This document shows positions 1 to 64,000 of a stretch of 64,000 bases of DNA, piece after piece. The stretch spans positions 1,063,285-1,127,284 of the forward strand of contig LLKB01000005.1 in assembly GCA_001414325.1 (NCBI GenBank), read 5' to 3'. Position 1 is the stretch's first letter, and each line of letters begins with the position of its first letter. The DNA is from Butyribacter intestini. Its GTDB lineage: Bacteria > Bacillota > Clostridia > Lachnospirales > Lachnospiraceae. A program made the position numbers and the translations under genes. The notes beneath the pieces were generated by a model. The model was not told the DNA's origin, ran no database searches, and was given only the letters and a program-made list of their open reading frames with translations.

Positions 1-458
1 AAATAAAACTGTCCTGTCCCATCAAGTATTATTCTCCAATATTTATCTAATAAACGATGTTTATAAAAACTTTTTCTCCGTATCAGACTATAAATCATCT
101 TTTTCCTTAAACCTCTTAAACATTCTGGAGATAATTTTTCAAGATAATAATTTATTGTATCGTAATGTGGCATTTCTGATAATTCTTTGTCCCCAGATAT
201 CATTTTCAATGTTTTTATGCAGTTTTCTTTATTAAATTTTTCATCCATTTGCCTCATTGTTTCCACACCGCATATATTTTTCAGAATACCAAGTATAATA
301 AAATCTGACTGTTCGTATTTAATATACCCCCGTTGCCTAGGATCGTTCATTTCATTTATCCATTTTAGAAGGTCTTTAAAAAAATGATTTGCTATAACAG
401 CAATATCTACAATACCTCTGTCTTTTTCTTTGATTTTTCTTTTTTCCTTTTTGTTCAT
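1..458 (-). CDS. IS transposase, N-terminal part (runs off window)
   Basis: This is an open reading frame with no stop before the window edge, starting at ATG 456-458 behind the ribosome site GGGAGG. The roughly 150 residues read as the N-terminal half of a DDE transposase. After a basic start (MNKKEKRKIKEKDRG) comes a segment containing NDPRQRGYIKYEQSDFIILG, the 'DPR...hydrophobic helix' pattern of the ISAs1/IS4-like group, and the last visible residues are LDGTGQFYF, where the first catalytic Asp of such enzymes would lie. The family assignment is by pattern only. The element's upstream end is the inverted repeat at 581-601, so about 140 bp separate the gene from the IS end. The other end and the rest of the gene are outside the window. 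Confidence 0.75.
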   Translation of the reverse strand, partial: MNKKEKRKIKEKDRGIVDIAVIANHFFKDLLKWINEMNDPRQRGYIKYEQSDFIILGILKNICGVETMRQMDEKFNKENCIKTLKMISGDKELSEMPHYDTINYYLEKLSPECLRGLRKKMIYSLIRRKSFYKHRLLDKYWRIILDGTGQFY

Positions 459-580
459 ATCAAAATACCTCCCAATGCGTAAACTTTTTATAACTATTTT
501 ACATCATCAGAAGATATTTTGTTAAATACTAGCGATTTTTAATGCGAAAAAAATTTATTCTTCATCGCTGATATTTTAAT

Positions 581-601
581 TTTTTATGGCTGAGCTGTTA
601 C
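581..601. repeat. Terminal inverted repeat of the left-edge insertion sequence
   Basis: The sequence TTTTTATGGCTGAGCTGTTAC matches, with one mismatch, the inverted left end of the short mobile elements at 10439 and 12506. It lies upstream of the transposase start, where an IS end is expected. Bases 459-580 between the two are AT-rich and show no other feature. Confidence 0.7.
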
Positions 602-792
602 TTTTTAAGTTCATTTTAACTTTGCTTTGTATTATACGGATATAACCAAACAACATATTACCCTGCTGCTCAGACTTACAGTGTAAACAACAGATAATTT
701 TAATGCACATGAAATATCAAAAAACAAAAGCATAGACAGTTTAGCCTTACATTTTTAAACTGTCACCAAAATTTAGAAAGGTTGTGATTTTT

Positions 793-1119
793 ATGAGAAA
801 TTGGAAAGGTATATTAGCAATGGGATTATCGTCTGCTCTTGTCATAGGTACAATACAGCTTGTTCCTGAACAGACCGCCAAAAATGCAAATGCAGAGACC
901 GTAAACACAAGCGATAACATGACTCCACCAAGTGGGATGCCGCAGGGCACTCCTCCTGCAAAGCCTGATGGAGACACAAACGGAGGTCCCGGTGGTTCTG
1001 CCCCGGGTGGCTCAGGAATCGGTCTTTCTGTCGCAAAAAGCATTGTCACACTGCATGGCGGAACGATTCATGCTAAAAGCGATGATGGAAAAAAAATACA
1101 GATTATTATTTTTATGTAG
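793..1119 (+). pseudogene. Chimeric remnant: secreted-protein start joined to histidine-kinase tail
   Basis: This frame encodes 108 residues from ATG 793 (ribosome site AGAAAGG at 775-781); an in-frame GTG lies at 784. Residues 1 to about 34 form a signal peptide (basic MRNWKG, hydrophobic core, then NANAETV). A Pro/Gly-rich stretch follows (MTPPSGMPQGTPPAKPDG ... GGPGGSAPGGSG). The rest, SGIGLSVAKSIVTLHGG and TIHAKSDDGKKIQ, is the G2-box end of a histidine-kinase ATPase domain. No intact protein family has this order, so two unrelated genes appear to have been fused by a deletion at a shared Gly-Ser-Gly coding stretch. A secreted product is possible but a kinase function is not. It overlaps the 3' end of the convergent ptuB-like gene by 8 bp. 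Confidence 0.75.
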
Positions 1120-1762
1120 TACTATTTAATTTTTTATCTATATACCATATTGCAACACCCGCATATTCTTTTTTATAACCGTTTTCATCTGCATTTATGT
1201 ATTTGTTTTTTACTTTTTCCAACACACTTCTGCCCCATATTCCTCTTTTTTGCATTTTACACAATTCTTCTCTAACCTGCTTTAGCATACTTTTTCTATT
1301 TAGCTTAAGCAGGTGCTTTTCAGAATTCAGATTCAATACAACATCAATGTCTTTCTCAATAATCTCATTATCTGAATAAATTTCTCCATCAGAATTATAC
1401 TTTATAGAACACAATGTACTTCTATCCAATGGATTTACTGTTATTTTATCCCCTGATTTATGCGAATCACATGTATCATCTTTTTTTCCGTTTGTTCCAT
1501 CAATATGCCCTTCACATGATCCAAGCATATTTCTATAGTCTAATCTTTCTATATCACTCAGCTCATTTTCAGGAAACCAATGTTCTATTTTCATGTGCTC
1601 TATATCAATTCTCCTCATACAATAAGCACACAGATACCCCTGCTCTTTTAAAAGCATTTTTCGTAAATCATCTTTTTCTTTATACCCATCATAATAAGCA
1701 AATTTTTGTTTTTTATATTTAGTTAAGGATGCAGGTTCTTTCCCTTTCTTTATATATATCAT
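1112..1762 (-). CDS. ptuB: PtuB-like HNH endonuclease of a Septu-type defence system
   Basis: The 216-residue protein is the likely nuclease effector of a Septu-like anti-phage pair. It shows a zinc/HNH core: CAYC at residues 45-48, MKIEHWFP with the catalytic-type His at 61, then a Cys-His-rich stretch (MLGSCEGHIDGTNGKKDDTC). This arrangement is characteristic of PtuB and of the HNH protein of retron Ec78. The start was set at ATG 1762 with GGAG six bases upstream; that ATG overlaps the TAA of the ATPase gene (TAATG), so the two are translationally coupled. No reverse transcriptase or msr/msd RNA lies nearby, so it looks like a stand-alone Septu rather than a retron. The role is inferred from the family and the pairing. 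Confidence 0.8.
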   Translation of the reverse strand: MIYIKKGKEPASLTKYKKQKFAYYDGYKEKDDLRKMLLKEQGYLCAYCMRRIDIEHMKIEHWFPENELSDIERLDYRNMLGSCEGHIDGTNGKKDDTCDSHKSGDKITVNPLDRSTLCSIKYNSDGEIYSDNEIIEKDIDVVLNLNSEKHLLKLNRKSMLKQVREELCKMQKRGIWGRSVLEKVKNKYINADENGYKKEYAGVAIWYIDKKLNSTT

Positions 1763-3027
1763 TACTTCTCCCAATCTGTACTTTCAAATTCAAATCTTGT
1801 ACGCAGTTCTACTAACAACGGATGAGCCGGAGCTGTTTCTATTTCAAGTTGTTTTAAAATAACTTCAGCTTCTTCATATTTTTCATCATCCATTTTTTCA
1901 TTAAATAATTCAACTTTTTGTCTTACTTTTTCCGGGATTTCCCTTGTATTCTGATAATACTGCATAGAAGTATTAACATCCATACCATAATGCGACTCTG
2001 AATACCTTACTTCCTCCTCATCCACATCTATAATCCATATATTTTTGTGTGATGCAAATAATATTGGTGCATGAGTTGCCGCAATAAATTGAACATTTGG
2101 AAATGTGCTGATCAATGCCCCAACAACATTCCATTGCCATCTGGGATGTAAATGCATATCAATTTCATCAATCAGAACAACGCCTGCTGTTTCTGCAATC
2201 TTGTCAAGCTTTGATGGATTTAGTACTGCCATTCTATATGCAATATCAAATACTGTCCAAATTAAAGACTGATAACCTGCACTGAGATGTTCTATCGGCT
2301 GTATCAGTTCATCCGACTTATACATCATCTGTTCTTCCTGTTTATCATAAAATACAATATGCCCCTCTTTTTCCTCCATAAAATCCATAAATTTAGCTAC
2401 TGCGGCTTTAACAGCTTCGTACTCTGCTATTTTTTTCTCTTTTTGCCATGATATTTGCTCCATCTTGACACACCAGCTCATCAACAATTTTTCATTAGAT
2501 GCCTCAATAAGTGCATCTGTATATCCCACTGTTCTGAAATAATGTTTTCTAAATGGATTCTCCCATTTCTGTCTCATCTGATTCCATACTCTGCCCGCCC
2601 CTATATACGCAAGAATAGGAAGTTCTACATTATCATCCTCAGCCATTTCTTCCGCTTTACGGCATATGTCTCTTGGCTGTGTTGTACTTCTCGATGCCTT
2701 AATACTGCTCTTTCCTCTCGTCCACTGATATTTTTCACCGTATAACTGTGCTTCTATCGTAACTTCCGTAGGTACATGATATTTTTTGCTGTAAGAACCG
2801 TCACCTATCTTTAAATATTCAGTTCTTACCTCATCAATATTGAAATGCCTTGTGGAAACATCTGCTATTCCACCTATAAAACCTCCAAGACCGACAGCTA
2901 TCGCCTCTAAAACAGATGTTTTTCCTTTTCCATTTTTCCCCTTAATCAAGTTAAATCCGGGTTTAAATTTAATGTCCAGTTCTTCAATATTACGAAAATT
3001 TTTTATTTTAACATTAGATAAGTTCAT
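1762..3027 (-). CDS. ptuA: PtuA-like AAA/SMC-type ATPase of a Septu-type defence system
   Basis: This is a 421-residue RecF/SMC-like ATPase. Walker A is GKNGKGKTS at residues 30-38, an ABC-type signature LSAGYQS lies at 248-254, Walker B VLIDEID at 284-290 is followed by the H-loop-like MHLHP, and a late ATHAP switch-like motif is present. In Septu systems the ATPase senses infection and controls the HNH partner encoded directly downstream. The start ATG 3027 has AAGGAG upstream. Only 77 bp separate it from the GH3 gene end. Length and domain order fit PtuA; other defence ATPases (RloC/OLD-like) are similar, and the HNH neighbour decides the call. Confidence 0.8.
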
Positions 3028-3104
3028 ACATCTTCTCCTTAAATCACTGTCAATACAAAAATAATATCATATGTTATCATGTCAGGCAAATATCAAACAC
3101 CACT

Positions 3105-5930
3105 CTAATCATTCTTCTTTATAACAATCTTATTCATCGTTATGCCATGCGGTCTGTAAGCCACTCTGACATAATATTCTCCTTCTCCAAGTTTTCCAAT
3201 GGAAATTTCATTCTCATCTTCTTTTCCATTCGTTCCCTGGAATGTGATAGTTCCACGATAATCATTGTCTATAAATACGGATATAGGTATCTGCGTGTAC
3301 TCGTTATGCTGTGAAGTTATATTTATAACTGCACTGTAATCTCCTGCCATTGTATCTGCTATATTAAAGTAAATTCCATCATCATAAAGCACCTTTTCTG
3401 CAAGTTCGGCTGATACCTCGATATGGCTGCCTTTTGCTATGATTATTTCAAGTTCTCCGTCAGGTCTGAAACTTGTATCCCATTCAGGTGCGTACTCCGC
3501 AAGGTCAATTTTTCCAAGCTTTATCTGCATTGCAAGACTTCTAAGTGCAAATTTAAGTACATTCCTTGCATTTCTCTGAAGCTGCCCTCTTGTTATATTA
3601 CCTATCGTGTACTGTGCTTTTATATTGTCGATGGCATTTTCATTTTCAGTATCAGGGCATACCATAAATATATCATTCTGAGCCTGAACCATTGCAGCCC
3701 TGTTCTTTCTGTCCTGCTTTTCTCCTTCCCAGTTTGCAACCGCCCACCAGTCAGTCATAACAATGCCGTCAAATCCCCATTCTTTTCTGAGAACCGTTGT
3801 GCAAAGGTCATAATTCCCTGATGTCCAGAGTCCGTTAAATGGTCCGTATGTAGTCATTACCGAGCTGCATCCAGTCTCTTTTATCGCTATCTCGAAACAT
3901 TTTAAATAAATTTCCCTGAGTGCTCTCTCTGAAATCACACCCATTGCATCAGCACGGCGAAATTCCTGATTATTTGCACAGAAATGTTTTATCGTTCCCT
4001 CCACACCCGCTCTGTGAAGTCCTTTAAGCTCTGCCGCACATATCTTTCCGGTAAGAATCGTGTCCTCCGAAATATACTCATAATTTCTTCCATTTAAAGG
4101 GTGTCTGTGTATGTTCATGCCCGGTCCTAAAATAGTATCAATGCGGTTATATTTCATCTCGGCACCGAAATATTCAAAAAGTTCCCCGATAAGTTCATCA
4201 TTGAAAGTTGCCCCAAGTAATGTTCCTATAGGAAGTAAAAATGCCTTAGTTCCGCAGTCCATTCTTATTCCCGACGGTCCGTCAGCACAACAGAGTGCAG
4301 GTATTCCAAATCTTTCAAGCGACGGTGTAAGACCACCAAATGCGGCAGCAGTTCCAGGGGTTACTTTCATACTGCACATTCCCTCACCTCTCATAAGGCA
4401 CATGAGGTCTTCATCCGAAAGCTGTCCGATAAATGTATCAATATCTATCTTTCCATTTGCAACATCCTTAAGCGAATACCCCTCATCACCTGTAAATAAT
4501 ATCTCCTCAGGCATCTCACTCTCAATCCTATCCGAAAGGCTTATGGTTCTTAAAGGAACTTTCTCAAATCCCATACTGTATTCACATGAATTTTTCTGAT
4601 TTTTTTCTGCAGACTGTATTTCAATATTCTCATTACTATTTTCTACTGTCTGTTCTTCAATGTTTTCTGAAACCGGATGCATCCTTTCAAATTCCTCAAT
4701 CGGTGCAAGTGCTTCCTCAAGCTGTTCTATTACCTGAAATTCCTGCGAAAAACTTCCGATACATTGAGCCTTAGCAACACTGTTTCCCACATAAACTTTA
4801 TATTCACCGGCTTCAAGCACAAACGCAGACTTATGTCCTGTAATACCTGCGTCATCATACGATGCAAAATATGATTTAGGGCATGAGATACTTATATTTT
4901 CACTTTCATTTGCAGCTAACTCTTTAGTCTTTGCATATCCGGCAAATGTACGCACCGGTTTTCCAAGTTTTCCCTGAGGAGCTTCGATATAAACCTGTAC
5001 AACCTCTTTTCCTTCACAATCACCGGTATTTTTCACGGCTGTATCCACAACAACGCTGTTTTCATCAACATTTTTTACACTGCCGCTTATCTCAAAATCC
5101 GTATATGACATACCGAAACCAAACGGATACATCACTTTATCGGCGGCAACAGTCTGAAAATATTTATAACCTACATAAATATCTTCCACATAATAATTCT
5201 TGTCAGCATCTCCAAAATATGATGCTGACGGATAATCTTCTATATTATAAGCAATGGTATCAGTCAGCTTTCCGCTCGGACTAACCGTTCCGTCAAGAAC
5301 ATCGAGGACACCGTTGCCGCCCTCCTGACCGCCCTGCCAGACATACATAACAGCAGACGGCTTATACTCGTCCACCCATTTCATGTCGATTATATTTCCG
5401 ACATTTAACAAAACAACACTCTTTTCAAAAGTTTCAGTAACATTCTTAATAAGCTCACGCTCAGTCTGTGTCAGATAATAACTGCCCTCATCGGCTCTGT
5501 TGTCCTGATCCTCACCTGCTGTTCTTCCTATGATAACGATTGCCACATCATTTCTCTTTTCAGCTTCACAGATAAACTCCTCTGACAAAGGCATCTCTTT
5601 CTGCGACCATGGAACACTTCCCCAGCCGTTACCCTCATCAAAAGGATTTTCCTTTATCCACTTTTCATACTCCTCACAAATGCACTCGTCCACACTAATA
5701 TCCTCGCTTTTTCTCAAAGCATCAAGAATACTGACAACATACTTTGTATTAACAAGACCACCTGAGCCAAGACCGCCCTTATAATAATAAAAAGCTCCAA
5801 TACCAAAAACCGCAGTCTTTGTCCCTTTAACAAGCGGCAGCACACCGCCCTCATTTTTAAGAAGTACACATCCCTCAGCCACAGCCTGTCTGGCAGCTTT
5901 CGCATAATTTTTCTCATTTAACTCAAACAT
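3105..5930 (-). CDS. GH3 beta-glucosidase with permuted domain order
   Basis: This 941-residue cytoplasmic-looking protein has no signal peptide. It has the two GH3 halves in reversed order. Residues 10-260 are the alpha/beta sandwich domain that is normally C-terminal (AVAEGCVLLKNEGGVLPL), about 270-395 is a fibronectin III-like domain, and about 475-815 is the (beta/alpha)8 domain that is normally N-terminal, with nucleophile Asp727 in GFDGIVMTDWW and motifs KHFCANNQE and CCADGPSGIR. A C-terminal beta domain follows. This order is known from ruminal Butyrivibrio/Ruminococcus beta-glucosidases. It probably splits cello-oligosaccharides or other beta-glucosides, possibly those released by the cellulase at 41013. 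ATG 5930 was chosen because GAGG precedes it by five bases. Its leader carries the two-hairpin element described at 5935. Confidence 0.9.
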   Translation of the reverse strand: MFELNEKNYAKAARQAVAEGCVLLKNEGGVLPLVKGTKTAVFGIGAFYYYKGGLGSGGLVNTKYVVSILDALRKSEDISVDECICEEYEKWIKENPFDEGNGWGSVPWSQKEMPLSEEFICEAEKRNDVAIVIIGRTAGEDQDNRADEGSYYLTQTERELIKNVTETFEKSVVLLNVGNIIDMKWVDEYKPSAVMYVWQGGQEGGNGVLDVLDGTVSPSGKLTDTIAYNIEDYPSASYFGDADKNYYVEDIYVGYKYFQTVAADKVMYPFGFGMSYTDFEISGSVKNVDENSVVVDTAVKNTGDCEGKEVVQVYIEAPQGKLGKPVRTFAGYAKTKELAANESENISISCPKSYFASYDDAGITGHKSAFVLEAGEYKVYVGNSVAKAQCIGSFSQEFQVIEQLEEALAPIEEFERMHPVSENIEEQTVENSNENIEIQSAEKNQKNSCEYSMGFEKVPLRTISLSDRIESEMPEEILFTGDEGYSLKDVANGKIDIDTFIGQLSDEDLMCLMRGEGMCSMKVTPGTAAAFGGLTPSLERFGIPALCCADGPSGIRMDCGTKAFLLPIGTLLGATFNDELIGELFEYFGAEMKYNRIDTILGPGMNIHRHPLNGRNYEYISEDTILTGKICAAELKGLHRAGVEGTIKHFCANNQEFRRADAMGVISERALREIYLKCFEIAIKETGCSSVMTTYGPFNGLWTSGNYDLCTTVLRKEWGFDGIVMTDWWAVANWEGEKQDRKNRAAMVQAQNDIFMVCPDTENENAIDNIKAQYTIGNITRGQLQRNARNVLKFALRSLAMQIKLGKIDLAEYAPEWDTSFRPDGELEIIIAKGSHIEVSAELAEKVLYDDGIYFNIADTMAGDYSAVINITSQHNEYTQIPISVFIDNDYRGTITFQGTNGKEDENEISIGKLGEGEYYVRVAYRPHGITMNKIVIKKND

Positions 5931-5934
5931 AAAA

Positions 5935-6052
5935 ACCTCATTTCTGCACACATTTTTTGTATAATGTGAACTAATCTATATTTCATATATAAGATTTGTG
6001 TCAAGTGTACGCAGACACAAATCCTGAGTGTGAAAAATTTTATTTTTCACGC
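5935..6052 (-). promoter_or_regulatory. Two-hairpin 5' leader of the GH3 gene
   Basis: Read on the minus strand, hairpin A (arms GTGAAAAAT / TTTTTCAC, 6028-6052) is followed by hairpin B (TTGTGTC / GACACAA with loop TGCGTACACTT, within 5993-6023), a spacer, then AAAAAATGTGTGCAG and AAATGAGG directly before the ATG. The same elements in the same order precede the Mrp ATPase gene (12809-12901). The loop GTACAC can pair with GTGTGC just upstream of the Shine-Dalgarno through one G-U pair. Regulation is inferred. Confidence 0.5.
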
Positions 6053-6385
6053 TATCCTCAGTAAATATATATACTTTTTTCTCAAATTTTTTTATTTCCG
6101 AATATTATAGTTACTGTTCAAACCTACAATTCTACCATCACATCCCAGAAATTTCCACACAAATCATAATGTATTCTAATATATCTCATCCCAAAATAAA
6201 ACCATAAATTTATTATTTTTTGTATATTTATATCTCAACTTTTTCTAAAAACTAAATTTTTTGTCAAACGGCTATTTGTGGCAGGCTATGCTACCTGCTT
6301 ATAAAAGTAATTTTCGTTTACTATTTTTATGTAATAGCAAAATTTAATAATATCGAACTTTATATATAAATCCTTGCGATACACA
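6053..6385. other. AT-rich intergenic stretch
   Basis: No open reading frame or recognisable RNA is seen here. A TATAAT-like hexamer on the minus strand near 6103-6108 may belong to the GH3 promoter, but no convincing -35 box stands at the right distance. Confidence 0.4.
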
Positions 6386-6532
6386 GCCGTGAATAAGGGG
6401 TATTATTCCGACCGAATGGTGTTAGAACATCGTCGGTACTTGGCGAGCGTTTTGAAGCTCGCTTATGTACCGCTGCGAATGTTCTCCGAGCGAAAGCGTC
6501 CATGAGCACGGAATAATACCTTTATTCACGGC
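6386..6532. repeat. 147-bp palindromic repeat (GCCGTGAATA family), copy 1
   Basis: The ends are inverted repeats: GCCGTGAATAAGGGGTATTA at 6386-6405 pairs with TAATACCTTTATTCACGGC ending at 6532. The core GTTCTCCGAGCGAAAGCGTC (6481-6500) recurs in the copy at 16843-16934. Both copies sit 18-25 bp beyond the stop codon of a minus-strand gene. It could be a small non-autonomous mobile element or a processed or terminating RNA structure. Confidence 0.7.
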
Positions 6533-6550
6533 GTCCGTTCTTTATATTCA

Positions 6551-7471
6551 TTAGAAAACACCCTCATCCAGAAAAACCACACTGTCCCCCAATTTATCAT
6601 CAAGTATCTCCCACCCCTTTACATCATTCACGGCAAGTGCCCCGGATATCGCAATCACCGGAAATCTGTCGCACAGCTTTTTATAATAGTCTGTCATCTC
6701 CAAAGCTGAGCGAAGAACAGACACCGCCTTTGTATCAGGTGTCTCAGGCAGAATATTTTCCATAATATCCTCACTGTTTCTCTCATACATTGACACCATA
6801 GGATAAAAAGCTCTGTCAACACCTCTCTCATAGTCAGGCACTTTCCTGTCACACAGACTTTCCATACTGAAAGCAGGACTGTCACAGCAAGTCCTATACT
6901 CTACTCCCTCACACTGACAGCCGACCTCTTTTTCTATATAATTCTGCCATGTCTCCTCCTCGTTCCCCTGGGTATTTAACTTATCTTTTCTCTTAGAACT
7001 CTCCCCCGGAAAATAATACATATCCGCTTCTTTCCTATATAATCTCCCGGCCCCAGCATCAAGCATAAATACAACATCCTCTCCCATCTTAAACCCACAG
7101 CTTTTTACTGCCGATGACATCATCTCCATAACATCAAAAATATCATAGAGATAACCTCTTATGTCCCTTGTCAAAATATCATCATTTTCCTCGATTGATG
7201 ACATAGTCCCATATCTTATTTTCTTTTTTATTGATGTTACAATCTTTTGTCCCATATCTAACGCATTTTCATAAGATTTTGCCCCAACAGGCAGAAAAAC
7301 CACCTTTGCAAAATCAAGACTGCTGCCAAATATTTTTCCTTTCCTAAAAACATCGACGACTGGAATATTAAATTCCTTTCCCGAAAAAACGGCATAATAT
7401 TCAAAAGGAACATTCTTCCTACTCTCATCTGCTTTTCTTAACTTAAAAGAATTAGTTATAAACTTCCCCAT
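6551..7471 (-). CDS. Enolase-related pseudoenzyme
   Basis: The 306-residue protein resembles the central part of enolase but should not catalyse the reaction. NIPVVDVFRKGKIFGSSLDF and KVVFLPVGAKSYENAL correspond to the enolase stretch with GG.HA.N, FQEF and PVGA, but the catalytic Gln-Glu is Ala-Lys. FMLDAGAGRLY keeps the metal-binding Asp region (LDxA). VIAISGALAVNDVKGW corresponds to the IEDG...DDW motif but has Ser-Gly in place of Glu-Asp. The frame ends at FLDEGVF, matching GDDLF, so the rest of the barrel with its Lys and Arg/Ser residues is missing, as is the N-terminal domain. A Cys-rich insert (GCQCEGVEYRTCC) is unlike enolase. No partner is evident: the neighbour upstream is a membrane protein. 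The start has the weak ribosome site AGGGG. Confidence 0.6.
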   Translation of the reverse strand: MGKFITNSFKLRKADESRKNVPFEYYAVFSGKEFNIPVVDVFRKGKIFGSSLDFAKVVFLPVGAKSYENALDMGQKIVTSIKKKIRYGTMSSIEENDDILTRDIRGYLYDIFDVMEMMSSAVKSCGFKMGEDVVFMLDAGAGRLYRKEADMYYFPGESSKRKDKLNTQGNEEETWQNYIEKEVGCQCEGVEYRTCCDSPAFSMESLCDRKVPDYERGVDRAFYPMVSMYERNSEDIMENILPETPDTKAVSVLRSALEMTDYYKKLCDRFPVIAISGALAVNDVKGWEILDDKLGDSVVFLDEGVF

Positions 7472-7510
7472 AAAAATCCCCTTTCATTCTTAAACTATCA
7501 TTAGGCGTTT

Positions 7511-7536
7511 GCGAAACAACTTATAAGTAGTTTCGC
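7511..7536. repeat. Minimal copy of the GCGAAACTA palindromic repeat
   Basis: GCGAAACAA at 7511-7519 and TAGTTTCGC at 7528-7536 form the inverted ends, with only eight bases between. The same ends bound longer copies at 10359-10416, 38302-38350 and 40647-40728. The flanks TTAGGCGTT and AATGACCTA extend the palindrome. Half-copies are visible at 8024-8075 and 21650-21695. Confidence 0.6.
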
Positions 7537-7553
7537 AATGACCTATTAAAATG

Positions 7554-7985
7554 TCACCAAATCTTATAATTCGGCAGTTGACTTCCCAAAAGTATATATT
7601 CCATGTAATCATGCAATACTATCACCGGACATGACAATAAAATCCATAAATTTGTATATAGCAGACATATCTGCCCTTTAAGATTGTATTGCTGCCCGGA
7701 ATAGTCCCACACATTAAGATGCATCTGCCTGTTGACTATCATACCGACTACAAATTCAACACCGGTTATCATAAGACCACATATAATCATCTGCCCTATA
7801 AGCGATGCCCCATCACCTAACAAATTTTCAACAGCTCCTACGAGCATAAAGCATAATCCGCCTGCCAGCAGCATTGAAATATGGGAATATCCCCGGTATA
7901 AAATTTCAATTCCACAATAAAGAAAACCACCCGTCAAAAACATTATCAGATAAACCTGAAAATGATTCATACCTGTCCCCATCAT
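7554..7985 (-). CDS. Small integral membrane protein, CmpB / putative type IV ABC permease family
   Basis: The 143-residue protein has about four membrane helices (MFLTGGFLYCGIEILY; MLLAGGLCFMLVGAVE; MIICGLMITGVEFVVGMIV; ICLLYTNLWILLSCPVIVL). The pattern GVEFVVG...LNVWDYSGQQYNLKGQICL is the hallmark of the PF06541-type 'putative ABC transporter permease' family common in Clostridia. The substrate is unknown and no ATPase is adjacent. The start at ATG 7985 has AGGAGG five bases upstream. A second ATG follows directly at 7982. Confidence 0.75.
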   Translation of the reverse strand: MMGTGMNHFQVYLIMFLTGGFLYCGIEILYRGYSHISMLLAGGLCFMLVGAVENLLGDGASLIGQMIICGLMITGVEFVVGMIVNRQMHLNVWDYSGQQYNLKGQICLLYTNLWILLSCPVIVLHDYMEYILLGSQLPNYKIW

Positions 7986-8204
7986 ATGAACCTCCTTTGT
8001 AATACCATGTACTCTCGGTATCTTTGATTAAATTGTACAAATATAACCTATAAGTAGTTTCATAATTACTTAACCATTAACACTTTATAAGTATTATGTA
8101 TTTTTTTATCTAACTTATACTACTATTCAAATGTCAAAAATACAGTATTTTTTTCCATCATGTTGTGATAAAATATAAAATATAAAAATTTTATTTTTTT
8201 TAAT

Positions 8205-8310
8205 GTAACAGTTCAGGCATAAAAAGATAATTGGCAATACAATGAGCTTGTTCATTGTATTGTTAAGTACCTTTTTATGGTAGAATAGCCTTTCATTTCT
8301 GAAATGAGGG
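8205..8310 (+). repeat. Left half of a GTAACAGTTCAG mobile element, right half replaced
   Basis: GTAACAGTTCAGGCATAAAA through the TTTCATTTCTGAAATGAG hairpin is nearly identical to the first ~105 bp of the elements at 10439 and 12506. After 8310 the sequence diverges into another hairpin-rich stretch (GGAACAAATTTATTTGTTCC at 8337-8356) and no closing GGCTGAACTGTTAC end is found. It lies upstream of the hydrolase gene at 8451. Confidence 0.7.
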
Positions 8311-8450
8311 CAAAGCCCTTGCGAGCACGCTCAGATGGAACAAATTTATTTGTTCCATACTCACTCTGCTTTCGCATGAATAAAATATACTCCCGAAATC
8401 TTCTGAATAAAGAATTTCTAGAGTACATTAAATAAGAATCGAGGAAAACC

Positions 8451-9641
8451 ATGAATAAAGAAATTTTAAAAAGACTTGATGATGCCATATCATCAACACT
8501 TATAGGAAACTCAAAAGACCCTGATTGCAATGTCGGAGCAGCCATTTGTATTATAAAAGACGGCAAGGAAGTCTACAGAAATGAATATGGCGAAGCAGAC
8601 AAAGAAAATCATATTCCGATGGAAAGAAATTCAATTTTCAGATGTTATTCTATGACAAAACCGGTCACGGCAGTTGCCGTTATGACACTTGTTGAAAAAG
8701 GAATTATCGCTCTCTCAGACCCGGTAAGCAACTTTATCCCTAGTTTTAAAAACCAGACTGTTCTCACTGAAAAAGGCTATGTTCCTGCAAAAAGAGAAGT
8801 TGTCATTCAGGATCTTCTCAATATGACAGCAGGTCTTACTTACCCTGATGCTTCATTCCCTGCCGGAAAAGAAATGCAAAATATGATAGATAAGTATTAT
8901 GCCGATGTCGAAGCCGGAAATCCTATATCTACATATGACCTTGCCGTACTTATCGGTGAGCAGCCACTTGAATTTCAGCCGGGCGAGGGCTGGAGATACA
9001 GTTTTTGTGCCGATGTTCTAGGTGCGGTGATTGAAGTCGTAACCGGCAAGACATATGGCGAATACCTTAAGGAAACAATATTTGAGCCACTAGGAATGAC
9101 TGAAACTGACTTTTATGTTCCTATAGAAAAACAAAACCGTTTTATGCAAAACTACCAGTATATGCCTGAAACACAGACAATGGAGCCTTGCACCTGGCAG
9201 CACTTGGGACTTACATATATGCACAAAAAGAAACCGCTTTTTGAGTCTGGCGGAGCAGGACTTGTCTCTACGATAGATGACTATTCAAAATTTGTAAATA
9301 TGATGCTTGGTAAGGGAACGCTTGGAAATGTACGCATACTCGGCAGAAAAACAGTTGAGATAATGACAAGAAACAATCTCACACCAAAACAGCTTGAAAT
9401 GTATGACTGGGATACTATCAAAGGCTACGGCTACGGAAATCTCATGCGTGTAATGATGGATGTTCCTGCAAGCCAGAGTTTTGGCTCAGAGGGTGAATTT
9501 GGATGGGACGGCTGGCTTGGAAGTTATGTCGCAATGGACCCAAAAGAAAATCTTGCCATCATTTATGTAATACAAAAATGCGGCGGCAACGGCTACAGGG
9601 ATATTCAGGTTATAAGAGATATTGTTTATTCGGCACTATAA
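8451..9641 (+). CDS. Beta-lactamase-fold serine hydrolase / esterase
   Basis: This is a 396-residue member of the class C beta-lactamase / penicillin-binding-protein superfamily (PF00144). The catalytic SxxK is SMTK (in RCYSMTKPVTAVAVM), the second motif is the Tyr in GWRYSFCADVLG, and a late GWDGWLGSYVAMDP occupies the place of the KTG-like motif. No signal peptide is seen, so it is probably cytoplasmic and more likely an esterase or D-amino-acid amidase than an antibiotic-resistance enzyme. The ribosome site CGAGG precedes ATG 8451. It ends just before a strong bidirectional terminator. A partial mobile element occupies its upstream region. Confidence 0.85.
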   Translation: MNKEILKRLDDAISSTLIGNSKDPDCNVGAAICIIKDGKEVYRNEYGEADKENHIPMERNSIFRCYSMTKPVTAVAVMTLVEKGIIALSDPVSNFIPSFKNQTVLTEKGYVPAKREVVIQDLLNMTAGLTYPDASFPAGKEMQNMIDKYYADVEAGNPISTYDLAVLIGEQPLEFQPGEGWRYSFCADVLGAVIEVVTGKTYGEYLKETIFEPLGMTETDFYVPIEKQNRFMQNYQYMPETQTMEPCTWQHLGLTYMHKKKPLFESGGAGLVSTIDDYSKFVNMMLGKGTLGNVRILGRKTVEIMTRNNLTPKQLEMYDWDTIKGYGYGNLMRVMMDVPASQSFGSEGEFGWDGWLGSYVAMDPKENLAIIYVIQKCGGNGYRDIQVIRDIVYSAL

Positions 9642-9707
9642 CACTATCAGTATTCCTGACCATAATTTATTGAAACATATTAATTCTTTATTTTCAGCAC
9701 TTATCTT

Positions 9708-9756
9708 AGTAAAAACAGAGAGTATGAATTAAATGTTCATACTCTCTGTTTTTACT
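9708..9756. terminator. Bidirectional terminator
   Basis: A perfect 21-bp stem (AGTAAAAACAGAGAGTATGAA at 9708-9728 and its complement at 9736-9756) encloses a 7-base loop, with T-rich ends on both strands. It separates the convergent hydrolase and HPr-like genes. Confidence 0.9.
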
Positions 9757-9792
9757 TTTATTCATTATCCTTATTCATATAAAATAAATGTA

Positions 9793-10032
9793 TCAGATTT
9801 TTCCTTTCATCATATAATCAAGGAGTCTGTTTGCATCTTCGGGTTCTGATGCTACTATCTCAAGTTCTTTTACATATGTCGTGTTCATAAGCTGAGCCAT
9901 TGCCACAAACTGTGTAAGTTTACTTTTAAGATTGATTCTGTCTCCCTCTGATGATGTAAGTTCTACACGCCCTTTGCATTTGTCAACCACCTTAAAAAAG
10001 TCGTTGATGTCCGGAATATTTGTAATCTTCAT
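9793..10032 (-). CDS. HPr-like small protein lacking the phosphorylated His
   Basis: Starting at ATG 10032 (GAGG six bases upstream) the product is 79 residues, the size of HPr. DINDFFKVVDKCKGRVELTS and NLKSKLTQFVAMAQL resemble the second half of the HPr fold seen in the divergent 'HPr family' proteins of Lachnospiraceae. Residue 15 lies in a region without His, so PTS phosphotransfer is not expected. A longer reading from 10110 adds 26 residues with no family resemblance. The function is unknown and may be regulatory. Confidence 0.6.
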   Translation of the reverse strand: MKITNIPDINDFFKVVDKCKGRVELTSSEGDRINLKSKLTQFVAMAQLMNTTYVKELEIVASEPEDANRLLDYMMKGKI

Positions 10033-10358
10033 CCTTCGCCTCTTTTCTGCACCATCTTTTTCTAAACAAATCTGCCAGACGATACAAGATTCAGATTTGC
10101 TTTTTTCCAACTTTTTACTTATATTTATTTTACAATATTATATTTATAATATCAAGTGGCAAATTTTCTGTCTTTATATTAAATATAAGAATTTTCCGCC
10201 TGCAACACCGCAGACACAAACAATAACAAATACATTTAATCCCTACTCAGCTAAATTTCAATTCAATTTGGAATGGTACGCAGCACAAAAGTATAGTATA
10301 TTATATATTATGATGCAGATTACAAATTTAACTAAACATTGTATTATTTCAGATAAAT

Positions 10359-10416
10359 GCGAAACTATCATAAATCTTGATTAAATTGTGCAGATATAAC
10401 ATATAGTTAGTTTCGC
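10359..10416. repeat. GCGAAACTA palindromic repeat
   Basis: This 58-bp element has ends GCGAAACTA and TAGTTTCGC. The interior TCTTGATTAAATTGTGC (10375-10391) and the end AACATATAGTTAG are shared with the copy at 40647-40728 in inverted orientation. It lies just left of the mobile element at 10439. Confidence 0.7.
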
Positions 10417-10438
10417 AATTACCTATAATATTATTTCT

Positions 10439-10621
10439 GTAACAGTTCAGCCATAAAAAGATAATTGGCAATACAATGAGCTTGTTCATTGTATTGTTAA
10501 GTAGCTTTTTATGGTAGAATAGCCTTTCATTTCTGAAATGAGTAAACAAAAGCTGCAAAGCAGCGACTGACAGCTCGCTGGCAGGTTTATGAATGTAAGA
10601 AATGCAAGGCTGAACTGTTAC
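10439..10621 (+). mobile_element. MITE-like element, complete copy with 8-bp target duplication
   Basis: This 183-bp element begins GTAACAGTTCAGCC and ends GGCTGAACTGTTAC. It is flanked on both sides by the identical octamer TTATTTCT (10431-10438 and 10622-10629), a target-site duplication. The interior has nested stems (CCATAAAAAG / CTTTTTATGG around AATACAATGA / TCATTGTATT) and GCTGC/GCAGC hairpins, with no coding capacity. The insertion ends 25 bp before the acetyltransferase ATG, directly in front of its ribosome site. Confidence 0.9.
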
Positions 10622-10646
10622 TTATTTCTAAAAAAGGAGACTTATC

Positions 10647-11192
10647 ATGAATGTTTTCTATCAGACGGAGCGTCTTATTTTAAATATATTGCCGCCTTTA
10701 TGGGCACCTGCAGTTTTGAATTTTTATAAAAATAATAAGGATGTTCTTGAGGGCGTTGAGCCTGCAAGAAATTCACGATTTTATACCGAATCTTTTCAGA
10801 AAGCAAATCTCTCGGTAGAGTACAACAGCTTTTTTAAAAATAATTATATGCGCTATTGGATTTTTGACAAAAAAAATCCCGATTTTCCTATCGGGACTAT
10901 TTGTTTCAGCAATTTTCTAAAAGGTGCTTTTAAAAGCTGTATGGTCGGTTATAAACTCGACAAAAATCATACCGGAAATGGCTATATGACGGAAGCACTC
11001 CGCTTTCTTCTCCCCGAACTCTGCCATAATTATCCCCTGCATCGCATAGAAGCCTATGTAATGCCTGATAACACAAGCTCCATACGGCTTCTCAACAATC
11101 TGGGATTTGTTAAAGAGGGATATCTCCACTCATTCGCAAAGATAAATGACAAATGGGAAGACCATCTTCTCTATACTTACTTTAACGGATGA
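10647..11192 (+). CDS. RimJ/RimL-type GNAT N-acetyltransferase
   Basis: The 181-residue protein follows the ribosomal-protein-acetyltransferase pattern. An N-terminal strand (YQTERLILNILPP) precedes CMVGYKLDKNHTGNGYMTEA, which contains the acetyl-CoA loop region (normally Q/RxxGxG/A, here HTGNGY). IEAYVMPDNTSSIRLLNNLG and FVKEGYLHSF are typical C-terminal motifs. The acceptor is unknown. Ribosome site AAGGAG precedes ATG 10647. A mobile element lies immediately upstream, so its promoter must lie in or beyond that insert. Its 3' end overlaps the convergent DUF6128 gene by 16 bp. Confidence 0.85.
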   Translation: MNVFYQTERLILNILPPLWAPAVLNFYKNNKDVLEGVEPARNSRFYTESFQKANLSVEYNSFFKNNYMRYWIFDKKNPDFPIGTICFSNFLKGAFKSCMVGYKLDKNHTGNGYMTEALRFLLPELCHNYPLHRIEAYVMPDNTSSIRLLNNLGFVKEGYLHSFAKINDKWEDHLLYTYFNG

Positions 11193-12370
11193 ATCCAATA
11201 GCCGAATGTACCGTTTTTGTCCTTAACTTCCCCTATAGGCTGAAAATATATAAAGCCATGCTGTCTTGCTATATTTTCATCATAGCTGTTATAAATCCCC
11301 GGCGAACCAACAGCATACTGCGTCTCTATGTCAGAAATCTTTATTTTTGCAAATATGATATGCCTGTAGCTGCAATAACCATGCAATAAAAATGTATTGT
11401 TTGCAAGTACCCACATTTTTATTGGAAGACAGCCTATGTCTTTCAATTCAATACGCACACTTTTATCTATTATTCCTGATGCAAACGGATACATCACCGG
11501 AAATGTGCTAAGTATCCTCTCCCCGAAATCTTTGTCGTTTTCCTCATAAACACTAGCTTTTATCACCATCTTTTCCGTATTTATGTCACTTTCCGCTCTT
11601 GTCTCAGCAACACTTGCGACCTCATCAGAGTCCATATTCTGCCCTGCATACTTTCCGAATTTTTCTGTATCATTCATCTCATATCCTTTGTCTGCCAAAC
11701 TATTATCTGATAAATTATATACCTGCATACACTCATCACTAACATTTTCAAATATATTATTTTCATTTAGTTTCTCTGCATTTTCTATATCTGATGTATT
11801 ATTTTCATTCAGTCTTTTTTCATTTTCCATATCAAATACATTTTTCTCTTTTACGCTCTTCATATTGCCACTCTCATAAATATTTTTTCTCCCTGTATTG
11901 CTGCTCTCAGATATATTGTTTTCATTCAGTCTCTTTGTATTTTCTGTTTCAAAAATGCTGTCGGCAGGCATCTCCCTTGTTTTTGAAACAATCTCTATCT
12001 GCCCCAATTTAACCTCATCCCTCACCCATGAAGTCGCAAAAAACATTTCATCCGATATGTAAACCACAAGTCCGTCTATGTCCTCAAATGAATAACCGGT
12101 CTGCTCAATATTGTTTTTATCAAGAGCAAATCTGCTGACAAGATTTCCCGATTTTGTCCCCATGTCCGACACTTCTATGCATTTTGCACCATGCTCTTTT
12201 TGAATATAAAGATATACTTTTGGAAACACTTCAAACGGAACCATCCTCATCTGGACAGTAAACCGGCACTGCACATCCATAAGTTCAATTCTTACAAATC
12301 CTGTATTCTGGCTTTTTGCACCATTTATATATTTGTATAAGTAAGATACCATTCTTTTATACTGACCCAT
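11177..12370 (-). CDS. DUF6128-type protein of unknown function with Asn-rich repeats
   Basis: The 397-residue protein has two conserved ends and a variable middle. Residues 1-125 (MGQYKRMVSYLYKYINGAKS ... GYSFEDIDGLVVYI) and the last ~110 (GCLPIKMWVLANNTFLLHGY ... GTFGYWIHPLK) look like the Lachnospiraceae family catalogued as DUF6128. The middle, about 140-245, is a low-complexity stretch in which RLNENN, RLNENN and KLNENN recur about every 20 to 40 residues. There is no signal peptide or membrane helix. The start ATG 12370 has GGAGG six bases upstream. No role can be stated. Confidence 0.65.
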   Translation of the reverse strand: MGQYKRMVSYLYKYINGAKSQNTGFVRIELMDVQCRFTVQMRMVPFEVFPKVYLYIQKEHGAKCIEVSDMGTKSGNLVSRFALDKNNIEQTGYSFEDIDGLVVYISDEMFFATSWVRDEVKLGQIEIVSKTREMPADSIFETENTKRLNENNISESSNTGRKNIYESGNMKSVKEKNVFDMENEKRLNENNTSDIENAEKLNENNIFENVSDECMQVYNLSDNSLADKGYEMNDTEKFGKYAGQNMDSDEVASVAETRAESDINTEKMVIKASVYEENDKDFGERILSTFPVMYPFASGIIDKSVRIELKDIGCLPIKMWVLANNTFLLHGYCSYRHIIFAKIKISDIETQYAVGSPGIYNSYDENIARQHGFIYFQPIGEVKDKNGTFGYWIHPLK

Positions 12371-12505
12371 AACCTGCCTCCACTTTATAGCATAAATTTT
12401 TGTGCATAAACTAGTTACCGGTCACAAATATTGTAAACAACATCAAAACCTCGTCACTGTCCACGCATACATTGCACGCAGCAACAAAAAATATGCACAA
12501 CTTTA

Positions 12506-12689
12506 GTAACAGTTCAGCCATAAAAAGATAGTTGGCAATACAATGAGCTTGTTCATTGTATTATTAAGTATCTTTTTATGGTAGAATAGCCTTTCATTTC
12601 TGAAATGAAATAAACATAAGCTGCATAGCAGCGACTGACAGCTTGCTGGCAGGTTTATGAATGTAAGAGATGCAAGGCTGAACTGTTAC
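12506..12689 (+). mobile_element. MITE-like element, second complete copy with 8-bp target duplication
   Basis: This 184-bp element has ends GTAACAGTTCAGCC / GGCTGAACTGTTAC and differs from the 10439 copy at few positions. It is flanked by the octamer CAACTTTA on both sides (12498-12505 and 12690-12697). The flanking octamers of the two copies differ, which shows independent insertions. Confidence 0.9.
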
Positions 12690-12744
12690 CAACTTTATGA
12701 TATAAATATATGATATGTTTACAAAGATTATGACAAATGTATTT

Positions 12745-12773
12745 TTGACACTCCAAAACTAAAATGTTATACT
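12745..12773 (+). promoter_or_regulatory. Sigma-A promoter of the Mrp ATPase gene
   Basis: TTGACA (12745-12750), a 17-bp spacer and TATACT (12768-12773). The predicted start near 12780 gives a leader of about 128 nt that contains the two-hairpin element. Confidence 0.8.
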
Positions 12774-12808
12774 ACGATATTGAAGTTAATAAATAATTAT
12801 GGATGATA

Positions 12809-12901
12809 GTGCGAAAAATCCGATTTTTCGCACACAAGATTTGTGTCTGCGCACACTTGACACAAACTTGATATGCCCAAAAAATGTGTGCAGAAATGAG
12901 G
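12809..12901 (+). promoter_or_regulatory. Two-hairpin 5' leader of the Mrp ATPase gene
   Basis: Hairpin A is GTGCGAAAAATC / GATTTTTCGCAC (12809-12833). Hairpin B is TTGTGTC (12841-12847) / GACACAA (12859-12865). The hairpin B loop contains GCACAC (12851-12856), which is complementary to GTGTGC (12886-12891), seven bases before the Shine-Dalgarno GAGG (12898-12901). This could form a pseudoknot that blocks the ribosome site. The same layout precedes the GH3 gene (5935-6052). Confidence 0.55.
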
Positions 12902-12907
12902 ATTATT

Positions 12908-13741
12908 ATGAGTGAAAATTGTAATCATGACTGCTCTAGCTGTGGTGAAGCCTGTGCAAGCCGTGACCCTAAGAGTTTTATAGAAAAACCAAATGAAAAA
13001 AGTACAATCAAAAAAGTAATCGGTGTTATAAGCGGAAAAGGCGGTGTCGGCAAATCAATGATTTCTTCAATGCTTGCCGCAAACTTCCAGAAAAAAGGCT
13101 ATAATACAGCCGTTCTTGACGCAGATATAACAGGTCCGTCAATCCCTAAGGCTTTTGGTATTACAGAGAGAGCCAGAGGTGATGAAAGCGGAATATACCC
13201 TGTTTATTCAAAAACGGGAATACAGACAATGTCCGTAAATCTTCTTCTTGATGATGCGACTGACCCGGTCATATGGCGTGGTCCTGTTATCGCCGGAACA
13301 GTAAAACAGTTCTGGCAGGATGTTATATGGACTGATGTTGATTATATGTTTGTAGATATGCCACCCGGAACAGGTGATGTAGCACTTACGGTTTTCCAGT
13401 CAATACCGGTTGACGGAATCGTTATCGTAACATCTCCTCAGGAGCTTGTATCAATGATAGTTGCAAAAGCCGTAAAAATGGCACAGATGATGAATGTTCC
13501 TATTATAGGAATTATTGAAAATATGAGTTATGTGGAATGTCCGGACTGTGGAAAACACATCGAAGTATTTGGAAAAAGCCACCTTGCTGAAGTCGCCGCA
13601 GTATATAAACTGCCGATACTCGGTCAGATACCTATGACTCCTGCTATTGCAGCCGCAAGCGATGCCGGCGATGTAGAAAGTCTTGATGTTGACTGGTTTG
13701 ATAAAGCAATAGAAGCTATAGTTGATGCCACTAAAGAATAA
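12908..13741 (+). CDS. Mrp/NBP35-family P-loop ATPase (Fe-S cluster carrier)
   Basis: The 277-residue protein has a deviant Walker A GKGGVGKS at residues 43-50, then VDMPPGTGDVALT and SPQELVSMIVAKAV. A C-terminal CPDCGKH supplies the CxxC used by Mrp/Ind1 proteins to hold a bridging 4Fe-4S cluster. The N-terminus CNHDCSSCGEAC adds four Cys, as in NBP35-type members. It is expected to carry or insert Fe-S clusters in the cytoplasm. ATG 12908 was chosen over 12884 because GAGG lies six bases before it. The gene is monocistronic, with its own promoter, a structured leader and a terminator at 13842. Confidence 0.9.
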   Translation: MSENCNHDCSSCGEACASRDPKSFIEKPNEKSTIKKVIGVISGKGGVGKSMISSMLAANFQKKGYNTAVLDADITGPSIPKAFGITERARGDESGIYPVYSKTGIQTMSVNLLLDDATDPVIWRGPVIAGTVKQFWQDVIWTDVDYMFVDMPPGTGDVALTVFQSIPVDGIVIVTSPQELVSMIVAKAVKMAQMMNVPIIGIIENMSYVECPDCGKHIEVFGKSHLAEVAAVYKLPILGQIPMTPAIAAASDAGDVESLDVDWFDKAIEAIVDATKE

Positions 13742-13841
13742 CTGTAACACACTGTAAACATATAAAATTTACTGATTATTGAATTATATATATTTACAGC
13801 CATAAGAAAAACAGCGTACAAATCATAAAATACAAAAACAG

Positions 13842-13877
13842 GGAGATAGAAACAATTATTTCTATCTCCTTGTCGTT
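13842..13877 (+). terminator. Terminator after the Mrp gene
   Basis: Stem GGAGATAGAAA / TTTCTATCTCC with a short loop, followed by TTGTCGTTTTT on the plus strand. A-rich sequence on the other side lets it also serve the convergent spoIIID. Confidence 0.8.
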
Positions 13878-13891
13878 TTTAACACTATCAA

Positions 13892-14194
13892 TCACATATG
13901 CATATGTGCATATTTTTCCTTTGTAGCCATTCCTCCCCTTATATGTCTCTCTGATTTGTTCAAGTCAAGAACTTCCCTTACCTGCCCTGCCAATGACGAA
14001 TCAATGTTTTCGAGCCTTTCTGTAAGGTCTTTATGTACGGTAGATTTGCTTACTCCAAACACTTTAGCAGCCTGCCTTACGGTAGATTTATTTTCAATCA
14101 TATAATTAGCAAGACTTACGGCTCTCTGACTTAATCTTTCATCTATTATGTATGCATTTTTTCTTCTCCTGTTTCTAAAATTTAGCTTTTCCAC
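13892..14194 (-). CDS. spoIIID: Sporulation transcription factor SpoIIID
   Basis: The 100-residue product has the helix-turn-helix QAAKVFGVSKSTVHKDLTER at its centre and the C-terminal LDLNKSERHIRGGMATKEKY typical of SpoIIID, the mother-cell regulator that acts after SigE. The start is GTG 14194 with GAGGAG nine bases upstream; no ATG is suitable. That ribosome site lies inside the stem of a hairpin (14198-14238), which suggests translational control. The protein is slightly longer than the Bacillus one because of an N-terminal basic NFRNRRRKN stretch. Confidence 0.93.
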   Translation of the reverse strand: MEKLNFRNRRRKNAYIIDERLSQRAVSLANYMIENKSTVRQAAKVFGVSKSTVHKDLTERLENIDSSLAGQVREVLDLNKSERHIRGGMATKEKYAHMHM

Positions 14195-14197
14195 ATT

Positions 14198-14238
14198 AAA
14201 AGCTCCTCTTATTTTTTTACATCATATGAGGAGCTTTT
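14198..14238 (-). promoter_or_regulatory. Hairpin sequestering the spoIIID ribosome-binding site
   Basis: On the minus strand AAAAGCTCCTC (14228-14238) pairs perfectly with GAGGAGCTTTT (14198-14208) across a 19-base AT-rich loop. The GAGGAG inside the second arm is the only Shine-Dalgarno for the GTG start at 14194. On the plus strand the same stem is followed by TTTTTT, so it may double as a terminator, but no plus-strand gene needs one there. Confidence 0.65.
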
Positions 14239-14371
14239 TTATTTTATGACAGGCCGTTGTTAAAAATTATTTAATGACACTCGCTTTACACCGTTTTTTA
14301 TAACAGGCAATTCCATATTTAAAAATCCGCTACACACCATCATCACGAAGTTTTTCTTCATCCTAATATCT

Positions 14372-15058
14372 TCAAACTTCTGCCTGCTCTAACTCCCTCT
14401 GTTTCCAACTCATAAATCCATACATATCATTCATAAAAAATATACTAAAATTCACAACAACAGGAATATATGCCGGATCTTTAAGTGATGCGAGCACCCA
14501 CAGTATTATCAAAACAACATCGTTCACAGCATACCACACCGCATAATACGATGACCTGAGCATCGTAAGTGACGCTGCAATAAAACTTGTAATTATCGAA
14601 ATCGTACTAAAAATAATATTAGGTGTGTTAAAACTTTTAAGAATATAATAATAAACTGCTGTCACAATTATTCCACTTATACAAAGTGCCACTATATGTT
14701 TTTTACTTAAAGACTGTATCTGTACTTCATTTCCATTATTTTCCGACGGATTTTTAATCCATGTTATCGTAGACCATACAGCCATTGGAAGCGTCATTCC
14801 GAGATATGTCAACATCTCTCCCCAGTAACGAAAGCGGAATGATATTATCCCGTAAAGAATACTAAAAAGTATCATAAGCACCTGACCCCACACATTTCCT
14901 TTTGCGGCAAAAATAAGCGATGTTACACCTGTAAGTGCCGCAACAAGTGTGAGCAGGTCAAAATCTTTTGTCGCAAGATTTGATATTAGAACTATTATTA
15001 TTGAGCCAAGCCAGATAGACCATTCTCTTTTTGTCAATGTTTTTATCGGATTATTCAT
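14372..15058 (-). CDS. pnuC: Nicotinamide riboside transporter PnuC
   Basis: The 228-residue integral membrane protein has about seven helices. WGEMLTYLGMTLPMAVWSTI and WYAVNDVVLIILWVLA are characteristic PnuC segments, and the C-terminal VNFSIFFMNDMYGFMSW matches the family's end. It imports nicotinamide riboside for NAD synthesis. The start at ATG 15058 follows GGAG by six bases; the ATG twelve bases upstream would overlap that site. It has its own promoter at 15177-15205. No NAD riboswitch pattern was recognised in the leader. Confidence 0.88.
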   Translation of the reverse strand: MNNPIKTLTKREWSIWLGSIIIVLISNLATKDFDLLTLVAALTGVTSLIFAAKGNVWGQVLMILFSILYGIISFRFRYWGEMLTYLGMTLPMAVWSTITWIKNPSENNGNEVQIQSLSKKHIVALCISGIIVTAVYYYILKSFNTPNIIFSTISIITSFIAASLTMLRSSYYAVWYAVNDVVLIILWVLASLKDPAYIPVVVNFSIFFMNDMYGFMSWKQRELEQAEV

Positions 15059-15176
15059 TATTATCTCCATTTCTTAAAAATCATTGTCTATTCTCCCATC
15101 TTCTTTACCAGCAATTCATGCATTACAATCATAAGTATAAAAATGATAAACAGACCTCTCCAAAATGTTCCTATGT

Positions 15177-15205
15177 ATAATAACATCAAAAATTTACGGT
15201 TTCAA
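15177..15205 (-). promoter_or_regulatory. Predicted promoter of pnuC
   Basis: TTGAAA (15200-15205), 17-bp spacer and TATTAT (15177-15182) on the minus strand, about 120 bp before the pnuC start. Confidence 0.6.
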
Positions 15206-15298
15206 TGACATATATCACACAAAAAAAAATACCCCATACAGACTATATTATAATAGTCACATACGGAATATTTCTTTTTACATTCCCACTAAAACAAC

Positions 15299-15814
15299 TC
15301 AATCAATTCCAAATATTTCCTCACATATCTTCCTGCCGGAAGAAGTCTTAAAAATGCTGTCATATGCGTGTTTTACCGCCTTTTTTGACAGACTGTCCTC
15401 ATACATATTCACCAAAAAATCTGCTTCTACAAGAATTTGGTAATCAATGCCATCTATATCGTTATATGTATGATGATGACCGATAAGGTATTGCACTCTC
15501 TCTGACACATTCTGCAGAAAATCAAGACTTTCAAGCAGCTTTTGTGCAAGTGCAGGTCCTTCTTTTTCCTGAAGTTTGCCATTGCAATCTCCATATTTTT
15601 CTTCGCACAAATGTATTCCTATATCATGTGTAAATGCCGCTGTTTCAATAATAAATAATGTGTCTTTATCGACATTTTCCATCTCGGCAATAAGTTTTGC
15701 ATAGCTATGGACTTTACAAAAATGCTGTATTCTTCTTGCGTCACCATTATATAATTTTATCATTTCAAAATGTAATCTATTTAACATTCCTACTCTTACT
15801 TCATCACAATCCAT
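15299..15814 (-). CDS. HD-domain hydrolase
   Basis: The 171-residue protein is a small HD phosphohydrolase. The first His is in RIQHFCKVHSYAKL, the HD pair in AAFTHDIGIHL, later His residues in LIGHHHTYNDIDG, and the closing Asp in ILVEADFLVNMYED. Such stand-alone HD proteins act on nucleotides or phosphorylated small molecules; the substrate here is unknown. AAGGA lies upstream of the start. It follows the MBL-fold gene on the same strand after about 140 bp. Confidence 0.8.
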   Translation of the reverse strand: MDCDEVRVGMLNRLHFEMIKLYNGDARRIQHFCKVHSYAKLIAEMENVDKDTLFIIETAAFTHDIGIHLCEEKYGDCNGKLQEKEGPALAQKLLESLDFLQNVSERVQYLIGHHHTYNDIDGIDYQILVEADFLVNMYEDSLSKKAVKHAYDSIFKTSSGRKICEEIFGID

Positions 15815-15952
15815 CCATAAATCCTTCTTTCTTTTTTATATTATGCTGTTTGTCATTCAGACTTAATCTGCTCTATCAACTCCAAAACCTTATCCTCTGT
15901 CTCCTCAATTTCGTCTGCTATCTGTGATATAGATTTGCCTTTGGCACTGGTT

Positions 15953-16672
15953 TCAGTTTGGAACATTCTGCCCTGTCATGAGAATCCACGGCTCATTCTT
16001 CTCTCTCATAGCGTATATCTTTTCAAGCCATGATATAACAGCCTGTTTTTTCTGCACAAACGGCTCTCTGTGACTAAGAAGAACATATGGAGCCGCCATC
16101 TTTTTTAATATATCAATCTGCTGTTTCAAAATTCCGGCATTATAGACAGTCTTATCACCCTTATGAGCCGGATACAGAGCATCGCCAAGCAGACAATATT
16201 TATTATTAACCAAAAGAGCAAGCGAACCCTTAGCATGGCTTGACGGCATCTGAAAAATTCTAAGTTTTATGTCTGTTTCATCCACATTTATATCACTCTC
16301 AACAATCTCACCGATATGTGTATATTTGTATGTGTTTTTCCCCTGATACAGACTCTCCCACTTTATATGTTGCACATTTGCAATATGGTCGGGATGAAAA
16401 TGCGACAAAATAATCTTAATCTTCTTTCCTTTTTGCTTTGAAATCTCCGCAAGCATTTCAGGAATATTTTCATGACTTCCAACATCATAAACCCACAGAT
16501 ACTTTTCACCCTCAATCACGGACACATTAGCAGAAAGCGGTTTTATAGCCGGCGTGATATAAGAAAAATAATCCGTAACACACTTCCATGTCGGAAACTG
16601 TTTATTATTGCTGTTATCAACATCCTGAATCTTTGTAATCTCTGCACTGTTTTCTCTCATATCCGCTGCCAT
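15953..16672 (-). CDS. MBL-fold metallo-hydrolase
   Basis: The 239-residue protein has the metallo-beta-lactamase signature HFHPDHIANVQH (HxHxDH) and a later SSHAKGSLALL and GDALYP, giving the usual two-metal site. LSHREPF near the end carries the last His ligand. Members with this layout are thiolesterases or other hydrolases; the substrate is unknown. ATG 16672 has GAGAGGG upstream; an earlier in-frame ATG at 16705 lacks a ribosome site. Confidence 0.8.
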   Translation of the reverse strand: MAADMRENSAEITKIQDVDNSNNKQFPTWKCVTDYFSYITPAIKPLSANVSVIEGEKYLWVYDVGSHENIPEMLAEISKQKGKKIKIILSHFHPDHIANVQHIKWESLYQGKNTYKYTHIGEIVESDINVDETDIKLRIFQMPSSHAKGSLALLVNNKYCLLGDALYPAHKGDKTVYNAGILKQQIDILKKMAAPYVLLSHREPFVQKKQAVISWLEKIYAMREKNEPWILMTGQNVPN

Positions 16673-16842
16673 AAATAACGCCCTCTCATTCTTCAATACA
16701 TACAACTGCCAAACCCTTTTTTATCTGGTAAAGCAGATATTTGTGGTACGCTCTGCCACTTTGCGACTTCCTTGATAGGTTTCAAATCTAACAGCATTGT
16801 AGCATTTTGTATATACAATTTCAATTACTTGCACCAAAAACA

Positions 16843-16934
16843 GCCGTAAATATGGATTATTAGTTACTGTCCACACCTACGGTGTTCTCCGAGCGAAAGC
16901 GTCACTGAGGTGGAATATAATCCCTATTTACGGC
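16843..16934. repeat. Palindromic repeat (GCCGTGAATA family), copy 2
   Basis: The 92-bp copy has ends GCCGTAAATATGGATTAT and ATAATCCCTATTTACGGC. It shares the core GTTCTCCGAGCGAAAGCGTC (16884-16903) with the copy at 6386-6532, and both are followed by GTCC. An inner hairpin ACACCTACGGTGT lies at 16873-16885. It sits 25 bp beyond the amidohydrolase stop. Confidence 0.7.
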
Positions 16935-16959
16935 GTCCATTTCCCAAATCCCAAAAAAT

Positions 16960-18189
16960 CTACAATTCCTCATCCATCTTAAGCAATGTATTTAAAAGTA
17001 CATTTGCTCCTTTTAAGCAATTCTCAGGTGTTGAGTATTCAAGTTCGCAATGACTGTGTCCCTCCACACTAGGCACAAATATCATTGTCGTTGGTATAGC
17101 ATCGCACATATACTGTGCATCATGTCCGGCACCACTATACATTTTTTTGTATGTATAACCGAGTTCTTTTACGCTGTCCTCGACAAACCCGACAAGTTTT
17201 TTATTAAAATATACAGTATCTCTTGCCCATGCTTCTTTTTTTTCGACAGTGCATTTTTCTAATGACTCAGGCAGATTTTTTATTACTTCGACAACCTGTT
17301 CCATGACTTTCGGGTCTTTATGCCTTGAATCAAGTGTCAGTTTCACTTCATCAGGTATTATCGTGTGAATGTTTGGATGTGCCGATATTTTTCCTGTCGT
17401 ATAGACGAGTTCTTCATCAAGCTTATCAAGATTTTCATGCAGATAATCTATGACTTTTGCACAGGCATACAATGCATCTTTTCTGTATTTCATAGGAAAT
17501 GTTCCCGCATGGTCTGCCTGTCCACGCATCGTAAATTCATAATTTACCATGCCGCATACACCCTCGACTATTCCGACCTCTTTATTTTCCGCATCAAGCA
17601 CCGGTCCCTGCTCAGCATGAAGTTCCACAAGTCCTGCAGTCTTTTCGGGGTTCATCCTGTTTTCTTCACTGCCCTTATATCCGCTTTTTTGGAGTGCATC
17701 TTTAAAATAATATCCCGGAATATCTTTAGCTTCACTGTTAAGCATATCTTCCTTTTTAAATTTACCGCACAAAACTCCGGATGACATCATCGCAGGCTCA
17801 AATCTTGCACCCTCCTCATTTGTCCAGACAGCAACCGTTATCGGATGACGATGCGGTATCTTGTCAGTGACTATCGTTTCAACTGCCTCCATCGCACTTA
17901 AAACGCCAAGCACACCGTCATAATTCCCGCCCTGTCTTACCGAATCAAGATGCGAACCGCTAAGTATAGCAGGAAGATTTTCACTTCCCGGAATAGTGGC
18001 ATATATATTTGCCATATCATCGGTCACGATATTTGCTCCAAGTTTTTTTAATCTCTCACAAAACTCCTCCCTTGCCGCCAAAGCCTCATCCGACAGCGAA
18101 AGTCTTGTAATACCGCCATTACCTGTATCACCAAACTTGCTAAAAGTTTTAATTTTCTCACTCAGTCTGTCTAAATCACATTTATACAT
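16960..18189 (-). CDS. M20-family Zn amidohydrolase (allantoate amidohydrolase / N-carbamoyl-L-amino-acid hydrolase type)
   Basis: The 409-residue enzyme has the family motifs ILSGSHLDSVRQGGNYDGVL (metal ligands His and Asp), WTNEEGARFEPAMMSSG (catalytic Glu pair) and ELHAEQGPVLD. It should hydrolyse a ureido or carbamoyl compound (allantoate, ureidoglycolate or an N-carbamoyl amino acid) and release ammonia and CO2. Sequence alone does not separate the substrates. It is encoded directly downstream of the urt-like ABC importer, 25 bp after urtE, and in the same block as PucR, GlnK and AmtB, which favours ureide use as a nitrogen source. ATG 18189 follows GGGAGG. Confidence 0.82.
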   Translation of the reverse strand: MYKCDLDRLSEKIKTFSKFGDTGNGGITRLSLSDEALAAREEFCERLKKLGANIVTDDMANIYATIPGSENLPAILSGSHLDSVRQGGNYDGVLGVLSAMEAVETIVTDKIPHRHPITVAVWTNEEGARFEPAMMSSGVLCGKFKKEDMLNSEAKDIPGYYFKDALQKSGYKGSEENRMNPEKTAGLVELHAEQGPVLDAENKEVGIVEGVCGMVNYEFTMRGQADHAGTFPMKYRKDALYACAKVIDYLHENLDKLDEELVYTTGKISAHPNIHTIIPDEVKLTLDSRHKDPKVMEQVVEVIKNLPESLEKCTVEKKEAWARDTVYFNKKLVGFVEDSVKELGYTYKKMYSGAGHDAQYMCDAIPTTMIFVPSVEGHSHCELEYSTPENCLKGANVLLNTLLKMDEEL

Positions 18190-18214
18190 AAAACCTGCCT
18201 CCCTCATATCAACA

Positions 18215-18910
18215 TTACACACTCATATACTTCTTACTATGCTCATCCGTAAGTTCGTCCATCTGCCCCTGTGCCACGATTGAACCTTTCTGCATAATCA
18301 AAAATCTGTCACCAAGTTTTCTTGCAAATCTAAGGTTCTGCTCGACTACTATTATCGGAACTTTCTTTTCCTTGTGATACCTCGTAAGTATATCCGCTAT
18401 ATCCGACACTATATTAGGCTGTATTCCCTCGGTCGGCTCATCTAGTATCAATATCTTTGGATCACTCATTAATGCTCTTGCGATTGCAAGCTGCTGCTGT
18501 TGCCCACCCGATAATACACCGCCTTTTCTCTTTAAGTGCTGTGTAAGTACCGGAAAATATTCAAATATTTCCTCAACTTTTTTTGCATAATCCACCTTGT
18601 GTGCCAATGCCCCAAGTTCAAGATTTTCCTGCACCGTAAGCTGTGGTATTATCTCCCTGCCCTGCGGAACATATGCTATTCCTTTTCTTGAACGCTCATA
18701 CGGTTTTAGTTTTGTCACTTTATCTGAATTAAGACTTATATCTCCCGTTTTTGCCGGAAGAAGTCCTATTATGCTTTTTAATAATGTTGTCTTTCCAACA
18801 CCGTTTCTCCCAAGTAAAATAAGTTTCTCGTCATCTTTTATCTCAAATGATACATTATAAACAACCTGACTTTTTCCATAACTTACCGATACATCATCTA
18901 CTTTTAACAT
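18215..18910 (-). CDS. urtE: Urea/branched-chain amide ABC transporter ATP-binding protein UrtE
   Basis: This is a 231-residue LivF/UrtE-type ATPase. Walker A is GRNGVGKTTLL, the signature is LSGGQQQQLAIARAL, Walker B is ILILDEPTEGIQP, and the EGIQPNIVSDI stretch is the usual UrtE form. It energises uptake with UrtD. The start has AAGGAGG upstream, 11 bp after the urtD stop. Confidence 0.85.
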   Translation of the reverse strand: MLKVDDVSVSYGKSQVVYNVSFEIKDDEKLILLGRNGVGKTTLLKSIIGLLPAKTGDISLNSDKVTKLKPYERSRKGIAYVPQGREIIPQLTVQENLELGALAHKVDYAKKVEEIFEYFPVLTQHLKRKGGVLSGGQQQQLAIARALMSDPKILILDEPTEGIQPNIVSDIADILTRYHKEKKVPIIVVEQNLRFARKLGDRFLIMQKGSIVAQGQMDELTDEHSKKYMSV

Positions 18911-18921
18911 AGCAAGCCTCC

Positions 18922-19659
18922 TTAATCAGTTTTCAGATATACACGCACAACCTCAGGATTTGAGGTTATGTCATCATAACTTCCCTCAGCAAGTATCTCG
19001 CCCTGGCTGAGTACCGTTATCTTTTCTGAAATCTGTTTTACAAAATCAATATCATGTTCTACCACGATTAATGTTTTATCTTTCATCACATTTAAGATAA
19101 GTTCACCTGTCTTGTATGTTTCATCCGCCGTCATTCCCGCGGTAGGCTCATCAAGTGTTATTATCTCAGGATTTTGTGCAAGAACCATACCTATTTCAAG
19201 CCATTGTCTTTGTCCGTGTGAAAGATAGTTTGGAAGTATTTCTTTTTCATCTTTTAGATTTATCTGTTCCAGAATTTCGTCTATTTTTTCCTGAATGTTC
19301 TTTTTTCTTCGATATGTAAATGTCTTTAATAAACTGCTGTAACCAGAAAGTGCAACTTCTACATTTTCCTCGACCGTCATATAATCAAATATATTCGGTC
19401 CCTGAAATTTTCGTCCTACTTTAAATTTATCCGAAATTTCATATGCATCTTTGCCCGCTATATTTTTGTCATCTAAAAGTATGCTTCCATATGTAGGCTT
19501 TGTTTTTCCTGTTATCATATCTATTATGGTGGTCTTTCCCGCACCATTTGGTCCGATAAGCGTTCTGAGTTCACCCTTTTCAATCGTCATGTTTACTTCA
19601 TTGACAGCACGAAAACCGCTAAATTCAACCGTCAGATTTTTTAATTCAAGATAGCCCAT
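18922..19659 (-). CDS. urtD: Urea/branched-chain amide ABC transporter ATP-binding protein UrtD
   Basis: The 245-residue LivG/UrtD-type ATPase has GPNGAGKTTIIDMITG as Walker A, an LSHGQRQWLEIGMVLAQNP signature (SHGQ instead of SGGQ, as in UrtD) and ITLDEPTAGMTADE as Walker B. VGRKFQGPNIF is the LivG/UrtD-specific Q-loop. It lies between urtC and urtE with 14 and 11 bp gaps, as part of one operon. Confidence 0.88.
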   Translation of the reverse strand: MGYLELKNLTVEFSGFRAVNEVNMTIEKGELRTLIGPNGAGKTTIIDMITGKTKPTYGSILLDDKNIAGKDAYEISDKFKVGRKFQGPNIFDYMTVEENVEVALSGYSSLLKTFTYRRKKNIQEKIDEILEQINLKDEKEILPNYLSHGQRQWLEIGMVLAQNPEIITLDEPTAGMTADETYKTGELILNVMKDKTLIVVEHDIDFVKQISEKITVLSQGEILAEGSYDDITSNPEVVRVYLKTD

Positions 19660-19673
19660 ATAGTCACCTCTTT

Positions 19674-20714
19674 CTACGCTTTCTTTTTGGTTCTGCGATT
19701 ATACTGGATATTTTTCAATGTTCCTATAACACCGTTTGGCAGGAACAATACGACTACTATCAAAATCACACCGAGTACAAGCTGCCATATCTCTCCAAAA
19801 CTGCTTGACAATTTACTCTGCAGAAAACTTACAAACAATGCACCTATCATCGCTCCTGAGAGATTTCCCCTGCCTCCCACGGCAAGCCATACAAGCATCA
19901 TTGTTGAAAATGTGACACCTGCACTTTCTATTGAGATAAATGATGTCATCGGTACATAGAGCATACCTGCATATCCTGCTATTGCTCCCGCAATGGCAAA
20001 TAATGTCATCTTAAACACTGCCGGATTGTAACCTAAGAAACGAAGTCTTGCTTCATTATCTCTTACCGATTTAATGACTTTTCCAAATCGTGATTCAGTA
20101 ATCCATAAACACAAAATATAAATAACAACAAGTGATATAAATGCTATGTAATACCACTGCACTATGCTTACCGGATGCCCGCCTATCGTTATCCTATTCA
20201 GCCCTGAAGCAATTCCGTTGACACCGCTTGAACCTCCGGTATAAGACTGGTTTGTTGTTATAAAAAGTTCAAACAGCCCCGCAAATGCAAGCGTTATAAC
20301 ATTGTAAAATACACCTTTTATCTTGCTCGTGAAAATAAAATAACCAAGTACAAGTGCAACAAGTGCCGGAATTAAAACTCCGAGTATTATCGCAACAGGA
20401 ATACTTTTGAGTGGTGCATAAATTGCCGGAAGTTTCCCAAGACTGCTCATAAATGCCGGAAGTCCGTCCTGACAGGCAAGAGAAATTCCAACGATATAAC
20501 CGCCCATTCCAAAAAATACCGCAAAACCGAGATTCATCAGACCGCCGTATCCCCAGAGGATGTCGAGTGCGAGAGCAGCAATCATATATGTTATAAATTT
20601 TCCTAAAATCTGTGTACTGTATAAATTTGCCACAAACGGCACAAATGCAAGTGCAATTATCACTATAATTGCAAGATATTTGTCGATGGTAGCTTTCTTT
20701 AATCTATCTTTCAT
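19674..20714 (-). CDS. urtC: Urea/branched-chain amide ABC transporter permease UrtC
   Basis: The 346-residue LivM/UrtC-type permease has about ten membrane helices. The conserved cytoplasmic loop is ESRFGKVIKSVRDNEARLRF and the helix ALALDILWGYGGLMNLGFAV is family-typical. ATG 20714 with AAAGGAGG upstream is preferred to the longer reading from 20783, which would overlap urtB. It forms the channel with UrtB. Confidence 0.87.
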   Translation of the reverse strand: MKDRLKKATIDKYLAIIVIIALAFVPFVANLYSTQILGKFITYMIAALALDILWGYGGLMNLGFAVFFGMGGYIVGISLACQDGLPAFMSSLGKLPAIYAPLKSIPVAIILGVLIPALVALVLGYFIFTSKIKGVFYNVITLAFAGLFELFITTNQSYTGGSSGVNGIASGLNRITIGGHPVSIVQWYYIAFISLVVIYILCLWITESRFGKVIKSVRDNEARLRFLGYNPAVFKMTLFAIAGAIAGYAGMLYVPMTSFISIESAGVTFSTMMLVWLAVGGRGNLSGAMIGALFVSFLQSKLSSSFGEIWQLVLGVILIVVVLFLPNGVIGTLKNIQYNRRTKKKA

Positions 20715-20730
20715 GGTACTGCCTCCTTTC

Positions 20731-21594
20731 CTATCTCTTATCCTTTGCCGAGAACAATCCCTGCGGCTTAAATCTGATAACAACTATTATCACGACAAAT
20801 ATAAGAAGTTTTGCCGTTACAAGACTCATAAAACTTGCCATTACCGAAACTGCTTCCTGAATGACTACCGAGCCAAACAGCGAGCCAACGATAGAATTTA
20901 ATCCGCCAAGTATAACGACTAAGAAACTGTCTACGATATAGTCAGTTCCCATTCCGGGTGATACACTTGAAACAGGAGCGAGAAGTATTCCCGCAAGTCC
21001 TGCGAGTGCACATCCGTATCCGAATGTTATCTTGTCGATAATACCTGAATTTACACCGAGACACTGTGTCATTTGTCTGTTCTGTGTGATGGCTCTAAGC
21101 TGCATTCCATAAGATGTTTTATAAAACAATCCGAGTGTAACAAAAAGAACTATTAATGCCATCAGTATAAGAAACATATCGTAATAAGGAATTGTCACAC
21201 CACCAAGATGCAGGCTTCCTTTTATCGGCATTGCAAGATTTTGATTTTCAGGTCCGAATATCATTCTCACTATCTGCTGTATGATATATGTAAGTGCAAA
21301 GGTTACAAGCAATGTCTCCGCAACCTTACCATAAATCTTTCTTATCAGAAAATGTTCTATCAATGCTCCTATAAGTCCCGTTGCAATGACGGTCAGGATA
21401 ACCGCCACCGCAAAAGGAAGATGGAGACTGTTCACAAATACACATCCAAAGTATGCACCGAGCATTATCATCTCTCCATGAGCCATATTTACAACATCGA
21501 GCATACCGAATGTAATAACAAGCCCTATGGCAACGAGAAACAATTCCGCCGAGCCGCTTATTCCATTAATTATCTGAGAGACAACTAACTCCAT
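20731..21594 (-). CDS. urtB: Urea/branched-chain amide ABC transporter permease UrtB
   Basis: The 287-residue LivH/UrtB-type permease carries AIGLVITFGMLDVVNMAHGE, with the family's 'NxAHG' segment, and GMQLRAITQNRQMTQCLGVN, the EAA-like loop. The start was set at ATG 21594, seven bases after AGGAGG; the ATG at 21600 is too close to that site. It follows urtA after about 110 bp. Confidence 0.88.
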   Translation of the reverse strand: MELVVSQIINGISGSAELFLVAIGLVITFGMLDVVNMAHGEMIMLGAYFGCVFVNSLHLPFAVAVILTVIATGLIGALIEHFLIRKIYGKVAETLLVTFALTYIIQQIVRMIFGPENQNLAMPIKGSLHLGGVTIPYYDMFLILMALIVLFVTLGLFYKTSYGMQLRAITQNRQMTQCLGVNSGIIDKITFGYGCALAGLAGILLAPVSSVSPGMGTDYIVDSFLVVILGGLNSIVGSLFGSVVIQEAVSVMASFMSLVTAKLLIFVVIIVVIRFKPQGLFSAKDKR

Positions 21595-21708
21595 ATACAT
21601 TCCTCCTAGTCATCATTTTATACATATGTAAAACTGTGCCTGCGTCAGTATTTGTTATATCCTCGCAATTAACACAACATATAATCAGTTTCACAAGTCT
21701 TTGATATT

Positions 21709-22896
21709 TTAGTCTGTAACCGGTTCTACGAGTCCGTCAGACTTTGAAACAATATCAAATGTAAGGTCTTTATTAACTTTTCCAATATAGATTGGAAGCC
21801 ATGCGTGATGATTTTTCTCGTCCATCTTTATCTTTCCTGCCGGACAGCTTATCTCCATTCCTGCTGCCGCTTTTACAATATCAGCAGGTTTTGTCGAACC
21901 GGCTTTTTCAATGGCATCCGCAAGCATATACACACCTGTATATGTAGACTCCGCACCGTTATTGACTGTTGTGTCAGTGCCGTATTTTTCTTTGTATTTC
22001 TTTACAAACTCATCTGATTCTGTAGTTCCAAGAACATTAAAATAATTAAAGCATGAATATGTTCCGACTGCTGCCTTGCCGATACCTTTTACAGTTCCCT
22101 CATGACAGGCAACTGAGCATATTGGAGTCTTTTTCATATCTATTCCGTACTGTGAGCAGTCTGAATAAAATGATACTGAATCATTACCTGCAACTGCTGA
22201 GAATATAACATCAGGCTTTGCACTCTTAATCTTATTTACGATAGAAGCAAAATCCGTTGTTCCTGACGGTGCATACTCCTCACCGACACATTCAGCACCG
22301 AGGTCTTTAAGTTTCTTCTTTGCATAACTTATAGTATTTTTAGGAAACTCATAATCTGAACCGACAAAGAATATCTTCTTTCCGATATTTTTTGTTATAT
22401 ATGGTAAAAATCCGTCTACCTGCTGACTTGGAACAGTATTTGTATAAAGAACATTGTCAGATGGTTTTTCACCCTCATAAAATGTATTATAAACAAGCAG
22501 GTTATCATATTTTTCGATAATAGGCTCTACTGAAAGTCTTGTCGATGTTGAGTTTGTTCCGACAATCGCACACACCTTGTCATTTAATATAAGTTCCTGT
22601 GCTTTCTCGGCTGCCATTGAAGGGTCTGAACCGTAATCGCTGTAGATTGCCTTAATCTTTTTGCCGTTTATTCCGCCTTTTTCATTTATCTCATCGATTG
22701 CCATCTGTGCACAGTTTTTCATAGGCGTTTCTGAAATTGAAAAATCACCTGTTGTACTGAGCAAAACTCCAACTTTTATAGTATCGCTCTTGTCGCCTGA
22801 GTCTGATTTTGACTCACTGCTGATAGCTGAGTCACAGCCTGTCATTCCAAAAACCATCGCCGCCGCTAAAACTAAAGATAATACTTTCTTTCTCAT
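21709..22896 (-). CDS. urtA: Urea/amide ABC transporter substrate-binding lipoprotein UrtA
   Basis: The 395-residue lipoprotein begins MRKKVLSLVLAAAMVFGMTG with the lipid-anchored Cys next (Cys-Asp-Ser). The mature part is a type I periplasmic-binding fold of the urea/short-chain-amide group: GVLLSTTGDFSISETPM, NTVPSQQVDGFLPYI, FVGSDYEFPKNTISYAKK and GAESTYTGVYMLADAI. It catches the substrate outside the cell for UrtBCDE. The neighbouring amidohydrolase suggests the ligand could be a ureide or amide rather than urea, and no urease is in the window. ATG 22896 follows GGAGG. Confidence 0.85.
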   Translation of the reverse strand: MRKKVLSLVLAAAMVFGMTGCDSAISSESKSDSGDKSDTIKVGVLLSTTGDFSISETPMKNCAQMAIDEINEKGGINGKKIKAIYSDYGSDPSMAAEKAQELILNDKVCAIVGTNSTSTRLSVEPIIEKYDNLLVYNTFYEGEKPSDNVLYTNTVPSQQVDGFLPYITKNIGKKIFFVGSDYEFPKNTISYAKKKLKDLGAECVGEEYAPSGTTDFASIVNKIKSAKPDVIFSAVAGNDSVSFYSDCSQYGIDMKKTPICSVACHEGTVKGIGKAAVGTYSCFNYFNVLGTTESDEFVKKYKEKYGTDTTVNNGAESTYTGVYMLADAIEKAGSTKPADIVKAAAGMEISCPAGKIKMDEKNHHAWLPIYIGKVNKDLTFDIVSKSDGLVEPVTD

Positions 22897-22911
22897 ATAT
22901 GCCTCCATTCC

Positions 22912-22929
22912 TGCACTATACTTTGTGCA
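22912..22929. promoter_or_regulatory. Candidate operator TGCAC-N8-GTGCA at the urtA promoter
   Basis: TGCAC, eight bases, GTGCA lies 16-33 bp before the urtA ATG. On the minus strand its centre reads TATAGT, a possible -10 box. The same palindrome with the same spacing occurs at 23971-23988. Confidence 0.45.
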
Positions 22930-23063
22930 AATCATATTTTTTTCTGTTAAACACTTTTTAATTTACGGCTTTCTGCCTTTCATTAAAAAAAGCCATTTGT
23001 CTTAAACAAGTTAATTTGTTCTTATAAAAAAAGAAGCCTCAAAGCCATATTTTCATATAACTT

Positions 23064-23738
23064 TTAAGACTCCTTTGTCTCATTTTTATCATTGCAATTT
23101 TCAATTTTCTTACCACGGCACTCCATCTGATATTTCACATATTGAATAATAACATCAGCACATCTTGTCCTGCCGACCTTGTCACTGTTTACAAACAAAT
23201 CATAATTTGTAGGATTTGTCCAATCCTTTCCGGTATAATACCTGTAATAATCTGCCCTGTACTTATCCGTCTTTTTAATAAGCCTGTTCGCCTCTGCCTC
23301 GGTTACTCCCATCTTTGAAACAATCGACTTCACGCAGGCATCTCTCGGTGCATCAATATATATTCTGAAAACATTATCAAAGTAATCAAGAATATGGTCT
23401 GCACATTTGCCAACGATAATACAGGATTCACTAAGTGCAAGTGACCTTATTATCTGTGCCTGAAGATTAAAAAGATTAATATCTGATTCAAAAGCTTTTT
23501 CCTCAGGTGATGCGACCGTTATTGTCGGAATCCCTTTTAAACGCTTTGAAAAAATACTTCCCCGCAGCCTTTCATCCGTCTGCTCAAATAATGTTCTGTT
23601 TAGACCGCTTCTGTCAGATGCCATGTCAAGGATTTCACGCTCATAACACGGAATCCCCAGCTTTTTTCCAATCTCTAAAGCAATCTGCTTTCCGCCGCTG
23701 CCAAAACCACGGGCAATCGTAATAACAAAATTGTTCAT
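23064..23738 (-). CDS. Cytidylate-kinase-like P-loop protein
   Basis: The 224-residue protein belongs to the cytidylate kinase-like family (AAA_26/PF13189 type). The P-loop is ARGFGSGGKQIA, followed by PCYEREILDMAS, ESCIVVGKCADHIL, DAPRDACVKSI and NPTNYDLFVNSDKVG. These proteins are distinct from housekeeping Cmk and have no settled substrate. ATG 23738 follows GAGG by six bases; the reading from 23813 has no ribosome site. It lies inside the nitrogen block between pucR and urtA, but a functional link is not established. Confidence 0.75.
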   Translation of the reverse strand: MNNFVITIARGFGSGGKQIALEIGKKLGIPCYEREILDMASDRSGLNRTLFEQTDERLRGSIFSKRLKGIPTITVASPEEKAFESDINLFNLQAQIIRSLALSESCIIVGKCADHILDYFDNVFRIYIDAPRDACVKSIVSKMGVTEAEANRLIKKTDKYRADYYRYYTGKDWTNPTNYDLFVNSDKVGRTRCADVIIQYVKYQMECRGKKIENCNDKNETKES

Positions 23739-23874
23739 CTCACACCTCATTTCTACAAAGCCTGTAAGCCTGTTTTCAAAAGCAATACAACATCTTAAAT
23801 CATTGACTGTCACACTTATGTTGTGAACAACGGCCTTAAATCTGCATTTTCTGCCGTTAATCAGTTAATACTAA

Positions 23875-23921
23875 AAAAGGGAAACAACATAGAAAATTTA
23901 TTTTCTATCCTGTTCCCCTTT
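23875..23921 (-). terminator. Terminator or attenuator between the PucR-type gene and the kinase-like gene
   Basis: On the minus strand AAAGGGGAACAGGATAGAAAA pairs with TTTTCTATGTTGTTTCCCTT across a short loop, followed by TTTTTTAG. It ends pucR transcription. If the operator region at 23963-24002 is a promoter, it would instead sit in that transcript's leader. Confidence 0.75.
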
Positions 23922-23962
23922 GAACAAGACCCAGTATAGCAATGTAATATATTATTTCATAT

Positions 23963-24002
23963 GTGCACCATGCACAAATGATAGTGCATTATTTTGTGCA
24001 CA
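23963..24002. promoter_or_regulatory. Cluster of GTGCAC/TGCAC palindromes
   Basis: GTGCACCATGCAC, TGCAC-N8-GTGCA (23971-23988) and GTGCATTATTTTGTGCAC follow one another. The N8 palindrome repeats that of the urtA promoter. On the minus strand its centre is TATCAT. A related N9 form lies before glnK (25692-25710). Confidence 0.45.
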
Positions 24003-24056
24003 CAATACATACCATTTAATAAAGAAAACTATTGCCATATTGATATTTCTTATCAT

Positions 24057-25241
24057 TTACTCCGACTGTCGCAGATACTTTCTTATTTTAAAAGCAAATC
24101 TGAGATTAAACCTTGTTCCGGCACTGTTTAAGTCTATTCCAAGTATCTCCTCAACCCTTATTATCCTGTAGCGTATGGTATTTCTGTGCATATAAAGATA
24201 TTCCGCTGTCTCCCCGATATTGCATCCGAAATCAAGATATGTTTCAAGAGTATCAATATAATCGCTGTTATTCTCTTTATCATATGATATAAGCTCGCCA
24301 AGTCTTTGCATCATAAAATCTTCAAGTTCAACATCATTACCAAGTTCAAAGAAAAAACGGTATATACCTATCTCCTCAAAATACCTCGCCGAATGACAAA
24401 TATTATATCCTCTCAAAAGACGCATTGCTTTCTTTGCTTCGTCAACGCACTCTTTCATTCTCTCAGGTTTATAGAAAATACTGCTCACACCTGCACTGAC
24501 TGTATTGCCGTTAAGTTTATCCCCCATATCATGCTGCACGGCAGATAAAAAACGATTGACAATGTCTTTCACCGGCTCTTTCTGTGACAGTTCAAGCACA
24601 ACAACAACACCGTCCTCATCAGGATAGACAACACTAAATAATGTCAATGAAAGATTTATCGGCATCACTAATGCAAGTTCCTCTATCATCTTCCCGTCAA
24701 AATCTGTTTTATCAAAACTGAAAAAAATTGCGATATGCTGCTTTTCATTTTTATAATTAAAATTGGCAAGTCTCAAAATTGCGTGCTGCTCATCACCATA
24801 CAAAAGTTCTTTCATAAAAAGATTGCTCTCATCCTGCCTGTTCCTGTCCTCAAAGAGAGAATAATAAAGCTGCGGAACCGCCTGTGTAACCGCTGTCTCA
24901 TACGGTATGATTATCAATGGAATACCCTTTTTTGCGGCATACAAAACAATATCTTCCGTTATTTCAGCCATCTCCGTATGTTTCTCAATAATCAGCCCTG
25001 CCGCCTGTTTATCCGTAAGACAGTCTATATATTTTTTGAGATTATCATCAAATTCTTTATTATTTTTATCTCCAAAAGCCGTATCACACACAAAAAAGGC
25101 ACCGCCCCTTTCTGCCTTTTCAGGAATATTGCTGCCATCTGACACATAAACAGCTTTCACCTGATGTTCTCCTCTTGTATCCCCCACCAGAACTGTTGCA
25201 CCTTCAAATGGTTCAAGTCTCATTATTTCCTGAAAAAGCAT
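24057..25241 (-). CDS. PucR/CdaR-family transcriptional regulator
   Basis: The 394-residue regulator ends with the PucR-type helix-turn-helix: LETYLDFGCNIGETAEYLYM followed by HRNTIRYRIIRVEEILGIDL. The N-terminal ~130 residues resemble the PucR sensory domain (GATVLVGDTRGEHQ, IIEKHTEMAEITEDIVLYAA), and the middle is GGDEF-like as in CdaR proteins (VSAGVSSIFYKPERMKECV). In Bacillus PucR controls purine and ureide catabolism, which fits the neighbouring amidohydrolase, importer, GlnK and AmtB. It lies 75 bp after glnK on the same strand. Confidence 0.8.
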   Translation of the reverse strand: MLFQEIMRLEPFEGATVLVGDTRGEHQVKAVYVSDGSNIPEKAERGGAFFVCDTAFGDKNNKEFDDNLKKYIDCLTDKQAAGLIIEKHTEMAEITEDIVLYAAKKGIPLIIIPYETAVTQAVPQLYYSLFEDRNRQDESNLFMKELLYGDEQHAILRLANFNYKNEKQHIAIFFSFDKTDFDGKMIEELALVMPINLSLTLFSVVYPDEDGVVVVLELSQKEPVKDIVNRFLSAVQHDMGDKLNGNTVSAGVSSIFYKPERMKECVDEAKKAMRLLRGYNICHSARYFEEIGIYRFFFELGNDVELEDFMMQRLGELISYDKENNSDYIDTLETYLDFGCNIGETAEYLYMHRNTIRYRIIRVEEILGIDLNSAGTRFNLRFAFKIRKYLRQSE

Positions 25242-25316
25242 GGCAATGCCTCCCTAAACTTTTAAAAATTTCAGGTTACTTACTCATATCTATCTAATAT
25301 AACCATCATTTAAAAC

Positions 25317-25673
25317 TTACTCTGTTGCCTGAATAGCATCGTAACCTGTTTCTTTTGTCCTTATCTTCTGTGCTGTTCTTATCTCATAACTGAAAATCTT
25401 TCCGTCACCTGTCTCGCCGGTAAATGCTGCCTCCTGAATGGCATTTATCGTCTTTTCCTCCCATTCCTCGGAGGAAACAACAATCTCAAACTTAATCTTG
25501 GGCTGCATCTGCATATCTACCTGCATACCTCTTACGATTTCCTTATAACCTCGCTGAATACCGCAGCCCATAACCTGCGAAACAGTCATTCCGTTTACAC
25601 CTATCGCATTTAATGCCGCTTTTACATCTTCAAACTTTTCTTCTCTTATAAAAGCATCTATCTTAATCATCAT
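25317..25673 (-). CDS. glnK: PII nitrogen-regulatory protein GlnK
   Basis: The 118-residue PII protein follows amtB, the classical amtB-glnK pair. The T-loop reads GCGIQRGYKEIVRGMQVDMQ and is followed by MQPKIKFEIVV. The position that carries the uridylylated Tyr51 in GlnB (usually GAEY) is Val here, so uridylylation is not expected. The family's TGxxGDGKIF stretch is TGETGDGKIFSYEI, which binds ATP/ADP. It should block AmtB when nitrogen is plentiful. ATG 25673 follows AGAGG by nine bases, with another ATG directly after. The leader contains GTGTGCAGAAAAGAGG, very like the ends of the Mrp and GH3 leaders. Confidence 0.9.
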   Translation of the reverse strand: MMIKIDAFIREEKFEDVKAALNAIGVNGMTVSQVMGCGIQRGYKEIVRGMQVDMQMQPKIKFEIVVSSEEWEEKTINAIQEAAFTGETGDGKIFSYEIRTAQKIRTKETGYDAIQATE

Positions 25674-25759
25674 ACAATATTACCTCTTTTCTGCACACTG
25701 TTTTTGTGCATATCAATTCCGCACATAAACTAATCCATATTTCCCTGTACACTGTTTTC

Positions 25760-27001
25760 CTACTGGTCAAGTCCGTTGAAACTTGGATATGCACTCTCTC
25801 CGTGCTGTGAAATATCAAGTCCAAGCTGTTCCTCACGCTTATCTACACGAAGCGTAGTAAACAATCTCACGATTGCAACACATATCAGAGTTCCTACAAC
25901 TGCAACTGCCGCTGTTACAAGAATACCAACTATCTGTGCAGCAAACAAGTGATAATCACCAAATATAAGTCCATCCCATTTTGCCGTACTGTTTATTGAT
26001 TTCTGTGTAAATATACCTGTTGCGATTCCGCCCCAGATACCACCGATACCGTGGCAGCCAAAAGCATCGAGTGCATCGTCTATCTTAAGTTTCTTCTTGA
26101 TAAGAGAAACTCCAAAGTAACATATCGGACTAACAAGAGCACCGATAATAAATGATGCCCATATCGGAACAAAACCTGCTCCCGGTGTGATTGCCACAAG
26201 ACCAACAACAAGACCCGTTGAAGCACCTACAAGTGTTGTCTTTTTACTGATAAGAGTATCTATAAGCATCCACGAAAGAAGTGCTGAAGCTGCCGAAATT
26301 CCTGATGTCATAAAAGCATGGGCTGCAAGACCATCTGCTTTAAGTGAACTTCCCGCATTAAAACCAAACCAGCCAAACCAGAGAAGTGATGCTCCAAGCA
26401 CAACAAACGGTATATTGTGAATACGGTATGTCGTAACTTCATAACCGCGTCTTTTTCCCAAAATGATGGCTAATACAAGGGCACTGACACCTGAACTTAT
26501 ATGAACTACATCTCCTCCTGCAAAATCAACGGAACCTATTGCTGCAAGCAGTCCGCCCTCGCCCCATACCATATGAGCCATCGGATAATATACAATAACA
26601 GACCATATTGCAACAAATAAAAACAATGCCTTAAACTTCATCCTTCCTACAAGAGAACCTGTTATAAGTGCAGGTGTTATCATTGCAAACATCATCTGAA
26701 ATGCACAGAACACAAGATGCGGTATCGTGTCCGCATATGGTCCCGGTTTCATACCAACATTACTCAATCCTATCCATCTTAAATCCCCTATGATTCCCCC
26801 ATGATTGCCGCCAAAGGCAAGAGAATAACCAAACAACGCCCACATAACAACTGAAAGTCCCATAATAGAGACACAAGCCATCATTGTATTACATACATTT
26901 TTTCTTCTTACAAGTCCCCCGTAGAAAAATGCAAGTCCCGGCGTCATAAAAAACACAAACGCCGTACTTATAAGCATAAACGCTGTATCACCTGAATTCA
27001 T
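25760..27001 (-). CDS. amtB: Ammonium transporter AmtB
   Basis: This 413-residue, eleven-helix Amt/MEP/Rh channel opens with DTAFMLISTAFVFFMTPGLA. It has the family signature DFAGGDVVHISSGVSALVLA, with the conserved pore His pair in VVHISSG and in DAFGCHGIGGIWGG. It imports ammonium. GAGAGG precedes ATG 27001. The gene has a promoter at 27188-27216 and a leader containing a terminator. Confidence 0.95.
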   Translation of the reverse strand: MNSGDTAFMLISTAFVFFMTPGLAFFYGGLVRRKNVCNTMMACVSIMGLSVVMWALFGYSLAFGGNHGGIIGDLRWIGLSNVGMKPGPYADTIPHLVFCAFQMMFAMITPALITGSLVGRMKFKALFLFVAIWSVIVYYPMAHMVWGEGGLLAAIGSVDFAGGDVVHISSGVSALVLAIILGKRRGYEVTTYRIHNIPFVVLGASLLWFGWFGFNAGSSLKADGLAAHAFMTSGISAASALLSWMLIDTLISKKTTLVGASTGLVVGLVAITPGAGFVPIWASFIIGALVSPICYFGVSLIKKKLKIDDALDAFGCHGIGGIWGGIATGIFTQKSINSTAKWDGLIFGDYHLFAAQIVGILVTAAVAVVGTLICVAIVRLFTTLRVDKREEQLGLDISQHGESAYPSFNGLDQ

Positions 27002-27070
27002 AAATAATTACCTCTCTTTCATATTTTTAATTCCCAAATTTTTTAAGATAAAATTTCAAAAAACAACAAT

Positions 27071-27175
27071 GTTTCTAAAACCACCGTCATTACCGCCGGC
27101 AAAATATAATGACCGCTAAAAGTTTTTTAGAAAACAAAAAGATGCCTAGAGCTTTTTCAAGCTTTAGACATCTTC
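27071..27175 (-). promoter_or_regulatory. amtB leader: intrinsic terminator plus a second long-range hairpin
   Basis: Directly after the promoter, the minus strand forms a 16-bp stem (arms 27159-27174 and 27139-27154, with one mismatch) followed by TTTTTGTTTTC, an intrinsic terminator that would stop the transcript after ~50 nt. Its U-tract then overlaps the outer arm of a second structure: TTTCTAAAA / TTTTAGAAA enclosing GGTCATTA / TAATGACGG. No other minus-strand gene lies upstream, so this is best read as an attenuator. Confidence 0.65.
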
Positions 27176-27187
27176 GTCATGGTTTGT

Positions 27188-27216
27188 ATGATAGCACAAT
27201 CGTTTACGGATTGCAA
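27188..27216 (-). promoter_or_regulatory. Predicted promoter of amtB
   Basis: TTGCAA (27211-27216), 17-bp spacer and TATCAT (27188-27193) on the minus strand. The start is expected near 27181, about 180 bp before the amtB ATG. Confidence 0.7.
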
Positions 27217-27324
27217 CCATTTTTTTACAGAAATATCCCAAAATTGTGATGACATATATTATGCAAACACTTATATTAGAATAAAACAGCGTGTACTTCT
27301 TTCTATGATAAGGGAAGAATTTCT

Positions 27325-28050
27325 ATGCAGATAATAACAAATACAGATGACCTTTTATTTTGTGACTACTATAAACAATGGATTGATACTTATAAAGAGG
27401 GAGCAATACGACCTGTTACAATGAAAAAATACATTATGACACATATATGGCTCGAAAAACTGGTTCCAACATTAAAAGTATCTGAATTTACACGGACAAT
27501 TTACCAGCAGCTTCTTAACAGCTATGCTGAATTTCATGAACACCAGACAACAATGGATTTTCATCATCATGTAAAATGTGCGATTCTTGATGCCGTAGAT
27601 GAAGGTCTTATAAGCAGAGACCCCACAAGAAAAGCAATCATAAAAGGCAAACAGCCATCCGAAAAGAAAACTAAATATCTCAACCAGTTTGAACTTCAGA
27701 AACTGCTTGCTCATTTAGAACTTGGTCTTGAAATAAACTGGGACTGGTTTATCCTTTTAGTTGCAAAGACCGGAATGCGTTTTTCAGAAGCACTTGCACT
27801 TACTCCGAAAGATTTTGATTTGGCACACCAGATACTTTCGATATCTAAAACCTGGGATTATAACGGAAAAATTTTGTCCATCAAATCGTCACTAAACTCC
27901 TTAATAATCGTCTTATTAAACTTAAGCTTTGGCGATATTGGATTTTTAACCGTAATGGAAGAGTTCTTTGTCTTAATTGACTGCTTGGATTCCTTTATTG
28001 CTGCCCGGTACTGCCTGAACATTCCCTTCTTTGCATTATCAACCGGATGA
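27325..28050 (+). pseudogene. Truncated tyrosine integrase of a conjugative element
   Basis: Residues 1 to ~185 read as a phage/ICE-type tyrosine recombinase: an N-terminal core-binding region (YYKQWIDTYKEGAIRPVTM) and the start of the catalytic domain with the first Arg in LLVAKTGMRFSEALALTPKD. After SISKTWDYNGK the similarity stops near 27875 and the frame runs on through antisense sequence of the next gene remnant. The His-x-x-Arg and Tyr boxes are absent, so it cannot be active. It marks one edge of the mobile region that ends near 34126. Confidence 0.8.
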
Positions 28051-28271
28051 ATCGTACTCCTACGAAACTTCTTGTTTTCAGTAGTTGTAATCTTCGACCC
28101 TTTAATCTTCGGACTGCGGTCAACCGTATAGATGTTGGAAGCCTTGATGGAAGCTTTCTTTGGTTCATGAGTATGAAGCTTTGCTTTCTTCTCGGTATGA
28201 ATCACCATAGGCTTGTCATCGACCTTTTTGATTTTCAATTTTCTTACCTTCTTTCTACATCCATTACCCAA
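27858..28271 (-). pseudogene. N-terminal fragment of a basic mobile-element protein
   Basis: This 137-residue, very Lys-rich frame contains KKAKLHTHEPKKASIK and MFRQYRAAIKESKQSIK. Its composition resembles the N-terminal part of the 'CD1108'-type proteins encoded after VirB4 in Tn1549-like conjugative elements. It ends at the junction with the broken integrase, so it is probably incomplete. The assignment rests on composition and on its position downstream, on the same strand, of the VirB4 fragment at 31485. Confidence 0.35.
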
Positions 28272-28407
28272 AAAAGGGTAAAAAAATAGCCATCCGGATG
28301 GTTAGTCCAAATGGCTTATGTAAATATTCTCCATTACATATTCAGATACTATTAACACATACAATTCTATACATAACTATTCTTGTTGCTTTTGTTCATC
28401 TTTTTTC

Positions 28408-29253
28408 TTAATTTTCTAACATTTCAAAATCCGCTATTAACATAGCATGATCTGGTACTCCTGAACCAAACGGAATTGTCCAAGTAACAGTTCTTATTTG
28501 CGAATTATATACTTGAAAATCCTCCCCATGTAGATAGATATCAGAATTACATTTTGCAAAATTTCTACAATAATGAACATCATTTACTTCAATTCCTTTA
28601 GAGACAAGAAAATGATCTTCTTGAAATAAAATATAATTATTTTTTTTGTATATGCTCGACCCGTCGCTAGAATCAGGTGTCTTTCTAATGCAATTATTAT
28701 TTTTTGCTATGGAATCTATTACACCTAAGCTCCATTTATCTCTCCACTGACAATTTTTATAATCAGACTTATTATTGTTAAAATCACCACCAATAATACA
28801 ATATTTGTAATCAGAAAATTGTTTACCAATTAAATCCATCACATTTTCTAATTGTTTTTTTCTCTTCAAATAATCATTGTTAAATAATTTAATTCTTAAT
28901 CCAGCAACTATAAATTTTATGCCCATCCAATTTAGTGGAACAATTAAAACTTCAGGCATATCATCAATTGCTAGAGGTTTTTCAATCTTGTCTCTATCTA
29001 TCCCAAATTTATCATCTTTCCATGCAATCAAAACATCATTTTGTTTGCAAGCATCATTATTTGTAACCGCACAATCAAACCCATTTTTTTTAAGTTTACT
29101 TTCAACATCTATATAATTTCTTGTTTTTGCAAATTCAGTAAATATAAATATATCTGGATTATTCTTAATAACTTCATCAACAACAAATCCTGGAATTAAA
29201 TTTTTATTCGATATGTTTGTGGCTTGATTTATATTCCATTCAAGTATATGCAT
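28408..29253 (-). CDS. Endonuclease/exonuclease/phosphatase (EEP) family protein
   Basis: The 281-residue protein has the EEP fold markers: MHILEWNINQ at the start (Asn metal ligand), IFIFTEFAKT (Glu ligand), IIGGDFNNNKSD (DxN) and the C-terminal PDHAMLIADFE (catalytic Asp-His). It may cut DNA, RNA or a phospho-substrate. ATG 29253 follows AGGAG by eight bases. The 26 bp upstream of it end at a break in an IS3 transposase gene (about 29279), so the native promoter is gone and expression, if any, would come from IS3-side DNA. It looks like cargo of the mobile region. Confidence 0.75.
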   Translation of the reverse strand: MHILEWNINQATNISNKNLIPGFVVDEVIKNNPDIFIFTEFAKTRNYIDVESKLKKNGFDCAVTNNDACKQNDVLIAWKDDKFGIDRDKIEKPLAIDDMPEVLIVPLNWMGIKFIVAGLRIKLFNNDYLKRKKQLENVMDLIGKQFSDYKYCIIGGDFNNNKSDYKNCQWRDKWSLGVIDSIAKNNNCIRKTPDSSDGSSIYKKNNYILFQEDHFLVSKGIEVNDVHYCRNFAKCNSDIYLHGEDFQVYNSQIRTVTWTIPFGSGVPDHAMLIADFEMLEN

Positions 29254-29800
29254 TATTTTGTTCTCCTTTTTCTTTAACGATAACACTTCGGTCATGAAGA
29301 TCAATAATAGTGCAATTATAACGCTTGCTACCATCTGTTAAAAATAGATAGGTAAACTCAGTACACCATTTTTGATTTATTGCATTTGCATGAAAATCCT
29401 GATTCAGCTTGTTTTCATAAACCTTGTAAGCAATACCATGTTCACACGCCGGTTTCTTTTTTCTGGATATTGAAAACAGCTGCATTTCAGTATTCATATA
29501 TTTGTGAACCGTTAAACAACTGATATCGTACCCTTTACGAATAAGATAAGCATGCACGGTTCTGTACCCATCCACTCCGCCATGAGAGTGATAGATTTCT
29601 CGAATAGAGTTTTTTATCTCATTTTTTCGACGATAATAATCAGCCTTTCGATTTTTAAGATAATTATAATAAGCATTTGAACATATATTAAACTTTCTGA
29701 TGAGCCATCTAAGTCCAAATTTATTGTTGAATTTCTGAATGAATCGATAAGCCTCTAATCGATTTCCTTCGCAAAGAATGCAATGCCACCTTTGGTGGCT
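29240..29800 (-). pseudogene. IS3-family orfB (transposase) remnant, 3' truncated
   Basis: The frame holds the HTH_21 and early rve core regions: YRFIQKFNNKFGLRWLIRKF, HSHGGVDGYRTVHAYLIRKG and NQKWCTEFTYLFL (first catalytic Asp position replaced by Glu: TEFTYL versus the usual TDITY). DGSKRYNCTIIDLHDRSVI brings the second Asp. Homology stops at about 29279, where unrelated sequence before the EEP gene begins. The last catalytic Glu domain is missing. There is no proper ATG: such orfB genes are reached by frameshifting from orfA. Confidence 0.85.
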
Positions 29801-29806
29801 ATGGCT

Positions 29807-30067
29807 TTATTTTAAGAAGTCATTTTCCTTTTGGAGTTCTGCAAGCTGTCTTTTCAGTTTAAGGTTCTCCTTCATGAAATCATAATCGGCTTGGGCTTCT
29901 TCATTTATCTGGCATTCTTCACGAAATTGTTTTGTCCAGTTGGATATACTTGCTTTGGATACTCCGTATTCAGCTGCAAGTCCTTTCAGGGAGCGTCCCT
30001 CCTCAAGATGAAGGCGGACAATCTTCTTCTTGAATTCTGGTTCATAATGTTGGTTCATCTGTAACAT
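29807..30067 (-). CDS. IS3-family orfA (transposase helix-turn-helix subunit)
   Basis: The 86-residue protein has an N-terminal helix-turn-helix (LKGLAAEYGVSKASISNWTK) and a C-terminal leucine-zipper-like coil (LKLKRQLAELQKENDFLK). AGGAGG lies nine bases before ATG 30067. The stop is followed by a GCCACCAAAGGTGGC hairpin (29781-29795) and then AFFAKEID in another frame, consistent with the IS3 frameshift region. The outer inverted repeat lies at about 30106-30131 (TGTTACAACTATAGTTTAGC at 30108-30127). With orfB broken, the element is defective. Confidence 0.85.
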   Translation of the reverse strand: MLQMNQHYEPEFKKKIVRLHLEEGRSLKGLAAEYGVSKASISNWTKQFREECQINEEAQADYDFMKENLKLKRQLAELQKENDFLK

Positions 30068-30194
30068 ACCTCGTTTCCTCCTAAGATTATATCTTATTAG
30101 GTCGATGTGTTACAACTATAGTTTAGCACAACACCCCCCATAAATAAACAATTGATTCAATATCAAATCTTAATTTGGATATCTAAAGTAATTA

Positions 30195-31364
30195 TTATTT
30201 ATAGAACACCTTCATCATAATATCACCAAAATTGTTACTAACCCTATTATCCCCAATTCCATTTCGATGCGCCCAATAGAGATTACTAAGTGCCTTTTTA
30301 TTAAGATGCTCTATTGTCTTTTTATTAAAATAAATATTTTTTGAATTTGAGATAATGTGTTCTGTTATACGTTTTAAATTTTTTCTTTCGGGTTTTTTTA
30401 AATAATTCTCAACCAATTCACATATTTCTTGATCACCATATTTTTTATCAGGATAAAACGAAATAATAATATATGGTTTAGATGCGTTTATTACATTAAC
30501 TAAACACCCATCAATAATCTCTGATAATGAATATTCAACTCTATTATATTTTAATGAAATGTACTTTGTTACTATCTTTGAAGATACTCCAGATTCTTTC
30601 ATCTGCTTAATATCATAAATCAATCTATTAGCTAATTCTAAATATGGTTCCATTAAACTTAATTTAATTTCATAGTCTTCAAAATAACGAGAATAATTCG
30701 GACTATCATATACAACATCTACATTTTCTTTAACTAATTCAGCCAAATAGTCTATTTCAAATGCAATATCATATATTTCAAACGTAATTGCCTTTAATGC
30801 ATATTCAAGATTTTGAATTTCTGTCTGAGTGTATTCTTTACACCCATCCTTTTCAATGTCTTCAAACAACAATTCATCATGCGTTTTACAAAATGAAACT
30901 GTTATACTTGCTTTATCAACATCATTAAACCTTTCATCATAACCCTTATTTGTATCATTAATCATTACATAATCATCTATTTGTTTCACATAATTATTAT
31001 CTCCATTACATAAATTTTTCAAAACAACTCCTTTAGAAAGAGTATGAGAATATCTGATATTATCTTTAGAACAATTTCCATAAATATTACATGCTAAACA
31101 ATATGAAAAATTCTTTTTTACAATATCTTTTTTATAAACTTTTCTACTAGTTAGTTTTGAATATTTTCTTCCATATAAACATTCTAGTTCATAATTAATT
31201 CCACTATTTTCTTTGTTACATTTACTTTCTTCAATCTCATCTTTACAACATTCTTTGTACATCTTTCCTGATAAACAAACACAGGGGGCTGTATCCTTTG
31301 GTCGATGTTTTTCGTCAAATTTTGGATATCTATTCATATCAAATATTTCGCTATATGTTTTCAT
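30195..31364 (-). CDS. SEC-C-motif protein with a second Cys/His cluster, function unknown
   Basis: The 389-residue protein begins with a SEC-C zinc motif (PCVCLSGKMYKECC, residues ~27-40). A second cluster follows: CLACNIYGNCSKDNIRYSHT with LSKGVVLKNL after it, and VSFCKTHDELLFEDIEK. This 'C..C...SH...L..I...FC..HD..LF' layout occurs in poorly characterised, often defence-associated proteins and resembles a degenerate HNH-type zinc fold. The rest is helical and charged with no known domain. Codon use is AT-rich like the adjacent EEP gene. It appears intact, but its weak ribosome site (GGTGAGAG) makes expression uncertain. Confidence 0.5.
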   Translation of the reverse strand: MKTYSEIFDMNRYPKFDEKHRPKDTAPCVCLSGKMYKECCKDEIEESKCNKENSGINYELECLYGRKYSKLTSRKVYKKDIVKKNFSYCLACNIYGNCSKDNIRYSHTLSKGVVLKNLCNGDNNYVKQIDDYVMINDTNKGYDERFNDVDKASITVSFCKTHDELLFEDIEKDGCKEYTQTEIQNLEYALKAITFEIYDIAFEIDYLAELVKENVDVVYDSPNYSRYFEDYEIKLSLMEPYLELANRLIYDIKQMKESGVSSKIVTKYISLKYNRVEYSLSEIIDGCLVNVINASKPYIIISFYPDKKYGDQEICELVENYLKKPERKNLKRITEHIISNSKNIYFNKKTIEHLNKKALSNLYWAHRNGIGDNRVSNNFGDIMMKVFYK

Positions 31365-31401
31365 TTTTCTCTCACCATAAATATTTATTTCTAATAATGT
31401 G

Positions 31402-31442
31402 AATATCGTCTGTAAAGTACAGTTTACCTCACAGACGATATT
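31402..31442. other. Perfect inverted repeat (AATATCGTCTGT)
   Basis: AATATCGTCTGT (31402-31413) and ACAGACGATATT (31431-31442) enclose a 17-base loop. It lies between the SEC-C gene and the VirB4 fragment. It has no U-tract on either side, so it is more likely an end-repeat or operator than a terminator. Confidence 0.4.
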
Positions 31443-31484
31443 GTACCATAAAATACATAGTACTTCATTAAGAAAACCAGTTGC

Positions 31485-32024
31485 TTATTTCACAGCTATT
31501 TTTTTAACCCTCTGTTCCGCAATCTTCTCATGGATGTTGGTATTATACAGCTTATAAAGGCTCGTATCCTTTCCAATCTGATTATCAAACGGAATAACCA
31601 CATTACCACACTTTAACAGTCCCATACCAGACTGGCTGTTTGTTACGAAGCGGAGCTGTGCATCTGACACTCCAATAACCTCTGCCATTTTGAAACTATC
31701 AGTATTTGCCTGCTTAAGAAGTACCACAAACTCACTGTTTGCCAGCATTGTAGTTGCAGTGTAGTTCTGGAGAAGATCCTCGACATTCTGCGTGATGCCT
31801 GTGCAAAGTCCACCTTGTTTTCTTACTTTCTTCCAAAGCTGCTGTAAATACTTAGCTGAATACACGGAATTAAGCAAGACATGGAATTCGTCAATATAGA
31901 GCCAAGTTGCCTTACCCCTCTTTCCATTCTCCACAATTCTCTGCTGGATAGACTCCATCATAACAAGCATTGTGATAGGACTATACTCTGTACTTTTTGT
32001 CCTGAAACAGATTTGTAAAGACAC
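31485..32024 (-). pseudogene. C-terminal fragment of a VirB4/TraE conjugation ATPase
   Basis: About 165 residues match the end of VirB4-like ATPases of Tn1549-type conjugative elements: Walker B region ATWLYIDEFHVLL, QLWKKVRKQGGLCTGITQNV (motif D/E), and MGLLKCGNVVIPFDNQIGKD with LYKLYNTN after it. Walker A and the whole N-terminal half are missing. At about 31985 the sequence switches to an Rpn gene start. It shows that a conjugative element once occupied this locus. Confidence 0.85.
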
Positions 32025-32073
32025 TGTCTTTAATCGTATATTTTGCTATATCCGTTTCGTTTAACCTATCCAT
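31981..32073 (-). pseudogene. Start of an Rpn-family gene, cut after 30 codons
   Basis: From ATG 32073 the frame reads MDRLNETDIAKYTIKDSVFT then NLFQDKKY, the N-terminus of the Rpn (recombination-promoting nuclease / PD-(D/E)XK) family. It then meets the VirB4 fragment and a stop. Ribosome-site-like GGAG lies ~15 bases upstream. Confidence 0.7.
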
Positions 32074-32126
32074 TATCGTATTTTTATTCTCCAAAACATC
32101 ACCTCTCCTTAATTTCATACCACTCT

Positions 32127-32905
32127 CTACAATGTCTGCATCAACTCATTTTCTATTTCTTTTATATCCTCTGGTGTCAGACTTGTAAAAAACTGAGGTA
32201 TATCCTCTATTGATAACTTCCCTGCTTTTATCATTTTTACTGCATTTTCTTTTGTTGCTTTTTTTGTTGCCTCTTGTGCTGCTTTTTTTGCTGCTTCTTC
32301 TGCTGCCTCTTTTGCTGCATGATATTTTTCATACTCAATATACTCACGCAATATTTCTTTTTCATCATACATAGCCAACATAATAGATACAACCTCCTTT
32401 TCCCTGCTTTGCAAATATTCTCTTAATACATTTTTATCCTTGCAAATGCGAATTGTCTCCATGATTGTTTCCCTTGTTCTTCCATACTGTTTCATCTGCT
32501 CATTATAAACCTTTGTAAATGTCACATATTGGCTTATAATATCATCTTCATCCGTTCCATATAATACCTTAACTTTTGCATCAATAAATCCGGTATGTCC
32601 TCCGAAAAACGCATCTGATAAGCTGATATATTCAGGATGGTCTTTTCTTTCTCCTGTATAAATCACATATAATTCAGGCTTTGGCATCTTTATTTTTCGG
32701 CTTGCATAAAGATTTTGCTTTGTTCTTTTAAAATAATCCTGATATGTTGTCATTAAGTATATCAAACTTCTTATCACGATATTTTCTGTCCATGTTGATT
32801 GTGCTTCCACTAATATAACAAGCCGGTCTCCTACCAGAAATCCCAAATCATTGTAAATATCATCCGTTAATATATTATGAATTGTTATATCCTTTAATTC
32901 AGCTT
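32127..32905 (-). pseudogene. Rpn-family nuclease, 5' end lost
   Basis: The remaining ~258 residues run from DEAELKDITIHNILTDDIYN through the nuclease core LVGDRLVILVEAQSTWTENI (the E-x-Q motif) to an Ala/Lys coiled coil (AAKEAAEEAAKKAAQEATKK) and a C-terminal LTPEDIKEIENEL. The start codon and first ~45 residues are missing: upstream the sequence passes without a gap into an AAA-ATPase gene. An internal ATG (32846) could give a short product that lacks part of the core. Confidence 0.8.
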
Positions 32906-33226
32906 CATCGGAAAATTTTTTTCTTTAATATTCGCAAATGACAGACTAATCACAGGATATGTTCCCTGCAGCTGCCTGTACTCTTTTTCCTCCCATATTG
33001 AAAGTCCCTCAAATAAATCTTCTCTACCTTCATAATCTACCGAAAAAAACTGTTTAAGCATACTCATATTAAGAGTTTTCCCAAATCGTCTCGGACGGGC
33101 AATAAGCGTTGCCTTATCTTTGCTCTCCCACCATTCACGAATAAAATATGTCTTATCTATATAAAAACATTTACCCTCCCTGATTTCATCAAATTCCTGT
33201 ATTCCTATTCCAATTTTTTCAGTCAT
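32894..33226 (-). pseudogene. AAA-ATPase/PD-(D/E)XK nuclease gene, N-terminal fragment
   Basis: From ATG 33226 (GAGGAG seven bases upstream) the frame encodes EIREGKCFYIDKTYFIREWW and LIARPRRFGKTLNMSMLKQF, the typical N-terminus and Walker A region of the PF09820-type AAA-ATPase. After ISLSFANIKEKNF it runs into Rpn sequence and stops. About four fifths of the protein are missing. Confidence 0.8.
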
Positions 33227-33295
33227 AAAAATGCTCCTCTCCATGAAAACATTTATCCTCTAATATAAATTAAGAGTTTCCTGCTTTTCATTCTA

Positions 33296-33769
33296 CTATA
33301 ATTTCTCCCTAACCTGCATCAGTGCATATCCTAGCAGATTTTGACCTCTCCACTCGTCAATGTTTAATCTTTTTGGGTCACTCATAGACAATCCTATACC
33401 CCATATTTTATCTCTCACGGCACATTCCGCAAGCATTGCATCACCTGTGTTTTTTAACACCTTTTTAAGTGAATAATTCTGAGAAAATTTTGCCAAAAGT
33501 CCCTCGTACACAATAATCTGTCTCTTTCCATTCCAAATATTATCATTATAATTTGAAATCTGCCGTCCTAATCTTTTAATTTCTGCAACATCATTTATTG
33601 AAAGAATTTCTTCTGCTATTTTTTTGTCAGAAAAACAAACAGCTTTTTTATACATCATGTACTGCTCCATCGATGAAAATTCAATTTCACCAACAGAAAA
33701 ATCTGAATGAAACCAATTACTTAAATAACCATTTTCCTCATCAGGATTGTGAAAACAAATTATCTCCAT
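33296..33769 (-). CDS. NADAR-family protein
   Basis: The 157-residue protein matches the NADAR (DUF1768/YbiA-like) fold: GYLSNWFHSDFSVGEIEFSS, MEQYMMYKKAVCF, ILSINDVAEIKRLGRQISNY, VRDKIWGIGLSMSD and WRGQNLLGYALMQVREKL. Family members hydrolyse N-glycosidic bonds of riboflavin intermediates or remove ADP-ribose from guanine; the latter group is linked to toxin and defence systems. It appears intact, with GAGG seven bases before ATG 33769. That GAGG lies inside the last codons of the upstream remnant (33774), so the two were once one operon. Confidence 0.85.
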   Translation of the reverse strand: MEIICFHNPDEENGYLSNWFHSDFSVGEIEFSSMEQYMMYKKAVCFSDKKIAEEILSINDVAEIKRLGRQISNYNDNIWNGKRQIIVYEGLLAKFSQNYSLKKVLKNTGDAMLAECAVRDKIWGIGLSMSDPKRLNIDEWRGQNLLGYALMQVREKL

Positions 33770-33773
33770 GATT

Positions 33774-33937
33774 TTACCTCACTTTCTGTACTGCCAATTC
33801 AAGTTCCAAATCGTGTAATCCATAATAAGCTTTTTTCAAAAAACTCAATGGAACTTTTTTTATCGTTTCCACACTTGACACATTATAATACCACTGATAA
33901 TAGGCATAAAACTCCCCAATCCAATCAGGCATAAAAC
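33774..33937 (-). pseudogene. C-terminal remnant of an unidentified protein upstream of NADAR
   Basis: The frame MPDWIGEFYAYYQWYYNVSS, with a tail GLHDLELELAVQKVR, reaches a stop seven bases before the NADAR ATG. An upstream in-frame stop and the junction with an HsdM fragment show that the gene's front is missing; an ATG at 33932 would give 52 residues. The aromatic-rich sequence is not recognised. It is probably the end of the NADAR gene's former operon partner. Confidence 0.45.
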
Positions 33938-34126
33938 CTTTAAGAGCCTTTCAAAATAATGTGCTAAATACTTTTCTTGTGCTTCTTCAAGGCTGTCCGG
34001 CTTCTCATCGTTCATCAAATCATATGCCTTTGACAAATACGAATCTGATAAATATTTATAAAAAACCAGACCAAGAAGATATGTTTTATACTCATTTGCA
34101 TTGTAAGATAACTTATTCTGCCAAAA
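33938..34126 (-). pseudogene. N-terminal fragment of a type I restriction methylase (HsdM)
   Basis: The frame FWQNKLSYNANEYKTYLLGL followed by VFYKYLSDSYLSKAYDLMND matches the N-terminal helical domain of HsdM. Both ends join unrelated frames: the Cys-rich protein tail on the right and the NADAR-partner remnant on the left. No hsdS or hsdR is present. Confidence 0.7.
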
Positions 34127-34136
34127 ACAATTCCCC

Positions 34137-35084
34137 CTATCTTCCCCTGCATACCGCACATCCACCTTTGTTTCCCACGCAAAATGCACAATCCTTTATC
34201 CTCTCCCCATACTCTTTCTTCGTCACAAGATAAATCCCAACACAACTTTTTGCCGGGTGCATATTTCCGCTTTTATCAACTGACACACCCGCTTTCTCTG
34301 CCCCCGTTATTTTCACAAGTTTTGGCACCGCTGATATATCCATCCCATAAAATCCCGGTCCAAATGAATCCGTCACATATTTTTTATGCCTTACGCTGTG
34401 CTTTCTTTCTATATAACTTCTAATCCAGTCTCTCAACACATCTGTTGCCGCTATCATCAGACATTCGACATAATATTTTTCAAGAAGTGAACTTTCTTCC
34501 AACACTTTTTCATCAATATCCTTTATTCCAAATGCGTACAGATAAGCACTGTCTATGTCGCCGTACGCCACATTCATTTTTTCCAGTGCGTTACATTCTA
34601 TTGTCTGCTCTCCAAATACAAATCCAGCGGTTGTCACCACACTTTCGTCAATCTGTTTAAGAATGACTTTTACTTTTTTATCACTGAAAAATTTATCATA
34701 AGCTGCATTTATTATCTCCTTATGCTGTCTTTTCATCTCCGCATCCATTGACTCAAATCCACATGAATGTTCTATTTCCGTCTCCATATCCACAATCAGC
34801 TCACTTATATCCACTTCAAGAATTTCATCTTTTGACATAAGGCACTTAAGCACCTCTTCATAATTTGCCGCCCTGTGTGGAAAAGTACATTTTGAACAGT
34901 CTTTTATTTTTTCTCCATTTGCCGTCACAAAGTAAACAGGATTTCCGGGACACTTTTCTTTAAGATATAAAGGACAATAGCAGAAAAGGCAATTAAAGTC
35001 CTTTTCTGCTATCTCATCTGATACTTTGTGGCATGGAAAATACTCGCATTTCTTATTTGAAAAAAATGAATAATTTTCTGCCAT
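34137..35084 (-). CDS. Cys-rich small domain fused to a MetH-activation-like domain
   Basis: The 315-residue protein combines two modules. Residues 1-75 are the 'cysteine-rich small domain' (SNKKCEYFPCHK, FNCLFCYCPLYLKEKCPG, DCSKCTFPHRAANYE), often encoded near cobamide genes. The second half resembles the vitamin B12-dependent methionine synthase activation domain: LRDWIRSYIERKHSVRHKKY, SFGPGFYGMDISAVPKLV and AGVSVDKSGNMHPAKSCVGI. A tail CAFCVGNKGGCAVC adds further Cys. A role in corrinoid repair or re-activation is inferred. It starts 27 bp after the FAD-dehydrogenase stop with GAGG upstream, so the two probably form an operon. Confidence 0.75.
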   Translation of the reverse strand: MAENYSFFSNKKCEYFPCHKVSDEIAEKDFNCLFCYCPLYLKEKCPGNPVYFVTANGEKIKDCSKCTFPHRAANYEEVLKCLMSKDEILEVDISELIVDMETEIEHSCGFESMDAEMKRQHKEIINAAYDKFFSDKKVKVILKQIDESVVTTAGFVFGEQTIECNALEKMNVAYGDIDSAYLYAFGIKDIDEKVLEESSLLEKYYVECLMIAATDVLRDWIRSYIERKHSVRHKKYVTDSFGPGFYGMDISAVPKLVKITGAEKAGVSVDKSGNMHPAKSCVGIYLVTKKEYGERIKDCAFCVGNKGGCAVCRGR

Positions 35085-35111
35085 CTTTATTCCTCATTTC
35101 ATTTTTATTGC

Positions 35112-36491
35112 TTATTTATTTGCTCTTGCAATCGCTCTTGCTACATGAACTCCACTTGCCGATGCGTGTGACAATGAATGTGTTACACCGCTGCAGTCAC
35201 CGATAACATAAAGTCCTTTAAGCGGAGTTTCAAGGTTTTCATCTATCTCAACTTCCATGTTATAGAACTTGACTTCAACACCATAAAGAAGCGTATCGTC
35301 ATTTGCTGTTCCCGGTGCTATCTTATCGAGTGCATATATCATTTCTATAATGCCGTCAAGTATTCTCTTTGGCATTACAAGGCTTAAATCACCCGGAGTT
35401 GCCGAAAGCGTAGGTGTCACAAATCCCTCAGCTATACGAGTTGCATTGCTTCGTCTTCCTCTTATAAGGTCACCAAATCTCTGCACTAAGACACCGCCGC
35501 CCAGCATATTTGAAAGTTTTGCTATGCTCTCTCCATATCCGTTGCTGTCTCTGAACGGCTCTGAAAAATGTTTTGCAACGAGAAGTGCAAAGTTTGTATT
35601 TTCAGTGTGTTTGCTTGGGTCTTCATAACTGTGACCGTTTACCGTAACTATTCCGTTTGTGTTTTCATTTACTACAACACCATGAGGATTCATGCAGAAT
35701 GTACGGACAAGATCCTCAAATTTCGCTGTTCTGTAAACTATCTTGCTCTCGTAAAGTTCATCCGTGAGATGTGAAAATACTTCTGCCGGAAGTTCAACTC
35801 TGACACCAATATCAACACGGTTTGATTTTGTCGGAATATTAAGCTCTGAACAGACTTTTTCCATCCATTTACTTCCGCTTCTTCCCGCTGATATGATACA
35901 TTTATCACACTGATAATCACCTTTTGCCGTCTTTATAAGATAACCGTCACCATTCTGTAAAACACTGTCTACAGGCGTGTCAAAATAGAAATCTACTTTG
36001 TCTTTAAGTTCTGCATAAAGATTTTCGAGAACAACATAATTCTTATCCGTTCCAAGATGGCGGACAGAGGCATCAAGAAGATGAAGACCGTTCTGAACAC
36101 AAAGTTTCTTTATCTCAGTATTGGCTGTCGAATAAAGTTTTGTACCCTCACCGCCATATTTAAGATTTAACTCATCTACATAATACATAAGGTCGAGCGC
36201 CTTATTTTTTCCTATATATTCATATAAAGTACCGCCAAACTGATTTGTTATATTATATTTACCGTCTGAAAAAGCACCCGCCCCGCCAAAACCGTTCATT
36301 ATAGAGCAGCTTTTACAATTTATACAGCTTTTTATCTTATCGCCGTCAATAGGGCAGACTCTCTTTTCAAGTGAATGACCTGTCTCAAATACGGCAACCT
36401 TAATCTCAGGATTTTTCTTAACCAATTCATATGATGCAAAAATACCTCCAGGACCTGCACCAACTATAATAATGTCATATCTCATACGCAT
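35112..36491 (-). CDS. FAD-dependent dehydrogenase (COG2509-like)
   Basis: The 459-residue flavoprotein has an N-terminal dinucleotide-binding motif (IIIVGAGPGGIFASYEL), a Cys-rich segment after the first helix (CPIDGDKIKSCINCKSCSIM) and GFGGAGAFSDGKYN. The C-terminal GLYVIGDCSGVTHSLSHA closes the FAD site. The family is described only as FAD-dependent dehydrogenases. The CxxC cluster suggests redox chemistry, and its neighbour may be corrinoid-linked. AAAGGAGG precedes ATG 36491; a second ATG lies six bases on. Confidence 0.8.
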   Translation of the reverse strand: MRMRYDIIIVGAGPGGIFASYELVKKNPEIKVAVFETGHSLEKRVCPIDGDKIKSCINCKSCSIMNGFGGAGAFSDGKYNITNQFGGTLYEYIGKNKALDLMYYVDELNLKYGGEGTKLYSTANTEIKKLCVQNGLHLLDASVRHLGTDKNYVVLENLYAELKDKVDFYFDTPVDSVLQNGDGYLIKTAKGDYQCDKCIISAGRSGSKWMEKVCSELNIPTKSNRVDIGVRVELPAEVFSHLTDELYESKIVYRTAKFEDLVRTFCMNPHGVVVNENTNGIVTVNGHSYEDPSKHTENTNFALLVAKHFSEPFRDSNGYGESIAKLSNMLGGGVLVQRFGDLIRGRRSNATRIAEGFVTPTLSATPGDLSLVMPKRILDGIIEMIYALDKIAPGTANDDTLLYGVEVKFYNMEVEIDENLETPLKGLYVIGDCSGVTHSLSHASASGVHVARAIARANK

Positions 36492-36675
36492 AAATCCTCC
36501 TTTCAGGACACAAGAGTTACTTAGCCATTAACAAGTCCTGACATTCCGTATCAGACCTGTAAATGAAAAATAACTACAAAAATACAGAAGCAGGGCTAAA
36601 TCCATTTCAAAACTTAACTCGCTTCTGCATTTATTTTACACTATATACATTATTTATGCAATTAAATATGTCAAA

Positions 36676-38262
36676 TTATATGCCCTCAACCATTTTTAAA
36701 AGGAGCAGTTTTTCCCCTTTGTGGACTATGTCACCACTTAAATCATTTAGCTGGCTGATACTCTCAACGGTCGTGCGGTATTTTTTCGCAATATCCCACA
36801 CCGGTGTATCTTTTATCGCATAATAACCTACTATTCCGGGCAGTTTATGAAGCCGCTCAAAATCAAGTGGTTCAACATTTACATCAAAAATATAATTCTC
36901 CTCAAAATTTGAAAAAGCAATGGCACATAATGTTATATTTGCCTTGACCTCAATTTCCGAACTGTCAAGCATCATAACATTTATATTGTTTATCTCAAAT
37001 TGCAATTCATAGTAACATTCAGGACTAAGGCCATCAATCTCGATAACATGACGAAACGGCATTACCACCTTTTCGATAGATAAAGGATTTGAATCATTTT
37101 CCGTCATATACAAAACATCAAGCTGCATCACGCCGTCAAGCTGTATCCCGTCTTTTACAACCTGCTGTTCATCAATCGTTATCTTTCCCGTTGTATTGCA
37201 TATCTGAAGTATTTTATCCTGATTGTCTATATTAAATTGCTCAGAAAGTCTCAAAACACTCTGATTTTTCATAATAAGCCTGTTTAGTGACATAGTCTTT
37301 CTTACCGGCTCAAGCTCCATTGCCGTTGAATAAGCATCGTCAAGTATCTGAGTTTCTTTATTCTCATAAAACTTCATTTGCAATTTCAGTGTCAGCTCAA
37401 AACTTATTATCCTGTTTTCACCATCCTCATCAGGCTTTCCTGAAAGCTCCCTGCTGCCGACACTCACATCAATATCAGGAATCATATCCTCATTGCAGTT
37501 ATTACAGTTTATAATCTCGTCAAAAGCCGCTTCTGTCTCAAAATATTCAAGGCTCCGCTCCTCATTTTCAGGAGTATATAAAACAAAAATATTCAAATCC
37601 CCCATAAGTCTTACACCATCCTCGACAACTTTAGTCTGGATGTTAAGAGGTCTTATATTATAATACAATATTGAATCAATATTCGGTTTTGCTTTCGGCA
37701 GATTTATCTCCTCGTAAATACGATGTATATCATTTTTGCTGATAACAAGATGTGTATATGCTACATTCTTTAACTTTGAATATAATCCCTCCGAATCCGT
37801 CATTCCTATATCCTCAGAGTCCGAAAGTGATGACACTGCCTCATAATTATCGCTCACCGGCTTGCAGCAATGTATCCCTATAATGGCATTTATGCTCAGT
37901 TTTCTTGAATTTATAAGGTTTGCCTGACAGTCATCAATCTCAAAATGACAGTCAATATCATCTCCCTCCGAAACCTCATCAAGCCCTACCGACTCATCAA
38001 AATTTATACTTCCGGAAAGATTATGTACTGGAACAATATCGTCACTGCTCGTATATAAAATAAAATAATCAAGGGTTCCTTTTATGCCTGCCCTGCCGTC
38101 AAGTGCCACAACCGAATTAGATAAAATATTTCCCTCTATTTTAATTATCTTATCTATATCGGGTTTGCTGTCAGGAACATTCATATCATTTTCCAATGTA
38201 ATCTGTGTATCACTGTGACAAACTATCTGATTTGAAGTTATCTGTGCGGTTTTAAGTTCCAT
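36676..38262 (-). CDS. SPOCS (DUF3794) repeats plus C-terminal LysM protein
   Basis: The 528-residue protein has repeated DUF3794/SPOCS-type domains (around residues 30-120, 190-280 and 335-440; for example LPKAKPNIDSILYYNIRPLN) and a C-terminal LysM (YYAIKDTPVWDIAKKYRTTV ... LNDLSGDIVHKGEKLLLL, residues ~482-526). This architecture is known for spore-associated coat and cortex proteins such as SafA/SipL-like factors. There is no signal peptide, as expected for assembly in the mother cell. AAGGAG precedes ATG 38262. Confidence 0.85.
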   Translation of the reverse strand: MELKTAQITSNQIVCHSDTQITLENDMNVPDSKPDIDKIIKIEGNILSNSVVALDGRAGIKGTLDYFILYTSSDDIVPVHNLSGSINFDESVGLDEVSEGDDIDCHFEIDDCQANLINSRKLSINAIIGIHCCKPVSDNYEAVSSLSDSEDIGMTDSEGLYSKLKNVAYTHLVISKNDIHRIYEEINLPKAKPNIDSILYYNIRPLNIQTKVVEDGVRLMGDLNIFVLYTPENEERSLEYFETEAAFDEIINCNNCNEDMIPDIDVSVGSRELSGKPDEDGENRIISFELTLKLQMKFYENKETQILDDAYSTAMELEPVRKTMSLNRLIMKNQSVLRLSEQFNIDNQDKILQICNTTGKITIDEQQVVKDGIQLDGVMQLDVLYMTENDSNPLSIEKVVMPFRHVIEIDGLSPECYYELQFEINNINVMMLDSSEIEVKANITLCAIAFSNFEENYIFDVNVEPLDFERLHKLPGIVGYYAIKDTPVWDIAKKYRTTVESISQLNDLSGDIVHKGEKLLLLKMVEGI

Positions 38263-38301
38263 AGAAATCTCCTTAAATTTATTTAATTGCCATAGATGAT
38301 T

Positions 38302-38350
38302 GCGAAACTAATTATATGTTGTGTTAACTGTGAGATTATGATAGTTTCGC
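38302..38350. repeat. GCGAAACTA palindromic repeat
   Basis: The 49-bp copy has ends GCGAAACTA / TAGTTTCGC. Its left part (ATTATATGTTGTGTTAA) matches the copy at 40647-40728 in the same orientation. It sits upstream of the SPOCS/LysM gene start. Confidence 0.7.
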
Positions 38351-38452
38351 AAATGTCTAATTTTATTGTCAGGGTAAAAATTGCCCCGCTGATATATAAT
38401 TCATATGCAATAATATTTTATTCAACTGCATCTAAAAATATTACATCTTAGC

Positions 38453-38530
38453 AACTGTTCAGGCATAAAAAGAGTATCTGCATATAACGAGCTTGTTCAT
38501 TGTTTGCCAAATTTTCTTTTTATGACAGAA
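38453..38530 (+). repeat. Degenerate left half of a GTAACAGTTCAG mobile element
   Basis: GCAACTGTTCAGGCATAAAA, AGCTTGTTCATTGT and CTTTTTATGACAGAAT follow the element's left half with many changes. The right end is not recognisable. It lies upstream of the plus-strand acetyltransferase at 38756, in the same relative orientation as the intact copies. Confidence 0.5.
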
Positions 38531-38755
38531 TATCAAATAAGACTAACCCAAAATATTATACTTGTGGTAAAATATATTAAGAAACAAAAAGACTGCTTTT
38601 TAAACATACGATGCTGTAAGTAACAGTCGGAAATGTCTGTAATATTGATTTGCAAATACAAACTTAAAATCAAATACAATGAAAGTCTATAAAATTGATG
38701 TTTAAAAAGAGCAGCCAAATATTTATATATAAACCAAAAAAGGATAACAAACATT

Positions 38756-39214
38756 ATGAACAAAGAAACTAAGATAACATATGTAAACAATATAAGCGTT
38801 GAAGATTATAATGCACTCAGAAAATCAGTAAACTGGATAAATGTAACTGAAAAAAGGGCAGCAATTGCCCTTAAAAACTCATTTTATCTCTGCGTAGCAG
38901 TCTGTGACAATAAACCTGTCGGTATGGCACGCATCGTAAGTGACGGCGGCTATACATATTTCATAACAGATGTAATCGTACACCCGGACTATCAGGGACA
39001 TCACATAGGTACGGAACTTATACGCCGTGAACTTGACTACATACAAAAAGATGTAGTGGCAGGGGAAACCGTAATGGTAAGCCTTATGGCAGCCTACCAT
39101 CGTGAAAGTTTCTATGAAAAATTCGGTTTCCACACAAGACCATTCGGAAATCACGGTCCCGGAATGTCAATGTGGGTGTCACGCGATGTAACCGGAAACC
39201 CCATGACTTTCTAA
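38756..39214 (+). CDS. GNAT N-acetyltransferase
   Basis: This 152-residue GNAT protein has the acetyl-CoA motif in HPDYQGHHIGTELIRREL (Q-x-x-x-I-G-T) after ITDVIV. AAYHRESFYEKFGFHTRPFG forms the C-terminal part with the usual Tyr. The acceptor substrate is unknown. It converges on the DUF4250 gene with a 4-bp overlap. Confidence 0.85.
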   Translation: MNKETKITYVNNISVEDYNALRKSVNWINVTEKRAAIALKNSFYLCVAVCDNKPVGMARIVSDGGYTYFITDVIVHPDYQGHHIGTELIRRELDYIQKDVVAGETVMVSLMAAYHRESFYEKFGFHTRPFGNHGPGMSMWVSRDVTGNPMTF

Positions 39215-39396
39215 ACAAACTTGTTCATGCTGCCATCATACTTATAATCGATGGCAGCAAGTTTATTTTCAAGTTCTTCCCTGTCAATGTCAAGTGATTT
39301 GCACATTTCTTCAATGTCAGGGTAAAAATCCCTAAGCTGCGTATTCACATAACTAAGCAGCATCACCGGGTCTTTTGGTATCGAACCATTGCTCAT
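39211..39396 (-). CDS. DUF4250 small protein
   Basis: The 61-residue protein MSNGSIPKDPVMLLSYVNTQ ... YDGSMNKFV matches the short DUF4250 family of Firmicutes. ATG 39396 has GGAGG six bases upstream; the longer reading from 39462 does not. The function is unknown. Confidence 0.8.
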   Translation of the reverse strand: MSNGSIPKDPVMLLSYVNTQLRDFYPDIEEMCKSLDIDREELENKLAAIDYKYDGSMNKFV

Positions 39397-39478
39397 TTCA
39401 ATCCTCCATTCTATACCGTCCTTTTGCATGGCAGTGCCACTCAAAGTCAATAATATTCGCAAAATACTCTACTTGCTA

Positions 39479-39505
39479 GTAACAGTTCAGTCTTGCATTT
39501 CTTAC
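39479..39505 (-). repeat. Right-end fragment of a GTAACAGTTCAG mobile element (inverted)
   Basis: GTAACAGTTCAGTCTTGCAT and TTCTTAC is the reverse complement, with one change, of the right 27 bp of the elements at 10439 and 12506. Relative to the minus-strand DUF4250 gene downstream of it, the orientation is the same as for the plus-strand copies. Confidence 0.65.
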
Positions 39506-39540
39506 TTTGTACCGCTATTCCATTTTCAGCCAGACAATGA

Positions 39541-40605
39541 TTACTTAGCGGCACTGTTTATAAGACCAACTATCTTTTCTATTGAATTGTTAAGCTGGCT
39601 CTTGTTCATTGCAGCTATATACTTTTCTTTATTGTCAAATGCCTCATTTACGGCGGCAAGAAGTTTTTCATTGGTAACTTCCTCCTCCTGAATAACTATA
39701 CTGTAACCAAGTCTTTCAAATGATGCCGCATTTAATATCTGGTCACCGCGGCTTGCCTGTGCAGACAATGGTATAAGTATATTAGGCTTTTTAAGTGCAA
39801 GTATCTCACATATGGCATTTGCCCCGGCTCTTGAAATCATTATATCAGAAGCCGCCATAAGGTCAGGAAGTTCCTCACTTATGTACTCATACTGCACATA
39901 ACCTTTTGTACCTACAAGTGAGTCATCTTTCTTTCCTTTTCCGCAAAGATGTATTACCTGAAATTTCTTCAAAAGTTCCGGAAGTATCCCTCTTACCGCA
40001 TTGTTTACGGCAACTGCTCCAAGACTTCCTCCTATTATAAGAATAACCGGTTTTGAATTATCAAATCCACAAAATTTAAGTCCTTTTTCTTTATCTCCCT
40101 TAAAAAGTTCCTCCCTTATAGGCGAACCCGTAAGTACAGCTTTTTCCGCCGGAAGATGCTTTAGTGTCTCAGGGAAATTTGTGCATACTCTCACTGCACA
40201 TGGAATACATATCTTATTTGCAAGTCCCGGTGTCATATCTGACTCATGTATTATACATGGAATTTTTCTTGATTTTGCTGCAACAACAACGGGAACTGAT
40301 ACAAATCCTCCCTTTGAAAATACAACATCAGGCTTAATCTTTTTAAGAAGTTTCCTCGCCTGTGCAAATCCTTTTAATACCTTAAATGGGTCGCTGATAT
40401 TCTTAAGATCAATATATCTGCGAAGTTTTCCGCTTGAAATCCCATAATAAGGTATTCCCAGTTTCTCTATAAGTTTCTTCTCAATTCCCTCATAAGAACC
40501 GATATAATAAATCTCATATCCCGCTTTTTTAAGCTCCGGTATAAGTGCGATATTGGGTGTGACATGACCGGCTGTTCCACCACCGGTTAAAACTATTTTC
40601 TTCAT
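39541..40605 (-). CDS. murG: MurG, UDP-GlcNAc:lipid I N-acetylglucosaminyltransferase
   Basis: The 354-residue enzyme makes lipid II at the inner face of the membrane. The GT28 motifs are clear: [20 protein letters not shown] at the N-terminus, [36 protein letters not shown] and [20 protein letters not shown] with the nucleotide-binding Glu. Length and start (AAAGGAG upstream) are normal. It stands apart from the usual mur/fts cluster here. Confidence 0.95.
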
Positions 40606-40646
40606 TAGGAAATATCTCCTTTCAGATCTATTTTAAATAGGCGTTT

Positions 40647-40728
40647 GCGAAACTAACTATATGTTGTGCTAATTGTGATACTATTTGTTATATCCGCACA
40701 ATTTAATCAATATTTATGATAGTTTCGC
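40647..40728. repeat. GCGAAACTA palindromic repeat, long copy
   Basis: The 82-bp copy has ends GCGAAACTA / TAGTTTCGC and contains both internal blocks seen singly elsewhere (TATATGTTGTG and CACAATTTAATCAATATTTA). It lies between murG and the cellulase promoter. Confidence 0.75.
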
Positions 40729-40937
40729 AATTTTCTGCTTTTGACTCCTGCATCACATTATTATAATACAAAAAACAGAAAGCAACAATATATAGAATTT
40801 TTAACATTTTTGTAAATAAATTGAACTTTTTGTAAATCGAAATAGCGATATTGCACAAATTTAAACCGTATTTTTTTGCTAAACCAGCATTTATTATAGT
40901 AATTGTGACGAAATCTTTAATATTCTGTGAATAATAA

Positions 40938-40966
40938 TTGCAAATATTTCACAAAAAGGATATTAT
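40938..40966 (+). promoter_or_regulatory. Predicted promoter of the cellulase gene
   Basis: TTGCAA (40938-40943), 17-bp spacer and TATTAT (40961-40966), about 47 bp before the GH5 ATG. Confidence 0.6.
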
Positions 40967-41012
40967 TATGTTGTATTGAAAAACAAGCACTTAACATGAA
41001 AGGAGAAAATTT

Positions 41013-43376
41013 ATGCGACTTCGCAAAAAAGTAATGGCTGTATTATTATCAGCAGCCATGATCGCCACAACAGTTTGTATTCCGGAGAAGAATGTGCAGA
41101 CTGTTTCAGCATCATCATTCAACAATCTTAATCAGACAGAGATCACCAAAGCAATGGGAGCAGGCTGGAATCTTGGGAACCAGCTTGAAGCATCCTCAAA
41201 CGGAACCCCAAATGAGACAGCCTATGGCAATCCAAAGATTAACGAGGAACTTATCCTTGCGGTAAAAGATGCAGGATTTAAGTCAATCAGAATCCCAGTG
41301 TCATATCTTAGCATGATTGATGACAGCAACGGATATAAAATTGATTCCTCTTGGCTCGACAGAGTTAAACAGGTTGTCGATATGTGTGTTGACAACGGAC
41401 TCTATGCCATAGTCAATATGCACGGCGACGGATATACAACTGTTTCAGGCGGCTGGCTTCTCTGCGGAAATGGTGAACAGACTAAGATTAAGGCAAAATA
41501 CAAAGCCTGCTGGGAGCAAATAGCCGACACATTTAAAAACTACGACGAGCATCTTATATTTGAATCAATGAATGAAGAATTTGACGGTACATATGGAAAT
41601 CCTTCTTATAATGCATATGCAAATATAAATGCTTATAATCAGATTTTTGTTGATACAGTCAGAAAATCAGGCGGCAACAACGATAAAAGATGGCTTCTTA
41701 TTCCGGGTTGGAACACAAATATCAACTATACGGCAGATAATTATGGATTTGAAATGCCTTCAGATAAATATCTTTCATCTTCAATTCCATCAGGCCAGAA
41801 AAGAATAATGGTTTCCGTACATTATTATGACCCATGGGATTTCTGTGGTACAGAATCATCAACCTGCACACAGTGGGGCGAAAAAGCTACAAACAGTTCC
41901 AAAGTGGCAAGCTGGGGCGATGAATCCTATATGGCATCACAGTTAAAGAAAATGAACACAAAATTTGTAGCAAACGGTTATCCGGTAGTAGTCGGCGAAT
42001 TTGGTGCGATAGACAAATCAGCCTTTGATTCGCAAAATGCTGCCTGCCGTGCAGACTACTACGAAAAATTCTGTTATTACTCAGATATGTACGGAATCAT
42101 TCCTGTTGCATGGGACAACGGTTACAACGGAAATTATGGTTTCGGCTTATTTGACAGATATTCATACAAAGTTACACAGCAGTCAGTTATCAATGCAATC
42201 ATGGAAATTTACGGTGACTCCTCATCGGCAACTGCCACCGGCATAAAACTTGACCAGACTTCAATGATAATAAATATCGGTGATGAGAAAAAACAGCTCA
42301 ATGCAACTCTCACACCTGCTGACAGCAAAGACAAGATTACATGGAAATCAAGTGATGAAGAAGTTGCAACTGTCAATTCTAAAGGACAGGTTACGGCAGT
42401 AAATGCAGGCACTTGCAAAATCACGGCATCAGTCCCTCTCGGCTACAGTGCTTCATGTGAGGTAACAGTGCCAAAAGCCAATTATGTACGAGCTAAGCTC
42501 TATCTCCTTGAAACAGCAAACTGGCAGTCAGTAGCCAGCGACGAATATGTTGATATTTATTCAAAAGGAGGTACATTCTCACTCAGTCTCGATGCAACAC
42601 AGAGCCAGTTAAGCAACATAGGCTCACTTTACATAAGAGACATAAATGTAGGTGATGAAGATGCTTCTGCTTTCAATAAAGCAACTATAAAAGTTTCATC
42701 AATAGAGGTAAACGGTACTGCATATTCAATGAAGAATGATACTTTCCTCTATGACACATCAAAGAAAGCTTCTGATGACGGACTCACCTGCCCGATATTT
42801 AACTTCTCATTTATAAATGTATGGGCAAACACACATGTAAATAATGTCACTGTAGAAAACGGAAATTATAAAGCATACTTTAACAATGTATCCTATCAGA
42901 CACTAAACAATGTAAAGATTAACTTCACTGTATCTGATATTGACGGTAACTCAGCAACAGCAGCTCCGACGATTGCTCCGACAGTTGCCCCGACAGTTGC
43001 TCCGACAGTTGCCCCGACAGTTGCCCCGACAGTTGCTCCGACGGTTGCCCCGACGGTTGCTCCATCAGGTTCTGATGACATAACCGGCTCAGTAAAACTT
43101 GAAAGTGACTGGGGAAGTGGCGGAATCGTTACGATTTCACTCAAAAACAACACTTCTAAAACATTTACATCAGGATGGACGGTCGAGTTTACTCTCTCAA
43201 GAGAAATCACATCAATGTGGAGCGGTAATTGCGAAAGTCTCGGAAACAACCGCTACAGAGTAAGCAATCCTGCATGGTCCGGTTACTGGGGTGCTTCAGA
43301 TACTATCACACTTAACGGTGCTATTGGTTCAGGAAGCGGTACACCTGTTATCACTGATATAAAACTTGTAAAATAA
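41013..43376 (+). CDS. Secreted GH5 endoglucanase with Big2, APTV linker and CBM2
   Basis: The 787-residue exported cellulase starts with a signal peptide (MRLRKKVMAVLLSAAMIATT ... VSA, ~33 residues). The GH5 domain covers about 40-395: AGWNLGNQLEA, acid/base Glu188 in FESMNEEF and nucleophile Glu329 in VVGEFGAID. A Big2 domain (about 410-488: ITWKSSDEEVATVNSKGQVT) is followed by an unassigned beta domain (~490-645), an (APTV)n linker encoded by a 12-bp repeat and a C-terminal CBM2-type module (SDWGSGGIVTISLKNNTSKT, NPAWSGYWGASDTITLNG). It cuts beta-1,4-glucan outside the cell, with products usable by the GH3 enzyme. GGAG precedes the ATG, and a strong terminator follows. Confidence 0.93.
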   Translation: MRLRKKVMAVLLSAAMIATTVCIPEKNVQTVSASSFNNLNQTEITKAMGAGWNLGNQLEASSNGTPNETAYGNPKINEELILAVKDAGFKSIRIPVSYLSMIDDSNGYKIDSSWLDRVKQVVDMCVDNGLYAIVNMHGDGYTTVSGGWLLCGNGEQTKIKAKYKACWEQIADTFKNYDEHLIFESMNEEFDGTYGNPSYNAYANINAYNQIFVDTVRKSGGNNDKRWLLIPGWNTNINYTADNYGFEMPSDKYLSSSIPSGQKRIMVSVHYYDPWDFCGTESSTCTQWGEKATNSSKVASWGDESYMASQLKKMNTKFVANGYPVVVGEFGAIDKSAFDSQNAACRADYYEKFCYYSDMYGIIPVAWDNGYNGNYGFGLFDRYSYKVTQQSVINAIMEIYGDSSSATATGIKLDQTSMIINIGDEKKQLNATLTPADSKDKITWKSSDEEVATVNSKGQVTAVNAGTCKITASVPLGYSASCEVTVPKANYVRAKLYLLETANWQSVASDEYVDIYSKGGTFSLSLDATQSQLSNIGSLYIRDINVGDEDASAFNKATIKVSSIEVNGTAYSMKNDTFLYDTSKKASDDGLTCPIFNFSFINVWANTHVNNVTVENGNYKAYFNNVSYQTLNNVKINFTVSDIDGNSATAAPTIAPTVAPTVAPTVAPTVAPTVAPTVAPTVAPSGSDDITGSVKLESDWGSGGIVTISLKNNTSKTFTSGWTVEFTLSREITSMWSGNCESLGNNRYRVSNPAWSGYWGASDTITLNGAIGSGSGTPVITDIKLVK
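42963..43064 (+). repeat. 12-bp tandem repeat coding for the APTV linker
   Basis: The unit GCTCCGACAGTT and variants (GCCCCGACAGTT, GCTCCGACGGTT) is repeated about eight times in frame, coding Ala-Pro-Thr-Val. Near-identity at DNA level makes length change by slippage likely. Confidence 0.9.
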
Positions 43377-43429
43377 TATTATAACCCCCACACTTTATAA
43401 GCTATAAAAATTATTTATCAGACAAATAA

Positions 43430-43460
43430 ATGAGCAGAGGAAAACTTTTCCTCTGCTCAT
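43430..43460. terminator. Terminator after the cellulase gene
   Basis: ATGAGCAGAGGAAAA and TTTTCCTCTGCTCAT form a near-continuous stem with T-rich sequence on the 3' side of each strand. It can serve both the cellulase and the convergent ilvE. Confidence 0.85.
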
Positions 43461-43508
43461 TGTAATTTAATACTCTTTTCTACACACATTTCTAAGTACA
43501 TCGGTTTT

Positions 43509-43551
43509 GGACAAGTGCACTCAGACACAAATCCGTGTGTGAAAACTTTTA
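43509..43551 (-). repeat. Degenerate copy of the two-hairpin leader element
   Basis: On the minus strand TTTTCACACACGGATTTGTG and TCTGAGTGCACTTGTCC match hairpins A and B of the Mrp/GH3 leaders, but the closing GACACAA is lost. It lies beyond the ilvE stop, not in front of a gene, so it is a relic. Confidence 0.4.
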
Positions 43552-43563
43552 TTAGTCTTAAAT

Positions 43564-44589
43564 TTATTTGATAACTTTTATCCATCCTTCAGGAGCTTCG
43601 ATTCTACCCATCTGGATACCTGTAAGTGTATCATAAAGTTCTTTTGTCTTTGGTCCCATCTGCTCCATTCCGCTTGGGAAACAGATTTCTTTGCCGTGAT
43701 CAACAATCTTTCCTACAGGAGAGATAACTGCTGCCGTACCACAAAGACCACACTCAGCAAAATCCTTAACTTCATCAAGATATACTTCTCTCTCTTCAAC
43801 TTCCATTCCGAGATAATCTTTTGCAACAACCTCTAATGAACGGCGTGTGATAGATGGAAGAATACTGTTTGACTTAGGAGTAACAAACTTGCCGTCTTTT
43901 GTGATAAAGATAAGGTTTGCTCCACCAGTCTCCTCAATCTTTGTACGAGAAGCTGCATCAAGGTAAACATTCTCATCAAATCCTTTCTGATGAGCATCAA
44001 CTATTGCATGAAGACTCATAGCATAATTAAGTCCTGCCTTGATATGACCTGTTCCATGAGGAGCTGCTCTGTCGAAGTCACTAACACGGATAGTGATAGG
44101 CTTTGCACCACCCTTAAAGTAAGGTCCTACAGGTGTTGTAAATACTCTGAACTGATACTCATTGGCAGGTTTAACACCAATGATGGCATCACTACCAAAC
44201 ATATAAGGACGAATATACAATGTTGCACCAGAACCATATGGTGGTACATAATCAATATTTGCCTCAACCACTTTAGCAATAGCATCTACAAATCTATCTT
44301 CAGGAAATACCGGCATCTCAAGTCTGCTTGCTGAATCTGCAAGACGAGAGGCATTTAAGTCAGGTCTAAAGCATACCACTCTGCCATCCTCTGTAGTATA
44401 TGCTTTCAATCCTTCAAATACAGTCTGTGCATACTGGAGTACACAGGCACACTCGCTGATAGTAATCATATCATCATCTATGAGTGCTCCGTCATCCCAT
44501 GCTCCGTCCTTGAAGTTTGACACATATCTTTTGTCTGTCTTTACATAACCAAATCCAAGATTATTCCAATCGATGTCTTTTTTTGCCAT
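43564..44589 (-). CDS. ilvE: Branched-chain amino acid aminotransferase
   Basis: The 341-residue PLP class IV enzyme interconverts Leu/Ile/Val and their 2-oxo acids. GHIKAGLNYAMSLHA holds the PLP-binding Lys, KIEETGGANLIFI and SILPSITRRSLEVVAKDYLG are family motifs, and GLKAYTTEDGRVVCFRPDLN is the N-terminal substrate region. The length fits the long bacterial (IlvE/BCAT type II) group. It has its own promoter (44734-44762). No T-box leader is seen in the 145-nt leader. Confidence 0.95.
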   Translation of the reverse strand: MAKKDIDWNNLGFGYVKTDKRYVSNFKDGAWDDGALIDDDMITISECACVLQYAQTVFEGLKAYTTEDGRVVCFRPDLNASRLADSASRLEMPVFPEDRFVDAIAKVVEANIDYVPPYGSGATLYIRPYMFGSDAIIGVKPANEYQFRVFTTPVGPYFKGGAKPITIRVSDFDRAAPHGTGHIKAGLNYAMSLHAIVDAHQKGFDENVYLDAASRTKIEETGGANLIFITKDGKFVTPKSNSILPSITRRSLEVVAKDYLGMEVEEREVYLDEVKDFAECGLCGTAAVISPVGKIVDHGKEICFPSGMEQMGPKTKELYDTLTGIQMGRIEAPEGWIKVIK

Positions 44590-44733
44590 AACAATACTTC
44601 CTTTCGTAACCCTAATTTATCGGGTGAATTATTTGCAAAAGATTACATATCAATACAATCAATACAATCAATACACATATACTGTATAATATTAAATACA
44701 TTGATAAAAATCTTTTATTCTAACATATTTCTA

Positions 44734-44762
44734 ATGATACTCCCATGATTTTATACTGTCAA
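44734..44762 (-). promoter_or_regulatory. Promoter of ilvE
   Basis: TTGACA (44757-44762), 17-bp spacer and TATCAT (44734-44739) on the minus strand. Three tandem copies of AATCAATAC lie in the leader near 44650-44676. Confidence 0.7.
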
Positions 44763-44786
44763 GAATTTAATCTCTACCGTTTACAC

Positions 44787-45218
44787 CTAATCTTCCTCTA
44801 TCATATTTATTCTTCTGATATGTCTCTCATCATTTGAAAATTCAGTATTTAAAAATGTATCGACAATCTTTAATGCAAGTCCCGGTCCTACCACTCTTGC
44901 ACCCATTGCCAGTATATTTGCGTCATTGTGTTCTCTTGTTGCCTGTGCACTAAATGTATCATGGCAAAGAGCGGCTCTTATTCCCTTAACTTTGTTGGCT
45001 GTTATAGAAATTCCTATACCTGTTCCACATATAAGAATACCTTTTTCACACTCACCTGACACTATCGCATTTGCAACTTTTTTTGCATAAACAGGATAAT
45101 CGCATGATTTTTCATCATAACATCCATAATCCTTATACTCTACACCCTGTTCCTTTAAATGAGCCATAATCTCCTGTTTAAGCCCATATCCGCCATGGTC
45201 ACTTCCTATTGCTATCAT
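44787..45218 (-). CDS. rpiB: Ribose-5-phosphate isomerase B
   Basis: The 143-residue RpiB/LacAB-family protein has the N-terminal IAIGSDHGGYGLKQ, the catalytic Cys in GILICGTGIGISITANKVKG and HNDANILAMGARVVGPGLAL. It interconverts ribose-5-P and ribulose-5-P. ATG 45218 lies one base after the stop of the YwlE-like gene, with GGAGG inside that gene's end, so translation is coupled. Confidence 0.93.
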   Translation of the reverse strand: MIAIGSDHGGYGLKQEIMAHLKEQGVEYKDYGCYDEKSCDYPVYAKKVANAIVSGECEKGILICGTGIGISITANKVKGIRAALCHDTFSAQATREHNDANILAMGARVVGPGLALKIVDTFLNTEFSNDERHIRRINMIEED

Positions 45219-45219
45219 T

Positions 45220-45744
45220 TTAACTTACCTCCATATCTTTACTGTTTAACTCTTTATTATTTACATCTTTGGCATCATCATCATTTTCATGATACTCTGC
45301 TTCCATGTGTAAAATCACCTTTTCAATCTTTTCTGCAACTTCCTCAAAAAACTTGTCATATAATGTTTCATCGGGGTCGAACGGATCTGATATATCCGCA
45401 TCATCCTCTATATATTCTCCCAGCGTATATACATTGTTTGATACACCAAGATCTTCTATTACTTTTAACTTGTCGCTAAATGTCATTGTGAGTATCAGTG
45501 TATCTTGTCCAATATTCTCCCTCTCTAACTGTTTTGAGTTTTCATGATTACTTATATTTATATCATGACTGCTCAACAAAACATTTACTTTTGGATTTAT
45601 CGGCTCTGAAAACAGTACAACAGTTCCTCTTGACATGGATTCAGGCAGCCAGTTAGGTGCCTTGTCCCTGTAAATAGCTTCAACAAGAGGACTGCTGAAT
45701 GTATTTCCTTTGCTCACAAATATGACTTTGTCATAACCTTTCAT
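45220..45744 (-). CDS. LMW-phosphatase (YwlE)-like protein lacking the catalytic Cys and Arg
   Basis: The 174-residue protein lies between sua5/ywlC and rpiB, the place of ywlE (protein arginine phosphatase) in Bacillus. Its N-terminus VIFVSKGNTFSSPLVEAIYR aligns with the active loop V.FVC.GNTCRSP.AEA, but the nucleophilic Cys is Ser and the P-loop Arg is Ser. The general-acid Asp region survives as ISDPFDPDETLYDKF. It probably cannot dephosphorylate and may bind or sense a partner. The tail from ~150 is acidic and Asn-rich. AAAGGAG precedes ATG 45744. Confidence 0.75.
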   Translation of the reverse strand: MKGYDKVIFVSKGNTFSSPLVEAIYRDKAPNWLPESMSRGTVVLFSEPINPKVNVLLSSHDINISNHENSKQLERENIGQDTLILTMTFSDKLKVIEDLGVSNNVYTLGEYIEDDADISDPFDPDETLYDKFFEEVAEKIEKVILHMEAEYHENDDDAKDVNNKELNSKDMEVS

Positions 45745-45848
45745 CTGCTTCTCCTTTTATCGTTCATTCTATAATGTCAATATATCCGTCTGCTCTGTCT
45801 GAACTAACAAATTTACATTATGGCTTAAAATAATTTTGATGTCCTGTT

Positions 45849-46910
45849 TTATACATGAATCACATGATGCCCTGCAGCTTTTATCATCCTGTTCATTATC
45901 GCTCCGCCAAGTCTGTCGTCACTAAAGCTCTCAGCATATATATCCTGTGCACCTATATGATCCATATCTCTTAGTATATCATATAACCCTGCTGCAATGG
46001 AACCTTCAGTTTTTCTTGAACCGATACTTTTTACCGTACCGTATTTATATCTGTATTTTGTCTCATCAGTCGCAATAACGGCAACATTTCTTCCATCAGC
46101 AATTTTTTCTTTGGAAAGCTCATTTATCTTTGCCACAACATTATCAATATCACCCTCTACGATTGTCATCTGTCCTTTTGGTGCATAATGACGGTATTTC
46201 ATTCCCGGAGCTTTTGCAATAATATTTTTCTTGGGTGCTTCTCCCACGATGGCAGGGTCAACTTTCACTTCACCCACTACATTTTCAAGCATTTCCTTTG
46301 TTATGTAGCCCGGTCTTAAGATAACAGGTATATCTTCACTCATATCCACTATCGTCGATTCAAGACCAATACCTACACTACCGCCGTCTATTATCATATC
46401 TATCTTTCCCGAAAGGTCTTCTATAACATGCTCTGCCTTTGTGGGACTGGGTCTTCCCGAAGTGTTTGCACTCGGTGCAGCTATATAAACTCCAGACTGT
46501 CTTATAAGCTCTCTTGCCACCGGATGACTCGGCATCCTTACTGCAACCGTTTCAAGTCCCCCTGTCGTTGACATAGGGACATTTTCTTTTTTTCTAAAGA
46601 TAAGCGTCATCGGTCCAGGCCAGAAAGCGTCCATAAGCTTCTCTGCTTTTTTTGAAACCTCTGATGCTATTTCGTCAAGACTTTTTCTGTCTGCTATATG
46701 TATTATAAGAGGATTATCCGATGGTCTTCCTTTTGCCGCATATATCTTTGCTGATGCTTCCTTGTGCATACCGTCACCGCCAAGACCATAAACTGTTTCT
46801 GTCGGAAACGCTACAAGACCGTTTCTTTTTAATATCTCACAAGCCTCTTTAAGTTCCCCGTCATCAAACATTTCCGGATTTACTTTGATAACCTTTGTAT
46901 CCATACTCAT
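45849..46910 (-). CDS. ywlC: L-threonylcarbamoyladenylate synthase (Sua5/YwlC)
   Basis: This 353-residue enzyme has an N-terminal YrdC domain (FPTETVYGLGGDGMHKEASA, IYAAKGRPSDNPLIIHI, APSANTSGRPSPT) and the C-terminal Sua5 domain (APGMKYRHYAPKGQMTIVEG). It makes threonylcarbamoyl-AMP for the tRNA t6A modification. ATG 46910 directly follows the stop of cwlD (TAGATG) with GGAGG eight bases upstream. Confidence 0.95.
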   Translation of the reverse strand: MSMDTKVIKVNPEMFDDGELKEACEILKRNGLVAFPTETVYGLGGDGMHKEASAKIYAAKGRPSDNPLIIHIADRKSLDEIASEVSKKAEKLMDAFWPGPMTLIFRKKENVPMSTTGGLETVAVRMPSHPVARELIRQSGVYIAAPSANTSGRPSPTKAEHVIEDLSGKIDMIIDGGSVGIGLESTIVDMSEDIPVILRPGYITKEMLENVVGEVKVDPAIVGEAPKKNIIAKAPGMKYRHYAPKGQMTIVEGDIDNVVAKINELSKEKIADGRNVAVIATDETKYRYKYGTVKSIGSRKTEGSIAAGLYDILRDMDHIGAQDIYAESFSDDRLGGAIMNRMIKAAGHHVIHV

Positions 46911-47606
46911 CTAATGAGCCTCCTTCTGAATATATTCACTAATTCCCTGTGCTATCGCTGATGACATTTTTTTCTGATATTTATCATCAGACAAAAGTGC
47001 TGCCTCCTGCGGATTAGACAAAAATCCACATTCAACGATAATCGCAACAGGACTGCTGTTTTTTAATATATAATAATCTGAATTTGCTTTTTCTATCCTA
47101 TGATTTCCATCATTTATACATGATGCTATCTTTTTTTGCATTATCCCTGCAAATTTTTTTCCCTCCTCAGATGTACTCTGATAAAAAACCTGTGCCCCTT
47201 TTGAACTCTCACCTGTAAAACTGTTCTGATGAATACTCACAACAAGTTTTACATCTGACTGATTCATTATCTCTATCCTTTTATGAAGATCTGCAATCTT
47301 TTTATTTGTATCGCTCTCGTCGTAAAGCCCCGTATCTTTTTCCCTTGTCATGATAACCTTATAGTTTTTGTCCTGTAACTCTTTTTTTAGATATTGGGAT
47401 ATTGCAAGATTAATGTCCTTTTCAAGTGAACCGTCAACACCGACTTTTCCAGGGTCCCCGCCACCATGTCCCGGATCAATGACTATAACATTTTTTTCAC
47501 TATTTTTAAATACAGGCATATTTTTCATCATACCTACACTTATGACTGCTCCTGATATGGCGGTACATACAAATAGTGATATAATACATTTTTTTAACAG
47601 ATACAT
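46911..47606 (-). CDS. cwlD: Germination-type N-acetylmuramoyl-L-alanine amidase CwlD
   Basis: The 231-residue Amidase_3 protein has an N-terminal membrane anchor/signal (LLKKCIISLFVCTAISGAVI). Zn ligands lie in VIDPGHGGGDPGKVG, in KLVVSIHQNSFTG, and the catalytic Glu in IIVECGFLSNPQEA. Size and position next to sua5 fit CwlD, which makes muramic-delta-lactam in spore cortex. ATG 47606 follows GGAG by six bases; the longer reading from 47675 has no ribosome site. Confidence 0.88.
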   Translation of the reverse strand: MYLLKKCIISLFVCTAISGAVISVGMMKNMPVFKNSEKNVIVIDPGHGGGDPGKVGVDGSLEKDINLAISQYLKKELQDKNYKVIMTREKDTGLYDESDTNKKIADLHKRIEIMNQSDVKLVVSIHQNSFTGESSKGAQVFYQSTSEEGKKFAGIMQKKIASCINDGNHRIEKANSDYYILKNSSPVAIIVECGFLSNPQEAALLSDDKYQKKMSSAIAQGISEYIQKEAH

Positions 47607-47730
47607 ATAAAACTCCAATTCCACGCCAATACTCAGCATTGCACTTTTCACACCTGCAGTGCGGCTGAAATACAAAATGTGCGTTTATGTTTTCTCATAC
47701 TATATATGCCATCTGTTTAATTTTATGACT

Positions 47731-49431
47731 TTACTGTGCCATGTATTTTTCTATTGTATCCCAGACATTCTTTTTCTCCATGCCTGCTTTCCAGAATGCA
47801 GCTCCAGCCATCTTATGTGAATTTACTGTTTCAAGTTTCATAGCAAGAGATTTTGAGTTTTCAAGCCATATCTTATATAAAGCATTGTCCTTTGTATATT
47901 CAGCATATTCAAGTCCCGTCTGTTCATTCCATTTAAGTTCTGCTTTTGCATCACTTATCAGCTCCTCAGCATATTTCATCGAACACGCCTCTGATGAAAG
48001 TTTTGTCTCTCCGTTTTTGGTAGTTTCTTTCCATAATCTTGAATAAAACGGCAAACCTATTATTGACTGATTTGCAGGAACTTCTTTCAATATATTTTCA
48101 GAAGCATTTCTTACATAACTGATAGATGAAACCGGTCCTGCCTCCTTAGAGCCGGAATAAAATTCATCATATGCCATAGTTATAACATAATCCGCCACTG
48201 CAGCCTGCTCATTTCTGCTATAATAAGCTGAATAGCTTGCCGGAGGATAATTGTCAATAGATAAAACAATTCCGTTGTTGCGGCACATTATTCCTAATTC
48301 TCTTACAAATTGGATAAAATCATCCCCGTTAGCTTTCTTCACATTTTCAAAATCAATATTTATTCCGTCAAGACTGTATCTTATAGCCTCAGCAAGAAGA
48401 TTTTTCTCAAGTCTTTCCCTGCAGCTCGTTCTGCTAAGAACCTTTCCTATCTTCATATCCGGTGCAAAATCATTGCAAAGTCCCCAGACCTGTATCCCCA
48501 TAGAATGAGCTTTTTCCACATAGTCATAACTTGCTATAGATGATATATTTCCGTTGTTATCACTTGTTCCAAACCATGTCGGTGCTATAACATTGACTTT
48601 CTTTGTCCCGGACAGAACATTGGTAAGATTTGCGTTTGCAGACTGTGTCGTGACCTGATGCCATAAAAGATTTACTTTTCCACTTAAAAGTGTATGCGGA
48701 TATGTCTCCTCAACAAAATCAGTCTTTGGAACATACTCATATGTATCACCTAAAGACGACATTTTGATATATCCTATAACACCACTCTCCGAAAGCACCT
48801 TATCAAATCCACTTTTATCCGTATTTTCTTCAAGTATCCTTAATTTATCTTTTTTCTTTACATCTATAAGTATCCTGCTCTTTATACTTGGTTCAAATCT
48901 AAGCTTTGCCTCTTCATCTGCCTGTACCCATTTCTGCTTATCTCCAAATTTATATGTCAGTACAACTCTGTTAGGATTTTTATATGTCTTATATTCCAAA
49001 GCAGTATATTCCTTAATAAAATCAAGTGCAATATAAAGTTTATCACCCCTAAGCTTAGCGATAACATAATCTTTAGTATTGCTGCTTTTGTTTATATCAT
49101 ATGTCTTACTGTCAAGTCCTGCTTTTATAACAGATGTCGCCGTTGTATATATAAGAAGATTTTCGTTAGCATCCCAGTAAAATCTCTTATTCAATACTCC
49201 TGATACAAATTCATCATCAAGATATATATGTCCATCCTCATATAATGCTTTATTTTTATTTATATTTTCTTCAGCTATGACCGTATAACCTTTTTCACTT
49301 TCCCCGTAATACTCTGCGAGATTCATATAATCATTGCACGGCATATTTTTCTTTATGATAAAAACTGCCGCAACTATAATAAAGATTCCTACCGTAAATA
49401 TAAGTGGTAATACTAATTTTTTATTTTTCAT
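47731..49431 (-). CDS. Membrane-anchored GH18 protein (spore-germination/YaaH-like) with SH3 and copper-amine-oxidase-like domains
   Basis: The 566-residue protein has one N-terminal membrane helix (LVLPLIFTVGIFIIVAAVFI). A copper-amine-oxidase-N-like region follows (~60-165: FYWDANENLLIYTTATSVIK), then an SH3-like segment (~175-225) and a GH18 barrel (~245-560) with the catalytic DxxDxDxE motif in YSLDGINIDFENVKK and the late MAGAAFWKAGMEKKNVWDTI. Such proteins cut peptidoglycan or cortex and are common in spore formers. It stands 124 bp upstream of cwlD on the same strand, which fits a joint role in the envelope or cortex. Confidence 0.85.
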   Translation of the reverse strand: MKNKKLVLPLIFTVGIFIIVAAVFIIKKNMPCNDYMNLAEYYGESEKGYTVIAEENINKNKALYEDGHIYLDDEFVSGVLNKRFYWDANENLLIYTTATSVIKAGLDSKTYDINKSSNTKDYVIAKLRGDKLYIALDFIKEYTALEYKTYKNPNRVVLTYKFGDKQKWVQADEEAKLRFEPSIKSRILIDVKKKDKLRILEENTDKSGFDKVLSESGVIGYIKMSSLGDTYEYVPKTDFVEETYPHTLLSGKVNLLWHQVTTQSANANLTNVLSGTKKVNVIAPTWFGTSDNNGNISSIASYDYVEKAHSMGIQVWGLCNDFAPDMKIGKVLSRTSCRERLEKNLLAEAIRYSLDGINIDFENVKKANGDDFIQFVRELGIMCRNNGIVLSIDNYPPASYSAYYSRNEQAAVADYVITMAYDEFYSGSKEAGPVSSISYVRNASENILKEVPANQSIIGLPFYSRLWKETTKNGETKLSSEACSMKYAEELISDAKAELKWNEQTGLEYAEYTKDNALYKIWLENSKSLAMKLETVNSHKMAGAAFWKAGMEKKNVWDTIEKYMAQ

Positions 49432-49621
49432 AAGCGATACCTTTCTTTTATAATCACTAATTTTTCTATAATTCGATTATCATACCCTCTTAACTATATT
49501 TTGTTACCGTTCACACCTCAGAGCTAACAACAACTTCTTTTTCCGTTCATTCAGATATAATCCTCATATATCAGTATATCACTTATGTTTTTTTGAGTAA
49601 AGGCACATATAAAAATCATAC

Positions 49622-49660
49622 AATGCAGCCTTTTAACCCATCCGTTACAAAGGCTGCATT
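49622..49660. terminator. Hairpin terminator
   Basis: AATGCAGCCTTT (49622-49633) and AAAGGCTGCATT (49649-49660) are perfect arms followed by TTTTAATT on the plus strand. On the minus strand it may end the small gene at 49852. The rest of 49432-49851 shows no feature. Confidence 0.7.
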
Positions 49661-49851
49661 TTTTAATTACCATTTTCTTATTTGATATTAACTTTTGTTT
49701 ATCATCATTTCACAATTATTATTGTGCATTTTCCTGCACATATTATGTTTGTGTAACACACAAACCCGACATTTTTTACAATAAAAACTTACAACTCATA
49801 CTATGTATAATGGAGTGGGGATATCCGAATATAAAGCTTCAACCCCCTTAT

Positions 49852-50076
49852 TTATAAACGATTAAATTCGACCTGCACAATCTTACCCTTGTCATCACTG
49901 ACATAATCTTCCATATAATAATTGTCCTCTCTGACATGATCAATTACTTCAGAACTTTCTCCCGTATAAAACATCCCATCTATCTTAACTTCAACCCCAT
50001 ATAATGACCACTTTGAAGCTTCAGCTAAAATCCATGCTGTTGTTCTATCCTCTCTCTCTTCTGAGTCATTCCTCAT
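49852..50076 (-). CDS. Small acidic protein of unknown function
   Basis: This 74-residue protein (MRNDSEEREDRTTAWILAEA ... MEDYVSDDKGKIVQVEFNRL) has a good ribosome site (TAGGAGG, nine bases before ATG 50076). It has no known motif, signal peptide or membrane helix. It may be a remnant of a larger lost gene, since the DNA upstream holds decayed coding fragments. Confidence 0.5.
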   Translation of the reverse strand: MRNDSEEREDRTTAWILAEASKWSLYGVEVKIDGMFYTGESSEVIDHVREDNYYMEDYVSDDKGKIVQVEFNRL

Positions 50077-50773
50077 TTTACCAACCTCCTAAGTCACTTC
50101 TAATTTTAAAATGGACATACAGCTATATAATTATCTGACTGCTTTGTAAGCATTTGTCTGGCACCGTCCGCATTATAAATACAAACAGCAGCACTTGTTG
50201 TGATTTAACGTCAATTTTCCCTGTCCACCTTTACCATCTCCAGATCAACGATTCAAAAAAGCATCTGGTAAAACGCATATCATTGTCAAACCTTATCGTA
50301 TATAAATATTAAATGAATTTTCTTTTTATCAGTGCCGCCTATATGACTCTAACCGGCAACATTAAATTTTTTCATTTGCCCTCTTCCTATAAACTCACCT
50401 CCAATCAAATGATCGTCTCTCTGTGCTGACTATTATATGATGACATTTTATACATTTTCAACACAAAAATCACCGTATTATCAACAAATCTGTCCTCAAT
50501 TTTTTGATACATTTGCACAGAAAAAAATGTGATTTAATGAGATTTACTAAGATTTCAAAAATGTGTTTAAAAATATGCAAAAAATTCTAGTATTTATTAT
50601 TAACTTTTTACAAATCATATTCACAAACACATTCTTACTTATTAAAACACTCCGCTCTCACTCATATCATATAATGATGTTGAGAGTAAAAATTATTTTG
50701 CCCATAATCAGATAAATGGTGATTTTTTCTCTTATATATACGATAAAATAAGTATTCTGCCGCCTTTAAATTA
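50077..50773. other. Long gene-poor stretch with decayed coding traces
   Basis: About 700 bp lack an intact gene. On the minus strand, GGAGGTGAG precedes ATG 50373-50375, which opens MKKFNVAG and then stops. That octapeptide is like the start of AAA-ATPase/PD-(D/E)XK nuclease proteins. Another short frame near 50110-50190 (GARQMLTKQSDNYIAVCPF) also looks like gene debris. The part from 50420 to 50770 is very AT-rich with nothing recognisable. Confidence 0.4.
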
Positions 50774-50802
50774 TTGACTTGAACACGATATTAACCTATA
50801 AT
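50774..50802 (+). promoter_or_regulatory. Promoter of mecA
   Basis: TTGACT (50774-50779), 17-bp spacer and TATAAT (50797-50802), about 54 bp before the mecA ATG. Confidence 0.8.
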
Positions 50803-50855
50803 TTAACTATAAGAATACTTATAAAATAAATTTTGTTTAGAAAGGGAGTGAGCCT

Positions 50856-51665
50856 ATGCGAATTGAAAAAATCAATGATAATCAAATCCGTTGTACACTC
50901 AATAAAAAAGACTTATCCGACAGAGAACTTCGTATCAGCGAACTTGCATACGGAACAGATAAAGCCAAGGCTCTATTTCGTGACATGGTGCAGCAGGCAT
51001 CCTACGAATTCGGCTTTGAAGCTGAAAACATCCCACTCATGATAGAAGCGATTCCAATGTATCCTGATACCCTAGTTCTGTTAATCACAAAGGTTGAAGA
51101 TCCTGATGAACTCGACACAAGATTTTCAACTTTTTCAGAATCACCTGATAGCGAAGATTATGAATCTGCAGGTGAATTTACATTTGATGATGATGACGAA
51201 GCAGATTTTGACGATGATGAGGATATTTATGAGCTCGCCGGCAACATAAGCTCTGATGACGAGGAAATACCTCTTGAGCCAACTTCATCATATGACCGGA
51301 ACACCGACTTCATCTCATTGTCAGAAGCATTGGGTATGGAGCCACGCCCAAAGAACACCGATAAAAAAGTTCCGGTAAATGTCGCAAGGATTTTCTCCTT
51401 TAAATCGATAAATGACATTTCATTATTAGCAGATAATCTTTACCATATATATACAAGTGAGAACACTTTGTATAAAAATGATAAAACCGGGGAATATATT
51501 CTTATCATGCAGCAGGGCAGCTTATCACCTGAATCATTTAACAGAATATGCAATCTTGCCAACGAATATGGCACACAGCTAAAAAATGTTCCTGCAAGTA
51601 TTTCTTATTTTGAAGAACATTTTGAACCTCTTATAAAATATGATGCTTTGCAAAAGCTCGTTTAA
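50856..51665 (+). CDS. mecA: MecA-family adaptor for the ClpC protease
   Basis: The 269-residue protein begins MRIEKINDNQIRCTLNKKDL with SDRELRISELAYGTDKAKAL after it, the N-terminal target-binding domain of MecA. A long acidic linker follows (FDDDDEADFDDDEDIYE, ~115-130), then the C-terminal ClpC-binding domain with IFSFKSINDISLLADNLY and LYKNDKTGEYILIMQ. It delivers substrates to ClpCP. AAAGGGAG lies upstream of ATG 50856. Confidence 0.88.
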   Translation: MRIEKINDNQIRCTLNKKDLSDRELRISELAYGTDKAKALFRDMVQQASYEFGFEAENIPLMIEAIPMYPDTLVLLITKVEDPDELDTRFSTFSESPDSEDYESAGEFTFDDDDEADFDDDEDIYELAGNISSDDEEIPLEPTSSYDRNTDFISLSEALGMEPRPKNTDKKVPVNVARIFSFKSINDISLLADNLYHIYTSENTLYKNDKTGEYILIMQQGSLSPESFNRICNLANEYGTQLKNVPASISYFEEHFEPLIKYDALQKLV

Positions 51666-51798
51666 GTTGTATTATGTCGCTACCCAAAGTTCACTCAAAC
51701 TAACTATTTTTCCTTTATTTTCAGTGCTTTCAGGGGTTGTCAAAAATAAAAAACTGCGTTATAATGAATGCACAAAATCAATAAGGAGGGACAACAAA

Positions 51799-51969
51799 AT
51801 GGCATATGTAATTAGTGATGATTGTGTTAGCTGTGGAGCTTGTGCTGGCGGATGTCCAGTAGGCGCTATTTCTGAAGGAGATGCTCATTACCAGATTGAT
51901 GCAGATACATGTATCGAATGTGGTGCTTGTGCAGGAACATGCCCTTCAGGTGCTATTTCACAGGAGTAA
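51799..51969 (+). CDS. 2[4Fe-4S] ferredoxin
   Basis: This 56-residue clostridial ferredoxin has two CxxCxxCxxxCP clusters: CVSCGACAGGCP and CIECGACAGTCP. It is a soluble low-potential electron carrier. AAGGAGG lies upstream of ATG 51799. A terminator follows at 52037. Confidence 0.96.
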   Translation: MAYVISDDCVSCGACAGGCPVGAISEGDAHYQIDADTCIECGACAGTCPSGAISQE

Positions 51970-52036
51970 TTTTATCCGGAAACTTGTTTTTAAAACAACG
52001 ATTTCTATTGACGAATTTTTTTACTTTATGTAAAAT

Positions 52037-52080
52037 AAAGCTGCTGGTAAAGGAGTTTTTCTCCCGTACAGTAGCTTTTT
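52037..52080 (+). terminator. Terminator after the ferredoxin gene
   Basis: AAGCTGCTGGTAAAGGAG pairs imperfectly with CTCCCGTACAGTAGCTT and is followed by TTTCGTTTTT. Confidence 0.75.
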
Positions 52081-52119
52081 CGTTTTTAATAATATTTTTT
52101 CAAAGGAGATCAGACTATT

Positions 52120-52326
52120 ATGACAGAGAGAATTTCTAAAGATATGATAATTGCAGATATGCTTAAAGTCGATGCCGGTATCGCTGCTATCCTTATGGCT
52201 TCAGGTATGCATTGTATAGGATGCCCATCAGCTCAGGGTGAATCACTTGAAGAAGCTGCTATGGTTCACGGACTTAACGCAGACGAGCTTGTAGCTAATG
52301 TTAATGATTATCTTTCAAAGAAATAA
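52120..52326 (+). CDS. DUF1858 (hybrid-cluster-protein-associated redox disulfide) protein
   Basis: The 68-residue protein MTERISKDMIIADMLKVDAG continues with IAAILMASGMHCIGCPSAQG and ESLEEAAMVHGLN. The CxxC (CIGC) after GMH is the mark of the DUF1858 redox-disulfide family. It probably works in thiol or Fe-S redox chemistry. It lies 150 bp after the ferredoxin but behind a terminator, so it is separately expressed. CAAAGGAG lies upstream. Confidence 0.9.
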   Translation: MTERISKDMIIADMLKVDAGIAAILMASGMHCIGCPSAQGESLEEAAMVHGLNADELVANVNDYLSKK

Positions 52327-52357
52327 TTACTTGGCAAAATAAAGCTAAACATAATGT

Positions 52358-52390
52358 GGGTGTTTCTTGAAGGCAATTCAAGAAACACCC
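52358..52390. terminator. Bidirectional terminator
   Basis: GGGTGTTTCTTGAA (52358-52371) and TTCAAGAAACACCC (52377-52390) form a perfect 14-bp stem with a 5-base loop and T-rich flanks. It separates the DUF1858 gene from the convergent response regulator. Confidence 0.9.
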
Positions 52391-52411
52391 CCTTATTTTA
52401 AACAACAATTC

Positions 52412-53500
52412 TTATTTTCTTTCCTCGATTGCAAACCTTTCAAACTTATCACGAACCTGTTTGAAAGTTTCCAAAAGCTTTGGCGAAAATGTTCCACATT
52501 CACCATTCATTATCATATTAAATGCTTTTTCATTAGAAAAGGCATCTTTATAACATCTCTCATTTATGAGAGCATCATATACATCGGCAAGCGAAACAAG
52601 CTGTGCTGATACCGGTATCTCATCCCCCTTTAAACCATCAGGATAACCTTTTCCATCGTATCTCTCATGATGATAGCGGATTATATCATAACATATCTGT
52701 TTAAGTTCCTCGCTCTGTTCAAGATTAACCGCCTGAATAAGTTCACAACCCTTTACCGTATGTAGTTTCATATATTCAAATTCTTCTTTTGTAAGTCTGC
52801 CCGGTTTCAAGAGAATTTTGTCAGGTATTGATATTTTTCCAAGGTCATGTAAAGCACTTGCCTCGACTATATTATCTATCATTTCATCCGTAAGGTTATA
52901 CTCAGGATACAGTTCTTTGAACTTCTCGGCAAGAATCTTAGTATATCCTTTAACCCTCATAATATGCTCGCCACTCTCAAGATTTCTAAACTCTACTATC
53001 GTACCAAGCATATCCAAAATGTCTTTATTTAATTTTTCTACTCTTTCTTTCTGTTTCTCTAATTTTTCATATGCTTTTCTCAAAACAGCAGTCTGTTCCT
53101 GAACCTGTTGTTCAAGATGATTTTTATAAACATATATATTTATCATGTTCTGAACACGCTTACGGACTATCGATGTCTTAAAAGGTCGTCCTATAAAGTC
53201 AAATACCCCATACTTAAAACAGATATTTTCATTTTCGGCACTTATCTCCGAACTAATTATCATTACGGGAACTTTCTTCATAATTCCTTTTTTCGACAAT
53301 TCCTCTATAACACCAAATCCATTAATCTCTGGCATAATAAGATCCAAAAGGATACCGTCTATCTGCTCCTTATGTTCTATCATTTTCAATGCTTTTTTGC
53401 CATTTTCTGCTTCTAATATGTCATATTCATCCTTAAGCATTTCTTTTAATAATTCTCTATTTATATATGAATCGTCAACAATAAGAATTTTATACCTCAT
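52412..53500 (-). CDS. Response regulator with HD-GYP domain
   Basis: The 362-residue protein has an N-terminal receiver domain (residues 1-120: ILIVDDSYINRELLKEML, phospho-acceptor Asp in GILLDLIMPEINGF, Lys in GVFDFIGRPFKTS). A coiled coil (~130-165) leads to an HD-GYP domain with ASALHDLGKISIPDKILLKP and YHHERYDGKGYPDGLKGDEI. It should hydrolyse cyclic-di-GMP under phosphorylation control. The Hpt protein gene lies just upstream on the same strand. Confidence 0.92.
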   Translation of the reverse strand: MRYKILIVDDSYINRELLKEMLKDEYDILEAENGKKALKMIEHKEQIDGILLDLIMPEINGFGVIEELSKKGIMKKVPVMIISSEISAENENICFKYGVFDFIGRPFKTSIVRKRVQNMINIYVYKNHLEQQVQEQTAVLRKAYEKLEKQKERVEKLNKDILDMLGTIVEFRNLESGEHIMRVKGYTKILAEKFKELYPEYNLTDEMIDNIVEASALHDLGKISIPDKILLKPGRLTKEEFEYMKLHTVKGCELIQAVNLEQSEELKQICYDIIRYHHERYDGKGYPDGLKGDEIPVSAQLVSLADVYDALINERCYKDAFSNEKAFNMIMNGECGTFSPKLLETFKQVRDKFERFAIEERK

Positions 53501-53625
53501 ATATGTTTTCCTTTCTGACTACTCCAGTCAAGCCTGCTCTATCCTAAACTCTTTATGATAACACCAACAAAACCTGTTATTGTCCTCACGCAAAATGCAG
53601 ACGCAAACTAATTTCCTGTTGTCGT

Positions 53626-53982
53626 TTATCCCTCATTCTGAAGTTCTCTTATCGTTTCTATCATACTCTCATATTTTTCCTTAACAGCCTCAAATAATGG
53701 CTCTGTACCCTCCGTACTATGCCCTCTGAGTTTCTCCGTTAATTCTGAACTAAGCTCATTCAGTCCGTTAAAACCAAGATTTAAACAGACTCCCTTTAAA
53801 GTATGAGCTGCACGAAATGCCTTTTCTCCATCATTTTCCTCAAGCCCCGCTTTTAACTGTTCAAAGCTTGGATCATTCAGAAAACTTATGGCAAATCTAT
53901 TTACCATTGCCTCACTTCCAAATCTTGAAAGAATTTCCTGATAATCTTCTCCCATTTTTTCGTAACATTCCTGTACTGTCAT
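53626..53982 (-). CDS. Hpt (histidine phosphotransfer) domain protein
   Basis: The 118-residue all-helical protein has the Hpt motif AFRAAHTLKGVCLNLGFNGL with the phospho-accepting His before TLKG. It probably relays phosphate to a receiver such as the HD-GYP regulator 125 bp downstream. GGGAG lies upstream of ATG 53982. No hybrid kinase is encoded here. Confidence 0.88.
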   Translation of the reverse strand: MTVQECYEKMGEDYQEILSRFGSEAMVNRFAISFLNDPSFEQLKAGLEENDGEKAFRAAHTLKGVCLNLGFNGLNELSSELTEKLRGHSTEGTEPLFEAVKEKYESMIETIRELQNEG

Positions 53983-54042
53983 AATAATTCATCTCCCTTA
54001 ATATCCCTTTTACTAATTTGCCATAAAATCATGTCATAAGCA

Positions 54043-54083
54043 CAAAAGGGTGGTACATTGTCAAATAACAATATATCACCCTT
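54043..54083 (-). other. Hairpin beyond the sucrose operon
   Basis: AAGGGTG / CACCCTT with an inner ATTGT / ACAAT pair and a short TTTTG tail on the minus strand. It is a possible weak terminator about 170 bp after the fructokinase stop. Confidence 0.4.
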
Positions 54084-54254
54084 ACTTTATTGATTGCATA
54101 TAAACAGTATATTTCACAACATTTATAATTTAGTATCAGTTTATAATACATCGTCTTTCTTTTTAAGTCCATGATGTATTAAAAAGCTTATTTATAATAT
54201 ATTATGTTAGCATAAATATACATCTCTTTCAATATTAGCAATCTCCCTATAAGA

Positions 54255-55238
54255 CTATAAATTCGGCATATTACAACTGTAATTATTCAAAAAAACAATA
54301 ATATCTTCTTTCTGTGGCATTACCTTTAATGCTCCTCTTTTTGTCGTAATAATCGACGATGCTGCACTGGCAAATTTAAGCATATGTAAAATATCGGATT
54401 CTGTAAGATTATTTAATCCTTTTTCAAGAACACTGTTTAAAACACATGCCATAAATGTATCTCCGGCTCCGGTTGTCTCCACTGTATCTTTCCTTATAAA
54501 GGCTTTTTGGCAAAAGCTCTGTCCTTTATAATATGCAATGCTTCCGTTTTTTCCTTGTGTAGCACAAATCAATGCCGGCTGATATTTTTTCAGAATTTTT
54601 TTCACTCCTTTCTCAATATCAGCTTCTTCTGTAAGAAAACTAATCTCATCATCTGATATTTTTAAAACATCACATTTACTTATCCCATACCACATCTGTT
54701 CTTTTGCTTTTTCCAAATCATCCCATAAAGGTGGACGCAGATTTGGATCAAATGATATAACAGCTCCGAAATCTTTAGCTTTATCTAATGCATACTTTGT
54801 TGTTTCTGCTATTTTTTCTTCCGTCATTGAAAGTGTCCCAAAGTGAAAAATTCTTGTATTATCAAGTAAGCTTTCATTAATCTCTTTTTTTCTAAGCATC
54901 ATGTCAGCTCCTGGGCTACGGTAAAACGAAAAATCCCTGTCACCATCTTCTTTTGTATGAACAAATGCAAGCGTTGTATGAACTTCACCATCAAGAATAA
55001 TGTTATCTGTATTTATTCCCTGTTCTTTCACAATATCTCTAAGCATTTTTCCAAAATTATCATTGCCAACTTTTCCTATAAAAGCTGTTTTTTTGCCAAG
55101 TCTCTGTAACATCGACAATACATTACACGGAGCTCCTCCCGGATTTGCTTCAAGCAAAGCATTTCCCTGACTGCTCATACCATTTTCAGTAAAATCTACA
55201 AGCAGTTCTCCTAATGCAACTACATCATACTTTTTCAT
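54255..55238 (-). CDS. Fructokinase (PfkB family)
   Basis: The 327-residue PfkB sugar kinase has an N-terminal VVALGELLVDFTENG, ANPGGAPCNVLSMLQRLGKK (substrate-binding GG) and a C-terminal VETTGAGDTFMACVLN with the catalytic Asp. It ends the sucrose operon 11 bp after the GH32 gene and should phosphorylate the fructose released by that enzyme. Confidence 0.9.
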   Translation of the reverse strand: MKKYDVVALGELLVDFTENGMSSQGNALLEANPGGAPCNVLSMLQRLGKKTAFIGKVGNDNFGKMLRDIVKEQGINTDNIILDGEVHTTLAFVHTKEDGDRDFSFYRSPGADMMLRKKEINESLLDNTRIFHFGTLSMTEEKIAETTKYALDKAKDFGAVISFDPNLRPPLWDDLEKAKEQMWYGISKCDVLKISDDEISFLTEEADIEKGVKKILKKYQPALICATQGKNGSIAYYKGQSFCQKAFIRKDTVETTGAGDTFMACVLNSVLEKGLNNLTESDILHMLKFASAASSIITTKRGALKVMPQKEDIIVFLNNYSCNMPNL

Positions 55239-55249
55239 TTAAAGCCCTC

Positions 55250-56704
55250 CTATCTTACAGATATACCATGCTTTTCAATATTTATAACTGCAGTGTTATT
55301 ACATTCAAAACTTATCTCATCAGCCTCAACAGGTGTATAATAAGTCATACTTAACACTTGCGAACCATCATTTACAAATATTTCTACTGAATATTTATCA
55401 AAAATAACTCGAAGCTTTAAACTTTGCTTTGGATATCTCACTTTTACTTTTCTTGTACCTATTGTATCACGATTCATTCCGGAATAAAGTCTGTTTATTT
55501 CAATTTCATTTTTACTCTTATCATAAATTATACTCGAACTAAATTTATCATTCTTTGCAAAATTTATTTTAAATTCATCATAATCACCATCTTTAATTTC
55601 AACTGTCATATCAAGGACACGCCCGTTTATCTTTGGAAAACTGCACTCTCCCTCTACTGTTTGCTCCACATAGTTAATAGAATCCGTATAATATTTTTTT
55701 ATCTCTCTTACAGGATTTTGTATAATTCTTCCATCTATCAGCTTTATCTCCCTTGGAATAGTCATCATACATGACCATTTTTGTTTAAAAGGTCTTATAT
55801 TTGAATCCCAAGACTGCATCCAGCCTATCATTACTCTTCTTCCATCAGGCATGAGCGTAGTCTGCGGTGCATAAAAATCAATGCCATCATCTAATGCATA
55901 AACTTTATTATAATCAAATTTATGCATATCTCTATCATAATTTCCAATAAAATATACTGAATTATTTCCATTATGAAATTCATCATCAGCACACATATCC
56001 TGAGGAGATGCTATCAATATATATTGTCCATTTATCTCAAAGAAATCAGGACACTCCCACATTGTTCCATATTTTCCGGTAACATCCTCTGCCAATACAG
56101 AAACATATCTCCAATCATACATATCTTTCGAGTGGAACAAAACAACCTGAGGTTTACCATCATTTGTTTTATTTCCAACAACAAGATAATATCCATCATC
56201 CTCTTTCCAGACTTTAGGATCCCTAAAATGTTCACGACTAAAATTCTGTGGCATGATTTCTCCATTTATAGCCGGGTTATTCTCTATTTTTTTATAACTT
56301 TTTCCATCCCCTAAAGCAACGCATTGATTTTGATATTCATTTTTTTTACCGTCATTTTCTTCATGAGTTACACCTGTATATACCAGCATATGACCTTCAT
56401 CTGTTTCTATAGCAGAACCCGAAAAGCATCCGTCCATATCATATTTCATATCAGGAGCCAATGCAACCGGATAATATTCCCACTTTATTAAATCACTGCT
56501 GACACAATGTCCCCAATGCATAGGTCCCCATTCTTTACTATACGGATGAAACTGATAGAACAAATGTACCATGCCCTCATAATACGAAAAACCATTTGGA
56601 TCATTTATCCATCCAACCTGTGGGGCCACATGAAATTCCGGCAATTCTTTATAATCTACCTTATTTTTTTCTATATAATCATTTGCTTTTTTTAACTTAT
56701 CCAT
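55250..56704 (-). CDS. GH32 sucrose / fructan hydrolase, intracellular
   Basis: The 484-residue GH32 enzyme has nucleophile Asp35 in VGWINDPNGFSYYEG, the RDP motif in REHFRDPKVWKEDD and the acid/base Glu in GTMWECPDFFEINGQ. A C-terminal beta-sandwich follows from ~340. No signal peptide is present, so it acts on sugar imported by the neighbouring ABC system. Since that importer does not phosphorylate, sucrose or short fructans rather than sucrose-6-P are the likely substrates. The ribosome site and spacing (GAGGTTTTTATG) are identical to those of the GH3 gene. Confidence 0.92.
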   Translation of the reverse strand: MDKLKKANDYIEKNKVDYKELPEFHVAPQVGWINDPNGFSYYEGMVHLFYQFHPYSKEWGPMHWGHCVSSDLIKWEYYPVALAPDMKYDMDGCFSGSAIETDEGHMLVYTGVTHEENDGKKNEYQNQCVALGDGKSYKKIENNPAINGEIMPQNFSREHFRDPKVWKEDDGYYLVVGNKTNDGKPQVVLFHSKDMYDWRYVSVLAEDVTGKYGTMWECPDFFEINGQYILIASPQDMCADDEFHNGNNSVYFIGNYDRDMHKFDYNKVYALDDGIDFYAPQTTLMPDGRRVMIGWMQSWDSNIRPFKQKWSCMMTIPREIKLIDGRIIQNPVREIKKYYTDSINYVEQTVEGECSFPKINGRVLDMTVEIKDGDYDEFKINFAKNDKFSSSIIYDKSKNEIEINRLYSGMNRDTIGTRKVKVRYPKQSLKLRVIFDKYSVEIFVNDGSQVLSMTYYTPVEADEISFECNNTAVINIEKHGISVR

Positions 56705-56761
56705 AAAAACCTCATTTCTACTATTGTCAAGCAGATATTCTCAATCCGCTTTGCTGCTTTC

Positions 56762-57856
56762 TCATAATACTATTGCATCTTCCGTCACCTTGTCAAAGAA
56801 ATGCATTCTATGTGGTACAAAAACAAATTCTATTTCCTCACCAACATCAGACACCTCATATTTTGAAACTCTTGCTACAGATGATGAACCTCCAAATTCA
56901 AAATAAAGATTATTTTCATTTCCCATAATTTCAGTATTGTCAATAACTGCTCTCTGTTTATTTTCTTTAAATATGTCAAGATTTTGAGGATCAAACTTTA
57001 TATCCTCACCGCGTATTCCAAGAATCACTTCCTTATAATTCCTTAATTTGTCAGCCATTTCATCATTTAATACCATACTGTTTCCATCTGTAAAAGAAAT
57101 CTTATTTCCATCAACTTTAACATTGTAGAAGTTCATCTGTGGGGAACCAATAAAACCTGCAACAAATTTATTAACCGGATGTTCGTACAGTTCCATTGGC
57201 TTTCCTATCTGCTGAACAATACCATCCTTCATAATAACAATTCTGTCTGCCATAGTCATAGCTTCCACTTGATCATGCGTTACATAAATCGTCGTGCTGC
57301 CAAGATTGCGGTGTAATTTGCTAATCTCATTTCTCATGCTTACACGAAGTTTTGCATCAAGATTTGAGAGCGGCTCATCCATAAGAAATACTTTCTGGTC
57401 TTTTACGATTGCACGTCCTAAAGCAACTCTCTGTCTTTGACCACCTGAAAGATTTTTAGGTTTACGGTAGCGATATTCAGAAAGCCCTAAAATCTCTATA
57501 GCCCAATCTACTTTCCGCTTTATCTCATCTGCCGGAACTTTCATATTTTTAAGTCCATAACTTATGTTTTTTTCGACTGTCATATGCGGATACAGTGCAT
57601 AGTTCTGAAACACCATAGAAATTCCTCTGTCTCTAGGAGCTACTTCATTCATCTTTTTTCCATCAATATAAAGTTCTCCACTTGTAATATCCTCGAATCC
57701 TGCAATCATACGCAATGTAGTCGATTTTCCACATCCTGATGGACCTACAAATGCTATAAATTCCTTTTCATCTATTTTAAGATTAAAATCTGTCACTGCC
57801 TTTTTATTCGTATTTGCATACTGTTTACAAACATTCTTTAACTCAATAAAACTCAT
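56762..57856 (-). CDS. Sugar ABC transporter ATPase (MsmK/UgpC type)
   Basis: The 364-residue ATPase has Walker A GPSGCGKSTTLRMIAG, signature LSGGQRQRVALGRAIVKD, Walker B VFLMDEPLSNLDAKLR and a C-terminal regulatory OB-type domain (~240-364). Such MsmK-like ATPases can serve several sugar importers. It lies 2 bp after the malG-like gene and 57 bp before the GH32 gene. Confidence 0.92.
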   Translation of the reverse strand: MSFIELKNVCKQYANTNKKAVTDFNLKIDEKEFIAFVGPSGCGKSTTLRMIAGFEDITSGELYIDGKKMNEVAPRDRGISMVFQNYALYPHMTVEKNISYGLKNMKVPADEIKRKVDWAIEILGLSEYRYRKPKNLSGGQRQRVALGRAIVKDQKVFLMDEPLSNLDAKLRVSMRNEISKLHRNLGSTTIYVTHDQVEAMTMADRIVIMKDGIVQQIGKPMELYEHPVNKFVAGFIGSPQMNFYNVKVDGNKISFTDGNSMVLNDEMADKLRNYKEVILGIRGEDIKFDPQNLDIFKENKQRAVIDNTEIMGNENNLYFEFGGSSSVARVSKYEVSDVGEEIEFVFVPHRMHFFDKVTEDAIVL

Positions 57857-57858
57857 AA

Positions 57859-58710
57859 TCAGCCCTCCTTAGACCCTGTAGATACAACGCCTTCAACAAT
57901 CTGTTTTGAAAATAATGAATAAATTATAATAACCGGTATAGTTATCATAGTAATAACCGCTAGTGTCTGTCCCATAGTTGTATTGTCATTTGATGTTATT
58001 GCATTTAATCCAATCTGTGCTGTAAGCAGATCACTTGATGTAAATACAAGCGATGGCCACAGATAATCATTCCATACATTTAAAAATGTAAATACGCTGA
58101 CAGTTGCAACAACACTTTTTGACATCGGTAATACCATAGTAAAAAAATATTTTACCGGACTGCAAAAATCTAACTGTGCAGCTTCATAAACATCATCCGG
58201 CAGGCTTATAAATACCTGCCTGAACAAAAATATATTAAAAGGATTAACTATCATAGGGAGCACATATCCTATTACCGTATTAAGCAATCCAAGTTTTGCT
58301 ATAAAAAGAAAATGTATTGTAATTATCGTTTCCATTGGAACTATCATCAATAGCATTATAATTAGAAGCCATCTCTCTTTAAACGGAAAATTTATTTTTG
58401 CAAGTGCATATCCTGCAAGTCCATTTACAATAATTCCAAGTATTATTAAAATAGCTGCATAAAACAATGTATTTAACATGTAATGTATAAAGCTCGTATT
58501 TGTTAATATTGAAACATAATTATCAAAAAAACTTCCATTTAATGCAGGTGGTATAAATGCAGCAATCGAATTCATATCTTTCGTTATTGCAGCATCTGGC
58601 TTAAATGAGTTTGCAATCATCCAGATGACAGGAAAAAGAAAGAATAATGACATTACTATCATAATCGCTGCAATAATCCAATTAATTGTTTTTTGTTTTC
58701 TTGTTAGCAT
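57859..58710 (-). CDS. Sugar ABC transporter permease (MalG type)
   Basis: This 283-residue permease has six membrane helices. The EAA loop is YEAAQLDFCSPVKYFFTMVL with P in place of the usual Gly region, and FLNVWNDYLWPSLVFTSSD is typical of the MalG/LacG group. Its start overlaps the end of the malF-like gene by 29 bp, with AAGGAGG inside that gene. Confidence 0.9.
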   Translation of the reverse strand: MLTRKQKTINWIIAAIMIVMSLFFLFPVIWMIANSFKPDAAITKDMNSIAAFIPPALNGSFFDNYVSILTNTSFIHYMLNTLFYAAILIILGIIVNGLAGYALAKINFPFKERWLLIIMLLMIVPMETIITIHFLFIAKLGLLNTVIGYVLPMIVNPFNIFLFRQVFISLPDDVYEAAQLDFCSPVKYFFTMVLPMSKSVVATVSVFTFLNVWNDYLWPSLVFTSSDLLTAQIGLNAITSNDNTTMGQTLAVITMITIPVIIIYSLFSKQIVEGVVSTGSKEG

Positions 58711-59584
58711 GTTTTTTCCCCTCCTTATCCCGAGTCAGAATAGTCTGTATAACGGTCAGTATCATAACAAAAAATGCAAATACTATAGCCATTGTAGAAG
58801 CAAGACCAATTTCCCAATTAACTGTACCTGTTTCATAAATATCATATACCATTGTATATGTAGAATGTGATGGTCCACCGCCTGTCATAACCATTGGCTG
58901 AACTAACATTCTAAATGCTCCTATAGTAATCGTTATAAATACAAAAATACAAAGTGGTTTTAACTCAGGTAATGTTATATCTTTAAATTTTTGCCATCCG
59001 CTGGCATGATCCATCTCAGCAGCCTCATAGAGTGCAGGATTTATAGCCTGTAATCCGCCTAAGAATATTATCATCTGATATCCGACTCCCTGCCATGCAC
59101 TCATAACAGCTATAGACGGTAGTGCCTGTGATGCACTGTTAATAAACGGCTGTGCATTTATTCCAATATGGGCGAGAAGTGAATTTAAGATTCCTTCCGG
59201 ACTGTAAATCTGAACCCATAAAGTAGATACTACTGCAAGAGACATTACAACAGGTATGAAAAATGCAACTTTAAAATATGTTTTGCAATGAGTCACTTTA
59301 TTTATAAGCAACGCAAGTCCTAATGCACCTAATCCTTGCAATGGAACTATTATAACAACAAATTTTACCGTATTTCCAAAAGCTTGTCTGAAATCATCGT
59401 CCTTAAACACCTGAAAATAATTTTCAAGACCAACAAAATGTGTCAGACCAGGATTTAATGCAAAAAAGTCTGTAAAACTAAACACAAGTGTCAGTATCAT
59501 CGGTATAAAAAGAAATATTGTAAGAAGTACCAATGCCGGACCAAAAAATGCCATTCCTAATATTGATTCTGATTTTTTCTTCAT
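58682..59584 (-). CDS. Sugar ABC transporter permease (MalF type)
   Basis: The 300-residue permease has six membrane helices and the EAA loop YEAAEMDHASGWQKFKDITL. It pairs with the MalG-type permease. Its ATG overlaps the TAA of the binding-protein gene (TAATG). Confidence 0.9.
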   Translation of the reverse strand: MKKKSESILGMAFFGPALVLLTIFLFIPMILTLVFSFTDFFALNPGLTHFVGLENYFQVFKDDDFRQAFGNTVKFVVIIVPLQGLGALGLALLINKVTHCKTYFKVAFFIPVVMSLAVVSTLWVQIYSPEGILNSLLAHIGINAQPFINSASQALPSIAVMSAWQGVGYQMIIFLGGLQAINPALYEAAEMDHASGWQKFKDITLPELKPLCIFVFITITIGAFRMLVQPMVMTGGGPSHSTYTMVYDIYETGTVNWEIGLASTMAIVFAFFVMILTVIQTILTRDKEGKKHANKKTKNN

Positions 59585-60906
59585 TATTTATATGTATAAC
59601 GCTTCAGCTTTGCGTTAATCCTTTCTACTGATTTATCCAGCTGTGTCTTTGGATCTTCTCCAGTCAGAACACAATTTTCAAGTACCTGCTGAAATGATGT
59701 ACTTACCTGTGGATATGCAGGTGTCTTTGGTCTTGGATGACCATATTTGCTCAACTGATAATACAGTTCCTTATAATTTTCATCTTTCTTAAAAACATCA
59801 ATTGATTCGTATGCTTTATAGGTTGATGGAAATGATTTTGATTTTTCCCACAATCTTTTTCCGCTTTCAACTCCACTCATCCATTTTACAAGCTCCGTAG
59901 CCCCCTCAATATTTTTAGTTTTTGAAGATGCCGCAAATGCCCATGAGCCTGTAGGTGTATATCTCTCGCCGTTCCAGTTGTCACCTGTTATATATGGTAC
60001 AACACCAATATTTATATCTTTATAGCTTGTGTAAACAGTGTTTACCTCCCATGCACCATCAAACTTGAATGCGGCTCTTCCACTTTCAAATAAGTGGTCG
60101 ATTGGAACTTTTGACATATATCCATTTGACAATAGTCTGCAAAAATAATTTATAGTTGACACATTCTCTTTTGAATTAAAAACTCCATCTGCCTTTAACC
60201 CGGTATTGTCAATCAAATTCCCTCCGTTTGACCAGAAAAACGGTGCATAGTAATAGATTGTTGCCTCTCCAACCGGAAATGTCATATCAAGTGCATAACC
60301 CTTTTTCTTGTCTGTAACTTTTTTGACTTTTTCAAGTACTTTCAAAAACTCTGAAAATGTCCACGGATGGTCGGCATCCGGCACATCTATGCCAGCTTCT
60401 TTAAGAATATCCTTATTGTAATAAAGCCCAACACTTGACTCCATTGCTCCAAGAGCATATAACTTATCGTTATATGTACCCTGTTCAATAATAGATTCAA
60501 GATACTCTGACTTTTCTTTCTCTGAAATCTCCGCTAATGGCTGTATAATCCCATTCTCTGCATATGCTGCAATATTCGGACCATCTACTGTAAGAACATC
60601 TGGAAGATCCCCCGACATAACTGATGCATTTATTTTGTCAGAATATCCTCCACCACTGTCATTTCTCGGAATAAATTCAATGTCAGCAAAATATTTTCCA
60701 TCATATGCTTTATTGAATGACTCTACTGCTTCCCTGTAGCATTTTCCTTCGTCAGTGTCTTCAATGGAATGCACCCATATTGACAAATATTTTTCTCCTT
60801 CGTCATATCCAGAAATGCTCCCTGCTTCATGTGTGCTCTTTTGGCAGCCAACCGTAGTTAATACTATACAACAGGCTGTCAATAAGGCAAGTATGTGCTT
60901 TCTCAT
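59584..60906 (-). CDS. Sugar-binding lipoprotein of the sucrose/fructan ABC importer
   Basis: The 440-residue family 1 solute-binding protein has a lipoprotein signal MRKHILALLTACCIVLTTVG followed by the lipid-modified Cys. SVMSGDLPDVLTVDGPNIAA, AMESSVGLYYNKDILKEAGI and FDGAWEVNTVYTSYKDINIG are typical segments. It is the first gene of the six-gene operon, directly behind promoter and operators at 60957-61020. The GH32 and fructokinase genes define the probable ligand. Confidence 0.9.
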   Translation of the reverse strand: MRKHILALLTACCIVLTTVGCQKSTHEAGSISGYDEGEKYLSIWVHSIEDTDEGKCYREAVESFNKAYDGKYFADIEFIPRNDSGGGYSDKINASVMSGDLPDVLTVDGPNIAAYAENGIIQPLAEISEKEKSEYLESIIEQGTYNDKLYALGAMESSVGLYYNKDILKEAGIDVPDADHPWTFSEFLKVLEKVKKVTDKKKGYALDMTFPVGEATIYYYAPFFWSNGGNLIDNTGLKADGVFNSKENVSTINYFCRLLSNGYMSKVPIDHLFESGRAAFKFDGAWEVNTVYTSYKDINIGVVPYITGDNWNGERYTPTGSWAFAASSKTKNIEGATELVKWMSGVESGKRLWEKSKSFPSTYKAYESIDVFKKDENYKELYYQLSKYGHPRPKTPAYPQVSTSFQQVLENCVLTGEDPKTQLDKSVERINAKLKRYTYK

Positions 60907-60956
60907 AGCAACTTCTCCTTTCCCAATGTTTTTTTAATATATTGATTTCGTTTGCA

Positions 60957-60978
60957 TAACCGGTTAAGTAACCGGTTA
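60957..60978. promoter_or_regulatory. Tandem LacI-type operator downstream of the sucrose promoter
   Basis: Two perfect TAACCGGTTA palindromes (60957-60966 and 60969-60978) are separated by AG. They lie just after the -10 box of the operon promoter. Confidence 0.85.
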
Positions 60979-60991
60979 CTTTATGTCACAT

Positions 60992-61020
60992 ATATTACTC
61001 TTATAATCTTTACTTGTCAA
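60992..61020 (-). promoter_or_regulatory. Promoter of the sucrose/fructan operon
   Basis: TTGACA (61015-61020), 17-bp spacer and TAATAT (60992-60997) on the minus strand, between the two operator pairs. Confidence 0.85.
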
Positions 61021-61039
61021 GTAGTTTTCAGCAAAAAAA

Positions 61040-61061
61040 TAACCGGTTACTTAACCAGTTA
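61040..61061. promoter_or_regulatory. Second tandem LacI-type operator
   Basis: TAACCGGTTA (61040-61049) and TAACCAGTTA (61052-61061) are separated by CT. The pair lies between the divergent promoters and can act on both. Confidence 0.85.
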
Positions 61062-61069
61062 TTTTTTTG

Positions 61070-61098
61070 TTGTCTTTTATCTGGATAATTGCTATACT
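61070..61098 (+). promoter_or_regulatory. Promoter of the LacI-family regulator gene
   Basis: TTGTCT (61070-61075), 17-bp spacer and TATACT (61093-61098). The adjacent operator suggests autoregulation. Confidence 0.75.
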
Positions 61099-61150
61099 TA
61101 ACTAATGTAATTTATAACATTACCAGTTTTCAACAAGAGAGGTTAGTAAT

Positions 61151-62185
61151 ATGGCATCTGAGAAAAAAAAAGTAACATTTAATGATATAGCAAAATATAC
61201 AAATTTTTCAAAAACTACTATTTCACGATATTTTAATAATCCTGATTCTTTGACATTAAAAAATCAGGAAATAATTGCAAAAGCACTGGTAGATTTAAAT
61301 TATCAGGAAAACAAGCTTGCAAAAGTATTGGCAAATGGAAAAAGTGAATTTGTAGGAATACTTCTTCCAAATCTTTACTTGCATTATTATTCAGAAATGC
61401 TAAACCAGTTATTGGCAACATATGAAAAGTTTGGATATAAATTTATTGTTTTTGCCGGCACCGGAGCCGAAGAAACAGAGCGAAAATATCTTCAGGAACT
61501 TCTTTCATATAAAATTGAGGGGCTTGTTGTTCTCAGCCATACTATTTCTTCCAAAGAACTGTCATCTTACAATATTCCTGTGGTAACTATTGAACGCGAG
61601 GATAAATATGTAAATAGTATCAATACCGACAATTATATGGGTGCAGTTCAGGCAACCAGTCTGCTGATAAAAAATAATTGTGACATTTTAATTCATATAA
61701 ATTCACATGTCAAACAGGAAATTCCGGCATATAACAGAATCAAAGGTTTCACAGACATCTGTAAAGAGCATAATATGAAATATAGACTTTTCCTTGAAGA
61801 TCTTGGAAATACATATGACGAAACACAAAATCATATTAAAAAGATTTTTGATACTATACAAAAATCATACCCAGGTACACGAAAAGGTATATTTGTGGCA
61901 AATGACACCCACGCAAATATATTAATAAATATATTAATGCGTGAATATGGCAAATTTCCCGATGAATATAAGGTTGTAGGTTTTGATAATTCTCCAATCG
62001 CTTCAGAAGCTATTATTCCCATAAGTACTGTAGGACAGCAGATAGATAAGATTGCATATGAAGCCATGAGTCTGCTTGTAAGTCAGATGAATGAATTAAA
62101 GAAAAGAAATCCACAGCCACAAACAGAGATAATTCATAAAAAAGTAACGCCTGTCTTAATCAGGAGGGAAACAACATCCATATAA
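61151..62185 (+). CDS. LacI-family repressor of the sucrose/fructan operon
   Basis: The 344-residue regulator has an N-terminal LacI helix-turn-helix (VTFNDIAKYTNFSKTTISRY) and hinge (YQENKLAKVLANGKSEFVGI), then a periplasmic-binding-type sensor domain (GIFVANDTHANILINILMRE, VVGFDNSPIASEAIIPISTV). It is divergent to the operon and probably releases the TAACCGGTTA operators when a sugar is bound. AGAGAGG lies upstream of ATG 61151. The gene ends 3 bp from the convergent ClC gene, without an obvious terminator between. Confidence 0.92.
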   Translation: MASEKKKVTFNDIAKYTNFSKTTISRYFNNPDSLTLKNQEIIAKALVDLNYQENKLAKVLANGKSEFVGILLPNLYLHYYSEMLNQLLATYEKFGYKFIVFAGTGAEETERKYLQELLSYKIEGLVVLSHTISSKELSSYNIPVVTIEREDKYVNSINTDNYMGAVQATSLLIKNNCDILIHINSHVKQEIPAYNRIKGFTDICKEHNMKYRLFLEDLGNTYDETQNHIKKIFDTIQKSYPGTRKGIFVANDTHANILINILMREYGKFPDEYKVVGFDNSPIASEAIIPISTVGQQIDKIAYEAMSLLVSQMNELKKRNPQPQTEIIHKKVTPVLIRRETTSI

Positions 62186-62188
62186 ATA

Positions 62189-63418
62189 TTATAACCGGCA
62201 ACTGTTGGAACTTCCCTGTGCTCCATAAATACACCTGTCTCCATTTACGATATATGCTATACTGCACACCAGCACAAACGCAAGTGCATTTTTTGCCCCA
62301 AATACTTCAATTCCTATCAGAAACGGTGCTATAACGGTATTTGTCGCACTTCCAAAGACGGCTGCATATCCAAGTGCCCCACACAATACAGGCGAAATTC
62401 CAAATAAATTTCCCAGACAGAAGCCGAGCGAGGCCCCGATTGAAAACAGAGGTGTAACCTCGCCGCCCTGAAATCCGATTGATAATGTAATAACTGTCAA
62501 AAGCAGTTTTATAATCCAGTCAAAGCTAAAAATTTCTCCTCCTGTAAATGTCTGTGATATAAGATTTGTTCCAAGACCACAGTAACGACCATTCCAAAAT
62601 GCAAAAAGAATTATTGCAAGCGGTATTGATACAAATCCAATTCTTTTATATGGATTTGCAAGTTTCTCCCCCATAAACGCTTTAGCTCTTTTTAGCAACA
62701 CTGAAAACACACGCCCCGTAAGTCCGAATGACACACCTAGAATAACCATATAAAACATAGTCTTAGATTCTGACAGGTTAAAGCTCTGCTTAAGCGGTAC
62801 TGCAAATTTTTCAAGTCCAAGTGCATTTGAAAACGTTGAAGCCGTAACTGCCGCTACCAATGACGGCAAAAATGCCTGATATAACATTTTTCCGGTAACG
62901 ACAACCTCCATCGCAAAAAACACAGCCGCAAACGGTGTCTGGAACAATCCGCCAAAACCTGCCGCCATTCCTGCTATGAGCAAAATTGTTCTATTATCAG
63001 CAAACTTAAATCTGCGTGCAAACCAATGAGACAATGTTGCTCCAATCTGAACTGCAACTCCCTCCCTGCCTGCACTTCCCCCAAAAAGATGAGTAATCCA
63101 TGTTCCAACCATAACCAGTGGAACAAGTGCGAGCGGTATATCCGCCCTCTTTCCTTGGGCGGTTTCAAGAACAAGCGTCATTCCCTTTAAACTCATCTCA
63201 TTAAAACGATGATACATCCAACAGATAAACAGGCCTGCAATCGGCAAAAACCAAATAAAAATTTGAATATACCTTCCCCGGAAATCAGTAATTGCAATAA
63301 GAACACGCCCAAATAAAGCATCAATGCCTCCTACAATAAGTCCTATCATAAGTGCTGATAAAATATAATACAAATTTTCTTTTGTTTTTTTTAGTTTCTT
63401 TTGAATTAATCTTTTCAT
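62189..63418 (-). CDS. ClC-family chloride channel/transporter (EriC-like)
   Basis: The 409-residue integral membrane protein has ClC selectivity motifs: GGSAGREGVAVQIGATLSHW (GREGP-like, with Val in place of Pro), GFGGLFQTPFAAVFFAMEVV and FQGGEVTPLFSIGASLGFCL. It may move chloride or fluoride. ATG 63418 with AAGGGGAAAAG upstream is preferred; an in-frame TTG lies at 63445. Confidence 0.85.
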   Translation of the reverse strand: MKRLIQKKLKKTKENLYYILSALMIGLIVGGIDALFGRVLIAITDFRGRYIQIFIWFLPIAGLFICWMYHRFNEMSLKGMTLVLETAQGKRADIPLALVPLVMVGTWITHLFGGSAGREGVAVQIGATLSHWFARRFKFADNRTILLIAGMAAGFGGLFQTPFAAVFFAMEVVVTGKMLYQAFLPSLVAAVTASTFSNALGLEKFAVPLKQSFNLSESKTMFYMVILGVSFGLTGRVFSVLLKRAKAFMGEKLANPYKRIGFVSIPLAIILFAFWNGRYCGLGTNLISQTFTGGEIFSFDWIIKLLLTVITLSIGFQGGEVTPLFSIGASLGFCLGNLFGISPVLCGALGYAAVFGSATNTVIAPFLIGIEVFGAKNALAFVLVCSIAYIVNGDRCIYGAQGSSNSCRL

Positions 63419-63694
63419 TCTTTTCCCCTTTTTAATTTCTGCCAAATAGCTTTAGCTCTCTGTTCGTCCTGACACATAAGGATTGTCAGCAGAAAAAATA
63501 ATGATTTTTTCAATAAGATAACTATAAAATATAGATTATTGCTAAGTCAATACTTTGCGATAAATATTCCTGCTTATCTTTATTATAATTTAATTTTTTT
63601 CACAACATCTGTCAATTTAATCAAATAAAAGTAAAATATGCAAAACTAAAGTAAAACTTTTTCTTCTCCGTCAATATTAATTATAATAAAAAAC
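63419..63694. other. AT-rich intergenic stretch
   Basis: Upstream of the ClC gene; no gene, repeat or RNA was recognised here. Confidence 0.4.
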
Positions 63695-63742
63695 ACCTTC
63701 TAAACAGATATATGTGAAATCTCCATACTCTGCTCAGAAGGT
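63695..63742 (-). terminator. Terminator of the alcohol dehydrogenase gene
   Basis: On the minus strand TACCTTCT and AGAAGGTG form the stem around a 34-base loop, followed by TTTTTTATT. It lies 65 bp after the stop at 63808. Confidence 0.6.
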
Positions 63743-63807
63743 ATTTTTATAACTATAAAATTTTTTATCCGACAAATTTCTTAATTTTGTCGATTTTCGA
63801 TACTTTT

Positions 63808-64000
63808 TTAGAAATCAACTTCTGTATCATAATAACAGCATTTAAGAAGTTTCTCCATTTCCTCCTGTGATGGCTGACGAGGATTTGAACCCGTGCAGGC
63901 ATCAAGAATAGCATTTGCTGCTATATCGTGAAGTTTTTCAAGGAATTCATCCTCAGGTACAATTCCTTCTTCTGCCGGAAGTCCACCCTCACCATAGTTT
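63808..64000 (-). CDS. C-terminal end of an iron-containing alcohol dehydrogenase, probably AdhE
   Basis: The last 63 residues of a gene that continues past the window: NYGEGGLPAEEGIVPEDEFL, then ANAILDACTGSNPRQPSQEE and YYDTEVDF before the stop. The ACTGSNPR stretch corresponds to the CTGANPR signature near the end of the iron-dependent ADH domain of AdhE, the bifunctional acetaldehyde/alcohol dehydrogenase of fermentation. A single-domain Fe-ADH cannot be excluded from this fragment. Confidence 0.65.
   Translation of the reverse strand, partial: NYGEGGLPAEEGIVPEDEFLEKLHDIAANAILDACTGSNPRQPSQEEMEKLLKCCYYDTEVDF

Follow-up and report, generated by a model that had tools for sequence, protein, structure and literature searches.

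Compact H-type pseudoknots located at the ribosome site are found in the SAM-V and preQ1 translational riboswitches, and small, multi-copy, hairpin-bearing sequences with patchy gain and loss are known as MITE, REP and PATE elements, with IS200/IS605-type derivatives among them. Repeats associated with gene starts have been described as well. In Cluster K mycobacteriophages, the SAS and ESAS sequences are oriented repeats lying directly upstream of many start codons, their role being given as unknown; the core has 13 bp, and inverted repeats of 17 bp stand in front of about half of them (PMC3203893). The TAACTGA repeats of Beggiatoaceae are dispersed heptamers near the starts of functionally unrelated genes, for which a post-transcriptional role was proposed; they have little Shine-Dalgarno (SD) character, and an SD is also present in about 10% of the repeat-bearing intergenic regions (PMC4679880).

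Here, a stretch of 64,000 nt from the Butyribacter intestini genome (the window) was analysed, in which a leader ahead of two genes belonged to a dispersed, apparently mobile cassette. Like SAM-V and preQ1, the cassette had a compact pseudoknot, predicted to be of the H-type, at the ribosome site. Unlike those riboswitches in the descriptions available, it was present at unrelated genes in numbers of up to tens in a genome, its SD lay outside the pseudoknot and no Rfam match was obtained; the structured leader was not tied to the genes of one metabolite, the Pfam functions being unrelated and the targets unconserved. The cassette resembled MITE, REP and PATE elements in being small, multi-copy, hairpin-bearing and patchily gained and lost. 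However, the terminal inverted repeats (by eye) and target-site duplications of classical MITEs were not detected, a Y1 transposase match was absent from the genome of the window, and the cassette sites were fixed between the SD and the start.

Similarly to SAS/ESAS, the cassette was an oriented repeat immediately before starts. In contrast, those sequences are phage-borne, no pseudoknot is mentioned in the available part of their description, and ESAS accompany, for the most part, the same gene families from one phage to another (PMC3203893), whereas the cassette targets were not conserved and the insertion between SD and start was visible. The SAS core GGGATAGGAGCCC was found in none of 65 leaders of the genome with up to 2 mismatches allowed. 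The cassette shared with the TAACTGA repeats its dispersal near the starts of unrelated genes, and it differed from them, as far as the available part of their description goes, in that the unit itself included an SD and a pseudoknot. No paper describing this element was found by title or abstract start among the open-licence literature.

Results

The same leader, composed of hairpin A, hairpin B and an SD, was located upstream of an Mrp gene on the plus strand and a GH3 gene on the minus strand, as the sequence-only reading had reported for these two unlinked genes. In the Mrp copy (plus strand), hairpin A, GTGCGAAAAATCCGATTTTTCGCAC (12809-12833), made up the left module of the cassette. Hairpin B consisted of the 5' arm of stem S1, TTTGTGTC (12840-12847), a loop (12848-12858) and the 3' arm of S1, GACACAAA (12859-12866), and was followed by an A-rich linker, L3 (12867-12884). 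The segment TGTGTGCAGAAATGAGG (12885-12901) spanned the 3' strand of a second helix, S2, with the sequence TGTGTGCAG (12885-12893), and the cassette SD, AAATGAGG (12894-12901); the 5' strand of S2 (12847-12855) was assigned to the loop region by covariation. The mrp gene, coding for a NUBPL/ParA P-loop ATPase, extended over 12908-13741 with its ATG at 12908.

In the GH3 copy (minus strand), an old native SD, GAGG (6056-6059), was recognized to the left of the cassette by comparison with the empty site of the close relative G013. It was followed by hairpin A (6028-6052), the S1 5' arm (6014-6021), the hairpin B loop with the S2 5' strand (6003-6013), the S1 3' arm (5995-6002), a linker including the remnant of a further hairpin, C (5953-5994), the S2 3' strand TGTGTGCAG (5944-5952) and the cassette SD AAATGAGG (5936-5943). 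The GH3-family gene occupied 3105-5930, with ATG at 5930-5928. Linkers of about 12 and ~60 nt had been claimed earlier; the measured distances from hairpin B to the TGTGCAG match were 20 nt in the Mrp copy and 44 nt in the GH3 copy.

Three further traces were found on the minus strand of the window. A decayed third copy with a broken S1 (43463-43531; R1 match at E 3.7e-7) was followed by a terminator-like hairpin and no gene. A relic at 25675-25733, located at a gene start, contained the linker and TGTGCAGAAAAGAGG; hairpin B was missing here and present in G013. Another relic, GGTGCAGAAAAGAGG (10030-10079), preceded what may be an internal start of the ORF at 9793-10110 (minus).

The 15-mer TGTGCAGAAATGAGG occurred in the genome of the window 38 times exactly and 28 times with one mismatch, while the reversed pattern gave 0 matches; the resemblance of the two leaders thus exceeded chance. 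The Mrp leader yielded 52 BLAST matches in this genome, the best full-length ones with 85-96% identity and the rest partial or reverse-strand. Hairpin B had 47 occurrences (control 0), 43 of which were represented by the 42 distinct contexts read. An SD motif and a start codon followed hairpin B in 41 of these 42 contexts. The suspicion that copies would lie mostly away from gene starts was thus not borne out, the decayed copy of the window being one that did lie away. The short SD AAATGAGG alone was not special, as it was a common SD of this genome outside the cassettes too: it stood 4-7 nt upstream of ATG 138 times, compared with 10 for the reversed pattern.

Beyond this genome, each of the 28 genomes of the genus gave one or more R1 matches at E 0.01, although two genomes fell barely inside that limit, and R2 matches were recorded in at least 57 of 299 genomes of the family; outside the family they were few and weak. 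These genome counts are lower bounds, since we chose the copies on which R1 and R2 are based and the family scans scored no more than 12 or 17 candidates in each genome. Dozens of genera carried the cassette, and single genomes had as many as tens of copies. From 176 candidate copies 168 were kept, and 8 were dropped as duplicates, as cut by a contig end or as having no recognizable SD and start. Two of the dropped copies (L162 and L172) looked decayed, the SD-side strand being lost or broken. S1 escaped detection by the script in 2 of the 168 copies, and hairpin A was found in 48 distinct contexts by a strict script that misses some. Rfam release 15 gave 0 matches at gathering score in the window; up to E 10, positions 12700-13000 gave just 5 matches, far under the gathering scores. 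The sole match on 19 copy-bearing loci was a tRNA elsewhere in one of them, L104.

The sequence-only reading proposed that the hairpin B loop pairs with the strand just upstream of the SD (12851-12856 with 12886-12891). The pairing itself was upheld, and the 6-bp register is possible, but other genera supported a longer register of 9 pairs, C12847-A12855 with T12885-G12893, in which the Mrp copy has one G-U pair and the GH3 copy has two. The C-to-T change of the GH3 copy had been taken to keep the pair as G-U. Alone, this single change weighs little, and the loop and strand were nearly invariant within this genome, giving no covariation signal. The signal came from comparisons between species. 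With one copy per genome (n = 51), the loop-strand energy was -13.16 against -9.79 for permuted strands (sd 0.32), and with one copy per genus (n = 25) it was -13.80 against -10.54 (sd 0.44), none of 2000 permutations reaching the observed value in either case. In the mrp leader, G000, G011 and G016 each had a different loop, and every one of the three was by eye complementary to its own strand.

A MAFFT alignment of 37 mixed copies (A2) placed the two types of S1 out of register, so the pairs were counted only on an alignment of 17 copies with one S1 type (A3). Here 96.4% of the cells were paired compared with 89.6% after shuffling, and covariation was 0.280 compared with 0.156 (0/500 for both). 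Double changes were seen in 8 of 15 pairs; the number of pair types was not above that of the shuffles (69/500 reached it). Given the between-species loop-strand pairing and the double changes, the leader is assigned to the H-type pseudoknots, the predicted fold ending directly before the SD. Compensatory changes between species were present in both helices, including the loop-SD pairing across 25 genera, so the independent drift of loop and strand that would have spoken against the pseudoknot was not seen between genera. The predicted pseudoknot is kept across wide sequence divergence between species.

Within single genomes, permutation of the S2 strands gave no signal (923, 992, 853, 136, 91 and 509 of 1000 permutations in G000, G004, G008, G011, G013 and G016, respectively). 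S1 did covary among copies within genomes (0/1000 in G011, 2/1000 in G004 and in G013, 10/1000 in G016 and 15/1000 in G000); such covariation was lacking in G008 (821/1000) and in G000 at fixed register. A local hairpin between GCACA of the linker and TGTGTGC was considered as a real fold or switch partner and was rejected as weak: its energy was -5.22 against -4.82 (21/1000 reached it), in other genera 118/1000 reached the observed value, and it matched or beat the hairpin B loop in just 3 of 51 genomes.

A dispersed repeat bringing a ribosome site had been named as the alternative to a translational switch or protein-binding pseudoknot, and it also proved right, as judged from filled and empty sites and from old SDs upstream. 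Among the sites of this genome, 17 had a G013 match behind the start, and 11 of these were drawn. Three (GH3, a DUF624 gene and rplI; GH3, L037 and L045 in the set) were cleanly empty in G013, the insertion point in each lying between the native SD and the start codon; for GH3, ACGGAGGATTTTTATG in G013 corresponded to the filled ACTGAGGATAGCGTG. The copies at trx and ACT were retained. At L001 and L022, G013 lacked hairpin B and kept the SD motif, either unaltered or modified; L015 and L082 were empty with an unalignable left flank, and L056 and L065 were not alignable. The reverse direction was also encountered, a gene behind an ACT-domain gene being filled in G013 and not in the genome of the window. 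Since the SD motif alone persisted at some genes from which hairpin B was gone, B is dispensable there.

In 41 of 48 copies, hairpin A had an old SD motif immediately on its left, at a distance from the cassette that varied between 2 and 10 nt; control windows gave 3 and 4 of 48. By these comparisons, A-bearing copies were shown to enter, as read from the sequences, the gap between native SD and start codon, with the old SD left upstream. No old SD was detected beside hairpin B in copies for which the script reported no hairpin A (9/83, compared with 11, 10 and 16), a set including some overlooked A-bearing copies, or in the subset with another hairpin upstream of B (7/31, compared with 2, 3 and 7). 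A single left boundary for all copies was not supported for those without A.

No target-site duplication was detected (flank match 4.02 for own and 3.96 for swapped flanks; 164/500 reached it), the cassette ends were by eye not inverted repeats, and no mobilising gene was found. Mobilisation by IS200/IS605 (Y1) was not supported: PF01797 was present in 6 of 13 genomes and absent from 7, including G000, G008, G011 and G025, and 11 of 13 Y1 loci had no copy by R1 at E 0.01 (best 0.032). Plasmid carriage was rejected for want of a plasmid match. As for phage carriage, 18 records labelled as phage matched; all 5 that were opened were unannotated fecal contigs, 4 of them with bacterial-looking genes by eye (thioredoxin, LacZ-like, metal ABC transporter, membrane proteins), and two exact cassette patterns gave 0 matches in viral contigs. 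A cassette-borne promoter was also considered. TTGACA occurs in the 3' part of hairpin B in many copies of the genome of the window; it is not a general feature, because most G004 and G008 copies read TTGCCA and many other genera lack TTGACA.

The carrier genes coded for ribosome recycling factor, L9, TIM, Mrp, GH3, GH43, fucosidase, chemotaxis receptors, SpoIIIAH, Fur, polyphosphate kinase and others, with unrelated Pfam functions. The targets formed no pathway, and they were shared between species no more than neighbouring genes, similar cross-genome pairs amounting to 5 of 12137 for targets and 7 of 11773 for upstream neighbours.

Discussion

We proposed that a small cassette of about 90-150 nt is dispersed in the genome and that the leader is one of its copies. 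In this cassette, hairpin A, often present, would be followed by an H-type pseudoknot, formed by the hairpin B loop and the strand just before the SD, and by the cassette's own SD, AAATGAGG. The cassette would enter the few bases between the native SD and the start, after which the gene would be preceded by the cassette SD at normal spacing. In the mRNA, the pseudoknot would adjoin the SD on its 5' side, on the margin of the ribosome landing site, and it may act in cis on translation initiation of any entered gene as a platform, an insulator or an adjustable obstacle. Taken as a whole, a dispersed SD-bearing pseudoknot cassette, inserted before starts and acting in cis on translation initiation, is the probable explanation. 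Unrelated genes would now share a knotted mRNA leader because the cassette apparently slipped in before their start codons as it spread among many related bacteria of the gut. The wider proposal, that a mobile element targeting the SD-start gap replaces the ribosome site with a pseudoknotted one and rewires translational control species by species while selection keeps the knot working, seems to us evenly balanced between true and false. If true, translational leaders spread as mobile parts, and many unrelated genes come under one RNA structure with their promoters unchanged. With so large a natural set of copies, the effect of one RNA knot on translation could also be judged by setting a gene's filled form against its empty one, and the question arises of what machinery places DNA with such precision in the gap separating a ribosome site from its start codon.

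The element could instead be purely mobile, the pseudoknot and hairpins being ends recognized by a putative mobilising enzyme on ssDNA or RNA and regulating nothing; insertion would be harmless owing to the SD at the element's end. The targets random between species, the gain and loss at orthologous genes and the loss of hairpin B with retention of the SD agree with this, as do the many near-identical copies, linkers included, located at different genes in G004 and in G008. End recognition would also yield compensatory change between species, and S2 had no within-genome covariation. However, S1 covaried among copies within single genomes, and in the trx and ACT copies retained in G000 and G013 the S2 strands were unchanged while the linkers differed, two genes being few; dead insertions should decay. 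We regard a purely mobile element as rather unlikely.

A role in mRNA stability was also weighed against cis action on initiation. Clostridia use RNase J, and in Bacillus this enzyme is blocked by SD-bound ribosomes and 5' structures. A compact pseudoknot might halt 5'-to-3' decay immediately ahead of the SD, and the coding part would then outlive the leader. The close relative belongs to the Clostridia and the pseudoknot stood directly 5' of the SD in 41 B-bearing sites, but nothing favoured decay over initiation, and such a stabiliser is considered improbable.

A conserved post-transcriptional regulon or riboswitch, with a defined gene set answering to one signal, would fit a conserved structured leader at the SD that is matched throughout the genus, and an mrp gene carrying it in 3 of 27 genomes within the genus and in one from a different genus, but it is very improbable in view of the functionally diverse targets, shared between species no more than neighbours, and of R1 matches at just 5 of 27 mrp loci, two of them relics.

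Copies of the leader in the genome of Butyribacter intestini

According to the sequence-only reading, the Mrp gene (forward strand) and the GH3 gene (reverse strand) share a leader composed of hairpin A, hairpin B and GTGTGCAGAAATGAGG directly before the start codon, and this was borne out by the sequence. In the whole genome (3.61 Mb, 12 contigs) the 15-mer TGTGCAGAAATGAGG gave 38 exact and 28 one-mismatch matches, and the reversed pattern gave none. The Mrp leader used as a BLAST query returned 52 matches, counting partial and reverse ones. Hairpin B (up to 6 mismatches) was present upstream in 41 of the 65 distinct sites inspected, with a linker of 14 to 59 nt that in some cases included hairpin C; very short reading frames followed two of these 41 sites (3 codons at locus L006 and 11 codons at L075).

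When hairpin B was searched alone (up to 3 mismatches), 47 places were found against 0 in the control. Inspection of 43 of them, corresponding to 42 distinct contexts (the sequence around hairpin B was identical at L006 and L037), showed that 41 of these contexts had a start codon and, with at most 3 mismatches, the Shine-Dalgarno (SD) motif. The exception was L024, where a different repeat (1294-1515, reverse strand) separated hairpin B from its SD. This second dispersed repeat (..TATCAAGGAAGTCCC..TTCTATTG..) adjoined or sat inside several cassettes, and was also recorded at L155 (1059-1157) and upstream at L022. Taken alone, the short SD AAATGAGG is common in this genome: it lies 4-7 nt 5' of an ATG at 138 positions, compared with 10 for the reversed pattern.

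The optional third hairpin, C (GTGAAATATA..TATTTCAC or GTGCGAAAGT..ACTTTCGCAC), was observed between hairpin B and the SD-side strand at L003, L017, L018, L022, L069 and L082; the cassette is therefore modular. The extended SD TGTGCAGAAATGAGG occurred without hairpin B at L002, L004, L009, L016 (the tpiA start) and L023, and several of these sites retained TATGCACAAAAAA ahead of it. A decayed third copy in the window (43463-43531, reverse strand) was located away from a gene start, with the end of a gene on one side and a terminator-like hairpin on the other.

Pseudoknot structure and covariation

Free folding of single copies chose the S2 helix (the hairpin B loop paired with the strand just 5' of the SD) in Mrp and the S1 helix (the stem of hairpin B) in GH3. 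Such folding was indecisive because the program cannot draw pseudoknots, and the structure was decided by comparison of copies instead. A covariance model was built from 19 copies of the own genome, and 168 copies from 51 genomes were gathered for comparison.

With one copy per genome, the loop paired far better with the SD-side strand of the same copy than with the strands of other genomes (0 of 2000 permutations). Compensatory changes in the loop-SD pairing, which the sequence-only reading proposed to look for, were confirmed between species, where none of 2000 permutations was as good with one copy per genus (25 genera). Within single genomes, S2 gave no covariation signal in any of the six tested. 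The evidence for S2 thus rests on the between-species comparison. Examples of loop/strand pairs were CUGCGCACA/UGUGUGCAG in the Mrp copy of the window, and CUGCGCUGC/GCAGCGCAG, CUGCGCGGC/GCCGCGCAG and CUGUAUGGC/GCCAUGCAG in genomes G215, G323 and G292, respectively; pairing was poor in two of the 25 genus representatives (G202 and G394). Among 50 representatives (one per genome within the own genus and one per genus elsewhere), ungapped counting gave 7-9 of 9 pairs in 45; the mean was 7.84 pairs, compared with 6.87 when strands were swapped and 5.87 when their letters were shuffled.

In a 17-copy alignment, 96.4% of the cells were paired in the named structure, both-sided changes were found in 8 of the 15 pairs, and pairing was destroyed when the partners were slid along. 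The covariation score was reached by 0 of 500 shuffles; the number of pair types was not above shuffles (69 of 500). S1 likewise covaried, and did so even among copies of a single genome in G011 (0/1000), G004 (2/1000), the close relative Eubacterium sp. MSJ-13 (G013, 2/1000), G016 (10/1000) and the own genome (15/1000), and no S1 covariation was detected in G008 (821/1000), whose copies were nearly identical. At fixed register, the own genome gave no covariation signal for S1 or S2. The G011 copies (L173-L185) mostly had no hairpin A and their S1 stems were strongly diverged yet paired, as if an old set had been kept in place.

Insertion between the SD and the start codon

The A-bearing unit entered the gap between the SD and the start codon of several genes. 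Where the two could be aligned, the MSJ-13 genome shared roughly 80-97% identity with the own genome, and the clear filled and empty cases came from 11 sites drawn of the 17 own-genome sites with a match there. At the GH3 gene, MSJ-13 had ACGGAGGATTTTTATG, and the own genome had ACTGAGGAT, the cassette and then AAATGAGG-TTTTTATG. The corresponding pairs were GGAAGGAGAAATATAGAAATG and GGAAGGAGAAATATAA-cassette-GAGGATAAAATG for rplI, and CAGATAGGAGGATAAATTTTAATATG and CAGATAGGGGGGAT-cassette-GAGGGATAATATTTATATG for a DUF624 gene. In the reverse direction, MSJ-13 carried a cassette after an ACT-domain gene, where the own genome had 18 nt that include a separate SD, and another ahead of the gene at window position 7471 (reverse strand), which had none in the own genome. 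The trx and ACT genes had the cassette in both. An SD-like motif was found within 12 nt left of hairpin A in 41 of 48 distinct contexts; the following two intervals, taken as controls, had one in 3 and 4 of the 48. Target duplication was looked for and not detected. Where the script saw no hairpin A, a left-hand SD was present in only 9 of 83 copies, and in 7 of 31 where another hairpin lay upstream.

The conserved H-type pseudoknot ends directly 5' of AAATGAGG, which places its end 14 nt before the start codon in Mrp, and we propose that it would act on ribosome loading. Alternatively, the cassette may be a purely mobile element with structured ends. Within-genome S1 covariation and the unchanged S2 strands of two retained copies speak for function in place, the latter argument covering two genes only. 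A role as an mRNA stabiliser is the other alternative to an effect on ribosome loading.

Genes behind the cassette

Pfam was run on 40 downstream proteins: 37 of those encoded after the 41 sites with hairpin B, that of L025 (hairpin B one base shorter) and those of two SD-only sites, L016 (tpiA) and L023 (HD protein). The names were unrelated, including thioredoxin, ribosome recycling factor, L9, TIM, Mrp, GH3, GH43, fucosidase, Fur, polyphosphate kinase, PTS enzyme I, SpoIIIAH, Sir2 and chemotaxis receptors; two proteins had no family at E 1e-6. Across 164 targets from 51 genomes, similar cross-genome pairs numbered 5 of 12137, versus 7 of 11773 for upstream neighbours. The GH3 gene (3105-5930, reverse strand) had the domain order GH3_C, Fn3-like, GH3 N-terminal domain.

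The mrp gene was located in 27 of the 28 genomes of the genus, with an upstream match to the search model R1 in 5 of the 27 loci. By eye, these leaders contained a pseudoknot in the own genome, G011 and G016, and were relics in MSJ-13 and G026. The three pseudoknots differed in loop sequence, and each loop was complementary to the strand of the same copy.

Relation to known systems and distribution

The cassette had no Rfam match, and no description of it was found in the literature searched. As far as the available text of the two reports goes, the nearest known systems are the start-associated sequences (SAS) of Cluster K phages (PMC3203893) and the TAACTGA repeats of Beggiatoaceae (PMC4679880), and neither is described there with a pseudoknot or as inserting between an SD and a start codon. 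Of 65 own-genome leaders, 0 had the SAS core sequence.

At E 0.01, R1 matched 32 of 61 relatives, including all 28 genomes of the genus (two just under the limit); G043, from another family of the same order, gave 2 matches (best 1.3e-5). At E 1e-4, 26 of 397 family genomes were matched; judging by its size, this family is probably the Lachnospiraceae of GTDB. A model of the second S1 type, R2, matched 57 of 299 family genomes, representing 56 of 298 genera and counting the own genome. In a sample of the class, R2 had only 8 hits among 391: five from the same family (including the own genome) and three weak ones from outside. The NCBI taxonomy places MSJ-13 in Eubacteriaceae and leaves D16-51 unclassified.

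Fecal contigs filed as phage had another variant, in which hairpin A reads GATTGAAAAATAAAATTTTTCAATC. On unannotated fecal 'Bacteriophage sp.' contigs, e.g. MT836374.1 and MT837311.1, the cassette preceded bacterial-looking genes (thioredoxin, LacZ-like neighbours), and these contigs may therefore be bacterial DNA.
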